DNA of 64,000 nucleotides from Sphingomonas sp. Root710 (lineage in GTDB: Bacteria > Pseudomonadota > Alphaproteobacteria > Sphingomonadales > Sphingomonadaceae), in assembly GCF_001429065.1 (NCBI RefSeq), contig NZ_LMIB01000015.1, forward strand, positions 24,905 through 88,904. The letters run 5' to 3'. This document shows positions 1 through 64,000 of this stretch, one piece after another. Position 1 is the first letter of the stretch. Every line of letters begins with the position of its first letter. The position numbers and the translations under genes were made by a program. Under the pieces are notes generated by a model. The model was not told where the DNA came from and did no database searches. It saw nothing but the letters and a program-made list of their open reading frames with translations.

Positions 1-474
1 CAGCCGCTGCTTCACGACGGCCGCGGTCGTCATGAAGGTGGCGGCGACGGTCTCGATGTCGGTACCCTGGGTCACCAGTTGCTGCATCGCGCGGAATTGG
101 TCGAGCGGATGCAGGGTTTCGCGGTGGACGTTCTCGGCGAGCGAGTCCTCCTCGGCCGAGATCTGGTCATCGTCGCGCACGATGCACGGCACGGGCTCAG
201 TCTTCGCCATGCGGCGCTGCTTCACCAGCTTTTCGAGCGCGCGGAAGCGACGGCCGCCGGCGGGCACCTCGAACAGGCCGGTCTCCTGGCCTTCGGCATC
301 GTGCTGGGCGCGGACGGTCAGGCTCTGTAGGAGGCCGCGGCGGGCGATGTCGGCGGCGAGCGCATCGATCGAGACGCCGGCCTTCACGCGCCGGACATTG
401 GCCTGGCTCAGCACCAGTTGATTGAACGGGATGTCCCGCGAACCGCTGAGGACGATCTTCATATGCTTGGTCAT
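1..474 (-). CDS. ParB/RepB/Spo0J-like nuclease-domain protein (partial, N-terminal 158 residues)
   Basis: The reading frame starts at ATG 474 and runs open off the left edge, so the C-terminus is missing. The visible part is a ParB N-terminal domain: the box VPAGGRRFRALEKL (about residues 67-80) and the motif DSLAENVHRETLHPLDQFRAM (about 112-132) are the classical ParB box I and box II regions, followed by the start of a helix-turn-helix. Proteins of this type on plasmids and integrative elements bind DNA and may act in partition or as regulators. It follows DUF932 and DUF2958 genes on the same strand, so it probably belongs to the mobile element and not to the chromosomal parAB pair. GGAG lies 7 nt before the ATG and sits inside a leader hairpin. 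Family call is firm; role is inferred. Confidence 0.85.
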   Translation of the reverse strand, partial: MTKHMKIVLSGSRDIPFNQLVLSQANVRRVKAGVSIDALAADIARRGLLQSLTVRAQHDAEGQETGLFEVPAGGRRFRALEKLVKQRRMAKTEPVPCIVRDDDQISAEEDSLAENVHRETLHPLDQFRAMQQLVTQGTDIETVAATFMTTAAVVKQRL

Positions 475-580
475 GGGTCTTCTCCATGACGGGCGGCCGG
501 GAGACTCTCTCTCGACCCTCAACCCGTCATGGAGCCGGCGCAGCCCTCTCCCTCTAGGAGGGTGAGAGCCGCGCCGACGT
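475..580 (-). promoter_or_regulatory. Structured 5' leader of the ParB-like gene (Shine-Dalgarno-sequestering hairpin)
   Basis: Seen directly: a perfect 12-bp inverted repeat, 482-493 with 523-534. Read on the minus strand, its 3' arm ends in GGAG, 7 nt before the ATG, and its 5' arm starts with CTCC, so the hairpin hides the ribosome binding site. The 29-nt apical part contains GAGAGAGAG followed by a CTC-rich stretch that can form a small inner stem. Two nt upstream is a second long imperfect hairpin (537-575). The same two-stem layout and much of the same sequence recurs before the DUF932 gene. Interpreted as a cis-acting RNA controlling translation; the ligand or trigger is unknown. Confidence 0.65.
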
Positions 581-596
581 CCCGGGATTTGCGCGC

Positions 597-1001
597 CTAA
601 TCCGGAGGTAGATCACCAGGCGGTGACCGCCGGAACAGGGTTTCGGTCCAGAGGATCGAACCTGTTCGGCGGGACAATGTAGCCCAGACCGAGAGCGGCA
701 CGTTCGACGTGAACGCGGTGTCGATCTCGATGCTCATGCCAAACGGTAGCCGGATCGCGGAGAGTTCGCCGAGCGACCATGGACCGATCTCCGGGCAGCC
801 AAAGCCCAGATCCGCAAGTCCCCAGAGCACATCGCCGTCAGCGGCGAGTTCAGTGGCAAGCCAGGTCTGGCCCCCAAGCGGATTGAAGAACTTGACCACG
901 GGCGGCGGGTCCGGCTCGGACCTGTCGGCTTGCGCGGCTGCGCGCCGATTGATGTCGTTCGCCCGCAGCGCGTAGCGAATGGTTTGAGGGAGCTCGATCA
1001 T
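597..1001 (-). CDS. DUF2958 domain-containing protein
   Basis: A 134-residue protein of unknown function. The central part (PPPVVKFFNPLGGQTWLATEL, then LWGLADLGFGCPEIGPWSLGEL and LPFGMSIEIDTAF) matches the recurring pattern of DUF2958, a small domain found almost only on plasmids, integrative elements and prophages, often beside DUF932, ParB-like and antirestriction genes. AAAGGAG stands 7 nt before ATG 1001, and the gene lies 36 nt downstream of the DUF932 stop, so the two are probably cotranscribed. Unlike its two neighbours it has no leader hairpin. No catalytic residues can be assigned. Confidence 0.75.
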   Translation of the reverse strand: MIELPQTIRYALRANDINRRAAAQADRSEPDPPPVVKFFNPLGGQTWLATELAADGDVLWGLADLGFGCPEIGPWSLGELSAIRLPFGMSIEIDTAFTSNVPLSVWATLSRRTGSILWTETLFRRSPPGDLPPD

Positions 1002-1037
1002 GGATCGCTCCTTTCGGTAGAGGTGGTGCGGGTGCCG

Positions 1038-2234
1038 TCAGACAGCGGCGAGCAGCTTGGCGGCTTTGCCCTCAAGCTCGAGGCGGGTGTCCTGATGGGG
1101 CTTGTCGCGTGCGACCGCGGTGATGCCCTGGACGAAATCGAAGATCGACGCAGGGGGATGGCCTTCCTCGTCGAGCACGGTGGCGATGATCCGGTCGGTG
1201 TCGCCCTTGGAGAAGCCGCGTTTGCGCAGGAAGGACTGACGGTCCTCGTCGGTGCGAGCGACCAAGCGTTCGCGCGCGGCCTTGATGCCCGCCATGAACG
1301 GCACCGGCGAAGAGGTCGCGAAGTTCTCCAGCGCGGGCGCCGCTTCATGAGCGAAACGGTTAGCGGCGAACTTGCTGTGCCGGATGCTGATCTCCTCGAA
1401 GCCTTCAGCGCCCCAGATGTTGCGGTTCATGCAGACCGCGCGCAGGTAGAAGGACGCGATGCCGAGCGTCTTGGAGCCCACCTCGCTGTTCCACGCGTAG
1501 AAGCCGCGAAAGAAGAGGTCTGGATCGCCGTTCGGCAGGCGGCCGGCCTCGATCGGATGAGCATCGTCGACCAAGAACAGGAAGACGTCCCGGTCGCTCG
1601 CATAGAGCGTGGTCGTATCCTCGGTCACCTCGACAAACGGGTTGTGGGTCATGGTCGACCAGTCGAGCAGGCCGGGGACTTTCCAGCGCGTGTCGCCGGT
1701 GCCGTCGCCCGCGATCTTCATGACCGCCGCGACCAGTTCATGGTCCCAGATGCGGCCATAGTCGGGGCCGGTCACGGCACGCAGCTCGACCCGCCCATCG
1801 TCGGTCTCAAGGGTTTTCATCAACTCGGCACGGTGCGACAGCAAACCGTGCTGCATGTTGATCGCGGCGAGCGGCGCGGGCAGCTGCCGGAGGTAGCTCG
1901 CTGGTGCACCGACCAGGCTGGAAAGCTGGCCGAACGACCAATGGGTCGGCATGACCGGCTCATCGCGTCCGGGCACGAGGAGTGCCAGGCGCTCGGCGTC
2001 GTCGCGACTCGCCTCGACCCGGACATCGCGGGTCTCAATAGTGCGGGCGGTAGCGCGCTCGGCGCGGGATTTCACCGCGGCGTGAAGCGAGGATAGGGAC
2101 AGGAAGCGCTCATCGTCTGGGCGCGAGAACCATTCGGATGAGACGCGGCCGATGCGTTGACCGCGTGCGATGTCAACCTTGTAGCCAGCCGAGACCGGCC
2201 GGGACGTATCGGATTGCGTGAGGATCGTCGCCAT
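1038..2234 (-). CDS. DUF932 domain-containing protein (phage/plasmid-like)
   Basis: A 398-residue cytoplasmic protein with no signal peptide or membrane segment. The order of conserved stretches (WSFGQLSSLVGAPASYLRQLP near 115, then YGRIWDHELVAAV, a DRDVFLFLVD segment, the FYAWNSEVGSKTLGIASFYLRAVCMNRNIWG region and a charged helical C-terminus) is that of DUF932, a family carried by conjugative elements, plasmids and phages. Its biochemical role is not established. ATG 2234 is chosen because GGAG lies 7 nt upstream, within the leader hairpin. It heads a minus-strand group with DUF2958 and the ParB-like gene and diverges from the AlpA gene. Confidence 0.8.
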   Translation of the reverse strand: MATILTQSDTSRPVSAGYKVDIARGQRIGRVSSEWFSRPDDERFLSLSSLHAAVKSRAERATARTIETRDVRVEASRDDAERLALLVPGRDEPVMPTHWSFGQLSSLVGAPASYLRQLPAPLAAINMQHGLLSHRAELMKTLETDDGRVELRAVTGPDYGRIWDHELVAAVMKIAGDGTGDTRWKVPGLLDWSTMTHNPFVEVTEDTTTLYASDRDVFLFLVDDAHPIEAGRLPNGDPDLFFRGFYAWNSEVGSKTLGIASFYLRAVCMNRNIWGAEGFEEISIRHSKFAANRFAHEAAPALENFATSSPVPFMAGIKAARERLVARTDEDRQSFLRKRGFSKGDTDRIIATVLDEEGHPPASIFDFVQGITAVARDKPHQDTRLELEGKAAKLLAAV

Positions 2235-2320
2235 GGGATTTCTCCGCGACGGGCGCCGAGAGCCTCTCTCTCAGCCCTTACCCGTCACGGAATTCCGGCT
2301 TTTCTCTTACTCTCAGCCGG
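2235..2320 (-). promoter_or_regulatory. Structured 5' leader of the DUF932 gene, twin of the ParB-like leader
   Basis: Inverted repeat 2243-2253 with 2281-2291 forms an 11-bp stem with one G-U pair. Its 3' arm (minus strand) ends in GCGGA and continues into the GGAG that lies 7 nt before ATG 2234. The apical segment again holds GAGAGAGAG followed by a pyrimidine arm (CTCTC) that can close an inner stem. A second hairpin (arms 2295-2300 and 2315-2320) sits 3 nt upstream. Compared with the ParB-like leader, the fourth base pair of the main stem is G-C here and A-U there, a compensatory change that supports a conserved RNA fold. Function is inferred as translational control. Confidence 0.65.
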
Positions 2321-2543
2321 GGCGTTGCGGGGGCGGAGCCTCCCGTAGAAGGGGTTCGGCGCGACCTCGGGCGCGACGATAGGGGAAGGCTTTCCCCATC
2401 TGGCATCCTTATCCTGCCAATTCGCGTGGATGGAAATTGACCCGTTCGACGTCGATTGTCGCCGTTCGTTGGCGATTGAGGGCAGCAGTCTTTTCCATCC
2501 GCAGATTCAGTACCAAGAAGCGGGTCGTAAGGAGGCACTGTTC
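2321..2543. promoter_or_regulatory. Divergent control region between the DUF932 and AlpA genes
   Basis: This is the rest of a 309-nt gap between two divergent genes. It contains an imperfect dyad at 2378-2400 (GGGGAA facing TTCCCC, flanked by GAT and ATC) and TGGCA/TGCCA arms at about 2401-2419, either of which could be an operator for the AlpA-like protein. A TTGACC hexamer at 2437-2442 points toward AlpA but has no convincing -10 partner. No protein-coding frame in it looks real. Confidence 0.35.
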
Positions 2544-2816
2544 ATGACAGCGAACCCAATCGATCTTCCGAGAACTATTCGACGGCATGAACTGCGACAG
2601 ATTGTGCCTCTCGCCGACAGCACGATCTACGAGATGGAACAGAGGGGAGAATTTCCACGGCGCTATGCGCTTTCATCGCGCTGCGTGGTCTGGGATCTCG
2701 CGGAGGTTGAAGCTTGGCTCGCCGAGCGGCGAGCCAAGCCAGTTCAACGAGCTCCCTTTCCCGATGTCGCTCTCCGGAAAGCGAGGCCCGTCAAAGCGAA
2801 GGATCGAGGACGTTGA
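2544..2816 (+). CDS. AlpA-family phage/element regulator (MerR-like winged HTH)
   Basis: A 90-residue protein. Residues 8-70 fit the AlpA pattern: a HELRQIVPLADSTIYEMEQRGEFPRRY helix-turn-helix and wing, then the VVWDLAEVEAWLAER segment; the tail is basic. AlpA proteins are excisionases or activators of integrase genes in P4-like elements. The ATG at 2544 is preferred over upstream starts because TAAGGAGG precedes it by 8 nt. It is convergent with the integrase, and the 3' ends overlap by 26 bp, so each gene lies partly within the antisense of the other. Likely partner of the recombinase in excision (inference). Confidence 0.85.
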   Translation: MTANPIDLPRTIRRHELRQIVPLADSTIYEMEQRGEFPRRYALSSRCVVWDLAEVEAWLAERRAKPVQRAPFPDVALRKARPVKAKDRGR

Positions 2817-4047
2817 AGGCGGAGTTCGGAGGCATAATCGTCGGTATGCGCTTTTGACCTTCTACCCAAGCGTCGATCATATCGGCCCACTCCTGCAACA
2901 TGTGACGGCGCTGCGGCTCATATTCTGCTTTGTTGTAGACGCCCCGTGACGACTTACCGTCTTCATGGGCGAGGCACTTTTCGATCCAGTCCCGGTTGAA
3001 TCCTGATTCGTTGAGCAATGTGGACCCCGTTCGACGAAGGTCGTGCACGGTGAACGGGTCGAGCGGCAATCGGTCAAGCCTGGCCTGCTCGACCACGGCA
3101 TAGGTCACACGGTTGAAGGTCGCTCGCGACATCGGCGCATCTGCATCATAGCGGGAGGGCAGCAGATAACGGGAGTTGCCGGCACAGGTCTTCAGTGCGA
3201 CCATGATGTCGAGTGCCTGCCGCGAGAGGTAGACGTTGTGCGCCTTAGATCGCTTCATGCGCTCCTTCGGTATGCTCCAGACCGCATTCTCGAAGTCAAT
3301 CTCGTCCCAAGTCGCGTCCTGTAGCTCGCTCTTTCGTACCAGAGTCAGAAGGAACAACCGCATCCCGAGGCGGATTGTTGGAAGCGTAGCGACCTTCTCC
3401 AAACTTCTCAGCATCACGCGAATTTCAGACGGCGTTAGCGACCGATCGCGAGCGACGAATGTCGCGATAGAGGCAGGTCCCACCTCTTCAGCGGGGTTGG
3501 CAACCTTTTCGCCGTGAAGGATCGCAAAGCCGTAGATTTGCTTGACGATGTCGCGGACGTGAATCGCCGTAGCCGGTGCACCCCGATCGACAATTTTGCC
3601 GCATAGGGCGCGAAGGTCGTTAGGCTGCACCTCTCTGAGCAGCCGCTTGTTCCAGTGCGGCAGGAGGTCCCGCTCAAAGATCGCGCGACGCATCGACCGG
3701 GTGCTGTCGGCCATTGGCGCCTTGGCAAGCCAGCTCTCGCCGAATTCGCCGAAGCTTCTGGCCTCTCGAAGCCGCCGCTTCTCGCGCTGCTTTTCCTGGG
3801 CGGGAGAACGTCCCTCGTTCAGAACCCGGCGTGCATCAATGCACTTCTCTCGGGCAAGGGCCAGCGACAGCGCTGCCGGCCCATAGCGACCGAGGTGTAA
3901 GGTCTCCCGCCGGCCGTGGAGGCGATAGTCGAGCCTAAACGTGATCGTGCCGGAGGGCGCGACGTGGGCATACATCCCGTCGCGATCAGTCACTTTGTAA
4001 GGCTTTGCACGTGGCTTACAGGCGCGCAGCGCCGCATCCGTCAGCAT
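2791..4047 (-). CDS. Tyrosine-type site-specific recombinase (P4-family integrase with DUF4102 arm-binding domain)
   Basis: 418 residues. The N-terminus (LTDAALRACKPRAKPYKVTDRDGMY and the LDYRLHGRRETLHLGRYG strand) is the DUF4102 arm-type DNA-binding domain. A core-binding domain follows at about 90-190, and then the catalytic domain. Expected catalytic residues are present: Arg in LVRKSEL, Lys in the beta-hairpin MKRSKAHNVYLS, His-x-x-Arg in HDLRRTGS, His in CLAHEDG, and the nucleophile Tyr371 in VYNKAEY. Length is usual for this family, so it appears intact. AAAGGAG is 5-8 nt before ATG 4047. The gene starts 286 nt from the 3' end of guaA, the classical position of an integrase next to its attachment site. 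Confidence 0.93.
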   Translation of the reverse strand: MLTDAALRACKPRAKPYKVTDRDGMYAHVAPSGTITFRLDYRLHGRRETLHLGRYGPAALSLALAREKCIDARRVLNEGRSPAQEKQREKRRLREARSFGEFGESWLAKAPMADSTRSMRRAIFERDLLPHWNKRLLREVQPNDLRALCGKIVDRGAPATAIHVRDIVKQIYGFAILHGEKVANPAEEVGPASIATFVARDRSLTPSEIRVMLRSLEKVATLPTIRLGMRLFLLTLVRKSELQDATWDEIDFENAVWSIPKERMKRSKAHNVYLSRQALDIMVALKTCAGNSRYLLPSRYDADAPMSRATFNRVTYAVVEQARLDRLPLDPFTVHDLRRTGSTLLNESGFNRDWIEKCLAHEDGKSSRGVYNKAEYEPQRRHMLQEWADMIDAWVEGQKRIPTIMPPNSAFNVLDPSL

Positions 4048-4061
4048 AACGGTCTCCTTTG

Positions 4062-4167
4062 AATACCGTCAGGCTGGTTCGGCGCCACCACCACCAAATT
4101 TTTCGGCTAAACTCAATGTTTTAGTCCGAAAAAATACCGTCAACCGCTTGACTGAGGGTGACGGTAT
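4062..4167. repeat. Short repeats upstream of the integrase (candidate arm-type sites)
   Basis: The 9-mer ATACCGTCA occurs at 4063-4071 and 4134-4142 in direct orientation, and as TGACGGTAT at 4159-4167 in inverted orientation. Between the first two lies an imperfect dyad, TTTTTCGGCTAAA (4099-4111) facing TTTAGTCCGAAAAA (4120-4133), with an 8-nt loop and one unpaired base. Short repeats near an integrase start are typical of arm-type binding sites or of a repressor operator over the int promoter. Which of these applies cannot be decided from sequence. Confidence 0.5.
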
Positions 4168-4333
4168 GTCGTCTCGCGAAGATACGCAACCGCGCGTGGA
4201 CCGTCGATTGTGCTACCAATCGCGATCTATGCGGGCCGATCGTCTCCGATAGACTTCGAACAAATTATATTGATAATTCAGTGCGTTGCTGGGTGCAATT
4301 GAGCGGTTCTGGATATCGCCGGTATGCTCTGAA
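4168..4333. other. Non-coding stretch between the integrase control region and the guaA 3' end
   Basis: 166 nt containing an AT-rich patch (about 4258-4283), unusual for this genome. No credible gene, tRNA or terminator was seen. It is the inner flank of the presumed element end. Confidence 0.4.
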
Positions 4334-4360
4334 TCATTCCCACTCGATCGTCCCGGGCGG
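4330..4360. other. Putative attachment-site half at the guaA 3' end
   Basis: The guaA 3' end is a documented insertion site for integrases of several genomic islands. Here a P4-type integrase starts 286 nt away and mobile-element genes follow it, so the crossover would lie in the last codons of guaA (the IEWE-stop end). The sequence is not repeated elsewhere in the window, as expected if the other attachment half lies beyond position 1. Exact core borders cannot be defined here. Confidence 0.4.
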
Positions 4361-5932
4361 CTTCGACGTGAAGTCGTAGGTGACCCGGTTGATGCCCTGC
4401 ACCTCGTTGACGATCCGGGTGGCGACGCGGCTCAGGAAGGCGGGGTCGAAGGGGTAGACGTCGGCGGTCATGCCGTCGGTCGAGGTAACGGCGCGCAGCG
4501 CACAAACGCTGTCATAGGTGCGGCCGTCGCCCATCACGCCGACGGTACGCACCGGCAACAGCACGGCGAAGGCCTGCCAGATCGCATCGTAAAGTCCCGC
4601 GCGACGGATCTCATCGAGATAGACGGCATCGGCCTTGCGCAGGATATCGCAGCGCTCCTTGGTGACCTCGCCCGGGATCCGGATCGCGAGGCCCGGCCCC
4701 GGGAAGGGGTGGCGGCCGACGAAGATATCAGGCAGGCCGAGTTCACGGCCGAGCGCACGGACCTCGTCCTTGAACAGTTCGCGCAGCGGCTCGACCAGCT
4801 TCATGTTCATCCGCTCGGGCAGGCCACCGACATTGTGGTGGCTCTTGATCGTGACCGAAGGGCCGCCGGTGAAGCTGACGCTCTCGATCACGTCGGGATA
4901 GAGCGTGCCCTGTGCCAGGAAGTCGGCGCCGCCGATCTTCTTCGCCTCGGCCTCGAACACCTCGATGAAGGTCTTGCCGATGAACTTGCGCTTGGCCTCG
5001 GGATCGGTGAGGCCCTTCAGGCCGCTGAGGAACAGCGTCTCGGCGTTCACATGGACCAGCGGGATGCCGTAATGTTCGCGGAACAGGCTGACCACCTGAT
5101 CGGCCTCGCCCATCCGCATCAGGCCATGATCGACGAACACGCAGGTCAGCTGGTCGCCGATTGCTTCGTGGATCAGCACCGCCGCGACCGCGCTGTCGAC
5201 GCCGCCGGACAGGCCGCAGATCACCCGGCCATCGCCGACCTGCTTGCGGATTTCAGCGATCTTGGTCGCGCGGAATTCGGCCATCGTCCAGTCGCCGGCC
5301 AGCCCGCAGACATGGCGGACGAAGTTGGCGATCAGCTTGCCGCCATCGGGGGTGTGGACCACCTCGGGATGGAACTGAACGCCATAGAAGCGACGCTTCT
5401 CGTCCGAGGTCACCGCAAAGGGCGCGCCTTCCGACACCGCGATCGGCGAAAAGCCTTCGGGCAGGGCATCGACTTTGTCGCCATGGCTCATCCAGACCTG
5501 GTGGCTCTCGCCTTCCTTCCATAAGCCGTCGAACAGCGCCGAACGATCCTTGATCTCGATGAAGGCGCGGCCGAACTCGCGGCTGTCATGGCCCGGCGTG
5601 ACCGAACCGCCGAGCTGCTGGCACATCGTCTGCTGGCCATAGCAGATGCCCAGGATCGGCACGCCCGCCTCGAAGAAGCGCTGCGGCGCCCGCGGACTGC
5701 CGATATCGGTGACCGAGGCGGGGCCACCGCCGAGGATGATGCCCTTGGGCTGCAGCCTGTCGAAGGCCGCGTCGGCCGCGTTGAAGGGCGCGATTTCGCT
5801 GTAGACGCCCGCCTCGCGAACCCGTCTCGCGATGAGCTGGGTCACCTGACTGCCGAAATCGACGATCAGGATCGTTTCCTGCGGCTGGCTGCTGGGCTTC
5901 GGGGCGGCGGTGGCGGGAAGCTGGGCTGTCAT
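4334..5932 (-). CDS. guaA: GMP synthase (glutamine-hydrolysing)
   Basis: 532 residues. It converts XMP to GMP with glutamine and ATP, the last step of guanine nucleotide synthesis. The N-terminal class-I amidotransferase domain has the nucleophile Cys97 in GICYGQQT and the His-Glu pair in [11 protein letters not shown]. The ATP pyrophosphatase domain carries the P-loop [10 protein letters not shown], and the C-terminal dimerisation domain has [12 protein letters not shown] and ends in IEWE. About 18 extra residues precede the usual start. The frame is intact up to its stop, so insertion of the neighbouring element did not damage the enzyme. Confidence 0.97.
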
Positions 5933-5996
5933 GGGGAGCCGATAATGGCGGACGGCCCCGCTGTCCAGCGAGTCGCCATGATTATCGTGCAGACGC

Positions 5997-6027
5997 GAAA
6001 AGACCCGCTCTCGATGAGGAGAGCGGG
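5997..6027 (-). terminator. Intrinsic terminator downstream of the small secreted-protein gene
   Basis: A perfect 9-bp stem (6004-6012 with 6019-6027, 6-nt loop) is followed on the minus strand by TCTTTT. It lies 24 nt past the stop of the 6052-6531 gene and upstream of guaA, so it separates the two transcripts. Confidence 0.8.
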
Positions 6028-6051
6028 CCTCCGCTTAGTCCTTGATTTAGC

Positions 6052-6531
6052 TTAGCGCGCGGCGAGACGATCGCCGAGGTCGACCATCTCGATCTGCCCC
6101 TCGCGCACCGCGCAGCGGAAGGCGCGATCGCCGCGATCGCCGCGAACGACGCCTTCGACGCGCCAGCCATCCGGGCCGTCGCGGCCAACCGAGTCGACCG
6201 TCGAGACGGGGCCGCGCGCCATATTCTCCACCGCGGTCGAACACATCGACGCAACTTCGCGGGCGTCCTCGCCATCCTGGCGGAGGTCGTCGCGCTGATC
6301 GTCGCTGCGACGCGAGGCGATGCCGCCGTCGCTATTCTTCTTGGACGCATTGGCGACCGCGAAGATTCCGCCCGCGATCACGCCGCCGAGCAGGATATTG
6401 CCGAAGGTGTCGCCACCGCCATGATGACGATGATGGCCGTAGCCGCCCCAATAGGGCCGCGCCGCCGCGGGCGATGCCGCCGCCGCAACAAGGGCCAGTG
6501 CCGTTGCCGAACCGATGAGTGCCTTGATCAT
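6052..6531 (-). CDS. Hypothetical secreted/envelope protein, Gly-His-rich near the N-terminus
   Basis: 159 residues, no family recognised. A signal peptide is clear (MIKALIGSATALALVAAAAS, cleavage after PAAA). Then comes a Gly/His/Tyr patch (YWGGYGHHRHHGGGD) that could bind metal, a short hydrophobic glycine-rich segment (NILLGGVIAGGIFAVA), a charged stretch rich in Asp and Arg, and a C-terminal globular part with two Cys that could form a disulfide in the periplasm. It has its own terminator. Such small Gly-zipper-like secreted proteins are common in sphingomonads; function unknown. Confidence 0.7.
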   Translation of the reverse strand: MIKALIGSATALALVAAAASPAAARPYWGGYGHHRHHGGGDTFGNILLGGVIAGGIFAVANASKKNSDGGIASRRSDDQRDDLRQDGEDAREVASMCSTAVENMARGPVSTVDSVGRDGPDGWRVEGVVRGDRGDRAFRCAVREGQIEMVDLGDRLAAR

Positions 6532-6668
6532 CTCGATGCCCCGCTACCTGAATACACAAACCATGATGGCAACAGCGATTAGCCGCCACATGCTTGCGAC
6601 AAGCTGAATGCATAGCGTCAATTCGCCGTCCCCACCGCGCACTTGTGAACGTCCGGGCGGGGAAACTG

Positions 6669-8801
6669 CTATTTCGGCAGCGCCATCCCCGTCCAGTAGC
6701 CGAGGAAGGCCCAAAGGTCGGCATATTCCTCGATGATCTTGTCGGTCGGCTTGCCCGAGCCGTGGCCCGCCCTGGTCTCTATGCGGATCAGATGCGGCTT
6801 CGATCCGATATCGGCGGCCTGCAGGGCGGCGGTATATTTGAAACTATGCCCGGGCACTACGCGATCGTCCGTGTCGGCGGTGGTCACCATGATCGCCGGA
6901 TAATCCACGCCGGGGCGGATATTGTGGTAGGGCGAATAGCCGCGCAGCAGCTTGAAGTCCGCGGCCTTGCCCGGATCGCCATAATCGTCGACCCAATAAC
7001 GCCCGGCGGTGAAGCGGTTGAAGCGCAGCATGTCCATCACGCCGACCGCGGGATTGGCCGCCGCGAAAAGATCGGGCCGCTGGTTGACCACCGCGCCGAT
7101 CAGCAAGCCGCCGTTCGACCGGCCCATTGCGGCGAGCCGGCCCTTGGCGCTGATCCCGCTGGAGATCAGATATTCCCCCGCCGCTATGAAATCGTCGAAG
7201 ACATTCTGCTTCTGCGCGAGCCGCCCGGCATCGTGCCACGCCTTGCCATATTCACCGCCGCCGCGAAGATTGGCGACCGCATAGACCCCGCCCATCTCCA
7301 TCCAGCCGAGCGCCGCCGGGGAAAAAGCGGGCGTCACCGCGATGTTGAAGCCGCCATAGCCGTAGAGCAATGCGGGCGCTCCCGGCGGCGTGCTCTTCTT
7401 CTTCGTCACGAACATGGGGATCCGCGTGCCGTCCTTCGACGTGAAGAATTGCTGCTCGACGCTATACTCGGCGGGATCGAACGCCAGCTTCGGCTGAATG
7501 AACAGCTCCATTTTCCCGGTCGCAGTGTTCAGGCGGTAGATGGTCGACGGGGTCGCGTAGCTGGAGAAGCTGAAGAAGGTCTCCGGATCCCCGACCCGGC
7601 CGCCGAAACCGGCACCGCTGCCGATATCGGGCAGGCTGATCGGCGCGACCAGCCGGCCGTCCAGCTCGCGCAGTTCGGCCTCGGTCTTGGCGTCGCCGAG
7701 ATAGGCGAGGATCAGCCGGTTGCCGACCAGCGACACGCCCACCAGCGTATCGGCCGTCTGGGGCACGACCTCCACGGGGTTCAGCTTCGGCTGCGCCACA
7801 TCCACCATCACGACGCGCTGGCGCGGCGCCTTGAGATTGGTGCGGAAGTAGAATTTGCTGCCGACGCTGCCCGCCAGCACCCATTCGTTGACGAAGCCCT
7901 TGACCAGCTTGCGGGGTTTCGGATTGGCTTCGGCCAGATCGAACAGCACCAGTTCGTAGCGCTCGTCGGTCCCTTCGCTCGACGTAACCAAAGCATAGCG
8001 GCCGTCTTGCGTGGTCTCGATACTATGGTTGAGTTTGGGCCGGCCAGGCGTTGCGTAGAGCAGACGGTCTTCGCTCTGTGGCGTCCCGATCCGGTGATAA
8101 TAGACCTGATGGTTCAGGTTGAGCTGCTGATAGGCGGCGTCCTGCTTCGGCTCGGGAAAGCGCGCGTAGAAGAAACCCTTGCCGTCGCCATCCCAAGCGA
8201 GATCGGAGAATTTGACCCATTTGATCTCGTCGTCGAGGGTCTTGCCGCTGACGACGTCGATGACACGCAGCGTGCGCCAGTCGCTGCCACCGTCCTGGAT
8301 CGAATAGAGCAGCAGATCGCCATTGTTCGACGGCCGCCATTCATCGAGCGCGGTCGCGCCGTCGCGCGCCCAGCCATTGGGGTCGAGCAGCTTGCGCTCC
8401 TTGCCCTCCAGCCCATCGCGCACCAGCAGCACCGGCTGGTTCAGCAGACCGCTGTTGTACGTGTAGAAATAGCGGCCGCCGCGTTTGCGGGGCACACCGT
8501 ATCGCTCGTAATTCCACAACGCCTTCATCCGCGCCTTGATCGCGTCGCGGCTGCCCAGGCTCTCGAGATAGCGCTCGGTGACCTTGTTCTCCTGCTCGAC
8601 CCAGCGTGCGACCGCTTCATTGGTCCGCACATCATTTTCGAGCCAGCGATAGGGATCGGCCACCGCCTCACCGAACTGGGTCTCGACGATGTCGTCGCGG
8701 CGGGTTTCGGGATAGGTGATGCTGTCTGCGGCCTTGGCGGGCATGGCGATGCTCATCGTCAACAGGGCAAGGAAGGCGGCACGCGCCCGGTTTGGCGGCA
8801 T
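6669..8801 (-). CDS. Secreted prolyl oligopeptidase family serine peptidase (S9A)
   Basis: 710 residues, the usual length for S9A enzymes plus a signal peptide (cleavage near AKA-ADS at about 24). They cut short peptides after proline. The N-terminal motif YPETRRDDIVETQFG...DPYRWLEN is typical, and a beta-propeller covers roughly 75-430. The alpha/beta-hydrolase domain holds the catalytic Ser562 in GRSNGG, the Asp near 645 in DTDDRVVPGHS and His680 in RAGHGSGK. Periplasmic peptide scavenging is the likely role. It stands alone between two terminators. Confidence 0.93.
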   Translation of the reverse strand: MPPNRARAAFLALLTMSIAMPAKAADSITYPETRRDDIVETQFGEAVADPYRWLENDVRTNEAVARWVEQENKVTERYLESLGSRDAIKARMKALWNYERYGVPRKRGGRYFYTYNSGLLNQPVLLVRDGLEGKERKLLDPNGWARDGATALDEWRPSNNGDLLLYSIQDGGSDWRTLRVIDVVSGKTLDDEIKWVKFSDLAWDGDGKGFFYARFPEPKQDAAYQQLNLNHQVYYHRIGTPQSEDRLLYATPGRPKLNHSIETTQDGRYALVTSSEGTDERYELVLFDLAEANPKPRKLVKGFVNEWVLAGSVGSKFYFRTNLKAPRQRVVMVDVAQPKLNPVEVVPQTADTLVGVSLVGNRLILAYLGDAKTEAELRELDGRLVAPISLPDIGSGAGFGGRVGDPETFFSFSSYATPSTIYRLNTATGKMELFIQPKLAFDPAEYSVEQQFFTSKDGTRIPMFVTKKKSTPPGAPALLYGYGGFNIAVTPAFSPAALGWMEMGGVYAVANLRGGGEYGKAWHDAGRLAQKQNVFDDFIAAGEYLISSGISAKGRLAAMGRSNGGLLIGAVVNQRPDLFAAANPAVGVMDMLRFNRFTAGRYWVDDYGDPGKAADFKLLRGYSPYHNIRPGVDYPAIMVTTADTDDRVVPGHSFKYTAALQAADIGSKPHLIRIETRAGHGSGKPTDKIIEEYADLWAFLGYWTGMALPK

Positions 8802-8833
8802 CAGTCAAACTCCCCCGGCATTGATTTCAAACG

Positions 8834-8861
8834 AAAAGAGCCGCGAGCGTAACGCCCGCGG
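8834..8861 (-). terminator. Intrinsic terminator after rplQ (end of the alpha operon)
   Basis: Stem 8841-8849 with 8853-8861 (9 bp, one G-U, 3-nt loop), followed on the minus strand by CTCTTTT. It lies 36 nt past the rplQ stop and 33 nt before the S9 peptidase start, closing the ribosomal cluster. Confidence 0.8.
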
Positions 8862-8896
8862 CCCCCTCTTTGCAATGCTGTCAGCAGTTAAACTGA

Positions 8897-9319
8897 TCAG
8901 GCCGCTTCAGCGACGTCCTCGTCAGTCTCGACCGGACCCGAATCCTGGCCCTTGGCCGAAACGTCGCGGTCGACGAACTCGATCACCGCCATCGCCGCGG
9001 CGTCCGACGCGCGGATGCCGGCCTTGATGATGCGGGTGTAGCCGCCGTTGCGGTTCGCATAGCGCTCGGCCAGCACGTCGAATAGCTTCTTGAGCTGGGT
9101 GTCGTCGAGCAGGCGGGCATGGGCGAGACGGCGATTGGCCAGGCCGCCCTTCTTGGCGAGCGTGATCAGCTTCTCGACATAGGGGCGAAGTTCCTTCGCC
9201 TTGGCGAGCGTGGTCGTGATCTGCTCGTGCTTGATGAGCGCCGCCGACTGGTTGCGGAACAGGGCGGTACGATGGGATGCGGTCCGCTGAAGCTTACGAC
9301 CGCCAACGCGATGGCGCAT
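8897..9319 (-). CDS. rplQ: 50S ribosomal protein L17
   Basis: 140 residues. L17 lies at the exit side of the large subunit. The start [24 protein letters not shown] and the motif [27 protein letters not shown] are diagnostic. The C-terminus (about 120-140) has an acidic extension beyond the conserved domain, as in other alphaproteobacteria. Last gene of the rpsM-rpsK-rpoA-rplQ unit, 114 nt after rpoA, followed by a terminator. Confidence 0.97.
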
Positions 9320-9433
9320 GGTATTTTCCTTCGTTTGTCAGGGGGCCGTGCGAGGTACCCCAAGCCAGGCGGCAGTTGAGGGCGCCGCCCTTTCCCTTGC
9401 AGATGGGAGGGGGGCCGAAGCCCCCCCGCCGCA

Positions 9434-10495
9434 TCAGAACTCCTGTTCGAGCTTCTTGGCCATTTCCTCGATATTCTCCGGCGGCCAGCCCGGGATTTCC
9501 ATGCCCAGGCGCAGGCCCATCGAAGCGAGGACTTCCTTGATCTCATTGAGCGACTTGCGGCCGAAGTTCGGCGTGCGCAGCATCTCGGCCTCGGTCTTCT
9601 GGACCAGATCGCCGATGTAGATGATGTTGTCGTTCTTGAGGCAGTTGGCCGAGCGAACCGACAGTTCGAGCTCGTCGACCTTCTTGAGCAGGTACCGGTT
9701 GAGCTGGTTGGCGTCGCCTTCCGGCTCCGCGCCGCCCGCCGCCGGAGACGCCGCACCCGCGGTCGGGGCAGCGATCGCCATGCCATCGTCGAAGTGGACG
9801 AACAGCTGGAGCTGATCCTGCAGGATGCGCGCCGAATAGGCGAGAGCGTCCTCGGGGGTGACGGTGCCGTCGGTCTCGATCGTCAGCGTGAGCTTGTCAT
9901 AGTCGAGCTCCTGACCGACGCGGGTGTTCTCGACCTTGTAGGCGACCTGACGAACCGGCGAATAGAGCGCGTCGACCGGGATCAGACCGATCGGCGCGTC
10001 GACCGGGCGGTTGGCCGCGGCGGTGACATAGCCCTTACCGATGTCGGCGGTCAGCTCCATGTTGAGCGTCGCGCCGTCGTCGAGATGGCAGATGACCAGA
10101 TCCGGGTTCATCACCTCGATGTCGCCAGTGGCGGCGATCATGCCGGCGGTGACTTCGGCCGGGCCGGTCGCCGAGAGCTGAAGCCGCTTCGGGCCTTCGC
10201 CCTGCATCTTCAGCGCGATCTGCTTCACGTTGAGGACGATGTCGGTCACGTCCTCGCGGACGCCCGCGAGCGACGAGAACTCGTGAAGGACGTTCTCGAT
10301 CTTGATCGAGGTGACGGCCGCGCCCTGTAGCGAGGACAGCAGCACGCGGCGCAGCGAGTTGCCGAGCGTCAGGCCGAAGCCGCGCTCGAGCGGCTCGGCA
10401 ACGAAGGTTGCCTTGCGCTTGCCATCGCCGCCCGACTTCTTTTCGAGGCCGTTCGGCTTCTTGAGTTCCTGCCAGTTCTTTGCGTTGACAGCCAC
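9434..10495 (-). CDS. rpoA: DNA-directed RNA polymerase subunit alpha
   Basis: 353 residues. The N-terminal domain ([28 protein letters not shown], about 30-60) dimerises and nucleates core assembly. An Ala/Gly/Pro linker at about 245-260 joins it to the C-terminal domain ([22 protein letters not shown], then [17 protein letters not shown]), which binds UP elements and activators. Complete and normal in length. Between rpsK and rplQ as in most proteobacteria. Confidence 0.98.
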
Positions 10496-10577
10496 TGTGT
10501 TCCCCTTGGGGTATGGCAGGCGCGGGAGGCAACCTGCCGGAAAGCATAAGAACGAGGGCCGAAGCCCCCGAGCCGGA

Positions 10578-10967
10578 TCAGACGCGACGGCGCTTCGACG
10601 GGCGAACGCCGTTGTGCGGGATCGGCGTCACGTCACGGATCGACGTGATGTGGAAGCCGACCGCCTGCAGCGCGCGAAGCGCCGATTCACGACCCGAACC
10701 AGGGCCCTTGACCTCGACCTCGAGCGTACGGACGCCGTGCTCGGCGGCCTTCTTGCCCGCGTCCTCGGCCGCGACCTGCGCGGCGTAAGGGGTCGACTTG
10801 CGGCTGCCCTTGAAGCCCATCATGCCCGCCGACGACCAGGCAATCGCATTGCCCTGCGCGTCGGTGATCGTGATCATGGTGTTGTTGAAGCTGGCGTTCA
10901 CATGCGCGACGCCGGCGGTGATGTTCTTGCGCTCGCGACGGCGAATGCGCTGGGGTTCACGTGCCAT
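10578..10967 (-). CDS. rpsK: 30S ribosomal protein S11
   Basis: 129 residues. S11 forms part of the platform near the mRNA exit. Recognised by [31 protein letters not shown], by [22 protein letters not shown], and by the conserved end [23 protein letters not shown] 10967; lies between rpsM and rpoA. Confidence 0.98.
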
Positions 10968-11029
10968 GTTATCCGTTTCCTACCTGAAGGAGCGAGCACC
11001 GCGACCGGACGGCCCGATGCTCAAGCCCA

Positions 11030-11398
11030 TTACTTCTTCTTGCCGGCGATCGGCTTGGCCTTGCCCTTGCGGGTGCGCGCATTGGTGTGCGTGCGCTGGC
11101 CACGGACGGGCAAGCCCTTGCGATGACGAAGGCCGCGATAGCAGGCCAGATCCATCAGGCGCTTGATGTTCATCGCCACCTGGCGGCGAAGATCGCCTTC
11201 CACGGTGTAGCCGGCGTCGATCGCCTCGCGGATCTGGAGAACTTCCTGATCGCTGAGGTCCTGAACGCGGCGCTCGCGCGCGATGCCGAGCTTGGCGGTG
11301 ATTTCCTTGGCCTTGGTCGCGCCAATGCCGTGAATGTAGGTCAGCGCGATTTCGACGCGCTTGTTGGTCGGGATATTAACGCCCGCGATACGTGCCAC
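11030..11398 (-). CDS. rpsM: 30S ribosomal protein S13
   Basis: 122 residues when started at the GTG at 11398, giving [26 protein letters not shown], which matches the usual S13 N-terminus. AGGAG lies 9 nt upstream. A longer frame to 11419 would add seven residues with no homology, so GTG is preferred. S13 sits in the head and contacts the P-site tRNA and the S13-L5 bridge. First gene of a unit with its own promoter, no longer directly behind adk. Confidence 0.95.
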
Positions 11399-11542
11399 TG
11401 TGCTATTCTCCTGCTCCACGGGGCGACTGGCGAATCACCCCATCTCGACGCTCGCCCCATCGGACCGGGGCCGCCCCCCAGAACGCAACAAACACGGCAC
11501 GCGCACGAAGCGGCACCGATCAGAGCGGTATGGGAAGGAGCG

Positions 11543-11571
11543 TCACTAATGCGCGAGTCCGGGACTGTCAA
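11543..11571 (-). promoter_or_regulatory. Probable sigma-70 promoter of rpsM-rpsK-rpoA-rplQ
   Basis: Minus strand: a perfect TTGACA -35 (11566-11571), a 17-nt spacer, then TAGTGA (11543-11548) as a -10. It lies 145 nt upstream of the rpsM GTG and downstream of the gdhA terminator. Confidence 0.6.
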
Positions 11572-11664
11572 GCGCGTGACAGGAGCCGACCGCGCTGGCC
11601 CGGACGGCCCGAGGCGGTCCGGCGGATCATCGCTTCGTCCTCTGTAGCATCAAAGGCCCCATAG

Positions 11665-11699
11665 AGAAAGGGCGCCCGCTCATCCCTGAGCAGACGCCC
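11665..11699 (-). terminator. Probable intrinsic terminator after gdhA
   Basis: Arms 11670-11682 and 11687-11699 pair with a 3x3 internal mismatch (5 bp plus 5 bp, 4-nt loop), followed on the minus strand by TTTCT. It lies 28 nt past the gdhA stop. Confidence 0.65.
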
Positions 11700-11726
11700 C
11701 TTCCTCACGGCTTTCGCCCTAGTGGA

Positions 11727-13088
11727 TCAGACGACGCCGTAGGCGAGCATCGCGTCGGCAACCTTCTTGAAACCGGCGATGTTGGCGCCCTTCACATAGT
11801 CGATATGGTCGCTGCCCGCGACGCCGCCATATTCGATGCAGCGCGAGTGGATGCCCTGCATGATGTCGAGCAGGAGACGCTGAAGCTCCTCCTCCTTCCA
11901 CGAGATGCGCGCCGAGTTCTGGCTCATCTCCAGGCCCGAGACGGCGACGCCGCCGGCATTGGCAGCCTTGCCGGGCGCGAACAGCACCTTGGCCTTCTTG
12001 AAGACATGGGTGCCTTCGAGCGTGGTCGGCATATTGGCGCCTTCGGCGACCGCGATGCAGCCGTTGGCGACCAGCGTCTTGGCCTCTTCCTCGTTCAGCT
12101 CGTTCTGAGTCGCGCATGGCACCGCCACGTCGCAAGGAACCGCCCAAGGGCGCGCGCCATTGCCGTGGAACTGAGCACCGGTGAACTCTTTCACATATTC
12201 GGAGATGCGGCCGCGCTTGACGGTCTTGAGGTCCTTGACCCAGTTGACCTTTTCCTGGGTGATGCCGTCCGGATCGTAGATATAGCCTTCCGAGTCCGAC
12301 AGGGTCAGCACCTTGCCGCCGAGCTGGTTGATCTTCTCCGCGGCATGCGTCGCGACATTGCCCGAACCCGAGACGACCGCATTGAGGCCGACCATGTCCT
12401 TGCCCTTGTGCTTGAGCATCTCGTTCAGGAAGTAGACCGCGCCATAGCCGGTCGCCTCGGTGCGGATCAGCGAGCCGCCATATTCGAGGCCCTTGCCGGT
12501 GAGCACGCCGGTGAACTCATTGGTGAGGCGCTTATACTGGCCGAACATATAGCCGATCTCGCGGCCGCCCACGCCGATGTCGCCGGCGGGCACGTCGACA
12601 TCCGCGCCGATGTGGCGATAGAGCTCGTTCATGAAGCTCTGGCAGAAGCGCATCACTTCATTGGCGCTCTTGCCCTTCGGGTTGAAGTTGGAGCCGCCCT
12701 TGCCGCCGCCCATCGGCAGGCCGGTCAGCGCGTTCTTGAAGGTCTGCTCGAACGCCAGGAACTTGAGCACGCTCTCGGTCACCGACGGGTGGAAGCGGAT
12801 ACCGCCCTTGTACGGCCCGATCGAATTGTTGTTCTGAACGCGCCAGCCACGCTGGACGCGGATATTGCCGTTATCGTCTTCCCAGCAGACGCGGAAGCTG
12901 ATCACGCGATCTGGCTCCGCGATGCGGCGGAGGATCTGATATTTGTGATACTGTTCCTTGTCGGCGATGAAGTCGAAAATATCCTCGGCGACTTCCTGCA
13001 CCGCCTGCGCGAACTCGGGCTGACCAGGATTGCGCTTTTTCACACCCTCGACGAAGGACGCCAAGTCGACATGATCAGAAACGGCCAT
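11727..13088 (-). CDS. gdhA: NADP-specific glutamate dehydrogenase
   Basis: 453 residues, the size of the hexameric NADP-dependent enzyme (class S50). It makes glutamate from 2-oxoglutarate and ammonium. Signatures: GGIRFHPSVTESVLKFLAFEQ, the active-site GLPMGGGKGGSNFNPKGKS, the PAGDIGVGGREIGYMFGQYK strand, and the Rossmann motif VSGSGNVATHAAEK. It lies between adk and rpsM, where most alphaproteobacteria have no gene, and is bounded by a terminator. An upstream gap of 205 nt with AT-rich patches probably holds its promoter. Confidence 0.96.
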   Translation of the reverse strand: MAVSDHVDLASFVEGVKKRNPGQPEFAQAVQEVAEDIFDFIADKEQYHKYQILRRIAEPDRVISFRVCWEDDNGNIRVQRGWRVQNNNSIGPYKGGIRFHPSVTESVLKFLAFEQTFKNALTGLPMGGGKGGSNFNPKGKSANEVMRFCQSFMNELYRHIGADVDVPAGDIGVGGREIGYMFGQYKRLTNEFTGVLTGKGLEYGGSLIRTEATGYGAVYFLNEMLKHKGKDMVGLNAVVSGSGNVATHAAEKINQLGGKVLTLSDSEGYIYDPDGITQEKVNWVKDLKTVKRGRISEYVKEFTGAQFHGNGARPWAVPCDVAVPCATQNELNEEEAKTLVANGCIAVAEGANMPTTLEGTHVFKKAKVLFAPGKAANAGGVAVSGLEMSQNSARISWKEEELQRLLLDIMQGIHSRCIEYGGVAGSDHIDYVKGANIAGFKKVADAMLAYGVV

Positions 13089-13293
13089 AATGAATTCCCC
13101 TGCTCCTCAGACGCCATCCGATCCCCATGAGACTCGGCGCCCGTAGGCAGAGGCATCCCGCGATTTTCGAGCGCGGGCAAGGACTTTCGGCACGATTTTA
13201 CCGGAGAACTTGATCGAAAATATCAGCGCCGTCTCGATAGCTGAATATTATTGTCACAAGCGCACATTGGGAGTTGCCGAAGCCGCCCGGGAT

Positions 13294-13509
13294 CTACCAG
13301 TGCCCCCACCAGCTGAAGGCGGTTTCCAACAGGGTGATGGGGGCGCCCAGCCCGAGCATCAGGATGGAGCCGACGATAAGGAGCAGCGCCGCCCAATGCG
13401 AGGCGCGGCGCAGCAGACTGACGATATAGGTGAGCCATGCGACGGTTTCCCGGCCGGCATGCGATGACCGCCGCCGCCGTCTCCGTCGCCTGACCGGTTG
13501 CTGCTCCAT
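13294..13509 (-). CDS. Hypothetical small membrane protein with a poly-arginine N-terminus
   Basis: 71 residues from the ATG at 13509 (an in-frame TTG at 13545 would add 12). Residues 7-14 are eight consecutive arginines, followed by a hydrophobic helix at about 40-60 (HWAALLLIVGSILMLGLG). It resembles a single-pass or re-entrant inner-membrane protein with a strongly positive cytoplasmic end. No family recognised. Same strand as adk and gdhA; no strong Shine-Dalgarno for either start, which lowers confidence. Confidence 0.5.
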   Translation of the reverse strand: MEQQPVRRRRRRRRSSHAGRETVAWLTYIVSLLRRASHWAALLLIVGSILMLGLGAPITLLETAFSWWGHW

Positions 13510-13587
13510 GACCGCGGAGAATGCACGAAATCGTTGCGAAGCCAAAGCGACTTTCGCGCGCGGCTCCCGGAAACCCTCCGTTGCGGA

Positions 13588-14235
13588 TCAGCTTCCCAGG
13601 ATCGCCGCGATCGCCGCCGACACGTCTGCCATGTCAGCCATGCCGTCGACACGCTTCACGAGCCCGCGGGCTTCGTAGAGCGGAAGGATCGGTGCGGTCT
13701 TGGCGCGATATTCGGCCATGCGGGTGCGGACCGTCTCTTCATTGTCGTCGGGACGGCGCTTGAACTCGGTCCCGCCGCACTTGTCACAGGTCCCCGCAAC
13801 CTTGGGCTGCTTGAACCTATCGTGATAGCCCTCGCCGCACGCGGCGCAGGTGTAACGGCCGGTGATCCGCTCGACGAGCGCGTCCTCGTCGACGTCGAGC
13901 TCGATGACATGGGCGAGCGTGCGCCCACGGCTTGCGAGGATCTGGTCGAGCGACAGCGCCTGCGCCTCGGTGCGCGGATAGCCGTCGAATATCGCGCCTT
14001 CCGATGCTGCCATGCTGTCGAGCTTCTCGCCGATCAGGCCCGAGACGATCTCGTCGGAGACGAGTTCACCGGCGTCCATGACCGCCTTGGCTTGAAGCCC
14101 GATCGGAGTCCCCGCCTTGACCGCGGCACGCAGCATGTCGCCCGTCGACAGCTGCACCATGCCACGCTCGCTCACGAGGATCGACGCCTGGGTTCCCTTA
14201 CCGGCGCCGGGCGGTCCCAGCAGAATGATGTTCAC
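13588..14235 (-). CDS. adk: Adenylate kinase (zinc-lid type)
   Basis: 215 residues. Interconverts ATP, AMP and ADP. P-loop GPPGAGKGTQA at 7-17, NMP-binding STGDMLRAAV, and FDGYPRTEAQA. The lid carries four cysteines in two pairs (CAACGEGYH and CDKCGGTEF), a zinc-binding lid as in Gram-positive and many alphaproteobacterial enzymes, unlike E. coli. Starts 31 nt after secY; the usual secY-adk couple. Confidence 0.97.
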   Translation of the reverse strand: MNIILLGPPGAGKGTQASILVSERGMVQLSTGDMLRAAVKAGTPIGLQAKAVMDAGELVSDEIVSGLIGEKLDSMAASEGAIFDGYPRTEAQALSLDQILASRGRTLAHVIELDVDEDALVERITGRYTCAACGEGYHDRFKQPKVAGTCDKCGGTEFKRRPDDNEETVRTRMAEYRAKTAPILPLYEARGLVKRVDGMADMADVSAAIAAILGS

Positions 14236-14266
14236 GACGCGAAACCCTCCCCGAAGCTCAGCTCTG

Positions 14267-15634
14267 TCACCGGCGTGTTCCCCCCTTGAGTTTCGCTTTC
14301 TTGATCAGATCGCCATATTGATGGGCGAGCAGATGGCTCTGGATCTGCGTGACCGTATCGATCGTCACATTGACCACGATCAAAAGACTGGTGCCGCCCA
14401 GCGCCAGGCCCAGACCGTAATGCGAAGTGACATATTCCGGCACCAGGCAGATGAAGGTCAGGTAGGCCGCGCCGATCACGGTGATACGGGTCAGCACATA
14501 ATCGAGATAGTCGGCGGTGTTCTTGCCCGGGCGGATACCGGGGATGAAGCCGCCATAACGCTTCAGATTGTCCGCGGTCTCCTCCGGATTGAAGACGACT
14601 GCGGTGTAGAAGAAGCAGAAGAAAATGATCCCAGCCGCGTAGAGCCCCATGTAGAGCGGGGTGCCATGCTGGAGATATTGGTTGAGCGTGATGACGAAGT
14701 CGCCCCAGGTGCTTTCGCCCGCCACGCGCTGCCCGGCGAACTGGCTGATCGTCAGCGGCATCAGCAGCAGCGACGAGGCGAAGATCGGGGGGATGACATT
14801 GGCGGTGTTGATCTTGAGCGGCAGGTGGCTCTTGTCCGCCTGCATATGCCCGCGCGCCGTCTGGCGCTTGGGGTACTGGATCAGCACGCGGCGCTGGGCC
14901 CGCTCCATGAACACGATGCCCGCGACCAGCAGGATCACGCCCGCGACGGCGGCGATGATGAAGAAGGCCGACAGCGAACCCGTGCGGCCGCCTTCGAACA
15001 GATTGGCGAGCGCAGTGGGCAATTGCGACACGATGCCCGCCATGATGATCAGCGAGACGCCGTTGCCGATCCCCCGGCTGGTGATCTGCTCGCCCAGCCA
15101 CATCAGGAACATCGTGCCGCCGATCAGCGAGATCACCGTGGTGGCGCGGAAGAGATAGGGGTCGATCACGACCGCCTCCATTCCAGCGCTGGCACCCCAG
15201 GTCTCCAGACCCACGGCAATGAAATAGCCTTGGATCGCGGTCAGCAGCACCGTGCCGTAGCGGGTATACTGGTTGAGCTTCTTGCGGCCGCTTTCGCCTT
15301 CCTTTTTGATCGCCGCGAGCGTCGGCGACAGCGAGGTCGCGAGCTGTACCACGATCGAGGCGGTGATGTACGGCATCACGCCGAGCGCGATCAGCGACAT
15401 GCGGGTCAGCGCGCCGCCCGAAAAGGCGTTGAAGAAATCGAGAACGCCGCCCCGCGTCGTGTCGAACAGCGTCTGCAACGCGCGTGGGTCGAGACCCGGC
15501 AGCGGCACATGGCTCAACAGACGGAAGATGATCAGCGCGCCCAGCGTGAACCACAGGCGCTTCTTGAGCTCGGTCGCCCTGGCGAACTGCCCCAGGTTGA
15601 TGTTGGCGGCCATTTGTTCGGCTGCGGATGCCAT
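14267..15634 (-). CDS. secY: Protein translocase subunit SecY
   Basis: 455 residues, ten predicted membrane helices, the pore of the Sec translocon. Recognised by the N-terminal LKKRLWFTLGALIIFRLLSHVPLPG, the plug region, MWLGEQITSRGIGNGVSLIIMAGIV, and GGFIPGIRPGKNTADYLDYVL. Ends the spc-type ribosomal group after rplO and precedes adk. Confidence 0.97.
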   Translation of the reverse strand: MASAAEQMAANINLGQFARATELKKRLWFTLGALIIFRLLSHVPLPGLDPRALQTLFDTTRGGVLDFFNAFSGGALTRMSLIALGVMPYITASIVVQLATSLSPTLAAIKKEGESGRKKLNQYTRYGTVLLTAIQGYFIAVGLETWGASAGMEAVVIDPYLFRATTVISLIGGTMFLMWLGEQITSRGIGNGVSLIIMAGIVSQLPTALANLFEGGRTGSLSAFFIIAAVAGVILLVAGIVFMERAQRRVLIQYPKRQTARGHMQADKSHLPLKINTANVIPPIFASSLLLMPLTISQFAGQRVAGESTWGDFVITLNQYLQHGTPLYMGLYAAGIIFFCFFYTAVVFNPEETADNLKRYGGFIPGIRPGKNTADYLDYVLTRITVIGAAYLTFICLVPEYVTSHYGLGLALGGTSLLIVVNVTIDTVTQIQSHLLAHQYGDLIKKAKLKGGTRR

Positions 15635-15740
15635 GTGTTTTCTGACCCCGAAAATAAGAGCGGCGGCGAACCTTATCGGTCCCGCCGCCGCCTCATATAG
15701 TGTTCGCGTCGCGCTTGTCTAAGCCCGAATGCGAGACGGC

Positions 15741-16295
15741 TCAGGCTTTGGCCGCTGCCTTCTTCGCTTCCTTGTCGGCGGCGCGCGCCTTCTGGACGGT
15801 GCGATGCTTCGCAGCGGCCTTCTCGGCCGCGGGCATGACCTCGATCACGTCGACCGAACCACCGGCCTTTTCGATCGCTGCCTTGGCGCCAGCGGAGACG
15901 CCGGCAACCTTGAACGACAGCTTCGCGGTCAGCTCGCCCTTGCCCAGGATGCGCACGCCGTCCTTGCCGCCGCGCGCCACGCCGGCCGCCTTCAGCGCCG
16001 CATGATCGATCAGCGCGCTGGCGTCGAGCGTCTTGGCGTCGATCAGCTTCTGGATCGCGCCCAGGTTAACCTCGGCATAATCCTTGGCGAAGATGTTGTT
16101 GAAGCCGCGCTTCGGCAGCCGCATGTGCAGCGGCATCTGACCGCCTTCAAAGCCCTTGATCGAGACGCCCGAACGGCTCTTCTGACCCTTCTGGCCGCGG
16201 CCGCCGGTCTTGCCTACGCCTGAGCCGATGCCGCGTCCGACACGGACCCGGCCCTTGCGGGCGCCTGCATTATCGCGGATGTCGTTGAGTTTCAT
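15741..16295 (-). CDS. rplO: 50S ribosomal protein L15 with a basic C-terminal extension
   Basis: 184 residues, longer than the roughly 145 of E. coli. Conserved part: [40 protein letters not shown] and [17 protein letters not shown]. The last 30 or so residues after [12 protein letters not shown] are Ala/Lys-rich, a low-complexity tail also seen in related bacteria. Between rpmD and secY, 106 nt upstream of the secY start. Confidence 0.97.
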
Positions 16296-16404
16296 GTCTG
16301 TGCACTCGCTTTCGCTATGTTCGCGCTGAATAGAGGAAGGGGGCCATTAGCCCCCTTCGAGTCTTTTTGCCAGCCCCGAAAGACCGGCGATGTCGGACGA
16401 GGAC

Positions 16405-16587
16405 TTAGTCCTCGACCTTCACCATGTGCTGCACCTTGGCGATCATGCCACGCACAGCCGGCGTGTCCTGAAGCTCGCGGGTGCGATGCAGCTTGTTGAG
16501 GCCGAGGCCGATCAGCGTCGCGCGCTGATCGTCGGGACGGCGGATCGGCGAACCGATCTGAGTCACCTTGATGGTCTTGCCAGCCAT
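16405..16587 (-). CDS. rpmD: 50S ribosomal protein L30
   Basis: 60 residues: [32 protein letters not shown] is the L30 fold signature. Five nt separate it from the rpsE stop. A 109-nt gap follows before rplO. Confidence 0.96.
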
Positions 16588-16592
16588 GTCGA

Positions 16593-17315
16593 TTACTCCG
16601 TGATCGCCGCGGCTTCGGCCTCGGCGACAGTGGCCGAAGCACCGCCACGACCCAGCAGGTCGGCGATCTTCTTGCCACGGCGCTGCGACACCGACTTCGG
16701 CGACGTCTGGTCCGAAAGCGCCTCGAAGGTCGCCCGGATCATGTTGTAGGGGTTCGAGGTGCCGACCGACTTGGTGACGACGTCATGGACGCCGAGGCTC
16801 TCGAAGATCGCGCGCATCGGACCGCCGGCGATGATGCCGGTGCCCGGAGGCGCGGTGCGGACGGTCACGCGGCCAGCGCCGAAATGGCCCTTGCCGTCAT
16901 GGTGCAGCGTCCGGCCCTCGCGCAGCGGCACGCGGACCATCGCCTTCTTGGCGGCGGCGGTCGCCTTGGAGATCGCCTCCGGCACTTCGCGCGCCTTGCC
17001 ATGGCCAAAGCCCGCACGGCCCTTGCCGTCGCCCACGACGACCAGCGCCGCGAAGCCGAAGCGCTTGCCGCCCTTCACCGTCTTCGAGACGCGGTTGATG
17101 TGGACCAGCTTCTCGATCAGTTCCTCGCCCTGATCTTCGCCACCCTTGTTGCGGTCGTCGCGACGGCCGCGATTGCCGTCACGGCCTCCACGGCCGGGAC
17201 CACGATCATTGCCGCCACGGCCGCGGCCGCCACGGCCACGGCGCTCGCCCTGGCCTTCGGCACCGGGAATGACGTCGGCGGGAGCGCCCGCCTGGATTTC
17301 GGTTTCGTCAGCCAT
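16593..17315 (-). CDS. rpsE: 30S ribosomal protein S5 with a long RG-rich N-terminal extension
   Basis: 240 residues, about 70 more than E. coli S5. Residues 24-62 are an Arg/Gly/Asp-rich low-complexity segment with several RGG and RGR units; the conserved protein begins at about 64 with [21 protein letters not shown], followed by [15 protein letters not shown] and [22 protein letters not shown]5 lies at the mRNA entry channel and acts in decoding fidelity. The extension is in frame with no internal Shine-Dalgarno, so it is probably translated. Confidence 0.96.
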
Positions 17316-17672
17316 TTAGAACTCCAATCCGCCTTCGCGGGCAGCATCGGCCAGCGCCTTGACGCGGCCATGGAACAGGAAGCCGCCACGATCGAACACC
17401 ACCTTGGTGATGCCTGCCTTCTTGGCGCGCTCGGCCACCGCCTTGCCGACCGACGCCGCAGCGTCGGCGGTGGCGCCGGTCTGGCCCTTCAGATCCTTGT
17501 CCAGGGTCGAAGCCGCGGCGACCGTACGGCCGGCCTCGTCGTCGATGACCTGGGCATAGATGTGACGGCCCGAGCGATGGATCGACAGGCGCGGACGCAT
17601 GCCGCCCCGGGCGCGGAGCGCGGTACGAACGCGCCGGCGGCGGCGTTCGAAGAGAGAGAGACCCTTGGCCAT
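17316..17672 (-). CDS. rplR: 50S ribosomal protein L18
   Basis: 118 residues. Binds 5S rRNA together with L5 and L25. Motifs: [36 protein letters not shown] and the C-terminal [23 protein letters not shown]. The stop abuts the rpsE start, and the gene overlaps the rplF stop by one base, suggesting coupled translation. Confidence 0.97.
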
Positions 17673-18205
17673 TACTTCTTCTTCCCTTCCTTACGGAAGA
17701 TATACTCGCCGGCGTACTTGATGCCCTTGCCCTTATAGGGCTCCGGCTTGCGCCAACGGCGGATTTCGGCGGCGACCTGGCCGACCTGCTGCTTGTCGAT
17801 GCCCGAGATCTGGACCGTGGTCTGATCCGGCGTCGCGATCGTGATCCCCTCGGGGATCGCGAAGTCGACGTCGTGGCTGTAGCCGAGCTGCAGCTTCAGA
17901 TTCTTGCCCTGGACGTTGGCGCGGTAGCCGACGCCGGTGATCTGGAGGGTCTTGGTGTAGCCCTCTGTGACCCCGGTGATCAGGTTCTGCACTAGTGTGC
18001 GCTGCATGCCCCAGAAGGAGCGCGCGCGCTTCGTCTCGTTGACCGGCTGGACCGAGATCGAACCGTCTTCGACAGCGTAGCTGACCTCGTCAGCCAGGCT
18101 CAGCGTCAGCGTGCCCTTCGGACCCTTGACCGAAAGCGTCTTGCCTTCGATCGCGGCGGTGACGCCTGCGGGAACCGGGACCGGCTTCTTACCAATGCGG
18201 CTCAT
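17672..18205 (-). CDS. rplF: 50S ribosomal protein L6
   Basis: 177 residues. N-terminus [21 protein letters not shown] and the signature [23 protein letters not shown] close to the C-terminus. Binds helix 97 near the factor-binding region. Overlaps rpsH and rplR by one base each. Confidence 0.97.
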
Positions 18206-18600
18206 CAGAAGACCTCCGCGAGAACCTCGCCGCCGACATTCTGTTCGCGCGCTTCCGCGTCGGACAGAACGCCCTTGGGCGTCGAGACGATGGTGATGCC
18301 CAGGCCGTTGCGGACGCGCGGGAGTTCCTTCGAACCCGAATAGACGCGGCGGCCAGGCTTGGAGACGCGGGCGACGTGCTGGATAGCAGGCTGCCCTTCG
18401 AAATATTTCAGCTCGATGCGCAGGCCGTTGTGGCCGGCGAGGTCTTCCTCGCTATAGCCACGGATATAGCCTTCGCGCTGAAGCACGTCGAGAACGCGGG
18501 CGCGCAGCTTGGACGCGGGCGAAAGCACGCTGTCCTTGCGGGCGCGCTGCCCGTTGCGGATGCGGGTGAGCAGATCACCCAAAGGATCGGTCAGAGCCAT
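18205..18600 (-). CDS. rpsH: 30S ribosomal protein S8
   Basis: 131 residues. [19 protein letters not shown] at the start, and the C-terminal signature [39 protein letters not shown]. In E. coli S8 represses its own operon; no equivalent leader was identified here. Confidence 0.97.
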
Positions 18601-18612
18601 TTCTTCGGTTCC

Positions 18613-18918
18613 TTACCAGCTCGACTTCGTGACGCCGGGGATCAGGCCCTTGTTGGCCAGATCACGGAGCTGCACACGGCAAAGCCGGAACTTGCGATAA
18701 TAAGCGCGGGGACGGCCCGTCACTTCGCAACGGTTGCGCACGCGGGTCGGATTCGCATTGCGCGGAATCTCGGCCAGCTTGAGACGAGCGATCAGCCGCT
18801 CGGTCTCGTCCTTGCTCTCATCGTCGGCAACCGCCTTCAGACGCGCATATTTGCCCGCATAAGCCTTGACCAGCTTCTTGCGACGCTCGTTCTTGTTGAT
18901 CGAACTCAGTTTCGCCAT
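18613..18918 (-). CDS. rpsN: 30S ribosomal protein S14 (long, zinc-independent form)
   Basis: 101 residues, the proteobacterial C-minus form: the pairs of cysteines of the short zinc form are absent, leaving [26 protein letters not shown]. Between rplE and rpsH in canonical spc order. Confidence 0.96.
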
Positions 18919-18950
18919 GACTTAAGTTCTTCCTTCTCTAAGCAGACCGC

Positions 18951-19532
18951 TTACGCGGCCTGCTTCTGATCCTGATTTTCCGCCGGGAAGGGGAAGCCGA
19001 AAAGACGCAGCAGCTCGCGCGCTTCGTCGTCGGTCTTCGCCGTCGTGGCGATGATGACATCCATGCCGCGGATCTTGTCCACCGAGTCATAGCTAATTTC
19101 CGGGAAGATCAGCTGTTCCTTCAGGCCGGTGGCATAGTTGCCGCGGCCGTCGAACGACTTGGGGTTGAGACCACGGAAGTCGCGAACGCGGGGAAGCGCG
19201 ATCGTGACGAACCGGTCGAGGAATTCGTACATGCGCTCGCGGCGGAGGGTGACCTTCGCGCCGATCGGCATGCCTTCACGCAGCTTGAACTGCGCGATCG
19301 ACTTCTTCGCCTTGGTGATCACGGCCTTCTGGCCAGCGATCTTCGTCATTTCCTGCGCGGCCTGTTCGACCTTCTTCTTGTCCTGGGTCGCCTCACCGAC
19401 GCCCATGTTCAGGACGATTTTGGTGACCTTGGGGACTTCCATCGCGTTCTTGTAGCCGAACTTCTCGGTCATCGCCTTGACGATGACGTCGTCGTACAGC
19501 TTCTTCGCGCGGGGCGTATAAGCATCAGCCAT
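18951..19532 (-). CDS. rplE: 50S ribosomal protein L5
   Basis: 193 residues from ATG 19532 ([21 protein letters not shown]). A longer frame exists upstream but runs antisense to nothing conserved and overlaps rplX heavily. Signature: [29 protein letters not shown]. Binds 5S rRNA and contacts S13. Overlaps the rplX end by 8 nt (ATGGCTGA). Confidence 0.96.
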
Positions 19533-19842
19533 TGATCGTCTCCCCGGTCTTGACCGCGACGCGGACCTTCTTGCCGTCCTTGACGTCGAAGCGGACGCGC
19601 GAGGCCTTGCCGTCGGCAGTCGCGATCGCGACCTTCGAGACATGCAGCGGTGCTTCGACGCGCTCGAGGCCACCCTGGGGGTTGGCCTGGCTCGGCTTGC
19701 GATGGCGGGTCGAGACGTTGACGCCCGACACGATCACCTTGGCGTCCTTCGGAAAGGACTTGGTGACTTCGCCGGTCTTGCCCTTGTCCTTGCCGGACAG
19801 GACGACGACGCGGTCACCCTTCTTGATCTTCAGCGCGGACAT
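19525..19842 (-). CDS. rplX: 50S ribosomal protein L24
   Basis: 105 residues. KOW motif at the start ([25 protein letters not shown]), then [20 protein letters not shown]. An assembly initiator of the large subunit. Shares one base with rplN and 8 nt with rplE. Confidence 0.97.
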
Positions 19843-20213
19843 TACAGCACCTCAGGCGCGAGCGAGATGATCTTCATGTGGTTCTTGGCGCGGAGCTCGC
19901 GGACGACCGGGCCGAAGATGCGGGTGCCGATCGGCTCGCCGCTGTTCTTGTTGATCAGGACGGCGGCGTTGCCATCGAACCGGATCGTCGAACCGTCGGG
20001 ACGATGGATGTCCTTGGCGGTGCGGACGATGACCGCGCGATGCACGTCACCCTTCTTGACCTTGCCGCGCGGAGCCGCTTCCTTGATCGAGACGACGATG
20101 ACGTCGCCCACGGTCGCGAAACGGCGCTTGGAACCGCCCAGCACCTTGATGCACTGCACCCTCTTCGCGCCGCTGTTGTCAGCGACATCGAGGTTCGTCT
20201 GCATCTGGATCAT
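19842..20213 (-). CDS. rplN: 50S ribosomal protein L14
   Basis: 123 residues. Start [31 protein letters not shown] and end [19 protein letters not shown] are typical. At the subunit interface, where RsfS binds. Nineteen nt downstream of rpsQ. Confidence 0.97.
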
Positions 20214-20232
20214 TGTTCAGACCCTTCCGTAA

Positions 20233-20493
20233 TCAGGCGTGGTTCGGCGTCGCGTGGGTATCAACCCGCTCGATCACCTTCCACGACTTCAGCTTCGAAA
20301 TCGGCGCGGTCTCTTCGATGCGCACCGTCTCACCCTCGCGATACTGGTTGGTCTCGTCGTGGGCGTGATACTTCTTCGACCGCTTGATGATCTTGCCGTA
20401 CAGCGCGTGCTTCACGCGACGTTCGACTTTCACCACGACAGTCTTGTCGGTCTTGTCGGAGACCACCGTTCCGGTCAGCACGCGCTTCGGCAT
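20233..20493 (-). CDS. rpsQ: 30S ribosomal protein S17
   Basis: 86 residues. [34 protein letters not shown] and [22 protein letters not shown] are the OB-fold signature of S17, an early binder of 16S helix 11. Twelve nt after rpmC. Confidence 0.97.
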
Positions 20494-20505
20494 GGCTGGC
20501 GCTCC

Positions 20506-20709
20506 TTACTTCGCGGCCGCAGCGGAGCGCTGCGTCTGCAGGGTCTTGATCTGCGCGATGGTCCGGCGGACTTCACGCACGCGGCTGGGCTTCTCGAGCT
20601 GGTTGGTCGCAGCCTGGAAGCGCAGGTTGAACTGCTCGCGCTTCAGCTCGCCCAGTTCCTGGGAGAGCTGATCGTCGGTCTTGGCAGTGAGATCAGCGAT
20701 CTTGGCCAT
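20506..20709 (-). CDS. rpmC: 50S ribosomal protein L29
   Basis: 67 residues, two helices: [26 protein letters not shown] and the C-terminal [18 protein letters not shown]. At the polypeptide exit, close to trigger-factor binding. One nt separates it from the rplP stop. Confidence 0.97.
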
Positions 20710-20710
20710 C

Positions 20711-21142
20711 TTATGCGTCCTCGTAGATGGACTCGCCGAAGCGGGCGACCACCTTGGTCTTGATCGGGAGCTTCTCCATCGCGCGCTCGAAAGCGACGCG
20801 GGCGAGCGGGCCGGGAACGCCGTCCAGCTCGAACAGGATGCGGCCGGGCTTGACGCGCGCCGCCCAGAACTCCGGCGAACCCTTACCCGAGCCCATGCGG
20901 ACTTCGGCGGGCTTCGACGAGACCGGAACGTCCGGGAACACGCGGATCCACAAACGCCCCTGGCGCTTGATGTGACGCGTGATCGCGCGGCGGGCCGCCT
21001 CGATCTGGCGCGCGGTGATCCGGTCCGGCTCGAGGGCCTTGAGGCCGAACGCGCCGAAGTTCAGCGTCGCGCCGCCGGGCGCGTTGCCATGGATGCGGCC
21101 CTTGTGGGCCTTGCGGTACTTAGTGCGCTTTGGTTGCAGCAT
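20711..21142 (-). CDS. rplP: 50S ribosomal protein L16
   Basis: 143 residues. [24 protein letters not shown], then [24 protein letters not shown] and [19 protein letters not shown]. Organises the A-site tRNA region of the large subunit. The 63-nt gap to rpsC holds a hairpin (see 21190-21210). Confidence 0.97.
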
Positions 21143-21189
21143 TTCTTATCGCCTTCTGACACCGATTGTCCGGTCGATCAGGCGACGCT

Positions 21190-21210
21190 GATAAGGGGAA
21201 ACCCCTTATC
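21190..21210 (-). other. Perfect hairpin spanning the rpsC stop codon
   Basis: Arms 21190-21198 and 21202-21210 (GATAAGGGG with CCCCTTATC) pair over 9 bp with a 3-nt loop. The rpsC TAA (21206-21208) lies in one arm. There is no U-run, so it is not a simple terminator. It could stabilise the 3' end of a processed rpsC message or reduce coupling to rplP. Confidence 0.5.
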
Positions 21211-21901
21211 GCGCCGGCCGGACCCCCGACGTCTGAGCTTCCATCATGAGCCGATCCTGGGCCATCGGATCGTGACCAAGGATTTCACCCTTGAAGATCC
21301 AGACCTTGATGCCGCACACGCCATAAGCGGTGTGGGCTTCGGCTTCGGCATAGTCGACATTGGCGCGCAGCGTGTGCAGCGGCACACGGCCTTCGCGATA
21401 CCATTCGGTCCGGGCGATCTCCGCGCCGCCAAGACGGCCGGCGCAGGTGATCCGGATACCCTCGGCGCCGAGACGCAGCGCCGACTGAACCGCGCGCTTC
21501 ATGGCGCGGCGGAAGGCGATGCGGCGCTCGAGCTGGTCGGCGACGCCCTGAGCCACGAGCTTGGAGTCAATCTCGGGCTTGCGGATTTCGACGATGTTCA
21601 GCGAGACTTCCGACGAGGTCATCTTGCCGAGTGCGCGGCGCAGCTTCTCGATGTCCGCGCCCTTCTTGCCGATGATGACACCGGGACGAGCGGCATAGAC
21701 CGAGATACGGCACAGCTTGGCGGGACGCTCGATCACGACCTTCGAGATCGCGGCCTGCGGGATCGCCTTCATGATGTGCTTGCGGATCTTGAGATCCTCG
21801 AGCAGCAGGCGGCCGTAGTCGGCGCCGTCGGCGTACCAGCGGCTGTCCCAGGTGCGGTTGATCTGCAACCGCATACCGATCGGGTTGGACTTCTGACCCA
21901 T
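21206..21901 (-). CDS. rpsC: 30S ribosomal protein S3
   Basis: 231 residues from ATG 21901 ([25 protein letters not shown]); an upstream in-frame extension lies inside rplV and is rejected. KH motif region [17 protein letters not shown] and C-terminal [26 protein letters not shown]. Forms the mRNA entry helicase with S4 and S5. One nt gap to rplV. Confidence 0.97.
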
Positions 21902-21902
21902 A

Positions 21903-22286
21903 TTATTCAGCCTCTTCCTGCTGCTCGCGCACGACGACACGGAGACGCGCGAACGGCTTGATGATGCGGGTCGACTTGCCGCGGCCGCGGGTTGCGAAGC
22001 GCTTCATGACGATCGACTTGCCGACCGAAGCTTCCTTCACGACGAGCGCGTCGACGTCGAGGTTATGATTGTTCTCGGCATTGGCGATCGCCGAAGCGAG
22101 CACCTTGCGAACGTCAACCGCCATCGCCTTCTTCGAGAAGGTGAGGATGTTGAGCGCGTCGCCGGCCTTCTTGTTGCGGATCAGCGCCGCGACAAGATTG
22201 AGCTTCTGCGGGCTGCCGCGAACGGTGGTGGCGACCGCAAGGGCCTCCTTGTCACCGACCTTGCGCGGGGATGCGGGCTTCGACAT
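21903..22286 (-). CDS. rplV: 50S ribosomal protein L22
   Basis: 127 residues. Recognised by [34 protein letters not shown] and the hook segment [23 protein letters not shown] that lines the exit tunnel. Start overlaps the rpsS stop by one base. Confidence 0.97.
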
Positions 22287-22558
22287 CAGCGCTTACCCTT
22301 CTTGTCGGCGTGGCCGGGGAAGTAACGCGTCGGCGCGAACTCACCAAGCTTGTGGCCGACCATGTCCTCGTTGACCGAGACAGGGACGAACTTGCGGCCG
22401 TTGTAGACGTTGAACGTCAGACCAACGAACTGCGGCAAAATGGTCGAGCGACGCGACCAGGTCTTGATCGGAGCGCGCGCGCCACTGTCCTGAGCGCCTT
22501 CCGCCTTCCGGAGAAGGTGGAGATCGACGAACGGACCTTTCCAGACGGAACGGGCCAT
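22286..22558 (-). CDS. rpsS: 30S ribosomal protein S19
   Basis: 90 residues. [16 protein letters not shown] and the signature [40 protein letters not shown]. In the head beside S13. Three nt after rplB. Confidence 0.97.
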
Positions 22559-22561
22559 GGA

Positions 22562-23398
22562 TTACCTCTTCTTCTTCGCGTGGCGCGAACGGATGATGAA
22601 CTTGTCGGTCGACTTGTTGTGACGCGTGCGCGCACCCTTCGTCGGCTTGCCCCACGGCGTGACCGGATGACGGCCGCCCGAGGTCCGGCCTTCACCACCG
22701 CCATGGGGGTGGTCGACCGGGTTCTTGGCGACGCCGCGGGTCAGCGGACGCTTGCCCAGCCAGCGATTCCGGCCGGCCTTGGCAAGGTTCTGGTTGGCGT
22801 TGTCTGGGTTCGACACCGCACCGACCGTGCACATGCAATCCGAGCGGATGTAGCGCTGCTCGCCCGAGTTCAGGCGAACCATCACCATGCCCTTGTCGCG
22901 GCCGACGATCTGCACATAGGTGCCCGCCGCACGTGCGATCTGACCGCCCTTGCCGGGCTTCATCTCGACGTTGTGGACGATCGTGCCGACCGGAGCCTGG
23001 CCGATTTCCATCGCGTTGCCCGGCTTGGTGTCGGTCTTCTTGCCCGCGACGATGACGTCGCCGGCGGCCAGACGCTGCGGCGCGATGACATAAGCCAGTT
23101 CGCCGTCCTCATACTTCACCAGCGCGATGAAGGCCGAACGGTTCGGGTCATACTCTAGATGCTCGACGGTCGCGGGCTGATCCCACTTGCGACGCTTGAA
23201 GTCGATGATCCGGTACTTCTGCTTGTGGCCGCCCGCGATGCCACGCGCGGTCGCATGGCCCATATTGTTGCGGCCACCCGACTTGCGCTTGCCTTCGGTC
23301 AGCGCCTTGACAGGCTTGCCCTTGTGCAGTGCGGACTTGTCGACGAGGATCAGGCCGCGGCGGGCCGGGCTCGTCGGGTTATAATGCTTCAGCGCCAT
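22562..23398 (-). CDS. rplB: 50S ribosomal protein L2
   Basis: 278 residues. Near the peptidyl transferase centre. Signature [25 protein letters not shown], with the functionally important His in DHPHGG; N-terminus [16 protein letters not shown]. Four nt after rplW. Confidence 0.98.
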
Positions 23399-23402
23399 GG
23401 CG

Positions 23403-23714
23403 TCAGATTCCCGTCGTAACGTCGATGGACTGGCCTTCGGCCAGCGTCACGATCGCCTTCTTCACGTCGGAGCGCTTGTAGGGCGTGCCCTTCCAGCGCT
23501 TCGTCTTGCCCTTGGCGACGATCGTGTTGACGCCCGTCACCTTGACGTTGAACAGGGCCTCGACCGCAGCCTTGATCTCCGGCTTGCTGGCATCGCCGGC
23601 AACCTGGAAAACAACGGCGTTATGCTCGGAGAGCAGCGTCGTCTTTTCGGTGATGTGGGGCTTGAGCACCACGTCATAGTGGCGGTTGTCCACCACGGCT
23701 TCCTTCTTAGCCAT
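23403..23714 (-). CDS. rplW: 50S ribosomal protein L23
   Basis: 103 residues. Exit-site dock for trigger factor and [31 protein letters not shown] and [25 protein letters not shown]. The start overlaps the rplD end by 8 nt. Confidence 0.97.
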
Positions 23715-24333
23715 TGAAGCGCGCCTCCAGCTTCTCGACCGCGGCGCGCGTCAGCACCAGCGTTTCATGCTTCAGGATGTCATAGACGTTCGCGCCGACG
23801 GCGGGCATCACGTTGAGCTTCGGAATGTTCGAAGACGCCAGCGCGAAACCGTTGTCGACCATGTCGCCATCGATCACCAGGGTGGTGTTGCCGAAGCCCA
23901 GCTTGCCGATCTGCGAGAGCAGCGCCTTGGTCTTCGCTTCCTTGACGGTCAGCGTGTCGAGCACGACGAGCTTACCGTCCTTCGCCTTCGACGAAAGCGC
24001 CATCTTCAGGCCGAGCGCGCGAACCTTCTTGTTCAGCGACGGATTGAAGTCGCGGACGCGGGGGCCATGGGCCTTACCGCCGCCGATGAAGTTGGGAGCG
24101 CGGCGATCGCCGTGACGCGCCGTACCGCCGCCCTTCTGACGGCCGAACTTCTTGCCGGTGCGGGCGACATCCGAACGCTCACGGGCACCGCGGGCAGTGC
24201 CGCGACGCTTTTCGAGCTGCCAGGTGACGACGCGGTGCAGGATATCGGCGCGCGGCTCAACGGCGAAGATCTCGTCGTTGAGTTCGATGTCGCCCGATGC
24301 CTTGGCGTCGAGGGTCTGAACCTTGACCTTCAT
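23707..24333 (-). CDS. rplD: 50S ribosomal protein L4
   Basis: 208 residues. Central [34 protein letters not shown] is the tunnel loop. In E. coli L4 also represses the S10 operon via its leader, which makes the structured spacer before rplC of interest. Two nt after rplC. Confidence 0.97.
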
Positions 24334-24335
24334 GA

Positions 24336-25091
24336 TCAGCCCTCCTGGCCTTCGGTGGCCTCGGGAGCCGCGGTCTCTTCCGCAGGCGTCTCGGCAGGCG
24401 CATTGTTGCTGTTGGCCACCGACTTCAGGCCGGCCGGGAACGGCGCATCCTTGGGAGCGGCGATCTTGACCGAGTCCTTGACGAGCAGCCAGCCGCCCTT
24501 CGAGCCCGGGACCGAGCCCTTGACGAAGAGAAGGCCGCGCTCGACGTCGGTCTGCACGATCTCGAGGTTCTGCTGGGTGCGGTTCTTGTCACCCATGTGG
24601 CCGGCCATCTTCTTGTTCTTGAAGACCTTGCCCGGATCCTGGCGCTGACCGGTCGAACCGAGCGAGCGGTGCGAGACCGAGACACCGTGGGTGGCGCGCA
24701 GACCGCCGAAGCCCCAGCGCTTCATACCGCCCTGAAAGCCCTTACCCTGGGTGCTGCCCTGGATGTCGACATACTGGCCCGCGACATAATGGTCGGCAGA
24801 GATTTCCGCGCCCACGTCGAGCAGGCCGTCTTCCGACACGCGGAACTCGGCGAGGATAGCCTTGGGCTCCACTTCGGCCTTGCCGAAATGACCGCGCTCC
24901 GGCTTGGTGAGATTCTTCGGCTTGGCCGAGCCGGCGCCGAGCTGCACCGCGACATAGCCGTCACGGTCCTGCTCGCGGCGAGCCACGACCTGTACATTTT
25001 CCAGCGCCAGAACGGTAACCGGCACGTGCCGGCCATCATCCTGGAACAGGCGGGTCATGCCCATCTTCTTAGCGATCACGCCAGTGCGCAT
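24336..25091 (-). CDS. rplC: 50S ribosomal protein L3 with an acidic/Ala C-terminal tail
   Basis: 251 residues from ATG 25091 ([20 protein letters not shown]); upstream in-frame codons run into a terminator hairpin and are rejected. Signature [33 protein letters not shown]. The final 25 or so residues are Ala/Glu/Pro-rich and probably disordered. First gene after the terminator-bearing spacer that follows rpsJ. Confidence 0.97.
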
Positions 25092-25347
25092 GATCTGTTC
25101 CTTCCCAACAGAGGCTCGCGTTAGCGGCGAGCGTGCCAACGAAAAAAGCTTCGGCATCAACCGAAGCTTCCAGCCCAAATGCGATTAGCCCCCGCCCGGG
25201 CTCGGTTTTTTCGCATTACTGCGAAAAGGCGGGGACCAGGGCACCGGCTAGGCCGGTCGGTATCCCTATCCTTCCCGTCATCCCTCGATCCAAATGGAGA
25301 GAAATGACGAGCGCGGGACCGATTCGATCCCGCGCGGAGCCGGCCTC
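25092..25347 (-). promoter_or_regulatory. Structured spacer between rpsJ and rplC
   Basis: 256 nt inside what is usually a tight operon. On the minus strand, in order: an 8-bp hairpin (25311-25318 with 25328-25335), a nested structure (GGGCGGGG-type arms at about 25195 and 25232 enclosing TTTTCGCA/TGCGAAAA arms at about 25207-25227), and an intrinsic terminator (25142-25169). No convincing -35/-10 pair was found by eye. It may be an attenuator for the L3 to L15 genes or an end of transcript followed by an undetected promoter. Confidence 0.5.
25142..25169 (-). terminator. Intrinsic terminator (or attenuator) between rpsJ and rplC
   Basis: A perfect 9-bp stem (25146-25154 with 25161-25169, 6-nt loop) runs directly into six U on the minus strand. 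It lies 51 nt upstream of the rplC ATG, so any rpsJ transcript must pass it to reach the S10-spc genes. Confidence 0.8.
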
Positions 25348-25659
25348 TTAGGCCAGTTTGATCTCGACATCAACACCCGCGGCGAGATCGAGCTTCATGA
25401 GAGCGTCGACGGTCTGCGGGGTGGGCTGCACGATGTCCAGCAGCCGCTTGTAGGTGCGCACCTCGAACTGCTCGCGCGACTTCTTGTCGATATGCGGACC
25501 GCGGTTCACGGTGAACTTCTCGATGCGAGTGGGCAGCGGGATCGGACCACGGATGAGCGCGCCGGTACGGCGGGCGGTGTCAGCAATGTCGCCAGTGGCC
25601 TGATCGAGCACGCGATGATCAAAAGCCTTGAGGCGAATACGAATATTCTGCGTTTCCAT
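25348..25659 (-). CDS. rpsJ: 30S ribosomal protein S10
   Basis: 103 residues. [25 protein letters not shown] and [36 protein letters not shown]. Besides decoding, S10 partners NusB in antitermination. It stands between two terminators (25753-25792 upstream, 25142-25169 downstream), so it may be made from a largely monocistronic message. Confidence 0.97.
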
Positions 25660-25752
25660 GTCCTACACCGATGCGAAAGAGCCGCGCCTTGCCAAAGATA
25701 AGGCGACCCGGCGGGCCGCCCTCACCTCCGGCGGAGGCAAAAAATATCAATC

Positions 25753-25792
25753 AAAAAGCACACCGCCCGACTCCCGGAGGAGCCGAGCGGTG
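25753..25792 (-). terminator. Strong intrinsic terminator after tuf
   Basis: A 14-bp stem with G-U pairs (25761-25774 with 25779-25792, 4-nt loop) followed on the minus strand by GCTTTTTG. It begins 11 nt past the tuf stop and leaves about 90 nt before rpsJ for a leader. Confidence 0.8.
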
Positions 25793-25802
25793 CCGCCCTA
25801 TA

Positions 25803-26993
25803 TTACTTCGAGATCGCGCTGACAACCCCGGCGCCGACGGTGCGGCCACCTTCACGGATCGAGAAGCGCAGGCCCTCTTCCATGGCGATCGGGGCAATGA
25901 GCTTGACGCCGAGCTGAACGTTGTCGCCGGGCATGACCATCTCGGTGCCCGCGGGCAGCTCGACGGTGCCGGTCACGTCGGTCGTACGGAAGTAGAACTG
26001 CGGACGATAGTTCGCAAAGAACGGCGTGTGACGGCCACCCTCTTCCTTCGACAGAACATAGACTTCCGACGAGAAGTCGGTGTGCGGCTTGATCGAGCCC
26101 GGCTTGCAGAGAACCTGACCACGCTCGACCTCTTCACGGCCGACGCCGCGGATCAGCGCGCCGATGTTGTCGCCGGCCTGGCCCTGGTCGAGCAGCTTGC
26201 GGAACATTTCGACGCCGGTCACGACGGTCTTGCGGGTGTCCTTGATGCCGACGATCTCGACTTCTTCGCCAACCTTGACGACGCCGGTCTCGACGCGGCC
26301 GGTGACGACGGTGCCGCGGCCCGAGATCGAGAACACGTCTTCGATCGGCATCAGGAACGGCTTGTCGAGCGGACGCTCGGGCTGCGGGATATATTCGTCG
26401 ACAGCGGCCATCAGCTTGAGGACGGCGTTCTTGCCGATCTCGTCGTTGCTGCCGTCGAGGGCCTTGACCGCCGAACCCTGGATGACGGGGATGTCATCGC
26501 CCGGGAAGTCATAAGACGAGAGCAGCTCGCGGATTTCCAGCTCGACGAGCTCGAGGATCTCGGCGTCATCGACCAGGTCGACCTTGTTCATGAACACGAC
26601 CAGGGCGGGAACGCCGACCTGACGGGCGAGCAGGATGTGCTCGCGGGTCTGCGGCATCGGGCCGTCGGTGGCCGAGACGACCAGGATGCCGCCGTCCATC
26701 TGCGCGGCGCCGGTGATCATGTTCTTCACATAGTCGGCGTGGCCCGGGCAATCGACGTGCGCATAGTGGCGCTTGTCGGTCTCATACTCGACGTGCGCGG
26801 TCGAGATGGTGATGCCGCGCTCGCGCTCTTCGGGAGCCTTGTCGATGTTCGCATAGTCGACGAAGGTCGCGCCGCCGGTCTCGGCCAGCACCTTGGTGAT
26901 GGCAGCCGTGAGCGACGTCTTGCCGTGGTCGACGTGTCCGATGGTGCCGATGTTGCAGTGCGGCTTGGTCCGCTCAAACTTAGCCTTAGCCAT
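25803..26993 (-). CDS. tuf: Elongation factor Tu
   Basis: 396 residues. Delivers aminoacyl-tRNA to the ribosome. GTPase motifs [11 protein letters not shown] (G1), RGITIS (G2), [12 protein letters not shown] (G3), NKVD (G4), then domains II and III ending in [12 protein letters not shown]. Ends with a strong terminator, so it closes the str operon. Many alphaproteobacteria carry a second tuf elsewhere; this cannot be tested here. Confidence 0.98.
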
Positions 26994-27069
26994 TTTTCGC
27001 CTCTTCTCTTCGAATCAAATGCCGGACGCGCCGCCCGATGCGGACGCGCCCATAACCACAAATTTCCGT

Positions 27070-29145
<2,076 letters not shown>

Positions 29146-29259
29146 GATCTTAAAACTCCGATGTCGGGGAGGGCTTTGACGGCCCGGCCCCGACGATATG
29201 GGAACGAAGTGTTACACTTCCGGGTCCCGCCCCCGAGGGACGGAACCCGAAATGCGCTG
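29146..29259 (-). other. rpsG-fusA spacer with a hairpin
   Basis: 114 nt. Arms at about 29221-29250 (CGGGTCCCG facing CGGAACCCG on the given strand) form a stem just after the rpsG stop; a short GAAGTG/CACTTC dyad follows. There is no U-run. It might be a processing or translational-coupling element; low certainty. Confidence 0.35.
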
Positions 29260-29730
29260 TTACCAGCGGTAGTGCGAGAAGGCGCGGTTCGCTTCCGCCA
29301 TGCGGTGCGTGTCTTCGCGCTTCTTGACGGCGTTGCCGCGGTTGTTCGCGGCGTCCATCAGCTCGCCCGACAGACGGCCGGCCATGGTGTGCTCCGAGCG
29401 CGCACGCGCGGCCGAGATCAGCCAGCGGATGGCAAGAGCCTGCGAGCGCTCGGTGCGAACCTCGACCGGAACCTGATAGGTCGCACCGCCGACGCGGCGG
29501 CTGCGGACCTCGATGCCCGGCTTCACATTGTTGAGGGCGTCATGGAACACGCCGAGCGGCTCGCGCTTGGCGCGGGCTTCGATGGTTTCAAGGGCGCCAT
29601 AGACGATGCCTTCGGCGACGGACTTCTTGCCGTCGAGCATGACACTGTTCATGAACTTGGAGAGCACGACATCCCCGAACTTAGGATCGGGAAGGATTTC
29701 GCGCTTTTCTGGGCGACGACGACGAGCCAT
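29260..29730 (-). CDS. rpsG: 30S ribosomal protein S7
   Basis: 156 residues. [40 protein letters not shown] and [25 protein letters not shown]. Head assembly protein and, in E. coli, the translational repressor of the str operon. Thirteen nt after rpsL. Confidence 0.98.
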
Positions 29731-29743
29731 TTCAATCTACCTC

Positions 29744-30115
29744 TTACTTAGGACGCTTGGCGCCGTACTTCGAACGGCTCTGCTTGCGATCCTTGACACC
29801 CTGCGTATCGAGCACGCCGCGCAGCACGTGATAACGCACACCGGGAAGGTCGCGCACACGGCCGCCACGGATCAGGACCACCGAGTGCTCCTGAAGATTG
29901 TGGCCCTCGCCGGGGATGTAGCTGATGACTTCGCGGCTGTTGGTCAGACGGACCTTGGCCACCTTGCGAAGCGCCGAGTTCGGCTTCTTCGGGGTCGTCG
30001 TGTAGACGCGGGTGCAGACACCACGCTTCTGCGGATTCTTTTCCATCGCAGGGACCTTGGACTTGGCCTTCTGCGGCTCGCGACCCTTGCGGATCAGCTG
30101 GTTGATCGTTGGCAT
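29744..30115 (-). CDS. rpsL: 30S ribosomal protein S12
   Basis: 123 residues from ATG 30115 ([15 protein letters not shown]). Decoding-centre protein; the streptomycin-relevant lysines lie in [11 protein letters not shown] and [11 protein letters not shown] and are wild type in form (Lys at the positions of E. coli K42 and K87 cannot be numbered exactly here but both motifs are intact). First gene of the str operon. Confidence 0.97.
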
Positions 30116-30455
30116 GAAGCCCTTCACCTCTAAGAGAGTTACTTTACCAATGCCCGACTTGCCTTCCCGAAAGGCCCGAGAGATCGGGCTGTCCGGAAAT
30201 GCACGAAAGCCCCGGCGGTCGTTCGACCCCCCAGGCCCTCACACGCATCAGCAATGTTCAAGCTTGCCCAGATACGGCCGGAGCCGGTCCTGAGCAGGGC
30301 GCGCCTATAGAGAAGGAGTCGGATCGGGTCAACCGCCGGAGCCGCCGCATTCCGCCGCTCGTTTCCAACGCCCGCCGAAGGAGGGCCCAATATACCGCCG
30401 GCCCCACTTCCCGGCCATGGTGACAGCGACGGCCCGTTCTGACGTCAGCCGCAGG
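30116..30455. other. Gap between the CDF transporter gene and rpsL
   Basis: 340 nt without a credible gene. It contains the str promoter at 30304-30332 and a leader of about 180 nt. Within that leader the stretch CGAGAGATCGGG is a short dyad, but no clear S7-binding mimic was recognised. Confidence 0.5.
30304..30332 (-). promoter_or_regulatory. Probable sigma-70 promoter of the str operon
   Basis: Minus strand: TTGACC (30327-30332), a 17-nt spacer, TATAGG (30304-30309). It lies 190 nt upstream of rpsL, the only good match in the gap. Confidence 0.65.
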
Positions 30456-31382
30456 CTATGGTTTGCCCGCCGCCGGCGCGGCCTGGGGCTTGATATAGAT
30501 CGCCCGGATCGAGGGCCAACGCTGGCGCAGTTCCGTTTCTGCCTCGGCGATCATCGCCTCCACCCGGCCCACCGGCACCCGGTCGACGAAATCGACCGAC
30601 AAGCCGAGGAAGATGTTGCGCGGCCCGATATGGATGGTGGTAATCTCGTTGATGCCGCTGACTTCGGGCCGCCGGTCGATCGCGCTGCGAACGGCCGCCT
30701 CCAGGGCCGGGTCCGCCGGCTCGCCGATCAGCAGGTCCTTCGATTCGCGCGCCAGCGCCAGCGCCACGGCGGCGAGCGCCAAACCGATTACGATCGACGC
30801 GACGCCGTCCCAGCGCGCGTCTCCGGTCTGCAGGCTGAGGGTGATGCCCACCCCCGCCACGAGGAGGCCGAACATCGCGGCGCTGTCCTCGAACAGGACG
30901 ATGAAGCTCGGCGGATCCTTCGACCGGCGGATCGCAGCCCACCAGCCGAGGTCGCCGCGTGCGTTGCCGAACTCGCGCACCGCGATCAGCCAGCTCGCCC
31001 CCTCCAGCAACAACGCCACCGCCAGCACCACATAGTTGATCAACGGCGAGCGGATCGGCTCGGGATCGAGAATGTGGAGAACGCCCTCGTAGATCGACAG
31101 GCCCGCGCCGGTGGCGAAGATCAGGATCGCGACGACGAAGCTCCAGAAATAGAGCTCGCGGCCATAGCCGAGCGGATGGTGGTCGTCGGGCGGCCGCTCC
31201 GATCGCTTCTGTCCGTAGAGAAGCAAAATCTGGTTGAGACTGTCGACGACCGAGTGAAACCCCTCAGTCAACATCGCCGACGAACCGGTGAAGGCCGCCG
31301 CGACGAATTTGGCGACGGCGATGCCCAGATTAGCGGCCAGCGCCGCAAACAGGGTCAATCGGCTTTCAGGCGGTTCGGTCAT
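30456..31382 (-). CDS. Cation diffusion facilitator family transporter
   Basis: 308 residues from ATG 31382 (MTEPPESRLTLFAALAANLG); a longer in-frame extension lacks homology. A proton-coupled exporter of divalent metals (Zn, Co, Fe or Mn not resolved). Helix II has the EGFHSVVDSLNQILLLYG motif with the metal-site His-Asp pair, helix V carries FEDSAAMFGLLVAGVG, and the C-terminal cytoplasmic domain starts near 210 (SKDLLIGEPADPALEAAVR). The loop RPPDDHHPLGYGRELYFWSF is typical. Divergent from the L,D-transpeptidase. Confidence 0.92.
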   Translation of the reverse strand: MTEPPESRLTLFAALAANLGIAVAKFVAAAFTGSSAMLTEGFHSVVDSLNQILLLYGQKRSERPPDDHHPLGYGRELYFWSFVVAILIFATGAGLSIYEGVLHILDPEPIRSPLINYVVLAVALLLEGASWLIAVREFGNARGDLGWWAAIRRSKDPPSFIVLFEDSAAMFGLLVAGVGITLSLQTGDARWDGVASIVIGLALAAVALALARESKDLLIGEPADPALEAAVRSAIDRRPEVSGINEITTIHIGPRNIFLGLSVDFVDRVPVGRVEAMIAEAETELRQRWPSIRAIYIKPQAAPAAGKP

Positions 31383-31564
31383 GCAGCCCCATGTCGTTCG
31401 ATCCTCCGTCGAAACGCCTTCGCATCGAAAAAGCACCAAGCCCGATTTTTTGATTTGCAGGAAGCCGAAAAGGTTCCTAAGAGAAATTATCCATAGCTGC
31501 GCTCCCAGCACGGATCATAGGAGCCAATCGGCCGTTTTCGCATCGTGGACCAAGGGAGGTCGCG

Positions 31565-32842
31565 ATGTTCACGTCCGTTAGTAGCTCTGAGTATCTCGCA
31601 AAAACCTTCAGCAAGGCCTTTGCGCGCCGCCGCGCACGCCGCCCGGCAAAGGCGTGGCTTGCCACCCTTCCGCTGATCGCCGTCACCGCGCTCACCTTCA
31701 ACGGCCCCGCGCCGGCGGAAATGTCCTCCGGCACACCGATCGAAACCATTGTCCGGCAGGAAGGGCGGTGGTCGATCGACAATGCCAGGACGTTGGCCAG
31801 CCTGATCGAGGAATCGGCGCAGGAGGGGCTGGAACCATCGGACTACAGACTGGCCGAGCTCAAGTCCGCGCTCGAAGCAGGGGAACCGGGCGCGGCGCTC
31901 GACATGCTCGCCTCCTCCTCCGCGCTGATGCTGGCGCACGATTATGCCGATGGCCGCATCGAGGACAAACAGGCTTTCGACTGGCACATGACGCAGCCGG
32001 CCGACCCCAACCTTCTCCAGCGTGGCCTCGACGACGCACTCGCCCAAGGCAAGCTGCGCACGTGGATGCAGGGACTGCTTCCGGACAACGCGCAATATCG
32101 CGCGCTGAAGGCAGCCTATGCCGCGACGGGTCCGGCGGACTCCGCCAGGCGGGAATTGCTACGGGCCAATCTCGAACGCTGGCGCTGGATGCCCCGCAAC
32201 CTCGGCGAGCGCTATATCTATGTGAATGTGCCGAGCTACCGGCTCGAGCTGATCAACGCCGGCGTGGAAGAGGCTAGCTTCAACGTCGTCGTGGGCGCCC
32301 CCAAGACCCCTACCCCGCAGCTCGCGCTTCAGGCCCAGTCGGTCGTCGCCAACCCCAGCTGGACGCTTCCGCCCAGCGTGCTCAAGGAAGGCCGCTGGCA
32401 AGGCAAGGGCTATAGCGTCACGCGCCGCGCAGATGGCAGCCTGAACGTCAGACAGGCTCCGGGGCCGCGAAACGCACTGGGGCGGATCAAGATCGACATG
32501 CCCAATTCCCACGCGATCTATCTGCACGACACACCGCAGAAGGCAGCGTTCGAGCGAACCGACCGCGCGCTGAGCCATGGCTGCGTCCGGGTCCAGAATA
32601 TCGAGGAGCTGGCCGCCTTGCTCCATGGCGGTGTCGAACTCGATGACGCTCTCGCCGACCCTGCGAAGACGAAGGTGCTGCAGCTTCAGAAAAGCGTCCC
32701 GGTCTATATCGCCTACTTCACCGCCGAGGCGCAGCCCGATGGCACGATCCGTTATTTGGGCGACCCGTACCAGCGCGATCAGGCGCTGCTCGAGCGGATC
32801 GGCGCGCAGGGCGGCAGCCCCATTCGGATGGCCGCGCGCTGA
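31565..32842 (+). CDS. L,D-transpeptidase, YcbB/LdtD-like (YkuD domain)
   Basis: 425 residues. Makes 3-3 cross-links in peptidoglycan or related bonds. N-terminal signal anchor at about 32-50, a scaffold region with PSDYRLAEL typical of YcbB-type enzymes, RANLERWRWMPRNLGERYIYVNVPSYRLEL leading into the YkuD domain, and the catalytic motif with His in IYLHDTP and Cys340 in LSHGCVRVQN. GGGAGG precedes ATG 31565. Heads a group of cell-wall genes on the plus strand. Confidence 0.93.
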   Translation: MFTSVSSSEYLAKTFSKAFARRRARRPAKAWLATLPLIAVTALTFNGPAPAEMSSGTPIETIVRQEGRWSIDNARTLASLIEESAQEGLEPSDYRLAELKSALEAGEPGAALDMLASSSALMLAHDYADGRIEDKQAFDWHMTQPADPNLLQRGLDDALAQGKLRTWMQGLLPDNAQYRALKAAYAATGPADSARRELLRANLERWRWMPRNLGERYIYVNVPSYRLELINAGVEEASFNVVVGAPKTPTPQLALQAQSVVANPSWTLPPSVLKEGRWQGKGYSVTRRADGSLNVRQAPGPRNALGRIKIDMPNSHAIYLHDTPQKAAFERTDRALSHGCVRVQNIEELAALLHGGVELDDALADPAKTKVLQLQKSVPVYIAYFTAEAQPDGTIRYLGDPYQRDQALLERIGAQGGSPIRMAAR

Positions 32843-33024
32843 TTCAGCTCCGCGGTCGCGTCCGTGCAAACGATATCGACGAAAGTCGTAGTCTGACGAT
32901 GAACCGTGCAAGGAAAGCGCCAGGCGCGCGCCGTACAGGGAACAAAGGTCCACTCTGCGAATGAAATGGTTAACCCGCTCTGGTAAGTAGAGGCTCTTGT
33001 TAGCGTAAAGAGCGGGTCGGGCAA
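32843..33024. other. Gap between the two L,D-transpeptidase genes
   Basis: 182 nt. No gene. The AT-richer part around 32955-33005 may hold a promoter for the next gene; no clear hexamers. Confidence 0.3.
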
Positions 33025-33663
33025 TTGCAGGATTTTATCGACACGCCGGTCAACCGGCGCGGATTACTGGGTTCAGCCATTTTCGGCGGATTGGCATTGG
33101 CAGCGGGCGGCACTTCGGTGGCAGCCCCCCTGATCCCGCCGGCCAGGCTTCGCCCCGAAGTACGCGCACGCGCCCTTGCCGCGATGAGCCGCAATGTCGG
33201 CAGGGTCAAATGCCGCGACGTCATAGGCATCTGCGATTTCGACGATCCATCGGCGACGCCGCGTTTCCATCTGCTCGACGTCGCATCGGGCAAGGTCGAC
33301 AGTTTCCTCGTCGCGCATGGCCGCGGCTCGGATCCAGGCCACACGGGCTGGCTGCAAAAATTCTCGAACGCGATGGGCTCCGCCGCATCGTCCGATGGAG
33401 CCTATGTCACCGCCGAGGAATATTTCGGCCAGCACGGCCGTTCACGCCGGATCGACGGACTCGATGGCACCAACAGCAACGCCCGCGCCCGCGCCGTCGT
33501 GATCCATGGCGCCTGGTATGCCGAGCGCAACATGATCGCGCAGCACGGCAAGCTTGGCCGTTCGGAGGGCTGTTTCGCGTTCGGCGAGAGCGATCTGGCG
33601 CAGGTCATGGCGCGTCTCGGCCCGGGCCGCCTGCTATATGCCGACAAGGTCGACCGTGCGTAA
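33025..33663 (+). CDS. Tat-exported murein L,D-transpeptidase catalytic domain protein (YkuD_2 family)
   Basis: 212 residues. Starts at TTG 33025, the only start that keeps the twin-arginine signal NRRGLLGSAIFGG (residues 10-22); no ATG is available upstream. The mature part has FHLLDVASGKVDSFLVAHGRGSDP, GTNSNARARAVVIHGAWYA and the catalytic Cys183 in GRSEGCFAFGESD. This is the small secreted L,D-transpeptidase family often seen beside other cell-wall enzymes. Different family from the preceding gene. Folded export through Tat is inferred from the signal. Confidence 0.85.
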   Translation: MQDFIDTPVNRRGLLGSAIFGGLALAAGGTSVAAPLIPPARLRPEVRARALAAMSRNVGRVKCRDVIGICDFDDPSATPRFHLLDVASGKVDSFLVAHGRGSDPGHTGWLQKFSNAMGSAASSDGAYVTAEEYFGQHGRSRRIDGLDGTNSNARARAVVIHGAWYAERNMIAQHGKLGRSEGCFAFGESDLAQVMARLGPGRLLYADKVDRA

Positions 33664-33767
33664 AATGAGTCGAAGCGCATGAACCGCCCTGTCGGAGCGG
33701 CTGTCGCGATTCTCGAAAATGCTTTAGATTCAATCCCATCTGGTCGATAACAGAGGGGACTGGATCG

Positions 33768-34727
33768 GTGACTTTGGTTGCTTTCAGATATTGGCTGGCG
33801 GGCATGTCGCTGGCGCTCGCCACCCTGGTCACACCGCTATCGACGGCGCAGGCGATCAGCCCGCTCGGCGGCCCGCGCTTCGCCGCGGTGCTGATGGACG
33901 CCGACACCAACGAAATCCTCTACGCCGAACAGGCGACAGCGATCCGCCATCCCGCGTCGATCACCAAGGTGATGACGCTCTACATTGTCTTCGACGCGCT
34001 CGACGCGGGGCGGCTGCGCCTCGACGACCGGGTCGTCATGACGCCGCGCGCCGTCAGTCAGCGCCCGTCCAAGCTCGGTATAGGCGTCGGCCAGTCGCTG
34101 TCGGTCGAAGAGGCGATCAGCGTCGTCGCGGTCAAATCGGCCAATGACGTGGCGGTCGCGCTCGCCGAGAAGGTCGGCGGCAGCGAAGAGAATTTCGCCC
34201 GGCTGATGACCGCGAAGGCGCGCCAGCTGGGCATGCGGCAGACGGTGTTCGCCAATGCCAGCGGCCTGCCCGATCCCGCCCATTTCACATCGGCGCAGGA
34301 TATCGCGATCCTGTCCGCCGCGATGATCCGACATCACCCGGACCGCTATCGCTGCTTTTCGGAACAAAGCTACAGCTACGGCCGGCTGCGTTTGGCCAAC
34401 CACAACAAGCTGCTTGGCGTGGTGCCCGGCCTCGACGGTATCAAGACCGGCTTCACCAACGACAGCGGCTTCACCCTCACCGCCTCGGCGATCCGCGGCG
34501 GCCGCCGGCTGATCGCAGTGGTGCTCGGTTCACCTTCGGGCTGGCAGCGCGATCGCGACATTACCACCCTTCTCAACACCGGCTTCACCGCGCTCGACAT
34601 CCGCCGCAACGGCGGCATCGAGGATATGCCGGCGCTGCTGTCGAGCGCTGGCTTCACGCTCAACCGCAGCCTTCGCCCGGTGCCGCAGCTGGCGACGCTG
34701 GATGTCGAAGAAGGCGACGGCGAATAG
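33768..34727 (+). CDS. D-alanyl-D-alanine carboxypeptidase (PBP5/6 family, S11)
   Basis: 319 residues from GTG 33768. Removes the terminal D-Ala from pentapeptide stems, which yields the tetrapeptides used by L,D-transpeptidases. Signal peptide to about 29 (STAQA). Active-site triad: Ser64-x-x-Lys67 in ASITK, SAN at 124-126, KTG at 226-228. The C-terminal beta domain of E. coli PBP5 is largely absent; the chain ends in an acidic tail after about 300, with no amphipathic anchor. Followed by a strong terminator. Confidence 0.94.
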   Translation: MTLVAFRYWLAGMSLALATLVTPLSTAQAISPLGGPRFAAVLMDADTNEILYAEQATAIRHPASITKVMTLYIVFDALDAGRLRLDDRVVMTPRAVSQRPSKLGIGVGQSLSVEEAISVVAVKSANDVAVALAEKVGGSEENFARLMTAKARQLGMRQTVFANASGLPDPAHFTSAQDIAILSAAMIRHHPDRYRCFSEQSYSYGRLRLANHNKLLGVVPGLDGIKTGFTNDSGFTLTASAIRGGRRLIAVVLGSPSGWQRDRDITTLLNTGFTALDIRRNGGIEDMPALLSSAGFTLNRSLRPVPQLATLDVEEGDGE

Positions 34728-34828
34728 AGCGATTTCTAGGCAGATGGAAATCTGCGACCCGGAAATCGCGCTAGATCAAAAAGATACTGCTTCCAGGCCC
34801 CTTCATAGAGGGCAAGGGAGGGGCAAAT

Positions 34829-34856
34829 GGGACGGACGCGAGTCCGTCCCTTTTTT
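34829..34856 (+). terminator. Intrinsic terminator after the D,D-carboxypeptidase gene
   Basis: A perfect 9-bp stem, GGGACGGAC (34829-34837) with GTCCGTCCC (34842-34850), 4-nt loop, then six T. About 100 nt past the stop. A weaker dyad, GCGATTTC/GAAATCGC, lies at about 34730-34770. Confidence 0.9.
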
Positions 34857-34858
34857 GA

Positions 34859-35071
34859 TTATTGCAGGATCAGCCGGCGGCTGAAGATCGGCGCGTAGGA
34901 AGGGTTCACACGCGGCGCGCGGCGCTCCACCTCGGCGATCCGCACGCTCTTACGCGCTTGCGCCTCGGCGACCGAACGCGCCTTGGGATGAAGCTGGCAG
35001 GCGAGCACGCCATGAGCATATAGGGCGGACAAGGCCGCCCCGCCCAGTATGAGGATCTTTCCCAAACCCAA
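34859..35071 (-). CDS. Hypothetical small protein with an N-terminal membrane segment
   Basis: 70 residues starting at TTG 35071 with GGGAGG 8 nt upstream. Hydrophobic segment KILILGGAALSALYAHGVLAC (about 5-25) with a Cys at its end resembles a signal or lipoprotein-like sequence, then a basic region rich in Arg/Ala. No family recognised. Its stop touches the end of the plus-strand terminator. Confidence 0.5.
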   Translation of the reverse strand: MGLGKILILGGAALSALYAHGVLACQLHPKARSVAEAQARKSVRIAEVERRAPRVNPSYAPIFSRRLILQ

Positions 35072-35135
35072 CGCCGCCTCCCTGATGACGACTTTCCCGC
35101 GTGGACGCTAGGCCGACGCTGGGCAAGCCGCACAG

Positions 35136-35162
35136 CGCTGGTCGGCGAACCGCCGACCAGCG
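35136..35162 (-). terminator. Hairpin downstream of lpdA
   Basis: A perfect 12-bp stem, 35136-35147 with 35151-35162, 3-nt loop, 19 nt past the lpdA stop. No U-run on either strand, so it may protect the 3' end or act as a weak terminator. Confidence 0.5.
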
Positions 35163-35180
35163 TCGACGAACGACAGGCCG

Positions 35181-36575
35181 TCAGATGTGCAGCGGGCGTC
35201 CGTAGGCGGCGAGCACGCTTTCATGCATCGACTCGCTGATCGTCGGATGCGGGAAGACCGTGCCCATCAGTTCGGCTTCTGTGGTCTCCAGCGTCTTGCC
35301 GATCGTATAGCCCTGGATCATCTCGGTCACTTCGGCGCCGACCATGTGCGCGCCGAGCAGTTCGCCGGTCGCCTCGTCGAACACCGTCTTCACGAACCCC
35401 TCGACCTCGCCCATGGCGATCGCCTTGCCGTTGCCGATGAAGGGGAATTTACCCACCTTCACCTTGTAACCAGCCTCCTTGGCCTTGGCCTCGGTAAGGC
35501 CGACCGAAGCGACCTGCGGGCGGCAATAGGTGCAGCCCGGAATGTTGCGGACGTCCATTGCATGCGGATGCTGACCCGCGATCGTCTCGGCGGCGATCAC
35601 CGCTTCGTGCATCGCTTTGTGCGCCAGCCAGGGCGCGCCTGCGACGTCGCCGATCGCGTAGATGCCCTCGACATTGGTACGGCAATGGCCGTCGATCAGG
35701 ATATGGCCGCGATCGGTCTTCACGCCCAGCGTCTCCAGACCGATATTCTCGGTGTTGGGGACGATGCCGACCGCGACGATGACGTGGCTATACTCTTCGG
35801 TCGTGACCTTGCCGTCCTTGTCCTTGATCTCGGCCTTGACGCCCTTGGCCGTGGTCTCGAGCTTCTGGACCCCCGTCGACGGACGGATCGTCATGCCCTG
35901 CTTGGTGAGCGCCTTGGTCATGAACGCGCTGACTTCGGCATCTTCCACCGGAAGGATGCGGTCGAGCATCTCGACGATCGTCACCTCGGCCCCCATGTCG
36001 CCATAGAAGCTGGCGAACTCGACGCCGATCGCGCCCGATCCGATCACCAGCAGCTTGGTCGGCATCTCGGGCGGCACGAGCGCGTGGCGATAGGTCCAGA
36101 TCTTCTTGCCGTCGGCCTTGGCGAAGGGCAGGTCGCGGGCACGCGCGCCGGTCGCGACGATGATGTTCTTCGCGGTCAGCTCGGTCTTCTGGCCGTCCTT
36201 GGTGACGGTCAGCTTGCCCTTGGCCGTCAGCACGCCGTCGCCGACATGCACGGCGATCTTGTGCTTCTTCATTAGCCCGGTGACACCCTGATTGAGCTGC
36301 TTGGCGACACCGCGCGAGCGCTGCACCACCTTGTCCAGATCGAAGCTCGGCTTGCCCGCCGTCAGCCCGAAATCCGCGGCGTGGAGCATATGATGGTAGA
36401 TTTCCGACGAGCGCAGCAAAGCCTTCGTCGGAATGCAGCCCCAGTTAAGGCAGATGCCGCCGAGCAATTCGCGCTCGACGATCGCAGTTTTCAGGCCAAG
36501 CTGAGACGCCCGGATGGCGGCGACATAGCCGCCCGGCCCCGATCCGAGTACGATGAGGTCGTAGGATTCCGCCAC
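35181..36575 (-). CDS. lpdA: Dihydrolipoyl dehydrogenase (E3)
   Basis: 464 residues. Reoxidises dihydrolipoamide with NAD in 2-oxoacid dehydrogenase complexes. FAD motif GSGPGGYVAAIRA (11-23), redox disulfide Cys42/Cys47 in GGICLNWGCIPTK, NAD motif VIGSGAIGVEFASFY, and the catalytic His-Glu pair in FPHPTISESMHE. Last gene of pdhC-thioesterase-lpdA, 17 nt after the thioesterase. Confidence 0.97.
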   Translation of the reverse strand: MAESYDLIVLGSGPGGYVAAIRASQLGLKTAIVERELLGGICLNWGCIPTKALLRSSEIYHHMLHAADFGLTAGKPSFDLDKVVQRSRGVAKQLNQGVTGLMKKHKIAVHVGDGVLTAKGKLTVTKDGQKTELTAKNIIVATGARARDLPFAKADGKKIWTYRHALVPPEMPTKLLVIGSGAIGVEFASFYGDMGAEVTIVEMLDRILPVEDAEVSAFMTKALTKQGMTIRPSTGVQKLETTAKGVKAEIKDKDGKVTTEEYSHVIVAVGIVPNTENIGLETLGVKTDRGHILIDGHCRTNVEGIYAIGDVAGAPWLAHKAMHEAVIAAETIAGQHPHAMDVRNIPGCTYCRPQVASVGLTEAKAKEAGYKVKVGKFPFIGNGKAIAMGEVEGFVKTVFDEATGELLGAHMVGAEVTEMIQGYTIGKTLETTEAELMGTVFPHPTISESMHESVLAAYGRPLHI

Positions 36576-36592
36576 TTGCTGCTCCTCAGAGA

Positions 36593-36985
36593 CTATTGTT
36601 CGTGAATGACCCGCGGCCGCCCCTGGTCGTCGATCGCCACGAAGGTGATCGTCGCATGGGTGACCTGCTCACTTTCCAGACCGTTGCGCGATTGCCGCCA
36701 GGCCGTCACCTCTATCTTCATAGAGGTCCGGCCGGTCGAGACGAGGTCCGCATAGACGGACACGACGTCGCCGACCTTCACCGGGCGATGGAAGATCATC
36801 CCGTCCATCGCGATCGTCGCGGCGCGGCCACGGCTGTGCTGCGACGCCACGGTGCCCGCCGCGAGATCCATCATGCTCACCAGCCAGCCGCCGAAAATAT
36901 CGCCGTTGGCATTGGTGTCGGCAGGCATCGCCACCACGCGGATCGCCGGCTCACCGGTAGGCCGCGTCGGTTTGCCGCCCGACAT
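36593..36985 (-). CDS. Acyl-CoA thioesterase (YciA-like hot-dog fold)
   Basis: 130 residues. Signature PADTNANGDIFGGWLVSMMDLAAGTVASQHSRG, with the catalytic Asp of the hot-dog thioesterases in MMDLA, and GDVVSVYADLVSTGRTSMKIEV. Hydrolyses acyl-CoAs; substrate range unknown. It sits between E2 and E3, two nt after pdhC, suggesting coupled expression, perhaps to relieve acyl-CoA build-up (inference). Confidence 0.9.
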   Translation of the reverse strand: MSGGKPTRPTGEPAIRVVAMPADTNANGDIFGGWLVSMMDLAAGTVASQHSRGRAATIAMDGMIFHRPVKVGDVVSVYADLVSTGRTSMKIEVTAWRQSRNGLESEQVTHATITFVAIDDQGRPRVIHEQ

Positions 36986-36987
36986 CG

Positions 36988-38286
36988 TCAGGCGAGCATC
37001 CCCAGCGGATTTTCGACCAGCCGCTTGAAGGCCTGCATCAGCTGCGCGCCGACCGCGCCGTCGATGGCGCGATGGTCGAAGCTGCCGGTCGCAGACATGA
37101 TCGTCGCGGTCGAGAGCGCGTCATTGACGATATAGGGCCGCTTTTCGCCCGCGCCGACCGCCATGATCATCGCCTGAGGCGGATTGATGACCGCGGTGAA
37201 CTGCTTGATCCCGAACATCCCCATGTTGGAAATCGAGGCGGTGCCGCCCTGATATTCCGCCGGCTGCAGCTTGCCGTCCTTGGCGCGCTGGGCCAGATCC
37301 TTGGCTTCGGCCGCGATCGCCGCGACGCTTTTCGTGTCCGCGCCCTTGATGATCGGGGTGATCAGCCCGCCCGGGATCGCCACGGCGACCGAGATATCGG
37401 CGCGCTTGTACTGGATCAGCGTGTCGCCCGCGAACGAGACGTTGCATTCGGGCACTTCTATCAGCGCGACGGCGAGCGCCTTGATCAGCAGATCGTTGAC
37501 CGACAGCTTCACGCCGCGCGATTCGAGCGAGGCGTTGAGCTGGCCGCGCAGCTTGAGCAGCGCGTCGAGCTGGATATCGACCGTAAGGAAGATGTGCGGG
37601 CTTTGCTGCATCGACTCGGTCAGCCGGCGCGCAATCGTCTTGCGCATGTTCGACAGCTTGACGACCTCATGCGGGATATCGTCGTTCGCGACGACCGGTG
37701 CGGGCGCAACCGCGGGAGCCGACGACGCAGCGGCCACAGGGGCGGCAGACGCGCCCTTCGACGCGCTGTCGAGATCGGCCTTGACGACCCGGCCGCCGGG
37801 CCCCGAACCGGTTACCTGCGCCAGATCGATGCCCTGCGCGCTCGCCAGCCGCTTTGCCAGCGGGCTCGCCTTGACGCGGTCGTTCGATGCCGGCGCGGCC
37901 TTCGGCGCGGGTTCCGCCGCCTTGGCGGGCGCGGGCGCAGCGGCAGGCGCTTCGGCCTTGGGCTTTTCGGCAGGCTTCTCTTCTGCCTTGGCAGGCGCGG
38001 CCTCGGCCTTCGGCGCGGCCTTGGCGGGGGCCGGGGCGGCTTCATCCTCACCCTGGATCAGCGCGATCACCGCGCCGACCTTCACGCCTTCGCTGCCTTC
38101 GGCGACGAGGATCTGCGAGATCACGCCCTCGTCGACCGCTTCGAATTCCATCGTCGCCTTGTCCGTCTCGATCTCGGCGAGCAGATCGCCCGACTTGACG
38201 CTATCACCCTCCTTGACCAGCCATTTGGCCAGTGTTCCTTCCTCCATGGTCGGAGAGAGGGCAGGCATCTTCAGTTCTATCGGCAT
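36988..38286 (-). CDS. pdhC: Pyruvate dehydrogenase complex dihydrolipoamide acetyltransferase (E2)
   Basis: 432 residues. One lipoyl domain with Lys43 in [17 protein letters not shown], an Ala/Pro/Lys-rich linker at about 82-130, the peripheral subunit-binding domain [34 protein letters not shown], a second linker, and the catalytic domain ending with [35 protein letters not shown] is the usual pyruvate-type N-terminus. The E1 genes pdhA/pdhB are not adjacent: upstream is a divergent stress-protein gene. Confidence 0.95.
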
Positions 38287-38433
38287 ATTCTTGTCCCTTG
38301 AGGCGGGATTGGGGTCGATGCGCGTCCCTCTTCCCCGCTCGCCGGGACAAGGTCAACCCTGCTATAGGGTAGAATCGCGCAAAATCGTCACGTAGCGCAC
38401 CTAATTGGTTAATACAGGGGAAGGATTGCCACC

Positions 38434-38889
38434 ATGAGAACCTATTTGGTTGTAATCGACGATAATGACGTTGCGCGAATCGCCCTGCGCTTCGCCGCGC
38501 GCCGCGCGCAGAAAACCGGTGGGGCGGTCGAGATCCTCGCGCTGGTGGCCCAGCAGGAGTTCGTCCAGTGGGGAGCGGTCCAGGCCGCGATGGAGGAAGA
38601 GGCCCGGCTGCGCGCCGAGGCGATGGTGGCGCAGGCGGCGAGCGCCTTGATCGAGGAAACCGGCATCATGCCGTCGATCACGGTCAAACAGGGCGACCCG
38701 ATCGTCGCGGTCCGCGAGATATTGGCCGAACAGCCTCATGTCGCCGCGCTGGTTCTCGGCGCCCCGGAGAGCGGCCCGCCCGGCAAACTGATCACCCATT
38801 TCGCCGGGGCGGAGGCGGGTCAGCTTCCCTGCCCGCTGATGATCATTCCCGGCTCATTGAGTGAGGAAGCGCTGGACCGGTTGAGCTGA
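38434..38889 (+). CDS. Universal stress protein family (UspA-like)
   Basis: 151 residues, one Usp alpha/beta domain. It starts with a beta strand TYLVVIDDNDVARIALRFAARRA and has a helical middle (AMEEEARLRAEAMVAQAA). The nucleotide-binding loop G-x2-G-x9-G is not well kept (LGAPESGPPGKLITHF), so ATP binding is uncertain. Divergent from pdhC. GGGGAAGG precedes the ATG. Confidence 0.8.
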   Translation: MRTYLVVIDDNDVARIALRFAARRAQKTGGAVEILALVAQQEFVQWGAVQAAMEEEARLRAEAMVAQAASALIEETGIMPSITVKQGDPIVAVREILAEQPHVAALVLGAPESGPPGKLITHFAGAEAGQLPCPLMIIPGSLSEEALDRLS

Positions 38890-38895
38890 GCTGAA

Positions 38896-39017
38896 CTCCC
38901 TCTCCCGCGTTCGCGGGAGAGGTCGGGGTGAGGGTCTTTCAACCTCTCATCCACACTCCGCCCAACGAAAGAAGAAGACCCTCACCCAACCTCTCCCGTG
39001 AAAACGGGAGAGGGGTT
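38896..39017. repeat. Paired REP-like palindromic repeats
   Basis: A unit CTCTCCCGCG-TTCGCGGGAGAG followed by GGGGTGAGGGTCTTT (38899-38938), and about 35 nt later an inverted copy, AAGACCCTCACC...CTCTCCCG-CGGGAGAGG (38976-39015). Each half is itself a hairpin and the two halves form a larger inverted repeat. Multi-copy elements of this look are common in proteobacterial intergenic DNA; here it separates two convergent genes and can act as a terminator on both strands. Confidence 0.75.
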
Positions 39018-39035
39018 AAATGTGGAAATCTTTTC

Positions 39036-39524
39036 TCACCCCGTGATCCGGGGCCCCAGCACCGCCATCAATTCCGCACATCCGGTCACGTCGACATCGT
39101 CGAACCGCCCCTTGACCGGGCTGTCGAGGTCGAGCACCCCGATCAGCCGGCCTTCATGGACGATCGGCATCACCAGTTCCGACGCCGAATAGGCATCACA
39201 GGCGATATGCCCTGGAAACTCATGGACGTCGGCGACGCATTGCGGCTCGTGCGTGGCCGCCGCCGTGCCGCAGACACCCTTGCCGAACGGGATACGGATG
39301 CAAGCGGTCTTGCCCTGGAAGGGCCCCAGGATCAGCTCCTCGCCTGCCGCCCGATAGAAGCCCGCCCAGTTGAGGTCGGGCAGATATTCCCAGATCAGCG
39401 CCGCCGCATTGGCCATATTGGCAATCGCGTCGGGCTCGTCGGCGGTCAGCGCCGCGAGCGCCGCCGAGAGATCTGCGTAGAGAGCAGCCTTGTCGCCATG
39501 CTTGTCGATATCGAAGCTGTACAT
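39036..39524 (-). CDS. msrC: Free methionine-R-sulfoxide reductase (GAF domain, fRMsr)
   Basis: 162 residues, a single GAF domain. Reduces free methionine-R-sulfoxide. Catalytic cysteines Cys75, Cys85 and Cys109 (GKTACIRIPF, GKGVCGTAA, FPGHIACD) keep the 10- and 24-residue spacing of the E. coli enzyme. NWAGFYR and SASELVMPI are the other family motifs. Stands alone, with the repeat cluster downstream. Confidence 0.93.
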   Translation of the reverse strand: MYSFDIDKHGDKAALYADLSAALAALTADEPDAIANMANAAALIWEYLPDLNWAGFYRAAGEELILGPFQGKTACIRIPFGKGVCGTAAATHEPQCVADVHEFPGHIACDAYSASELVMPIVHEGRLIGVLDLDSPVKGRFDDVDVTGCAELMAVLGPRITG

Positions 39525-39604
39525 GCGCCTGATCTGGCCCGGCTTCGCTTGCGCTTCAAGCCGCTTCGCGTATCGTTCCCGAAATATCGGGGGAGGGCTT
39601 TGCC

Positions 39605-40081
39605 ATGACGATATCCTTCTATCGGCTGATCTGGGCCCTGCCGGTCGCCTTCGCGCTCCATGTCTTCGAAGAGTTCGCGACGGGCTATCCGGCCTGGGCG
39701 ACGATGGTCACCGGGCATCCGATGGAGCTTCCCACTTTCCTTGGCAGCAACATCGCCTTCATCGTCATCATGGCGTTGCTCGTACGCTGGGCCGCGAAAG
39801 CGCAGTCGACGAGAGCGGTCTTCTGGATGCTCGCCTGGGCGGCGGGCAATCTGTTCTGGAACTTCGTCTACCATTTCGCCTGCGTGCTGGCATATGACCG
39901 GAACTCACCCGGTCTGATCACCGCGACGCTGATCTATTATCCGCTGTCGCTCGCCCTCTGGCAGGCCGCGCTCGCCGAAAAGATCGTCCGTCCCGCAACA
40001 CTGGCAGGCGCAATCGCGGCCGGCGGCGCCTTCATGGGCGCCGTCGCGGCATTCGGCATCTACCATCTCGGCGGGGCGTGA
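39605..40081 (+). CDS. HXXEE domain-containing membrane protein
   Basis: 158 residues, four or five hydrophobic helices. The motif HVFEE at 19-23 within helix 1 and a conserved NFVYHF in helix 3 match the HXXEE family, membrane proteins of unknown function whose His/Glu residues could bind metal. Divergent from msrC. Converges with arfB, 4 nt apart. Confidence 0.8.
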   Translation: MTISFYRLIWALPVAFALHVFEEFATGYPAWATMVTGHPMELPTFLGSNIAFIVIMALLVRWAAKAQSTRAVFWMLAWAAGNLFWNFVYHFACVLAYDRNSPGLITATLIYYPLSLALWQAALAEKIVRPATLAGAIAAGGAFMGAVAAFGIYHLGGA

Positions 40082-40085
40082 CCGG

Positions 40086-40511
40086 TCAATCCAGCCGCGG
40101 CTTGCCCCGCCCCGCCTTGACGCCCGAACGCTTGGCCTTGCCCTCCAGCCGCCTCACCTTCGATGAATAGGTCGCCTTGGTCGCTTTGCGCTTCTTCGGG
40201 ACGAAGGTCGCATCCCGGATCAGCGCCAGCAGGCGGTCGACCACATCGCGCCGATTGTCATGCTGCGAGCGTGATCCCTCACTGCGCAGGATCAGCATGC
40301 CATCGCCGGTCATCCGCGATCCCGCCAGATCGGCAAGGCGGCTCTTCACCATGTCGGGCAGGCTCGCCGACCCCGCGACATCGAAGCGCAGGATGACGGC
40401 GCTGTCGGTGGTGTTGACATGCTGCCCCCCCGCCCCGCCCGACCGGGTCGTCGAGAAATCCAGTTCCTCGTCGCCAATGCTGATCGAGCGGGTGACCGGG
40501 ATGCGCGCCAT
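40086..40511 (-). CDS. arfB: Alternative ribosome-rescue factor ArfB (peptidyl-tRNA hydrolase, RF-like)
   Basis: 141 residues. GGQ motif at 28-30 in SGGAGGQHVNTTDSAV hydrolyses peptidyl-tRNA on stalled ribosomes. The C-terminal basic tail (KKRKATKATYSSKVRRLEGKAKRSG) enters the empty mRNA channel. Followed 6 nt earlier by rluA-type gene on the same strand. Confidence 0.94.
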   Translation of the reverse strand: MARIPVTRSISIGDEELDFSTTRSGGAGGQHVNTTDSAVILRFDVAGSASLPDMVKSRLADLAGSRMTGDGMLILRSEGSRSQHDNRRDVVDRLLALIRDATFVPKKRKATKATYSSKVRRLEGKAKRSGVKAGRGKPRLD

Positions 40512-40517
40512 CGCGGA

Positions 40518-41186
40518 TCAACTCGGGTCGGTGAAGCCCAGCGCGGCGAACCGCTCCGGCAGCGGCGCGCGCGCCGTGATCGGTTCCTTGCCCTCGCGCG
40601 GCACGACCAGCGCGAGCGCGTGGAGCAGCGTCACCCCGCCGCCCTTACCATAGACCGGGTCGCCGAGGATCGGTACGCCGATGCCGCTGGCGGCATGGAC
40701 GCGGATCTGGTGGGTGCGGCCGGTCGCCGGCTTGAACTCGACCAGCGCGCGGCCCTTCACCTCGGCGATTTGCCGCCAGGCGGTTGTCGCGGGCTTACCC
40801 CTGGGATCGCCGATCATCCGCCATCCGCTTTCGCGGGTCGACGTCTTGGCGAGCGGGAGATCGACCACGCCCTCCGACGTGGCGGGGATGCCGTCGAGGA
40901 TCGCGAGATAGGTTTTCTCCACCCGCCCCTCTTCGAACGCCAGTGCGAAGCGCTTGTGCGCCTTGGGATTGCGGGCGAGCAGCAGGCAGCCCGACGTGTC
41001 ACGATCGAGCCTGTGGACCGCGCTCGGCCAGCGCTTGAATCCGAAGCTCAGCGACTGGAGATGGTTTTCCAGGCTGATGCTCCCGTCGCGCGGCGGATCG
41101 ACCGGCAGGCCCGAAGGCTTGTCGATCACCATCGCTTCGCCGTCGATGAAGAGTATATGTTCGTCGAGCATCGGGGCCTCATGCAC
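40518..41186 (-). CDS. RluA-family pseudouridine synthase
   Basis: 222 residues, no S4 domain, like the short RluA branch that modifies 23S rRNA and tRNA. Catalytic Asp61 in [17 protein letters not shown]; also [14 protein letters not shown] and the [12 protein letters not shown] motif. The exact target cannot be stated. Six nt upstream of arfB, probably an operon. Confidence 0.9.
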
Positions 41187-41328
41187 CGCGCAGGCTGCGA
41201 CCGCAATGAAACTGCGAGTCCGGTCTTGCTTGCCTTTCGCCCATTATCCCTCTATGCGCCCCCCTCCCGTCTGGTCATCCCTGGAGGCAGACGGTTTTGG
41301 AAACTCAAATGCGAACTGGAGACATGTT

Positions 41329-41997
41329 ATGAGCGAAGTGCTCGACCTGTCGGCCGAGGCGCGCGATCGGGCAGGCAAGGGAGCCTCCCGTGCGATCCGC
41401 CGCGAAGGCCGCGTCCCCGCCGTGATTTACGGCGAAAAGCAGGAACCGACCGCCATCCACCTCGAAGAGAAGGTGCTGATGAAGCTGCTCCACACCGGGC
41501 ACTTCTTCAACAGCGTGGTGATGATCGACGTCGCGGGCAAGAAGGTCCGCACCCTGCCGAAGGACGTTCAGTTCCATCCGGTCACCGATCGTCCGCTTCA
41601 TGCAGACTTCCTGCGCATCGGCGAGCACAGCAAGGTGCACGTCAACGTTCCCGTCCACTTCAAGGACGAAGAACTGTCGCCGGGCCTGAAGCGTGGCGGC
41701 GTGCTCAACATTGTCGTGCATGACCTCGGCCTTACCGTCGATGCCGCCGAAATTCCGGAAGAGATCGTGATCTCGCTGAAGGGCCTGGAAGTCGGCGACA
41801 ACATCCATCTGTCGCAGATCAAGCTCCCCAAGGGCGCGACCGCGAACGACACGACGGACATCACGCTGGCGACGATCGTCGCCCCGTCGGCGCTGAAGAG
41901 CTCGGAAGACGAAGCGGACGAGGCCACCGAGGCTGCTGCGGAGACCGCACAAGCCCCCGAGGCGCCGGAAGCCGGTTCGGAGGAAGCCGAGGGCTGA
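41329..41997 (+). CDS. rplY: 50S ribosomal protein L25/Ctc-type
   Basis: 222 residues from ATG 41329 ([35 protein letters not shown]); upstream in-frame codons lie within the rluA antisense and are rejected. The N-terminal domain binds 5S rRNA, the C-terminal TL5-type domain ends near 195, and an acidic Ala/Glu tail follows. Longer than E. coli L25, as in Ctc proteins. Followed by a terminator and pth, the usual pair. Confidence 0.95.
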
Positions 41998-42020
41998 GCC
42001 CTTCGCCTCTTCGGAAAGAT

Positions 42021-42057
42021 CGGGGCCCCGTCGGATATCCGCCGGGGCCCTTCTTTT
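42021..42057 (+). terminator. Intrinsic terminator between rplY and pth
   Basis: GGGCCCCG (42023-42030) with CGGGGCCC (42043-42050), then TTCTTTTT. Twenty-five nt past rplY and ahead of pth; readthrough may reduce pth expression relative to L25. Confidence 0.8.
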
Positions 42058-42085
42058 TATCGCGATGAACGGATAGACGACGCCG

Positions 42086-42661
42086 ATGCAAATCTGGGTC
42101 GGTCTTGGCAATCCGGGCGCGCAATATGCGATGCACCGGCACAATGTGGGCTTCATGGCGGTCGACACGATCGCCGAACTCCACGGCTTCGATCCCTGGA
42201 AGAAACAGTTCCAGGGCTGGGCCGCGCAGGGGCGAATCGGCGCGCAGCGGATATTGCTGCTCAAGCCTGCCACCTTCATGAACGAGAGCGGCCGATCGGT
42301 CGGCGAGGCGATGCGCTTCTTCAAGGCCGAGACCGGCGACGTCACCGTCTTCCACGACGAACTCGATCTCGCCCCTTTCAAGGTCAAAGTGAAGACCGGC
42401 GGCGGCACCGCGGGTCATAACGGCCTACGCTCGACCGAGGCACATATCGGCAATGCCTTTCGCCGGGTCCGGATCGGCATCGGTCACCCGGGCCATAAGG
42501 ACCGCGTCACCGGCCATGTTCTAGGCAATTATGTTAAGGCCGAGCTCGATCCGCTCGTCGGCATGCTCGGCGCGATCGCGCGCGAAGCGCCCTGGCTCGC
42601 TACGGGCGACGATCCGCGCTTCATGAGCGAGATCGCGCTCCGGCTGACCGACAACGCCTGA
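42086..42661 (+). CDS. pth: Peptidyl-tRNA hydrolase
   Basis: 191 residues. Recycles peptidyl-tRNA dropped from ribosomes. GLGNPGAQYAMHRHNVGFMAVD contains the catalytic His19 and Asn9/Asn20 region; FHDELDLAPFKVKVKTGGGTAGHNGLRS supplies the Asp and Asn. Downstream of rplY. Confidence 0.97.
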   Translation: MQIWVGLGNPGAQYAMHRHNVGFMAVDTIAELHGFDPWKKQFQGWAAQGRIGAQRILLLKPATFMNESGRSVGEAMRFFKAETGDVTVFHDELDLAPFKVKVKTGGGTAGHNGLRSTEAHIGNAFRRVRIGIGHPGHKDRVTGHVLGNYVKAELDPLVGMLGAIAREAPWLATGDDPRFMSEIALRLTDNA

Positions 42662-42670
42662 CGCCCGCCG

Positions 42671-42982
42671 TCACGGCGGCAGCAAAATACCCAGCTCACG
42701 CTCGATATCGCCGCGCGGCACCGCACCGGACCGTTCCACGCCCTTGGCGACGATCAGCACGATCACCTCGGCTGGCGCGGTCGTCAACGGAGGAAAGCGG
42801 CGATGCAAGCTGCTCTCGATCGAGCGCGCGAACAGGCCGATGCGGTATCGCAGACCGGCGCCGGGCGGCACCGCAACCGAAAGGCTGAACGAAAGCCACC
42901 GCTGCGCCGCGAAATCGATCGCCTCGTCGATGATCTCGACCGCGCTAGCGCCGGCAGGAATCCTTTTCCGAAATGGCCACAT
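42671..42982 (-). CDS. Hypothetical protein, small alpha/beta
   Basis: 103 residues. Not recognised. Starts MWPFRKR, then ASAVEIIDEAIDFAAQRWLSFSLSVAVPPG and a segment LTTAPAEVIVLIVAKGVERSGAVPRGDIERELGI. Composition and absence of rare codons suggest a real protein; the competing plus-strand frame across it is low complexity. Converges with pth. Confidence 0.55.
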   Translation of the reverse strand: MWPFRKRIPAGASAVEIIDEAIDFAAQRWLSFSLSVAVPPGAGLRYRIGLFARSIESSLHRRFPPLTTAPAEVIVLIVAKGVERSGAVPRGDIERELGILLPP

Positions 42983-43123
42983 GATCGCTGAGGCTAACGT
43001 GGCTTGCGGCGGGTCAGGTGACGCACGTCACAGCCCGTCGGCATCCCCATCCGATTTGGCGAGATTGCTTGAAGAAATCGGCGAGAATGTCGTTATATCT
43101 CCAAGATCCGCTTTCGAAGCGGC
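42983..43123. other. Gap before the diguanylate cyclase gene
   Basis: 141 nt; presumably holds the promoter of the next gene. No element recognised. Confidence 0.3.
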
Positions 43124-44926
43124 GTGCCGGGGGGCGACGATGACGTGAATGGGGTGATCGGACACCGGACCTATCGGGATCTGGGGACAGCTGTGGCCTG
43201 CGGTCTGGGCTATCTGCTGCTTGCCGCCGGCACGATTTCGGTCGCCGCGAATGGCGACGACGTCTCGGCGATCTGGCCAGCCAACGCGCTACTGCTTGCC
43301 TTCATCCTTCCCCTCGCCCCGACACGGTGGCCCGTCTTTTTCGCCATGGCGCTTTCCGGCAGCCTGGCCGCGATCATCCTGACCGGCAGCGGCGTGGCCA
43401 TCGCTGCACTCTACAGCCTGGCGAACATGGTCGAGGTGCTGACTGCGGGATTGCTGCTCCAGAGCCGGCACGCGCATGGCAACGCTCTCGAAAATGTGCG
43501 CTCGGTGCTGCGGTTCATGCTGCTGGGTGGCATGATCCCCCCCGCGATCAGCGGCCTCATCGGCGCGGGCGCCTCGGTCCTGGTCGCAGGCCAGCCCTTC
43601 TGGCCCACTTACGCCACCTGGTACATCGCCAACGGCCTTGGCCTGATGATCCTTACCCCGCTCTTTTCGGGGATCGTCACCGGCGAATTGTCCCGCTGGG
43701 TAAGCGAGATGAGCGCCGCCGCCCGGCTCGAGGCGGCCGCGATCCTGGCTTTCGCGATTTGCGCCGGGCTGTTCACCTTCCTGATCGCCGGTTATCCGAT
43801 GCTGTTCGTGATGACCGCGGCAGTGATGGTCGCGACCTTCCGCCTCGGGCAGTTCGGCACCAAGATAGCGCTGATCATCACCGCAATCATCGGCGTCATC
43901 TGCACCATATATGACCATGGTCCGATCGCGGCGATGGTCCATGATCGCAGGGAACAGGCATTTTTCCTCCAATTCTATCTGGCGGTCATGCTGATCACCG
44001 CGCTGCCCGTTTCCGCCGAACTCAACGCCCGCCGCGCGCTCGCCCGCCGCCTGATGGAAAGCGAGGCAAGTCTCAGGCTTCTCGCCTCGGAATCTGCCGA
44101 TGCGCTGGTCAGGCTTGATGATCAGGGCCGCTGCATGCAGTCGTCGGGCGCGATCGGCATGCTGTTGGGGATCGACACGCGGGCGCTGGCCGGCAGCGTG
44201 TTGCAGGCGGCGGTCGACGACCGCGATCGGCCGGCACTCGACGAGTCCTTTGCCGAAGCGCTGCGCAATCCGGGCATGGTCGCCTATTGCGAGTTCCGGC
44301 CCCGCGGACGTTCTTCGGGCTGGCTCGAATGCACGCTGCGCGCGCTCGTCGATCAAAATGGCAAGGTCTATGGGGCGATCGGAGCAATCCGCGACATCAC
44401 CATGCGCAAGGAACGCGAAGTCAGCCTGTCGCTGGCCGCATCGACCGACAGCCTGACAGGCATGTTGAACCATGCGGCCTTCATGGCCCATCTCGACCAT
44501 GCGCTGTCGCACATATCCTCATCGCATCTTGCGCTGATCATGATCGACATCGACCATTTCAAGCAGGTCAACGACCGCCACGGCCACCCGGCGGGCGATG
44601 CGGTACTCGTCGAACTGACCGGCCGGCTGCGTGCGCTGCTGCGCGATCATGACAGGATCGGGCGGCTCGGCGGCGACGAGCTCGCGATCCTGCTCGACGG
44701 CACCAGCGAAGAATTGGCCCTATCGATTGCGGAGGCTCTGCGCCTGGATATCGCGAACCGCCCCATGCCGATGCGCGACGGCAAGACGCTGACGATATCG
44801 GTGAGCTGCGGCGTGGCGCAGGCCTATCCCGGCATGTCCCGCGGCGAGCTGCTGCGCCGCGCGGACGATGCCCTTTATCAGGCCAAGGGCGGCGGACGCG
44901 ACCGGGTCGTGGCCAGCACGCTGTGA
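43124..44926 (+). CDS. Membrane-bound diguanylate cyclase (MASE1-PAS-GGDEF)
   Basis: 600 residues. Residues about 12-300 form the MASE1 membrane sensor (ISVAANGDDVSAIWPANALLLAFIL is the typical first segment), a PAS-type domain covers about 305-425, and the GGDEF domain about 430-600. The active site is GGDEL at 516-520 (Leu in place of the usual Phe), with the product-inhibition I-site RDHD at 507-510, so it probably makes c-di-GMP and is feedback-controlled. Starts at GTG 43124 or GTG 43145; the latter has G-rich sequence at a better distance. Signal unknown. Confidence 0.92.
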   Translation: MPGGDDDVNGVIGHRTYRDLGTAVACGLGYLLLAAGTISVAANGDDVSAIWPANALLLAFILPLAPTRWPVFFAMALSGSLAAIILTGSGVAIAALYSLANMVEVLTAGLLLQSRHAHGNALENVRSVLRFMLLGGMIPPAISGLIGAGASVLVAGQPFWPTYATWYIANGLGLMILTPLFSGIVTGELSRWVSEMSAAARLEAAAILAFAICAGLFTFLIAGYPMLFVMTAAVMVATFRLGQFGTKIALIITAIIGVICTIYDHGPIAAMVHDRREQAFFLQFYLAVMLITALPVSAELNARRALARRLMESEASLRLLASESADALVRLDDQGRCMQSSGAIGMLLGIDTRALAGSVLQAAVDDRDRPALDESFAEALRNPGMVAYCEFRPRGRSSGWLECTLRALVDQNGKVYGAIGAIRDITMRKEREVSLSLAASTDSLTGMLNHAAFMAHLDHALSHISSSHLALIMIDIDHFKQVNDRHGHPAGDAVLVELTGRLRALLRDHDRIGRLGGDELAILLDGTSEELALSIAEALRLDIANRPMPMRDGKTLTISVSCGVAQAYPGMSRGELLRRADDALYQAKGGGRDRVVASTL

Positions 44927-44942
44927 ACGGAGCCCTCATCCG

Positions 44943-45587
44943 ATGACCCGCGCATCGTCCGGCCGGCCCCTGTTCATCCTCGGCGGGCTATGGCTTGCCG
45001 GCCTGCTGCTTTCGGGCTGGAGCCCATATGACAGGGCGACATGGCTGATGGAGGTGGCGCCGGTGCTGATCGCCTGGCCATTGCTGTTCGCCCTGCGCCA
45101 CCGCTTCCCGTTGACGCCGCTCGCCCTGACGCTGATCGGCTTCCACGGTGCGGTGCTGATGCTCGGCGGCGCTTACAGCTATGCCCGGGTTCCGATCGGC
45201 TTCGCGGTGCAGGATGCGCTGGGGCTCGCCCGCAATCCTTATGATCGCTTCGGCCATCTCATGCAGGGCTTCGTTCCCGCGATCGTCATCCGCGAAATCT
45301 TCGTCCGCCGCGCGCTGCTGCGGGTTCCTTCCCTGCTGACGCCGGTGGTGCTGCTCGTCTGCCTGGCGATCAGCGCCTTTTATGAGCTCATCGAATTCGG
45401 CGCGGCGATGGCCCTGGGCCAGGGGGCGGACGCTTTTCTCGGCACACAGGGCGATGCCTGGGATACGCAGTGGGACATGCTAATGTGCTTGGCGGGTGCG
45501 GCGCTTGCTCTGGCTGCGCTGAGCCGGTGGCATGACCGGATGTGCCGCACCATGCCGTTTATCAAGCGTTCAGCTTCAGCCGACTAA
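44943..45587 (+). CDS. DUF2238 (YjdF-like) membrane protein
   Basis: 214 residues, five or six hydrophobic helices. YARVPIGFAVQDALGLARNPYDRFGHLMQGFVPAIVIREIF and SAFYELIEFGAAMALGQGADAFLGTQGDAWDTQWDMLMCLAGA are the conserved blocks of the family, with invariant acidic residues in membrane helices. Function unknown. ATG 44943 has CGGAG upstream and lies 16 nt after the cyclase stop, so it may be cotranscribed. Confidence 0.85.
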   Translation: MTRASSGRPLFILGGLWLAGLLLSGWSPYDRATWLMEVAPVLIAWPLLFALRHRFPLTPLALTLIGFHGAVLMLGGAYSYARVPIGFAVQDALGLARNPYDRFGHLMQGFVPAIVIREIFVRRALLRVPSLLTPVVLLVCLAISAFYELIEFGAAMALGQGADAFLGTQGDAWDTQWDMLMCLAGAALALAALSRWHDRMCRTMPFIKRSASAD

Positions 45588-45624
45588 TTTTCCGCCCATC
45601 GACTCTAACGATGGAGGCAAAGCC

Positions 45625-46278
45625 ATGCGTATAGTTCGGACCGCCATTATCGCCGGTGTCGCCGCCGCTGCCCTCGCGGGCGCGGCCTTCGCCGCGCATG
45701 ACCAAGGCAAGACGATGCTGGTCGCCCTGCCCGACGGCTCGGTGCAGCATATCCGCTATGAGGGCGACGCCACGCCACGCGTCGTGCTCGTCCCAGTCCG
45801 CGCGCCTGCGACGCTCTACGAGGCCGCTTTCGGCCCCGCGTCGCCCTTTGCCGAGATGGAGCGCATCTCGGCAGCGTTGGACGCGCAGGCCGCCGCGATG
45901 ATGCGCCAGGCGGCGATGATGGAGGCCCAGGCTCCCGCCGCGAACGGAGAGGCCATCACGCTCACCAACGCCGCCGGTCAACCGGTCGGCGTGATGCACT
46001 ATAGCTATGTGTCGAGCACGAGGAACGCCGATGGCTGCACCCGGACCGTGCGGATCAGCTCGGCGGGTTCAGAGCAACAGCCGCGGGTGATCCGCACCAG
46101 CGCGGGCGATTGCGGCGCTGCTCAGCCCGCGCCGTCGCCGGCCATTGCGCCGGGCAGCCCCGCCGCCCGCGCGGTGGCTTCGGTCAAGGCCGCGCCCGCT
46201 ACGAAGCCCGCACCCAAGGTGACGCCCGTCAGCGCGCCCAAGCCGCTGCCGGAATTCACCCCGTCCTTCACGATCTGA
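45625..46278 (+). CDS. Hypothetical secreted protein
   Basis: 217 residues. ATG 45625 follows GGAGG by 8 nt. Signal peptide of about 23 residues (IIAGVAAAALAGAAFAA). The mature part has a small conserved-looking middle (DGSVQHIRYEGDATPRVVLVP, then CTRTVRISS and a second Cys), an Ala/Met-rich helix, and a Pro/Ala/Lys-rich C-terminal tail. No family recognised; looks like an envelope protein of sphingomonads. Confidence 0.65.
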   Translation: MRIVRTAIIAGVAAAALAGAAFAAHDQGKTMLVALPDGSVQHIRYEGDATPRVVLVPVRAPATLYEAAFGPASPFAEMERISAALDAQAAAMMRQAAMMEAQAPAANGEAITLTNAAGQPVGVMHYSYVSSTRNADGCTRTVRISSAGSEQQPRVIRTSAGDCGAAQPAPSPAIAPGSPAARAVASVKAAPATKPAPKVTPVSAPKPLPEFTPSFTI

Positions 46279-46300
46279 TATTTTCCGCGTCTGGAGGAGT

Positions 46301-46333
46301 GAGGGCCCGTGGAGCCCCGGCTCCAGGGCCCTC
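46301..46333 (+). terminator. Hairpin between the secreted-protein gene and ychF
   Basis: GAGGGCCC (46301-46308) pairs with GGGCCCTC (46326-46333), with a second inner pair GGAGCC/GGCTCC. A near-continuous stem, 22 nt after the stop, without a good T-run. Confidence 0.6.
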
Positions 46334-46406
46334 CCGAATTTCAAGCTCTGGCCTTTGCGGGCATCAGCGGCTATCGCGCGCGCATCCAGATAGGGCTTGA
46401 GACAAT

Positions 46407-47507
46407 ATGGGTTTTCGCTGTGGTATCGTCGGGCTTCCGAATGTCGGCAAGTCCACCCTCTTCAACGCGCTCACCGAGACCGCGGCGGCGCAGGCCGCCA
46501 ACTATCCCTTCTGCACGATCGAGCCGAATATAGGGCAGGTCGCGGTGCCCGATCCCCGTCTCTATGAGATCGCGAAGATCGGCGGCTCCGCCAAGATCAT
46601 CGAAACCCAGCTCGCCTTCGTCGACATCGCCGGGCTGGTCCGCGGCGCTTCGAAGGGCGAGGGCCTGGGCAACCAGTTTCTCGGCAACATTCGCGAGGTC
46701 GATGCGATCGTCCATGTGCTGCGCTGCTTCGAGGATGGCGACGTCACGCATGTCGAGAACAAGATCGACCCGATCGCCGACGCCGAGACGGTCGAGACCG
46801 AGCTGATGCTGTCCGACCTCGAAAGCCTCGAGAAACGCGTCCCCGCCTTCGCCAAGAAGGCGGCACAGGGTGACAAGGAGGCGAAGTCCGCGGCGTCGGT
46901 GCTCGGCCAGGCGCTCGACCTGCTGCGTGAAGGCAAGCCGGCGCGCTTGACCCAGCCCAAGGACGACGACGAGGCGCGGATATTCGGCCAGGCGCAGCTG
47001 CTCACCGCCAAGCCGGTGCTCTATGTGTGCAACGTCGACGAAGGCGCGGCGGCGGACGGCAATGCGCTGTCGGCGCGGGTGTTCGAAAAGGCCAAGGCCG
47101 AGGGAGCGAAGGCGGTGATCGTCTCCGCCGCGATCGAAGCCGAGATCGTCACCCTCGACCCCGCCGACCGCGCCGAATTCCTGTCCGACCTCGGCCTCAC
47201 CGAAACGGGACTGGCCCGCGTCATCCGCGCGGGCTACGAGCTGCTCGACCTGATCACCTTCTTCACCGTCGGCCCGAAGGAAGCACGCGCCTGGACCGTC
47301 GAGAAGGGCGCCAAGGCGCCGAACGCCGCAGGCGCGATCCACACCGATTTCGAACGTGGCTTCATCCGCGCCGAGACGATGTCCTATCAGGACTATGTGA
47401 CACTGGGCGGCGAAGCCGCGGCGCGCGAGGCGGGCAAGTATCGCTCCGAAGGCAAGGAATATCTCGTCCAGGACGGCGACATCATGCTGTTCCGGTTCAA
47501 CGTCTGA
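46407..47507 (+). CDS. ychF: Redox-regulated ATPase YchF (Obg-related)
   Basis: 366 residues. G1 motif GLPNVGKSTLFNALT, NYPFCTIEPNIGQVAVPD, the G3-like DIAGLVRGASKGEGLGNQFL, NVDEGAAAD as the altered G4 (YchF prefers ATP), a coiled-coil insert, and a C-terminal TGS domain ending DIMLFRFNV. A ribosome-associated ATPase involved in stress responses. Confidence 0.96.
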   Translation: MGFRCGIVGLPNVGKSTLFNALTETAAAQAANYPFCTIEPNIGQVAVPDPRLYEIAKIGGSAKIIETQLAFVDIAGLVRGASKGEGLGNQFLGNIREVDAIVHVLRCFEDGDVTHVENKIDPIADAETVETELMLSDLESLEKRVPAFAKKAAQGDKEAKSAASVLGQALDLLREGKPARLTQPKDDDEARIFGQAQLLTAKPVLYVCNVDEGAAADGNALSARVFEKAKAEGAKAVIVSAAIEAEIVTLDPADRAEFLSDLGLTETGLARVIRAGYELLDLITFFTVGPKEARAWTVEKGAKAPNAAGAIHTDFERGFIRAETMSYQDYVTLGGEAAAREAGKYRSEGKEYLVQDGDIMLFRFNV

Positions 47508-47518
47508 GAGGCAGGCCT

Positions 47519-47971
47519 ATGCCCTATTTCGAGGATTATGTAGAGGGACGGGCCGAGCGATTCGGCGCCTATGAGGTCAGGCGCGAAGAGGTCATCGACT
47601 TCGCTTCCAAATATGACCCGCAGCCCTTCCATCTCGACGATGCAGCCGCTGCCGAGAACGCGATCTTCGGACGGCTGGCAGCGAGCGGTTGGCATAGCTG
47701 CGCGATGGTGATGCGGATGATGACCGATCACTGGACCGACGAGAATGGCTATTTCTCGCTGGGCGGCACCGGCGTTGACGAACTACGCTGGATCAAGCCG
47801 GCCTATCCCGGCGACGTGCTCAACATCGAAGCCGAGGTACTGTCGACCAGCGTTCCCCGCTCAAAGCCCGGCATCGGCTTCGTCACTATTCACCTGACCG
47901 TCCGGAACCAGAATGACGAGGTGGTGATGACGATGAAGGTCACCAACATACAAAAGCGCCGCCCGGCCTAA
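47519..47971 (+). CDS. MaoC-family acyl dehydratase
   Basis: 150 residues. Hot-dog fold: DFASKYDPQPFHLDDAAAAENAIFGRLAASGWH holds the catalytic Asp and His of the (R)-hydratase motif, and GVDELRWIKPAYPGDVL follows. Substrate unknown; probably enoyl-CoA hydration or a related acyl-CoA step. ATG 47519, 11 nt after ychF. Its stop overlaps the end of the GFA gene on the other strand. Confidence 0.88.
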   Translation: MPYFEDYVEGRAERFGAYEVRREEVIDFASKYDPQPFHLDDAAAAENAIFGRLAASGWHSCAMVMRMMTDHWTDENGYFSLGGTGVDELRWIKPAYPGDVLNIEAEVLSTSVPRSKPGIGFVTIHLTVRNQNDEVVMTMKVTNIQKRRPA

Positions 47972-48453
47972 CCGGGCTTGCGGACACCGCGTGCCGCATA
48001 TTGTTCGATTAGTTCCGGGAAATGATCGAGCGGCGGTAGCGTCTCGAAACTGTGCACCGCCGCCGTCGTCACCCAAGCGAGCTTTTCCGACGTCCAGAAC
48101 TCGGCGAACGGGACGAACCACTGATGTTTGTCGAGCATTGACGGTCGCAGGTTAACGAAATCGTCCATGCCCTCGCCGCGCGTGTACATCCAGCTCATGC
48201 ACCATCCGCAGAAATAATGGCGATGGCGGCCATGCAGACCGCCGATCACGGTCTCACCCTGAGTCACGGCGAACCCCGCGCTCGGGATAGCGATGCTCAT
48301 CGAGAAAGCGCTCGCCGACATGGTCTGGCAGCCGGTGCAATGACAAGCGGAAGCGAGCAGAGGAGGCCCGGTCACAAGGATACGCACCCTGCCGCAACGG
48401 CATCCGCCGTGCCAGGGCAGCTTCCAGTCGGTCTGATCGGCTTCGCTCTCCAT
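47968..48453 (-). CDS. GFA-family (glutathione-dependent formaldehyde-activating-like) zinc protein
   Basis: 161 residues. Zinc ligands: GGCRCGRV near 17, CHCTGCQ near 39, and FCGWCM at about 90, the standard GFA pattern of cysteine pairs. Most such proteins have no proven formaldehyde role. Monocistronic, converging with the MaoC gene by 4 nt. Confidence 0.88.
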   Translation of the reverse strand: MESEADQTDWKLPWHGGCRCGRVRILVTGPPLLASACHCTGCQTMSASAFSMSIAIPSAGFAVTQGETVIGGLHGRHRHYFCGWCMSWMYTRGEGMDDFVNLRPSMLDKHQWFVPFAEFWTSEKLAWVTTAAVHSFETLPPLDHFPELIEQYAARGVRKPG

Positions 48454-48549
48454 CGGGTCGGAAAACGTCGCTGACGGCGCTTGTTTCCCCGCATTTTATG
48501 TCGCAGCGATGCGCATTTCGCCGTCGCCGAGGTGTCGTCGCGCCGTGTC

Positions 48550-49413
48550 TCAGACGAAGAGTCGCGGCACGATGGTCGCCAGCCGCCGTTGCGTGACAGG
48601 AGGCCAGGCGTTCCGCGCCGTGATCACAGCACCTTCGAGCGCGTGATTGCAGCCCTGCGCGCAGCTGCCATCGCCCCGAGCCCGATCCGCGACGGCAGCG
48701 ACCAGCGCCTGTGCGCGCTCGACATTGGCGTTCATCACCGCGATCACCGAGGCGACGTCGACTTCCTTGTCCGACCAGGCGTCATGGTCGGTGACCATCG
48801 CCACGCTCGCGTAGCAAAGCTCTGCCTCGCGGGCGAGCCGGGCTTCGGGAAGGCCGGTCATTCCGACGACATTGCAGCCCCAGCCCTTGTGCAGCAGCGA
48901 CTCGGCGCGGGTCGAGAATTGCGGGCCCTCGATCACCAGCATCGTCCCGCCTATCCGATGCGCGCGCCCGTCAGCGGCGAGCGCCTGCGCTACCGCCCCA
49001 CCGAGCCGGGAACAGGTCGGCCGGCCGAAACCGACATGGGCGACGATGCCGTCACCGAAGAAGCTGCGCCCGTCGCGCATCGTGCGGTCGATATACTGGT
49101 CGACCAGCACGAACGTACCCGGCGGCACGTCGTCATCGAAGCCGCCGACCGCCGACACCGCCAATATCTCCGTACAGCCCGCCGCCTTCAGCGCGGCGAT
49201 GTTGGCGCGATAGTTGACCTCGCCCGGCGCGAGCCGGTGCCCTCGGCCATGGCGGGGCAGGAAGGCGACCTCACGATCGCCGATCGAACCGATCAGCAAA
49301 GCGTCGGACGGCTTGCCCCAAGCCGTGTCGACGTCGATCCATTCACCGTCTGCAAGCGCTGGCATCCGATAGAGCCCGCTGCCGCCGATCAGGCCGAGAC
49401 GGTTCTTCGACAT
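48550..49413 (-). CDS. mtnP: S-methyl-5'-thioadenosine phosphorylase-type purine phosphorylase
   Basis: 287 residues. Motifs GLIGGSGLYR, LPRHGRGHRLAPGEVNYRANIAALK, and GMTGLPEARLAREAELCYASVAMVTDHDAW, where the Asp-x-Asp-type pair sets the purine preference. The TDHDAW motif differs from the TDYDCW of human MTAP, so the substrate (MTA or methylthioinosine) is open. Probably methionine salvage. Downstream of the bc1 operon but separated from it by a terminator. Confidence 0.85.
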   Translation of the reverse strand: MSKNRLGLIGGSGLYRMPALADGEWIDVDTAWGKPSDALLIGSIGDREVAFLPRHGRGHRLAPGEVNYRANIAALKAAGCTEILAVSAVGGFDDDVPPGTFVLVDQYIDRTMRDGRSFFGDGIVAHVGFGRPTCSRLGGAVAQALAADGRAHRIGGTMLVIEGPQFSTRAESLLHKGWGCNVVGMTGLPEARLAREAELCYASVAMVTDHDAWSDKEVDVASVIAVMNANVERAQALVAAVADRARGDGSCAQGCNHALEGAVITARNAWPPVTQRRLATIVPRLFV

Positions 49414-49429
49414 CGACTTAAACTCCCAT

Positions 49430-49457
49430 CGTCATTCCCGCGAAAGCGGGAATGACG
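49430..49457. repeat. REP-type palindrome
   Basis: GTCATTCCCGC (49431-49441) with GCGGGAATGAC (49446-49456) is an 11-bp perfect palindrome, plus the flanking C/G. This motif is a widespread multi-copy intergenic element in proteobacteria. It lies 17 nt upstream of mtnP. Confidence 0.7.
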
Positions 49458-49471
49458 GCTTGGTTGATGTG

Positions 49472-49506
49472 AAAAAAAGGGCCGCCCGGTCATCCCGGAC
49501 GGCCCC
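49472..49506 (-). terminator. Terminator after petC
   Basis: Stem 49479-49489 with 49495-49505 (11 bp, one A-C type mismatch, 5-nt loop). The minus strand runs into seven T; the plus strand has TTTT, so it may be bidirectional. Twenty-four nt past petC. Confidence 0.85.
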
Positions 49507-49529
49507 TTTTCTCATCAAGCCGGCAAAGC

Positions 49530-50372
49530 TCAGTGCTTAACGCCCGCCCAGATGTTCCGGTAGGACAGATAAGCCAGCGTGGTCGCCATCAGCAGGAAGA
49601 TGATGACAGCCAGGCCGATCTCATGCCGCTTCTGCAGCTTGGGCTCGGCGGTCCAGATCAGGAAGGCCGACACGTCGGTCGCCATCTGATCGACGGTCGC
49701 CTTGGTCCCGTCGGCATAAGTCACCTGTCCGTCCGCCACCAGCGGCGGCGGCATCGCGATGTTGAGGTTCGCGAAATACGGGTTGTAGTGGAGGCCCGGG
49801 CCGGTCTTCGAGTCCGGGAACTTCTTGAGAAGCTCGGCGGGCTGGTTCTGGTAACCGGTCAGCAGCGAGTGGACATAGGCACCGCCGTCGTGACGCGCCT
49901 TGGTCATCAGCGACAGATCCGGCGGCAGCGCGTTGTTGTTCGCGGCGCGGGCCGCGACTTCGTTCGCATAAGGCGACGGGATCTTGTCAGCCGGGGTCGA
50001 CTTGCGGGTCGCGGGCTCGCCGGTCTCCGGGTTGATCGAGGGGGTCTCGGTCGCCCAGCCCTTGGCGATCGCCTTAACTTCGGCATCGGTGAAGCCCAGA
50101 TCCTTGAAGTCGCGGAATGCGACCTGATGGAGCGAGTGACAGGCCGAGCAGACTTCCTTGTAGACCTGGAAGCCGCGCTGAAGCTGCTGCAGGTCGAACT
50201 TGCCGAAGGGGCCGTCCGAAGCGAACGAAATTTCCTTCGGATGCAGGTGGAACTCATGCTCGGCGGTCGGGGCCGGCGGCTCGGCGACATAGGCGACGGC
50301 GCCCATGATCAGCGAGTAGAGCAGGATCCCGACGAAGCCGAGGCCTGCGAGGAATGCGATGGGACGAACCAT
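49530..50372 (-). CDS. petC: Cytochrome c1 of the bc1 complex
   Basis: 280 residues. N-terminal membrane segment/signal (FLAGLGFVGILLYSLIMGAVAYVAEP), heme c site Cys75/Cys78/His79 in EVCSACHS, and the axial Met in LNIAMPPPLVADG. C-terminal anchor RHEIGLAVIIFLLMATTLAYLSYRN. Electron carrier from the Rieske protein to cytochrome c. Last of petABC, 15 nt after petB. Confidence 0.96.
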   Translation of the reverse strand: MVRPIAFLAGLGFVGILLYSLIMGAVAYVAEPPAPTAEHEFHLHPKEISFASDGPFGKFDLQQLQRGFQVYKEVCSACHSLHQVAFRDFKDLGFTDAEVKAIAKGWATETPSINPETGEPATRKSTPADKIPSPYANEVAARAANNNALPPDLSLMTKARHDGGAYVHSLLTGYQNQPAELLKKFPDSKTGPGLHYNPYFANLNIAMPPPLVADGQVTYADGTKATVDQMATDVSAFLIWTAEPKLQKRHEIGLAVIIFLLMATTLAYLSYRNIWAGVKH

Positions 50373-50387
50373 GGTCTCTATATCCCC

Positions 50388-51656
50388 TTAGGCCGCAGCG
50401 TTGCCGTGCTTCTCGAGCACCGCCTCGGTGATCGAGTTCGGCAGCGGAAGCGGACGCTCCATGCGCGACACGATCGGCAGGATGATCAGGAAGTGAGCGA
50501 AGTAATAAGCCGCGGCGAGCTGCGAGATCATCACATAGGGCTCTGCCGCCGGCGAACCGCCGCACCAGCCCAGGATGATCACGTCGACGACGAGCAGCCA
50601 GAAGAACTTCTTGAACGCCGGGCGGTAGTTGCCCGAGCGGACCGGGGACTTGTCCAGCCACGGCAGGAAGAAGAGCATCAGGATCGCCGAGAACATCGCC
50701 ACCACGCCGAGCAGCTTGGCCGGAATGCCGAAGATATCGAAGGTGAAGGCGCGCAGGATCGCGTAGAAGGGCCAGTAATACCATTCCGGCACGATGTGCG
50801 CGGGCGTCGAGAGCGGGTTGGCCGGGATATAGTTATCCGGGTGGCCGAGCGCGTTCGGCGCATAGAACAGCACCAGGCAGTAGAGGATCAGGAACACGCC
50901 CAGTCCGAAACCGTCCTTGGCGGTGTAATAGGGGTGGAACGGAACCGTGTCCTGCGGACCCTTCACCTCGATACCGGTCGGGTTGCTCGAACCCGGGATG
51001 TGCAGCGCCCAGATGTGCAGGATGATGACACCCGCGATCACGAAGGGCAGCAGATAGTGCAGCGAGAAGAAGCGGTTCAGCGCGGCGTTGTCCGGCGCGA
51101 AACCGCCGAGCAGCCAGGTCTGGATCGGCGTGCCGACCACGGGGATCGCGCCGAACAGGCCGGTGATCACCTTGGCGCCCCAGAAGCTCATCTGACCCCA
51201 GGGAAGCACATAGCCCATGAAGCCGGTGGCCATCATGAGCAGATAGATGACGAGGCCGAGCAGCCACACCATTTCGCGCGGGGCCTTATACGACCCGTAA
51301 TAAAGCCCGCGGAAGATGTGGAGATAGACCACGATGAAGAAGAAGCTCGCGCCCGTCGCGTGCGCATAGCGGATCATCCAGCCCGAGTTCACGTCGCGCA
51401 TGATGTGCTCGACCGAGTCGAAGGCCACCGCGCCGTTGGCGGCATAGTGCATCGCCAGGATGATGCCGGTGATGATCTGGATGCCCAGCGCCGCGCCCGA
51501 AAGCACGCCGAAGTTCCAGAAATAGTTGAGGTTGCGCGGAACCGGGTAACCGGCGCCGACCGCGTTGTAGACCAGACGCGGAAGCGGGAGCCGCTGGTCG
51601 ACCCACTGCATCAGCGGGTTCTTAGGCTCGTAATGTTTTGCCCAGGGGAAGCTCAT
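50388..51656 (-). CDS. petB: Cytochrome b of the bc1 complex
   Basis: 422 residues, eight helices. Heme-ligand His in helix B ([23 protein letters not shown]) and helix D ([23 protein letters not shown]). The Qo PEWY motif appears as [17 protein letters not shown]. Complete and usual size for alphaproteobacteria. Eleven nt after petA. Confidence 0.97.
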
Positions 51657-51667
51657 GTCGGTCTACC

Positions 51668-52234
51668 TCAGCCCACTGCCACGACGGTGTCGGATTTGAA
51701 GGCATATTTCGGCACTTCGAGATTCTTCGGCGCCGGGCCCTTACGGATGCGCGCCGCGGTGTCGTAGGACGAACCATGGCACGGGCAGAAATATCCGCCG
51801 AACTCACCCTTGATCTCACCCTCGCCCGCACCCAGCGGCACGCAGCCGAGATGGGTGCAGACGCCCATGGTGATCAGCCACTGCTTCTTGCCGCCGACGG
51901 TGCGCTGCTCGAGCGTCTGCGGATCGCGCAGGCTGCTCGGATCGACCTTGTCGGCCGCCGCGATCTCGGCCGCCGTCAGGTGACGGACGAACAAAGGCTG
52001 CTTGCGGAAGATCGTCTTGATCGCCTGGCCTTCCTTGATCGCCGAGAGATCGACCTCGATCGATGCCAGCGCAAGCACGTCGGCCGAGGGATTCATCTGG
52101 TTGACCAGAGGGAGTAGAACCGTCGCGGCGCCAACGCCCGCGAAGCTCACTGCCGCGATATTGATGAAGTCACGGCGACGGACGCCGTCTTCGGCCACTT
52201 CACCGGCCGTATCTGTATGTTCGAGCGTCGCCAT
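51668..52234 (-). CDS. petA: Rieske iron-sulfur protein of the bc1 complex
   Basis: 188 residues from ATG 52234 (MATLEHTDTAGEV). A Tat signal, RRRDFINIAAVSFAGVGAATVLL (19-42), also serves as the membrane anchor. Ligands of the 2Fe-2S cluster: Cys126/His128 and Cys150/His153, with disulfide Cys131/Cys152. First gene of the operon. The 193-nt gap to trmL probably carries both divergent promoters. Confidence 0.95.
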   Translation of the reverse strand: MATLEHTDTAGEVAEDGVRRRDFINIAAVSFAGVGAATVLLPLVNQMNPSADVLALASIEVDLSAIKEGQAIKTIFRKQPLFVRHLTAAEIAAADKVDPSSLRDPQTLEQRTVGGKKQWLITMGVCTHLGCVPLGAGEGEIKGEFGGYFCPCHGSSYDTAARIRKGPAPKNLEVPKYAFKSDTVVAVG

Positions 52235-52427
52235 TCCGGAACCCTTGCGCTGCCACGATGCTGGCGCCTGCAAGAGGGTAAGACCGTTCAGCCATTGCCC
52301 CCTGCGCATGCGCGACCGCCCGCAAAATCCCCGGCGGCTGCGCGCTGATAGCGCCGGTTCATCGGCTTTGCCAATCCCATTTGATGAATATTGCCGCATT
52401 GCGATACATTCGCATATCAGCAGGGCC

Positions 52428-52877
52428 ATGCGGATCGCCCTTCATCAGCCCGATATCGCCGGAAATGTCGGCACGATTCTGCGCCTGGCGGCGTGTTTCG
52501 GCGTCGGCGTCGACATCATCGAACCGTGCGGATTCGCCTTTTCGGACCGCGCGCTGAAGCGATCGAGGATGGATTATGCCGCCGACGCGGCGGTGATCCG
52601 CCATGCCGACTGGGCCGAGTTCGATGCCGAACGGCGCGGTCGGCTGATCCTTTTGTCGACCCAGGCGGATGTGACGCTCGTCAATTCCCGCTTCGAACCC
52701 GGCGACATATTGCTGTTCGGGTCAGAGGGCGCGGGCGTCCCCCCGCACGTCCACGACCGGGCCGATCTGCGGGTGCGTATTCCGATGCGCCCGGGCTTCC
52801 GGTCCTTGAATGTCGCGGTTTCGGCTGGCATCGCGCTCGCCGAGGCGCTGCGGCAAACCGAAGGATTCCCCGAATGA
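52428..52877 (+). CDS. trmL: tRNA (cytidine/uridine-34 2'-O)-methyltransferase
   Basis: 149 residues, a SPOUT methyltransferase of minimal size. MRIALHQPDIAGNVGTILRLAACFGVGVDIIEPCGF at the N-terminus, LFGSEGAGVPP and IPMRPGFRSLNVAVSAGIALAEALRQ in the knot that binds SAM. Overlaps hemF by 4 nt (ATGA), implying translational coupling. Confidence 0.93.
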   Translation: MRIALHQPDIAGNVGTILRLAACFGVGVDIIEPCGFAFSDRALKRSRMDYAADAAVIRHADWAEFDAERRGRLILLSTQADVTLVNSRFEPGDILLFGSEGAGVPPHVHDRADLRVRIPMRPGFRSLNVAVSAGIALAEALRQTEGFPE

Positions 52878-53731
52878 CCCTGACCCTGGACGATCAGCAG
52901 GCCGCTGCGCGCAGCTGGTTCGAATCACTGCGCGACCGGATTTGCGCAGCGTTCGAGGCGATCGAACGCGAAGCAGGCAGCGACGCGCGCTTCGCCTACA
53001 CCCCCTGGAATCGCGACGGCGATCCGGAAGCCGAGGGCGGCGGCGGGGTTCAGGGTCTGATGAAGGGCCGCGTTTTCGAGAAGGTCGGCGTCAATGTCTC
53101 GACCGTCGGCGGCGCCTTCGCGCCTGAGTTCGCCAAGACCATCCATGGCGCGGGCGAGGACCCGAGCTTCTTCGCCACGGGAATCAGCCTCGTCGCGCAT
53201 ATGGCGAACCCGCATGTGCCCGCGGTGCATATGAACACCCGATTCCTCAACACCACCAAGCGCTGGTTCGGCGGCGGCGCCGATCTCAACCCGCCCATCC
53301 CCTATCAGGAAGATACCGACGCCTTCCACGCCCGGCTGAAGGCAGCGTGCGACGCGCATGGCGAGGATTATTACGACCGGTTCAAGAAATGGGCCGACGA
53401 CTATTTCTGGATACCGCACCGTCAGGTCCATCGCGGTGTCGGCGGAATCTTCTACGATCATCTCGATTGTGAGGGCGACGCCGGGTTTGACGCCAATTTC
53501 GCCTTCACCCGCGACGTCGGCGAAGCCTTTCTCGACATCTTCCCCCGGATCGTCCGCGCCCGCATGGGCCTCGACGCGGGCGACGAGGACCGCCGGCAGA
53601 TGCTCACATTCCGGGGCCGCTATGCCGAGTTCAACCTTGTCTATGACCGGGGCACGCTGTTCGGGCTCAAGACCGGCGGCAATATCGACGCGATCCTGAT
53701 GAGCCTGCCGCCGGTCGCTGTGTGGGAGTGA
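52874..53731 (+). CDS. hemF: Oxygen-dependent coproporphyrinogen III oxidase
   Basis: 285 residues. Converts coproporphyrinogen III to protoporphyrinogen IX in heme synthesis. GVNVSTVGGAF, HMNTRFLNTTKRWFGGGADLNPPIPY, the HRGVGGIFYDHLD segment with catalytic Asp/His, and FNLVYDRGTLFGLKTGGNIDAILMSLPPVAVW. Full length. Operon with trmL. Confidence 0.97.
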   Translation: MTLTLDDQQAAARSWFESLRDRICAAFEAIEREAGSDARFAYTPWNRDGDPEAEGGGGVQGLMKGRVFEKVGVNVSTVGGAFAPEFAKTIHGAGEDPSFFATGISLVAHMANPHVPAVHMNTRFLNTTKRWFGGGADLNPPIPYQEDTDAFHARLKAACDAHGEDYYDRFKKWADDYFWIPHRQVHRGVGGIFYDHLDCEGDAGFDANFAFTRDVGEAFLDIFPRIVRARMGLDAGDEDRRQMLTFRGRYAEFNLVYDRGTLFGLKTGGNIDAILMSLPPVAVWE

Positions 53732-53738
53732 CGCCGGC

Positions 53739-54323
53739 GTGCCGCTGACGCCCGTTCCACCGGAGATGATCGCGACGATCGTAACGTCGCTGGAGATGCG
53801 CGAGCGGCCCAAGCCCCGCATGATGCCGCACGCGCCGCTGCGGCTGGTGCGATGGAAGGCCCCCTCCCCCGACAAATATCGCGCGTTGTTCCGCCGGGTC
53901 GGCGAACCATGGATGTGGTTCTCGCGGCTGGTGATGCCCGAAGCCGAGCTGCTGGCGATCATTCACGACCCGGCAGTCGAGATCTTTGCGGTCGAGGATC
54001 CGCGCGGCGTCGAGATCGGCCTGCTCGAGCTGGACTTCCGCAAGGCAGGGGAGGCCGAGATAGGCTTTTTCGGATTGGTCCCCGAACTGACCGGCAAGGG
54101 CCATGGCAACTGGCTGATGGCGCAGGCGCTGTCGATCGGCTGGCGCAAGGATGTCGAGCGGATGTGGGTGCACACTTGCACGCTCGATCATCCGGGCGCG
54201 CTCGGCTTCTACCGCCGCCACGGCTTCATAGCTTCCGAACGCGCCGTGGAGACCTTCGCTGATCCACGGCTAGCTGGCGTCATGCCACGCGAGGCAGCAC
54301 CACACATCCCGCTGCTGGGCTAA
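53739..54323 (+). CDS. GNAT-family N-acetyltransferase
   Basis: 194 residues from GTG 53739 (or 185 from ATG 53766). Acetyl-CoA loop ELTGKGHGNWLMAQAL (the Q/R-x-x-G-x-G/A motif) preceded by EAEIGFFGLVP; the motif LDHPGALGFYRRHGF is common in this superfamily. Substrate unknown. Eight nt after hemF, so likely cotranscribed. Confidence 0.87.
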   Translation: MPLTPVPPEMIATIVTSLEMRERPKPRMMPHAPLRLVRWKAPSPDKYRALFRRVGEPWMWFSRLVMPEAELLAIIHDPAVEIFAVEDPRGVEIGLLELDFRKAGEAEIGFFGLVPELTGKGHGNWLMAQALSIGWRKDVERMWVHTCTLDHPGALGFYRRHGFIASERAVETFADPRLAGVMPREAAPHIPLLG

Positions 54324-55102
54324 GCCAGTCTGCGGTAGATCAGCGCGATATACACCGTCATGCCCAGCGACAGCATGGCCTGAAGAGCCGCAGTGAGCAG
54401 CAGCTGGACGACCCCGACCACTTCGCCGTCGCCGATAGCGAGTGCAACCAGCCGGAACACCGAACCGAACACCAGCGTGTCGACCATCGTCACGACGACG
54501 CCGAGAAACAGGAAGAGGACCCACACGCCGACGAAGCGCACGACATTGTCGCGCCCCAGCGCCCAGACCCGCCGCAGCGCATCGACGGGGCCTCTCTGCT
54601 CCATCGCCAGGACGGGGGCGAACAGCAGCATCCGGATGACGATGACCAGCATGGGCACGATGACCAGGAACGTCAGGGTGTTCGTAAGCCCGCCCGCCTG
54701 CGCGCTGGACCGGAACATCATGATCCCCAGCGTCGCCGCGATCACGACCGCCAGGGCTATGCCCAGCCACACCGTCATTACCGCCATGCCGGTCGCAATC
54801 GTGCGGGGAAAGGCTCGAACGGCGCGCGACAGCGCCTCCCCGACACTGATTCCCGGTACCAGCACGAGCAAGGAAATGACCAGATACCCATATAACGCGA
54901 ACAGCAAGGCCGGAAAGGCGAGCAACGTCTGCGGATTGGCTTGGCCCGACATCGCGGTCGGATCGGTCCCCGCCATGGCGAAGCGCAGCAACAGCTGCGC
55001 CGGGCCGAAAATGGCCAACGCAACGGGGATGAGCAGCGCACGCTCCCGGCGCAGGAAGGCGATCGTCTCCTCCCAGACCGTACCCAGCGAAAAAGCCGTC
55101 AT
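54320..55102 (-). CDS. Hypothetical polytopic membrane protein
   Basis: 260 residues with about six hydrophobic helices in a glycerophosphodiester-phosphodiesterase-membrane-domain-like pattern; the N-terminal amphipathic part (FSLGTVWEETIAFLRRERALLIPVALAIFGPAQ) and the EALSRAVRAFPRTIATG and GPVDALRRVWALGRDNVVRFVG loops recur in that family. No catalytic motif. Overlaps the GNAT gene tail by 4 nt, convergent; divergent from lipB. Confidence 0.7.
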   Translation of the reverse strand: MTAFSLGTVWEETIAFLRRERALLIPVALAIFGPAQLLLRFAMAGTDPTAMSGQANPQTLLAFPALLFALYGYLVISLLVLVPGISVGEALSRAVRAFPRTIATGMAVMTVWLGIALAVVIAATLGIMMFRSSAQAGGLTNTLTFLVIVPMLVIVIRMLLFAPVLAMEQRGPVDALRRVWALGRDNVVRFVGVWVLFLFLGVVVTMVDTLVFGSVFRLVALAIGDGEVVGVVQLLLTAALQAMLSLGMTVYIALIYRRLA

Positions 55103-55196
55103 GCGCGCATTGCTCCAACCATATCGGTCTCGCCTATCCTGTCGGCATGGTGCAGCGCAATCGCATCGCTCTTGATTGGCGGAGAAAATCGTCAAT

Positions 55197-55877
55197 ATGC
55201 GAAGCATGACAATCGATGACAGCAGCGTCGATGGGGAAGCGATCGAGTGGCGGGTGTCGCCCGGCCTGCTACCCTATGCCGAAACCCTGGCCGAGATGGA
55301 GGCGCGCGCCGCCGCGATCCGGGCCGGAGAGGCGCGCGAACTCGTCTGGCTGCTCGAGCATCCCCCGCTCTACACGGCGGGCACCAGTGCGGTCGGAGAC
55401 GAATTGCTGGCGCCGGATCGCTTCCCGGTGTTCCGGGCCGGACGCGGCGGGCGCTATACCTATCACGGGCCGGGCCAGCGGGTCGGCTATGTCCTGCTCG
55501 ATCTCGACAAGCGTGGCCGCGACATTCGCTGCTTCGTGGCAGGGGTGGAGAAATGGCTGATCGCCACCCTCGCCGATTTCGGCATCGCCGCGCGCAGCGA
55601 GCCCGGGCGGGTCGGCATCTGGACTGGCCACGGCCCCGACGAAGCCAAGATCGGCGCGATCGGCGTGCGGGTGCGCCGCTGGGTCAGCTTCCACGGCTTC
55701 TCGCTCAACGTCGATCCGGACCTGTCACATTTTTCGGGCATCGTTCCATGCGGGCTCGGCGAGTTCGCGGTGACCAGCATGGCACAGCTCGGTGCCCCCG
55801 CCGTGATGGCCGAAGTCGACACTGCGCTCGCCCGCCATTTTCCGACGATGCTCGACGGTCTGAGTTGCACCGCCTGA
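55197..55877 (+). CDS. lipB: Octanoyl-ACP:protein N-octanoyltransferase
   Basis: 226 residues from ATG 55197 (GGAG 12 nt upstream; a TTG at 55176 is possible). First step of lipoate attachment to E2 and H proteins. [21 protein letters not shown], the catalytic Lys151 in [11 protein letters not shown] and Cys185 in [17 protein letters not shown]. Its product is needed by the PDH E2 encoded at 36988-38286. Confidence 0.95.
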
Positions 55878-55947
55878 ATGCTCGCTTGAGTGCCCGAGTC
55901 GTTCGCTATATCGTCGCTCCAAAGCTTAGATTTTCAGGGAGTGAAGC

Positions 55948-56178
55948 ATGTACCGTTCGACCAGCATCATCGTCGCCGGCAGCCTGATCCTGGCGGCTGC
56001 GGGCCTGTCCGGCTGCGGCAAGAAGAGCGAGACGGACACCAACGTCGTCGAAATGAACGCCAGCGACGGTTCGATGAACGATATGACCGTGGTCGAAAGC
56101 GCCACGCTCGATCAGGCTGGCGGTGCGATGGCCGATACCAATGCGGCTGAGGCGGGGAACGCCAGCAACGCGAACTAA
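55948..56178 (+). CDS. Small putative lipoprotein
   Basis: 76 residues. Lipobox LSGC at about 20-23 after a signal (IIVAGSLILAAAG), then a low-complexity Asp/Asn/Ala/Met-rich tail without recognisable domain. Probably lipidated and held in the envelope. Unknown function. Confidence 0.7.
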   Translation: MYRSTSIIVAGSLILAAAGLSGCGKKSETDTNVVEMNASDGSMNDMTVVESATLDQAGGAMADTNAAEAGNASNAN

Positions 56179-56221
56179 ACGATACTTCCGGGGGCGGGCG
56201 TATTTCGGCTTCAGGAGAGTG

Positions 56222-56917
56222 ATGATGGTGTTTCGGCAGCTGGCGATGGCAGCGGCGGCTTTGGCGGCGACGGCACAGGCCGTCCCCGCCTCGGCCTATC
56301 TATTCTGGGTGCAGCCCAGCTTCAGCGGTGGCCCGGTCAACGGCGACGAGCCAGGCCTGGGCCTGGCGATGCCCAAGGCCACCCCGGCCGAGCTGAAGGC
56401 GCACCTGCTGTGGAACATGCGCGCCGGGCTCAATGTCGCCGCGCTGCAGTGCCAGTTCTCGCCGATCCTCTTCACCGTCCCAAATTACAACGATCTGCTC
56501 GCGAAGAACGCGGTCGAACTGAACGGCGCGTACAAGGCGCTCGAAGGCTATTTCAAGCGGACCAGCGCCAAGACCTGGCAGAAGGCCTTGGATCAGTACA
56601 CGACCAAGACCTATAATGGCTTCTCGACCATGCATGCGCAGCTCGGTTTCTGCGAGACCGCGGCCGCGATCGGACGCGAAGCCCGCAAGCTCAACAAGGG
56701 TCAGCTCACCCAGCTCGCCACCAACCGCATGCGGGAATTCCGCAACAGCCTGGTGCCGGTCGGCGACATGATGCACGCGCGCCGGTACATCCAGATCCCG
56801 GCCGAACAAGTGCCGTCGATGGACAAGCAGTGTTGGGACCGCAAGGAACGGCTCAAACCACAGTGCGCAGTCGGCCGGTGGAGCATGGCAGGTTCGGGCG
56901 GGTCGACCGCTAGCTGA
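56222..56917 (+). CDS. Hypothetical secreted protein
   Basis: 231 residues from ATG 56222 (or 56225). GGAG upstream. Signal peptide (MAAAALAATAQAVPASA). Mature part contains QPSFSGGPVNGDEPGLGLAMPKATPAELKAHLLWNMRAGLNVAALQCQFSPILFTVPNYN and three or four Cys, a pattern of a small helical periplasmic protein, apparently common in sphingomonads. No known motif. Confidence 0.7.
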   Translation: MMVFRQLAMAAAALAATAQAVPASAYLFWVQPSFSGGPVNGDEPGLGLAMPKATPAELKAHLLWNMRAGLNVAALQCQFSPILFTVPNYNDLLAKNAVELNGAYKALEGYFKRTSAKTWQKALDQYTTKTYNGFSTMHAQLGFCETAAAIGREARKLNKGQLTQLATNRMREFRNSLVPVGDMMHARRYIQIPAEQVPSMDKQCWDRKERLKPQCAVGRWSMAGSGGSTAS

Positions 56918-56926
56918 GCCGCCATC

Positions 56927-56956
56927 GACATCATCCAAGCAAAGCTGGATGATGTC
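56927..56956. terminator. Dyad between two convergent genes
   Basis: GACATCATCCA (56927-56937) with TGGATGATGTC (56946-56956), a perfect 11-bp stem and an 8-nt loop that can itself pair (AGC/GCT). Lies 10 nt after the secreted-protein stop and 3 nt before the queE stop. No T-run; probable bidirectional transcript end. Confidence 0.6.
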
Positions 56957-56959
56957 CCC

Positions 56960-57592
56960 TTATCGGATACCGACCACCTTATGCGTCTGCGTCGACAGCC
57001 GCCAGCGCGGGTGCTCGAGGATATAGGCGATCGCGGCATCGCGCGCGCTCGCCAGCGTCGGGCCGTCCATCGGCTGAAGCAGGAAATGCTCGAAATCCCA
57101 CGTCGCCAGCTCGCCCGGATCGATCCCTGGCTGCGGCCAGACCAATTTGAGTTCATTGCCCCGGCGTAACACCACGTCGCTGCCTGCCTTGGGACTGACG
57201 CAGATCCAGTCGATGCCGTCGGGCGCCGGTTGCGTGCCATTGGTCTCGACCGCGGTCTCGAAGCCGCGCGCCTTCAGCGCCGCGATCAAAGCATCATCGA
57301 TCTGGAGCAGCGGCTCCCCGCCGGTCATGACCAGGAAGGGGTCGGGGAGCGCGCCCCACAGCCTCAGCGCCTGGTCCGCCAACGCGTCCGCACCAGGATA
57401 GCGGCCGCCATGATCGCCATCGGTACCGACGAAATCGGTGTCGCAGAAGCGGCAGACAGCCGTCTCCCGGTCCTGCTCGCGCCCGCTCCACAGATTGCAC
57501 CCGGCGAAGCGCAGGAACACCGCGCGGCGGCCGACCTGCATGCCTTCGCCCTGCAGGGTCAGGAACATCTCCTTGACCGCATAGCTGCCCAT
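56960..57592 (-). CDS. queE: 7-carboxy-7-deazaguanine synthase (radical SAM), CX14CX2C type
   Basis: 210 residues from ATG 57592. Makes CDG from CPH4 in queuosine/deazapurine synthesis. The iron-sulfur motif is Cys32-x14-Cys47-x2-Cys50 (instead of the common CX3CX2C), the variant described for Burkholderia QueE. VMTGGEPLLQ binds SAM. The start overlaps the queC stop by one base (TGATG), so it is translationally coupled. Confidence 0.93.
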   Translation of the reverse strand: MGSYAVKEMFLTLQGEGMQVGRRAVFLRFAGCNLWSGREQDRETAVCRFCDTDFVGTDGDHGGRYPGADALADQALRLWGALPDPFLVMTGGEPLLQIDDALIAALKARGFETAVETNGTQPAPDGIDWICVSPKAGSDVVLRRGNELKLVWPQPGIDPGELATWDFEHFLLQPMDGPTLASARDAAIAYILEHPRWRLSTQTHKVVGIR

Positions 57593-58284
57593 CAGGCGTA
57601 GACCGTGGGATCGGCCAGCCCCGCCTCGGCAAAGCCTTTCGAGCGCAACCGGCAGCTGTCGCACAGCCCGCAATGCCGGCCATCGGGGGTGGGATCGTAA
57701 CAGGACCAGCTCATTCCCGCGTCGAGGCCGAGCCGGTCCGCCTCGCGGGCGATGTCCGCCTTGGTCATGTGCTGGAGCGGCGCATGGATGGTGAAGCCCT
57801 GCCCTTCGACGCCCATCTTCGTCGCCAGGTCGGCGAGGTGCTGGAAGGCGGCAATGAACTCGGGCCGGCAATCGGGATAGCCCGAATAATCGAGCGCGTT
57901 GACGCCGAGGAAGATGTCGCGCGCGCCGGTCGCCTCGGCAAATCCCAGCGCCAGCGACAGGAAGATGGTGTTGCGTGCAGGCACATAGGTCGACGGGATG
58001 CCCGGCATGACGCCGTCCTTGGGCACGTCGATGTCGTCGGTCAGCGAGGACCCGCCAAACGCGCGCAGGTTGAGCGGCATCGTCACATGCCGGTCGACGC
58101 CCAGCGCCGCAGCGACACGCCGCGCCGCCTCCAGCTCGACCCGGTGGCGCTGATTATAATCGATCGTCAAAGCCGCGAGCTGGAAACCCTGCTCGCGCGC
58201 GATGCCGCCCGACACCATCGAATCGAGACCGCCCGACAGCAGCACGATCGCGCGGCGGCCTTCGCTGTTCACCTGTGAAGCCAT
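57592..58284 (-). CDS. queC: 7-cyano-7-deazaguanine synthase
   Basis: 230 residues. Turns CDG into preQ0 with ammonia and ATP. PP-loop [29 protein letters not shown], and zinc ligands in [20 protein letters not shown]. Precedes queE; queD and queF are not in the window. Confidence 0.96.
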
Positions 58285-58412
58285 GGCCCGCGCTTAGGCG
58301 ATTTCGGCCCGGAGCGAAAGATGATCCCCCGCGCAATTACAGGCTCTCAAAGTCCGAAGCTTCGTATATGATCGCGGCAAGCCGGTTGGGCGCCGGCGAT
58401 GGAGGGGCTGCC

Positions 58413-59204
58413 ATGACCTATTGTCTCGGGATCAACCTGCGTCAGGGGCTGATCATGATCGCCGACACCCGGACCAACGCGGGGATCGACAATATCTCCA
58501 CCTACCGAAAGCTGCATGTGCTGGCCGACGATGACGAGCGCTTCTGCGTCGTTGCCAGCGCCGGCAATCTGTCGGTGACGCAACTGGTGTTGGGCATGTT
58601 GAAGGAAGGCCTGCCGTCCTTCGGCCCCGAAGACCCGCCCCGCAGGATAGAGAATATGCCGACCATGTTCCGCGCGGCGCAGCTGATCGGCGAAGCGGTG
58701 ATGGAAGCCGGCCGCCAGTTGAAACCGGCGTTGCACGCGGCAGGGGTAAGCTCGGGCATATCGCTGCTGCTCGGCGGCCGGATCGGCGGCGGCCAGCCAC
58801 AGCTGTTCCTGATCTACGACGCGGGCAATTTCATCGAATGCCAGCAGGACAGCCCCTTCTACCAGATCGGGGCGACCCAATATGGCAAGCCGATCCTCGA
58901 CCGTGCGATGAACTATGAAAGCACGATCGACGAGGCGGTGAAGGTCGGTCTGCTGTCTTTCGATTCGACGATCCGGTCGGACAAGTCGGTCGGGCTGCCC
59001 TTCGACGTGATGGTGATCCGCGCCGATCCGGCGCTGCCGATCATCAAGCGGCGGATCGAGCCCCAGGACCCCTATATGCGCGCGCTGTCCGATCGCTGGT
59101 CGGTGATCCTGAACGAAGGCCGCCAGCAAATCCCCGATCCGCCCTTTCTGATCGGAGAGGAAGGCACGCACGACGGCGACGTGGTGACGCTGAAATCGGT
59201 CTGA
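58413..59204 (+). CDS. Anbu-type proteasome-like peptidase
   Basis: 263 residues. Related to HslV and proteasome beta subunits. The chain begins MTYCLGINLRQGLIMIADTRTNAG: after Met removal Thr1 is the predicted nucleophile, with Asp17 and Lys32 as partners. GISLLLGGRI and SPFYQIGATQYGKPILDRAM are family blocks. GGAGGGG precedes ATG 58413. Anbu is normally encoded with ATP-grasp, DUF403/alpha-E and transglutaminase genes; here none is adjacent (queC divergent upstream, a secreted protein downstream). Confidence 0.88.
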   Translation: MTYCLGINLRQGLIMIADTRTNAGIDNISTYRKLHVLADDDERFCVVASAGNLSVTQLVLGMLKEGLPSFGPEDPPRRIENMPTMFRAAQLIGEAVMEAGRQLKPALHAAGVSSGISLLLGGRIGGGQPQLFLIYDAGNFIECQQDSPFYQIGATQYGKPILDRAMNYESTIDEAVKVGLLSFDSTIRSDKSVGLPFDVMVIRADPALPIIKRRIEPQDPYMRALSDRWSVILNEGRQQIPDPPFLIGEEGTHDGDVVTLKSV

Positions 59205-59232
59205 AAAAAATGGGCCGCTCGAGAGCGGCCCA
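59203..59232 (-). terminator. Intrinsic terminator of the minus-strand secreted-protein gene
   Basis: TGGGCCGCT (59211-59219) with AGCGGCCCA (59224-59232), 4-nt loop, then seven T on the minus strand. It overlaps the end of the Anbu gene. The hairpin could also end the plus-strand message, though it lacks a T-run there. Confidence 0.75.
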
Positions 59233-59411
59233 GTGAGGCTCGAAAGCCTGCTAAGGGAGGAAATGTGCCCAAAGGGGAAGGCACAGTCAGACTTTTACCC
59301 CGCCAAGCCTAAACAAAAGCTTAACCAGAGCCCGCGTACGCGCGATGATGATTCGACTTTGGTCGAGATTCAGACCGTCTTCCGGCGAAAGCTCGGATCG
59401 GCTTGCTTGTT
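59233..59411. other. Gap downstream of the DUF3617-like gene
   Basis: 179 nt. An 80-residue plus-strand frame crosses it but looks random; nothing else recognised. Confidence 0.35.
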
Positions 59412-59852
59412 CTACCGTTGCCGCGAACTGACCTGGGTGCCGCAACTGCCGAGCCGCTTGGCCTGGACCGAATAGTCGAAGGGCGCGTTGCGCGCGATCC
59501 CCTGGGTCTGGATCGTCGCCGTACGCGGGGTTTCGACCCGCACCGTCGTCCGCCCCCAGCCTGCACGCTGACAGCTGTAATGCACGGTCGAGCTCTTCGG
59601 ATCGTTCGCGATCACGAAGCGCGAGCAGCCAGGCTGGTCATGCTCGATCTGGACCAGCGCCATCGGATCGGACACGCACAACTGCTTCGGTGCACGGCCC
59701 TTGACTTCGAGCTGCCAAAGCCCGGTTTCGAGCTGCTGGAGCGCGACCAGCGACATCGGGGCCGAAGCGGCTGGCGCGGGGACGGGAGCGGCGAACGCGT
59801 AGGACGCGGCCGGCACGATCAAAAGCAACATCAAGCGACGCAGCAAAGCCAT
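59412..59852 (-). CDS. Hypothetical secreted protein, DUF3617-like
   Basis: 146 residues from ATG 59852 (MALLRRLMLLLIVPAASYAFA signal). The mature part ALQQLETGLWQLEV...KQLCVSDPMALVQIEHDQPGCSRFV has the pattern GLWQ then Cys/Cys seen in DUF3617 proteins; two further Cys (HYSC, GSCG) may form disulfides. Family call tentative; function unknown. Longer in-frame starts lack a signal. Confidence 0.65.
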   Translation of the reverse strand: MALLRRLMLLLIVPAASYAFAAPVPAPAASAPMSLVALQQLETGLWQLEVKGRAPKQLCVSDPMALVQIEHDQPGCSRFVIANDPKSSTVHYSCQRAGWGRTTVRVETPRTATIQTQGIARNAPFDYSVQAKRLGSCGTQVSSRQR

Positions 59853-60013
59853 CTTGCCCTCATAGCCCGAAACAACGGCACCCGATTCCCCACATCGGGC
59901 GCCACAGGATAGCGCGGTTCGACCAACGATCGATACAGCAAGACCGGTAAACATCTTACTGAGCGCAGCTGTGTTCTACCGCACCCTTTTACGGCGCGTG
60001 CCAGCAAATTGTT

Positions 60014-60937
60014 TCAGATCGAGTCGAGCGCGAGCGAAAAGCGCTTGGCGCAGAACTCGCAATCGACATGGATCTCGCCCTTGTCGTCGGCCATCTCGGC
60101 GCGCTCGTCGGCGGGAAAGCGCGAGATCACCGTGCGGATATGCACAGGATCGCAGCGGCAGCCGCGCGCCAGCGGCACGGTCGCCATGGTGCGGACCTCG
60201 TCCTCCTCGTTGAACAACCGCCACAGCAGCCGGTCGAGCGGCAGGCCCGGATCGGTGAGCTCATTGGCCGACAGCGTCTCACCCAGCGCCCGGACATGAT
60301 CCCATTCAGGATGATCGAGCCGGGTATGGATACGGTCGCGTCCCTCTTCGCCCTCGGGCAGATGCTGAATCAATATGCCGCCCGCCACGTGACGGCCATC
60401 GTCGAGGCGGCGGCTCGCCAAGCGGACCAGGCTCGGCAATTGCTCCGACTGGCTGAAATAGCTTTCGGCCGCCTCAGCGAGCGAGCCCCCTTCCAGCGGG
60501 ACGATCCCCTGATAGCGTTCGCCGGTCACCGCCTGGTCGAAGGTGATCGCGAGATAGCCCTTGCCGAACAGCGCGAACAGCGACGGTTCGGCGGGCATCT
60601 CGGCCAGCCGCTCGGCGTCATGGCGGATATAGCCGCGCATCTGGCCGTTCTTGTAGTCGGCCACGAGCAACTCGACCGCACCACCCTCCGCCTGCGCCTG
60701 CAGCGTCAGCTGGCCATCTTCATGCTTGAGCGTCGAGCCGAGCAATGCGGCGAGGACCAGCGCCTCGGCCAGCAGCCTCTCGATCGCCGGCGGGTAGCCA
60801 TGCGCGCCCAGGATCGTGTCGAGCGCCGGCCCGAGCCGCGCCAGCCGCCCGCGCGCGTGCCGGTCCGGAATGGTGAAGCCCAGAGCGATGTCGAGATCGG
60901 TCGGTTCGGAGGTCAAAGCGGAAGTCCCATCGCCCAC
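60014..60937 (-). CDS. hslO: Redox-regulated chaperone Hsp33
   Basis: 307 residues. Holdase activated by oxidation. C-terminal zinc switch: Cys260-x-Cys262 (GCRCDP) and Cys293-x2-Cys296 (VDCEFCAKRF). The N-terminal fold has LAEALVLAALLGSTLKHEDGQLTLQAQ and GYIRHDAERLAEMP. Longer by a short N-terminus before the conserved domain. Downstream of argF, 42 nt away. Confidence 0.93.
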   Translation of the reverse strand: MGDGTSALTSEPTDLDIALGFTIPDRHARGRLARLGPALDTILGAHGYPPAIERLLAEALVLAALLGSTLKHEDGQLTLQAQAEGGAVELLVADYKNGQMRGYIRHDAERLAEMPAEPSLFALFGKGYLAITFDQAVTGERYQGIVPLEGGSLAEAAESYFSQSEQLPSLVRLASRRLDDGRHVAGGILIQHLPEGEEGRDRIHTRLDHPEWDHVRALGETLSANELTDPGLPLDRLLWRLFNEEDEVRTMATVPLARGCRCDPVHIRTVISRFPADERAEMADDKGEIHVDCEFCAKRFSLALDSI

Positions 60938-60979
60938 GAAGTCAGCATGACGGCGAGGTTTTTCAACCCCGCCGCCAGC

Positions 60980-61909
60980 TTATCCCAATTTGCCCAGGCA
61001 CCAGAGCAGCACCGCCTTCTGGGCATGCAACCGGTTCTCGGCCTCGTCCCAGATCAGCGATTGCGGTCCGTCCATCACCGCGTCGACCACCTCTTCGCCA
61101 CGATGCGCGGGCAGGCAGTGGAGGAAGGCCGCATCGGGAGCGGCCTGCGCCATCAGCGCCTCGCTCACCTGGAACGGCATCATCGCCGCCAGCTTTTCCT
61201 CGGCATGCTCCTGCCCCATCGATATCCAGGTGTCGGTGACGATCACATCGGCCCCGCGCGCCACCGCAACCGGATCGCGCGAGGCAGTGACGTCGCCGCC
61301 GCGTGCCCTGGCCGCAGCGATCACGCCCGGATCGGGATCATAGCCCTCGGGGCAGGCGATCCGCACCGGGAAGTCGAGCAGGCTGCCCGCCTCGACGATC
61401 GAATGGAGGACGTTGTTGCCGTCGCCCAGCCACGCCCATGTCAGGCCGTTCAGGCGGCCCTTATGCTCGAGGATGGTGAGCAGGTCCGCCATGATCTGAC
61501 AGGGATGCGACTGGTCGGTCAGCCCGTTGATCACAGGCACGTCGGCATATCGCGCCAGATCAGCGATCTTCTGATGATCGTCGGTGCGGATCATGATCGC
61601 GTCGACATAGCGGCTGAGCACGCGCGCGGTGTCGGCGATCGTCTCGCCGCGGCCGAGCTGCATGCTGCCCGCGTCCATCACGATCGTCGTGCCGCCCAGC
61701 TGCCGCATCGCCATGTCGAACGAAACCCGGGTCCGCGTCGAGTTCTTCTCAAAGATCATCGCCAGCGTGTAGCCGGCAAGCGGCGCGTCGGCGTCCGCCG
61801 TGCCTTTGGGCAGGCCCTTGCGGGCCGCCTTCCGGGCCTTGGCAGCGTCCAGCATGGCCCGCAGGCCGTCTCCCCCCGCATCGGCGAGGTCGATGAAATG
61901 CCGGGTCAT
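60980..61909 (-). CDS. argF: Ornithine carbamoyltransferase
   Basis: 309 residues from ATG 61909. Carbamoyl phosphate + ornithine to citrulline. [15 protein letters not shown] (carbamoyl-phosphate site), [13 protein letters not shown], and the ornithine/catalytic [13 protein letters not shown]. Overlaps argD by 4 nt (ATGA). Confidence 0.96.
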
Positions 61910-63096
61910 GACGCAGACGGAAACGAGCGCGCGCCCGCCGAGAGCTTCTCGATGCACTCCGCGATATGGCTTTCTTCGATCACCAGCGGCGGCAGGATGC
62001 GGACGACATTCTCGCCAGCCGCCACCGTCAGCAATCCGTGATTGTCACGCAGATGCGCGACGAAACCACGCGCCTCGGCGCTATCCTTCAGCTTGATGCC
62101 GATCATCAGGCCCAGGCCGCGCACGCTGTCGAAGATGCCGTCATGGTTCGGGATCATCTGCTCGATCGCCTGGCGCAGCCAGTCCCCCATCTTGGTGACA
62201 TTGGCGAGAAACGCGTCGTTGACAGCGACGTCGAACACCGCCTCGCCCGCCGCCATGGCGAGCGGGTTGCCGCCATAGGTCGAGCCATGGGTGCCGATCA
62301 CCATGCCCTTCGCCGCTTCCTCGGTCGCGAGGCACGCGCCGAGCGGGAAACCGCCGCCGATGCCCTTGGCCACCGCCATGATGTCCGGCGTGATGCCATA
62401 ATGTTCATGCGCGAAGAACTTGCCGGTCCGGCAATAGCCGCACTGCACCTCGTCCAGGATCAGCAAAAGGCCGTGCTCATCGCAGATCTGGCGCAGGCCC
62501 TTCAGGAATTCCTGTGTCGATGGGGTCATGCCGCCCTCGCCCTGCACCGGCTCGACCAGGAAGCCCGCGGTCGTGCCGTCCACCGCGGCGCGCGCGGCCT
62601 CGAGATCGTTGAACGGCACCACCTCGAAGCCCGGCAGCAGCGGCTCGAAACCGTCGCGCATCTTGGGCTGGTTGGTGGCGGAGATCGTGCCCAGCGTCCG
62701 GCCATGGAAGGCGTTGGCGAAGCTGATGATCTTGGTCCGCTCGGGCGCGCCGTTGACATAATGATAGCGGCGCGCGGTCTTGATCGCGCATTCCACCGCC
62801 TCGGCGCCCGAATTGGTGAAGAACACCGTGTCGGCGAAAGTCTTGTCGACCAGCTTCTGCGCAAAGGCTTCGCCCTGCGGGCTGCCATAGAGATTGGAGA
62901 CGTGCATCAGCGTCGCCGCCTGGTCGGCGATCGCCTTGACCAGCGCCGGATGGCCATGCCCCAGCATGTTGACCGCGATACCGCTGGCGAAATCCAGATA
63001 GCGTTCGCCGCGCTCGCCGATCAGGTAGCAGCCTTCGCCTCGGACCGGACGCACGCCACACCGCGGATAGACCGGCATGAGCGGGGTGATGGTCAT
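61906..63096 (-). CDS. argD: Acetylornithine/succinyldiaminopimelate-type aminotransferase
   Basis: 396 residues from ATG 63096 ([28 protein letters not shown] upstream). PLP Lys244 in [35 protein letters not shown] and [24 protein letters not shown]. Makes acetylornithine for arginine. Coupled to argF. The 5' leader was searched for an attenuator; none was evident. Confidence 0.94.
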
Positions 63097-63304
63097 GGCA
63101 AAAACTCCTTCTTCCCTCAGTTCGACGTTGAAACAGCTCCGAAACGCAAAAAGGCGGCCCACCCGGCCGCCTGACGGAGCGCGCATATAGAGAAGCCGCA
63201 CCCCGCTCGTCAAACGCTTCGTCGAATCGCGCTGGGCTTGTTAACCCCATACTGATAATTGGCCGCCAAATCCGTTGCTTTCGTTCCTTCGCTCAGGTCA
63301 CTCC

Positions 63305-64000
63305 ATGCGTCGCTTGCTGGCCCTGTCCCTGCTCGCCTCTGCCCCACCGCTGGGCGCGCAGCCGATCGACCTCCACATAGCGCCGCTGTTCGGCACCGAG
63401 CTGCGCTACGAACAATATGCCGCCGACCGGCTGGCGGGCGCGAACGATGCGATCCTGTTCCGCGCGCGGCCTGGGGTCAGCCTGTCGTCGGGTCTATGGT
63501 CGATCGAGGCGGTCGGCGATGCCGCGGTCGAGGCCCGCAGGACCGAGACCAGCGCCACCGCGGGGCGCGTCCCGATCCGGCCCGACGCCGTCCAGCTCGG
63601 CGAGCTCAAGCTCGAATATCGCGGTCTGCCCGCTACCCAGATCAGCGTCGGCCGTCAGCATCTCGGCATGGCGAGCGCCAGCTTCACCGGCGATCGCGAC
63701 GGCGACCAGACCTTCGACGCCGCGCGCCTGCGGTGGAGCGGGCTGCCGGGGCTCAGCGCCGATCTCGCTTATGCCTGGTCGAGCAGCAGCCAATGGGCCG
63801 CCGCCGAGGGGCCGCTGCCCGCCACGGTGCCGGGCGAAAACCTGTTTGCGCAGCTCAACTGGACGAACGGGTTCGGCACATTCAGCGGCTATGCCTATCA
63901 GATCGATCAGCGGAACCTGGCCGACAGCCAGTTCCGTCTGCTCAACCAGATCTATGGCGCACGCTTCGCAGGAAGCCGCAGGGTCGGCGAGGATATCCGC
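63305..64000 (+). CDS. Alginate-export-like beta-barrel porin (partial)
   Basis: Runs open to the window end; about 232 residues visible. A signal peptide (MRRLLALSLLASAPPLGAQ) is followed by alternating hydrophobic strands. FRARPGVSLSSGLWSIEAVGDAA, QISVGRQHLGM and TGDRDGDQTFDAARLRWSGL resemble the alginate-export outer-membrane family; other porins are possible. ATG 63305 has no close AT-rich promoter visible upstream. Divergent from argD. Confidence 0.7.
   Translation, partial: MRRLLALSLLASAPPLGAQPIDLHIAPLFGTELRYEQYAADRLAGANDAILFRARPGVSLSSGLWSIEAVGDAAVEARRTETSATAGRVPIRPDAVQLGELKLEYRGLPATQISVGRQHLGMASASFTGDRDGDQTFDAARLRWSGLPGLSADLAYAWSSSSQWAAAEGPLPATVPGENLFAQLNWTNGFGTFSGYAYQIDQRNLADSQFRLLNQIYGARFAGSRRVGEDIR

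Follow-up and report, generated by a model that had tools for sequence, protein, structure and literature searches.

A conserved RNA leader that occludes the Shine–Dalgarno sequence precedes establishment-type genes of alphaproteobacterial mobile elements

The DNA analysed here (the window, 64,000 nucleotides of a Sphingomonas sp. Root710 contig) carries near its left end three minus-strand genes that follow a tyrosine integrase in the order DUF932, DUF2958 and ParB-like (Table 1). The integrase adjoins guaA, which we take to be the ORF at 4334–5932. Past the left edge of the window the same contig encodes a MobA/MobL relaxase with a helicase domain, a TrwB-type coupling protein and an SLT transglycosylase, so the DNA hosting the leaders described below seems to be an integrated element, either mobilizable or conjugative.

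Table 1. Genes and leader features of the locus, in window positions
Feature	Position	Strand	Remarks
ParB-like gene, 5′ part (whole gene in contig, 711 aa)	1..474	−	PF02195 above cut-off
ParB-like leader, main hairpin	481..534	−	outer stem of 12 bp, then 5′ bulge (UUGAG), apical stem and purine loop; GGAGA at the end of the 3′ arm
ParB-like leader, SD GGAG within 3′ arm	482..485	−	7 nt 5′ of ATG (474)
ParB-like leader, upstream hairpin	535..578	−	strong here, not universal across the family
ParB-like leader, AGAG box AGAGGGAGAG	546..555	−	11 nt 5′ of main hairpin
DUF2958 gene, without leader motif	597..1001	−	PF11171; leader unstructured
DUF932-type gene	1038..2234	−	label from record names of homologues; PF06067 17.5 bits, below cut-off of 23
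DUF932 leader, main hairpin	2241..2292	−	fold z −5.3
DUF932 leader, SD GGAG within 3′ arm	2242..2245	−	7 nt 5′ of ATG (2234)
DUF932 leader, upstream hairpin	2295..2320	−	loop holds AGAG box
DUF932 leader, AGAG box AGAGUAAGAG	2304..2313	−	11 nt 5′ of main hairpin
AlpA-like ORF	2430–2816	+	
Tyrosine integrase of the element, adjoins guaA	2791..4047	−	PF00589, PF13356, PF22022

A sequence-only reading of this locus had proposed that in the ParB-like and DUF932 leaders a long hairpin is closed by the Shine–Dalgarno (SD) sequence GGAG 7 nt before the ATG, and both the sequence and folding at 37 °C bear this out, with −36.8 kcal/mol and z −5.1 for the ParB-like leader, −36.0 kcal/mol and z −5.3 for the DUF932 leader, and 0 of 200 dinucleotide shuffles as stable in either case. 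Equally present are the apical part containing GAGAGAGAG in both leaders and the two differences between the stems to which that reading had drawn attention, an A–U/G–C change at the fourth pair and a U–A/U–G change, and the intervening DUF2958 gene indeed lacks such a leader fold (z 0.28). The second hairpin it described was found just 5′ of the main one in both window leaders but is weak as a family feature: in 191 of 227 upstream segments a fold of at least 8 pairs that finishes close to the main stem is predicted, but only 66 of the 227 are more stable than shuffles (z < −2) (ParB 45/115, DUF932 7/48, ArdC 2/33). Overlooked at that stage was a AGAGNNAGAG box, which both leaders contain.

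The same reading had suggested a covariance-model search of alphaproteobacterial genomes. A model (R1) built from ten leaders, including as seeds the window's two (77.1 bits for ParB-like, 72.3 bits for DUF932), recovered the fold at E ≤ 0.001 in 26 of 385 genomes sampled from the class to which the window belongs (Alphaproteobacteria), in 30 of 246 genomes of its order, in 24 of 76 genomes of another order (that of genome G066) and in 25 of 299 phylum genomes, where class, order and phylum sets overlap. All 25 phylum hits fall in the window's class, though the motif may still occur elsewhere in the phylum. Two to four motif copies are carried by 18 of the 26 motif genomes of the class. By eye, the fold is visible in 8 of 9 DUF932 and ParB leaders from five plasmids with homologous genes; it is absent by eye before DUF932 on plasmid pAt, where R1 matches only the ParB copy, and DUF932 of genome G093 has no R1 match (best 15.6 bits). 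An exact 34-base degenerate pattern occurs in at least 119 stretches of genome_contigs and has 0 matches in viral_contigs. Among the 80 matches listed, 79 titles read as alphaproteobacteria and one only as 'Proteobacteria', and the taxa include Caulobacter, Methylobacterium, Mesorhizobium, Paracoccus, Sphingomonas and Roseomonas. A phage protein search with the ParB-like protein returned 20 records, one of them spanning at least 80% of the protein. With blastn the window's ParB leader matched 96 of 72,556 plasmid records, and among the best 40 of these 96, with an incomplete gene table, the match falls on no listed feature in 39 and the remaining record is unannotated. A search up to E 10 of the stretches around four distant ParB-like homologues (E. 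coli, Burkholderia, Shewanella and pAgK84) yielded a single R1 match, at E 0.18 and on the opposite strand.

From 234 matches we kept 228 distinct leaders, 216 of them with a nearby ATG ORF of at least 60 aa, and in 194 of these 216 the ATG lies 6–8 nt past the end of the model. In 148 distinct leaders the apical loop is conserved as A (99%), G (94%), A (90%) and G (98%), followed by G or U, and the SD columns GGAG at 98, 99, 97 and 94%. Within the SD, the first and second G are paired in 139 and 143 of 147 cells, respectively; for the A the count is 96 of 148, with 52 leaders leaving it unpaired, and for the final G it is 118 of 147, with 29 unpaired. Within 50 nt upstream, the box AG[AG]GNN[AG]GAG is present in 176 of 228 leaders (3 expected from mononucleotide shuffles), ending 10–14 nt 5′ of the hairpin in 174 of the 176 and 9 and 1 nt from it in the other two; as for AGAG as such, 225 of 228 leaders have it no more than 30 nt upstream, where shuffles predict 47. 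Many boxes contain GAGG, and in 113 leaders aligned on the box no strongly conserved column appears farther upstream. We also considered a leader peptide starting from RUGACGGG in the 5′ arm; with the pattern used it is absent from 78 of 216 leaders, and an in-frame stop precedes the gene in 72 of 142, so such a peptide is not conserved.

To what extent the fold itself is maintained can be read from an alignment (A4) of 149 matches, or 148 distinct leaders. The paired cells amount to 93.6% in the 148 leaders as compared with 36–55% when partners are slid, in an alignment made to R1, a model that leans towards its own structure. Two-sided change occurs at 17 of 20 pairs, with 171 such cells vs 44 in shuffles. 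Placed on a ParB protein tree, 63 ParB leaders show compensatory events at 14 of 20 pairs, 34 in all (2–7 for slid pairs), and 51 DUF932 and ArdC leaders show 29 events at 12 of 20 pairs (again 2–7), on one mixed tree into which these unrelated proteins were placed together. Covariation among further leaders, which the sequence-only reading had proposed as a test, is supported by these counts but not by tree-simulated nulls, where 0 of 1378 pairs were significant with random branches, 1 pair, within the structure, when substitutions per branch were kept, and 0 when column rate was weighted as well. Seven of the top 8 covarying pairs in the tree-simulated analysis belong to the structure. All nulls shared a single tree, itself derived from the 53 columns under test, which gives them low power. 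They nevertheless stand against a strong covariation claim.

The similarity of leaders before different genes might arise without any selection on the fold, if gene starts were copied or converted between neighbours. Such hitch-hiking would fit the higher average identity of same-locus leaders of different genes (0.794 over 63 pairs, vs 0.748 for DUF932–ParB pairs across loci) and the cross-kind matches of the window's leaders in other genomes (0.94 and 0.91). It is nonetheless the least probable of the readings we weighed, as the downstream proteins are unrelated, the compensatory events exceed the slid controls (34 vs 2–7 and 29 vs 2–7), and the window's ParB leader is 96% (0.963) identical to the ParB leader of another genome and 80% (0.796) to the neighbouring DUF932 leader. 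The window's ParB leader reaches at best 94% identity with a leader of another gene kind, and for its DUF932 leader the top identities are 90% with a DUF932 leader and 91% with one of another kind; judged by sequence, the leader kinds are not cleanly separate. The proposal that the two leaders are a duplicated cis-regulatory RNA stands as regards a conserved cis-acting fold, and gives way to a dispersed family as regards local duplication.

The mRNA strand of the 148 distinct leaders holds G–U or U–G in 419 paired cells and A–C or C–A in 63. This excess indicates that the constrained strand is the mRNA and that the structure acts as RNA, and it weakens the idea, put forward with the original observation, that single-strand entry is the trigger. 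It also bears on the possibility that the hairpin is a single-stranded DNA promoter of the Frpo/ssi type, which recruits RNA polymerase to the entering strand. The leading-region-type gene content would suit such a promoter, as would the co-orientation of the motif genes in the three annotated multi-copy plasmid cases examined; yet the G–U bias would leave the template strand, presumably the one that enters, mismatched, the GGAG and ATG keep a near-fixed spacing from the stem, and a scan of 450–2600, made with the duplex sigma-70 consensus only, found no sigma-70-like site. We consider a single-stranded promoter very improbable. We give an even smaller chance to a double-stranded operator or partition-type site, in which a repressor, for example the ParB-like protein, would bind the inverted repeat as DNA: the repeats do adjoin the ParB-like gene, and a match to its product occurs in 37 of 42 motif genomes, but compensatory change and strand-biased G–U pairs are unexpected of a DNA site and the remaining 5 of 42 have no such match.

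The predicted cost of opening GGAG is also raised in the motif leaders, with a median of 6.8 kcal/mol (198 leaders) vs 4.25 kcal/mol in 156 control starts, a control that leaves out newly fetched loci and segments with GAGAG. In a first run, whose control of 421 starts held unlisted motif copies, 40 of 198 motif leaders fell below the control median.

The 216 downstream ORFs fall into ParB-like (118), DUF932 (50) and ArdC-like (34) clusters, a family of 172–185 aa (4) and ten singles, several of them apparently truncated or read out of frame. ArdC identity was established by Pfam for one member (ArdcN, MPTase-PolyVal), the DUF932 label comes from record names, with a Pfam score below the cut-off, and in the 172–185 aa family one member is annotated RadC and another has no Pfam match. 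A homologue of the ParB-like gene is yfhA, carried by an E. coli IncI plasmid (33% identity over 38% of the query, E 1e-21) in which the gene row reads ssb, orf, yfhA, psiB, psiA, ygaA and then ardA. We take this ssb–yfhA–psiB–ardA row to be a leading region. ArdC of plasmid R388 is described as needed in recipients and not in donors (PMC7213743), and work on polyvalent proteins treats a ParB-like domain and the ArdC domain as tools of invading elements (PMC5512222). A function on arrival in the recipient would suit the genes led by the motif. Leaders of the main group present a fold that occludes the SD, is kept by compensatory change and is accompanied by an AGAG box and loop, and they stand before establishment (leading-region)-type genes. 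The ParB-like protein is not an obligate partner of the motif: some of the 37 matches are partial or weak, and as it was not found in 5 of the 42 genomes it is at best one candidate for a factor acting on the leaders.

Not all AGAG boxes precede a hairpin of this main type. The collected sequence contains 295 distinct boxes, 173 of them with an R1 match within 150 nt. Among the boxes with no such match, 25 are followed by an ORF and a hairpin that has AGAG in its loop; L133 alone belongs by eye to the main type, and the remaining 24 have the SD 3′ of the hairpin. By eye, 20 of these 24 stand before ORFs of one strawberry-notch-like family (an AAA_34 domain in the two members tested; such genes are elsewhere annotated 'strawberry notch') and 4 before DUF6878-like genes (identity tested in one of the 4). 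An alignment of 19 related leaders shows two-sided change at 6 of 27 pairs. On p1METDI the ArdC leader keeps the hairpin and the loop with no GGAG in the stem and no box match, and the ParB and strawberry-notch leaders contain the box, while DUF6878 on pMC4 has neither the box nor a hairpin with the loop. Since the SD is outside the hairpin in the strawberry-notch-like, DUF6878 and p1METDI ArdC leaders, its occlusion is not the invariant feature, and since loop and box can outlast it, a recognised element is favoured over a bare stem.

This comparison also bears on another account of the fold, a plain damper in which the stem sets constantly low translation and blocks read-through, no trans factor takes part, and AGAG is structural or a standby site for the ribosome. 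In its favour are the high stability of the stem and the position of the window's ParB leader within an apparent DUF932–DUF2958–ParB operon, all on the minus strand; the GAGG of many boxes could pair with the anti-SD, and EGeRS1-B of the plasmid pLS20 is described as preventing expression from an upstream promoter (PMC8708921). A damper would have no need, however, of a conserved AGAG loop and a box at fixed spacing, and the related leaders retain both without SD occlusion; we regard it as unlikely, though still a serious alternative.

Our preferred reading, held with moderate confidence, is a family of cis-acting mRNA leaders of alphaproteobacterial mobile elements that combines a repressing stem, a shared factor reading AGAG and timing to entry. 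The stem would hold translation down, read-through transcripts included, and a trans-acting factor shared by the leaders, which is most likely to be a protein but may be the ribosome or an sRNA, would recognise the AGAG box and loop and set the level of expression. The genes would then be made together and briefly, most plausibly just after entry into the recipient or when the element is active. A stronger version, that one AGAG-recognising factor common to alphaproteobacterial plasmids and integrative elements binds the box and loop of many leaders and determines when, on entry, anti-restriction, ParB-like, DUF932 and helicase proteins are made, is a tentative suggestion that we think is probably not correct in full. 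Control of arrival genes has been described, in the accounts we drew on, through single-stranded promoters, repressors and the pLS20 elements. If the AGAG-factor regulon is real, it would be a post-transcriptional establishment regulon, the RNA-level equivalent of zygotic induction from single-stranded promoters. The leader before ArdC, ParB-like and DUF932 genes is a putative operator open to direct test, and as a compact RNA in 7% of the class genomes sampled and in 12% and 32% of those of two orders it offers a searchable tag for establishment genes, unnamed ones included.

With regard to known RNAs, the sequence-only reading recognised no named motif class, and in agreement with this Rfam 15 (4227 families) gave no match at gathering score in the whole window. 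Permissive Rfam searches of window 400–2500, of 470–590 and of four plasmid loci likewise gave no acceptable match. On the ParB leader we took as chance Methylosinus-1 (opposite strand, 21.9 bits vs a threshold of 145.1, E 0.024), CC3513 (22.2 bits vs 40, E 0.016) and several animal miRNA families and a few others, all sub-threshold. The radC RNA motif precedes radC, integrase and antirestriction genes. It is described as a proteobacterial candidate cis-regulatory RNA (PMC2864571), and its model (RF01754) has 149 positions vs 54 for the leader model. RF01754 was absent from the matches in window 400–2500 and 470–590 (E ≤ 10) and in plasmid loci L009, L010, L011 and L013 (E ≤ 5); a genome search matched it in 0 of 96 genomes, but also in 0 of 14 controls, and so carries no information. 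ROSE RNA thermometers of alphaproteobacteria likewise use an SD-occluding hairpin, with a marginally stable stem. The SD lies in the conserved stem of the main leader group, with exceptions among related leaders, and the leaders differ from ROSE in the genes they precede and in stems of about −36 kcal/mol, which at 37 °C (−36.8 and −36.0 kcal/mol) are not marginal near growth temperature as a thermometer's would be.

Our searches of the open-licence literature found no description of such leaders, and a term search of PMC8632094, on new bacterial RNA motifs, returned no relevant mention. The leader looks like an undescribed shared switch before anti-defence and DNA-handling genes of alphaproteobacterial mobile elements, although a description may exist in print outside that literature. 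Frpo/ssi of F and ColIb-P9 is likewise described as a folded element before leading-region genes (PMC11541004, PMC8708921), and the homologue of the ParB-like gene sits in a leading region as the Frpo/ssi-led genes do; in contrast to Frpo/ssi, which acts as a DNA promoter, the leaders abut the start codon and their G–U bias points to RNA. Judging by the descriptions in PMC8708921, the nearest parallel would be EGeRS1 of the Bacillus conjugative plasmid pLS20, also a repeated structured element beside the RBS of establishment genes (for the leaders, 2–4 copies in 18/26 genomes and an ATG at 6–8 nt in 194/216). The EGeRS1 copies are 420–751 bp long, 62–95% identical to one another and Gram-positive, and may act as ssDNA or RNA, whereas the leaders are ∼90 nt and alphaproteobacterial, with the SD in the stem and covariation.

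Twelve copies of the leader motif are spread over five contigs in the genome G616, which belongs to the family of the window, and several elements may therefore coexist there. The motif also precedes other ORFs (see table): small unnamed ones, one that we named by eye as AlpA-like and one likewise named as PAPS-reductase-like.

On the Methylorubrum plasmid p1METDI the leader variants have an altered SD arm, while the hairpin and its loop are retained, and in some the AGAG box. Two of these variants sit before unnamed genes, and may serve as flags for further establishment genes. Farther 5′ of the DUF932 and ArdC leaders, a GCGGGGARACCCCGC-like hairpin was seen by eye in several other genomes.

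A second leader architecture has the AGAG box and AGAGAG loop of the main leader, but its SD lies outside the main hairpin; in some of these leaders the SD may be covered by a small GAGG/CCUC hairpin adjoining the ATG.

Leader variants, related leaders and regions compared
Feature	Locus	Position
Leader variants	L363 (p1METDI)	3450-3499, 8520-8568, 12035-12091, 11121-11159
Region compared for GCGGGGARACCCCGC-like hairpin	window	2295-2430
Same	upstream regions of other genomes	
Second architecture	L171-L184, L186, L188, L191, L203, L211	
Second architecture	L361	25690
Second architecture	L362	21721
Motif before other ORFs	L362 (Ketogulonicigenium pYP1)	19835-19889
Motif before other ORFs	L055, L156, L183, L065	
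ParB leader	L239 (pAt)	22948-23002
Antirestriction leader	L239 (pAt)	26080

On pAt of Agrobacterium SJ002 the motif is present in the ParB leader, and the antirestriction gene has a leader whose loop reads AGAGAG and whose SD lies outside. Both genes are oriented towards the traA/traC intergenic region, which is the oriT in Ti-type systems.
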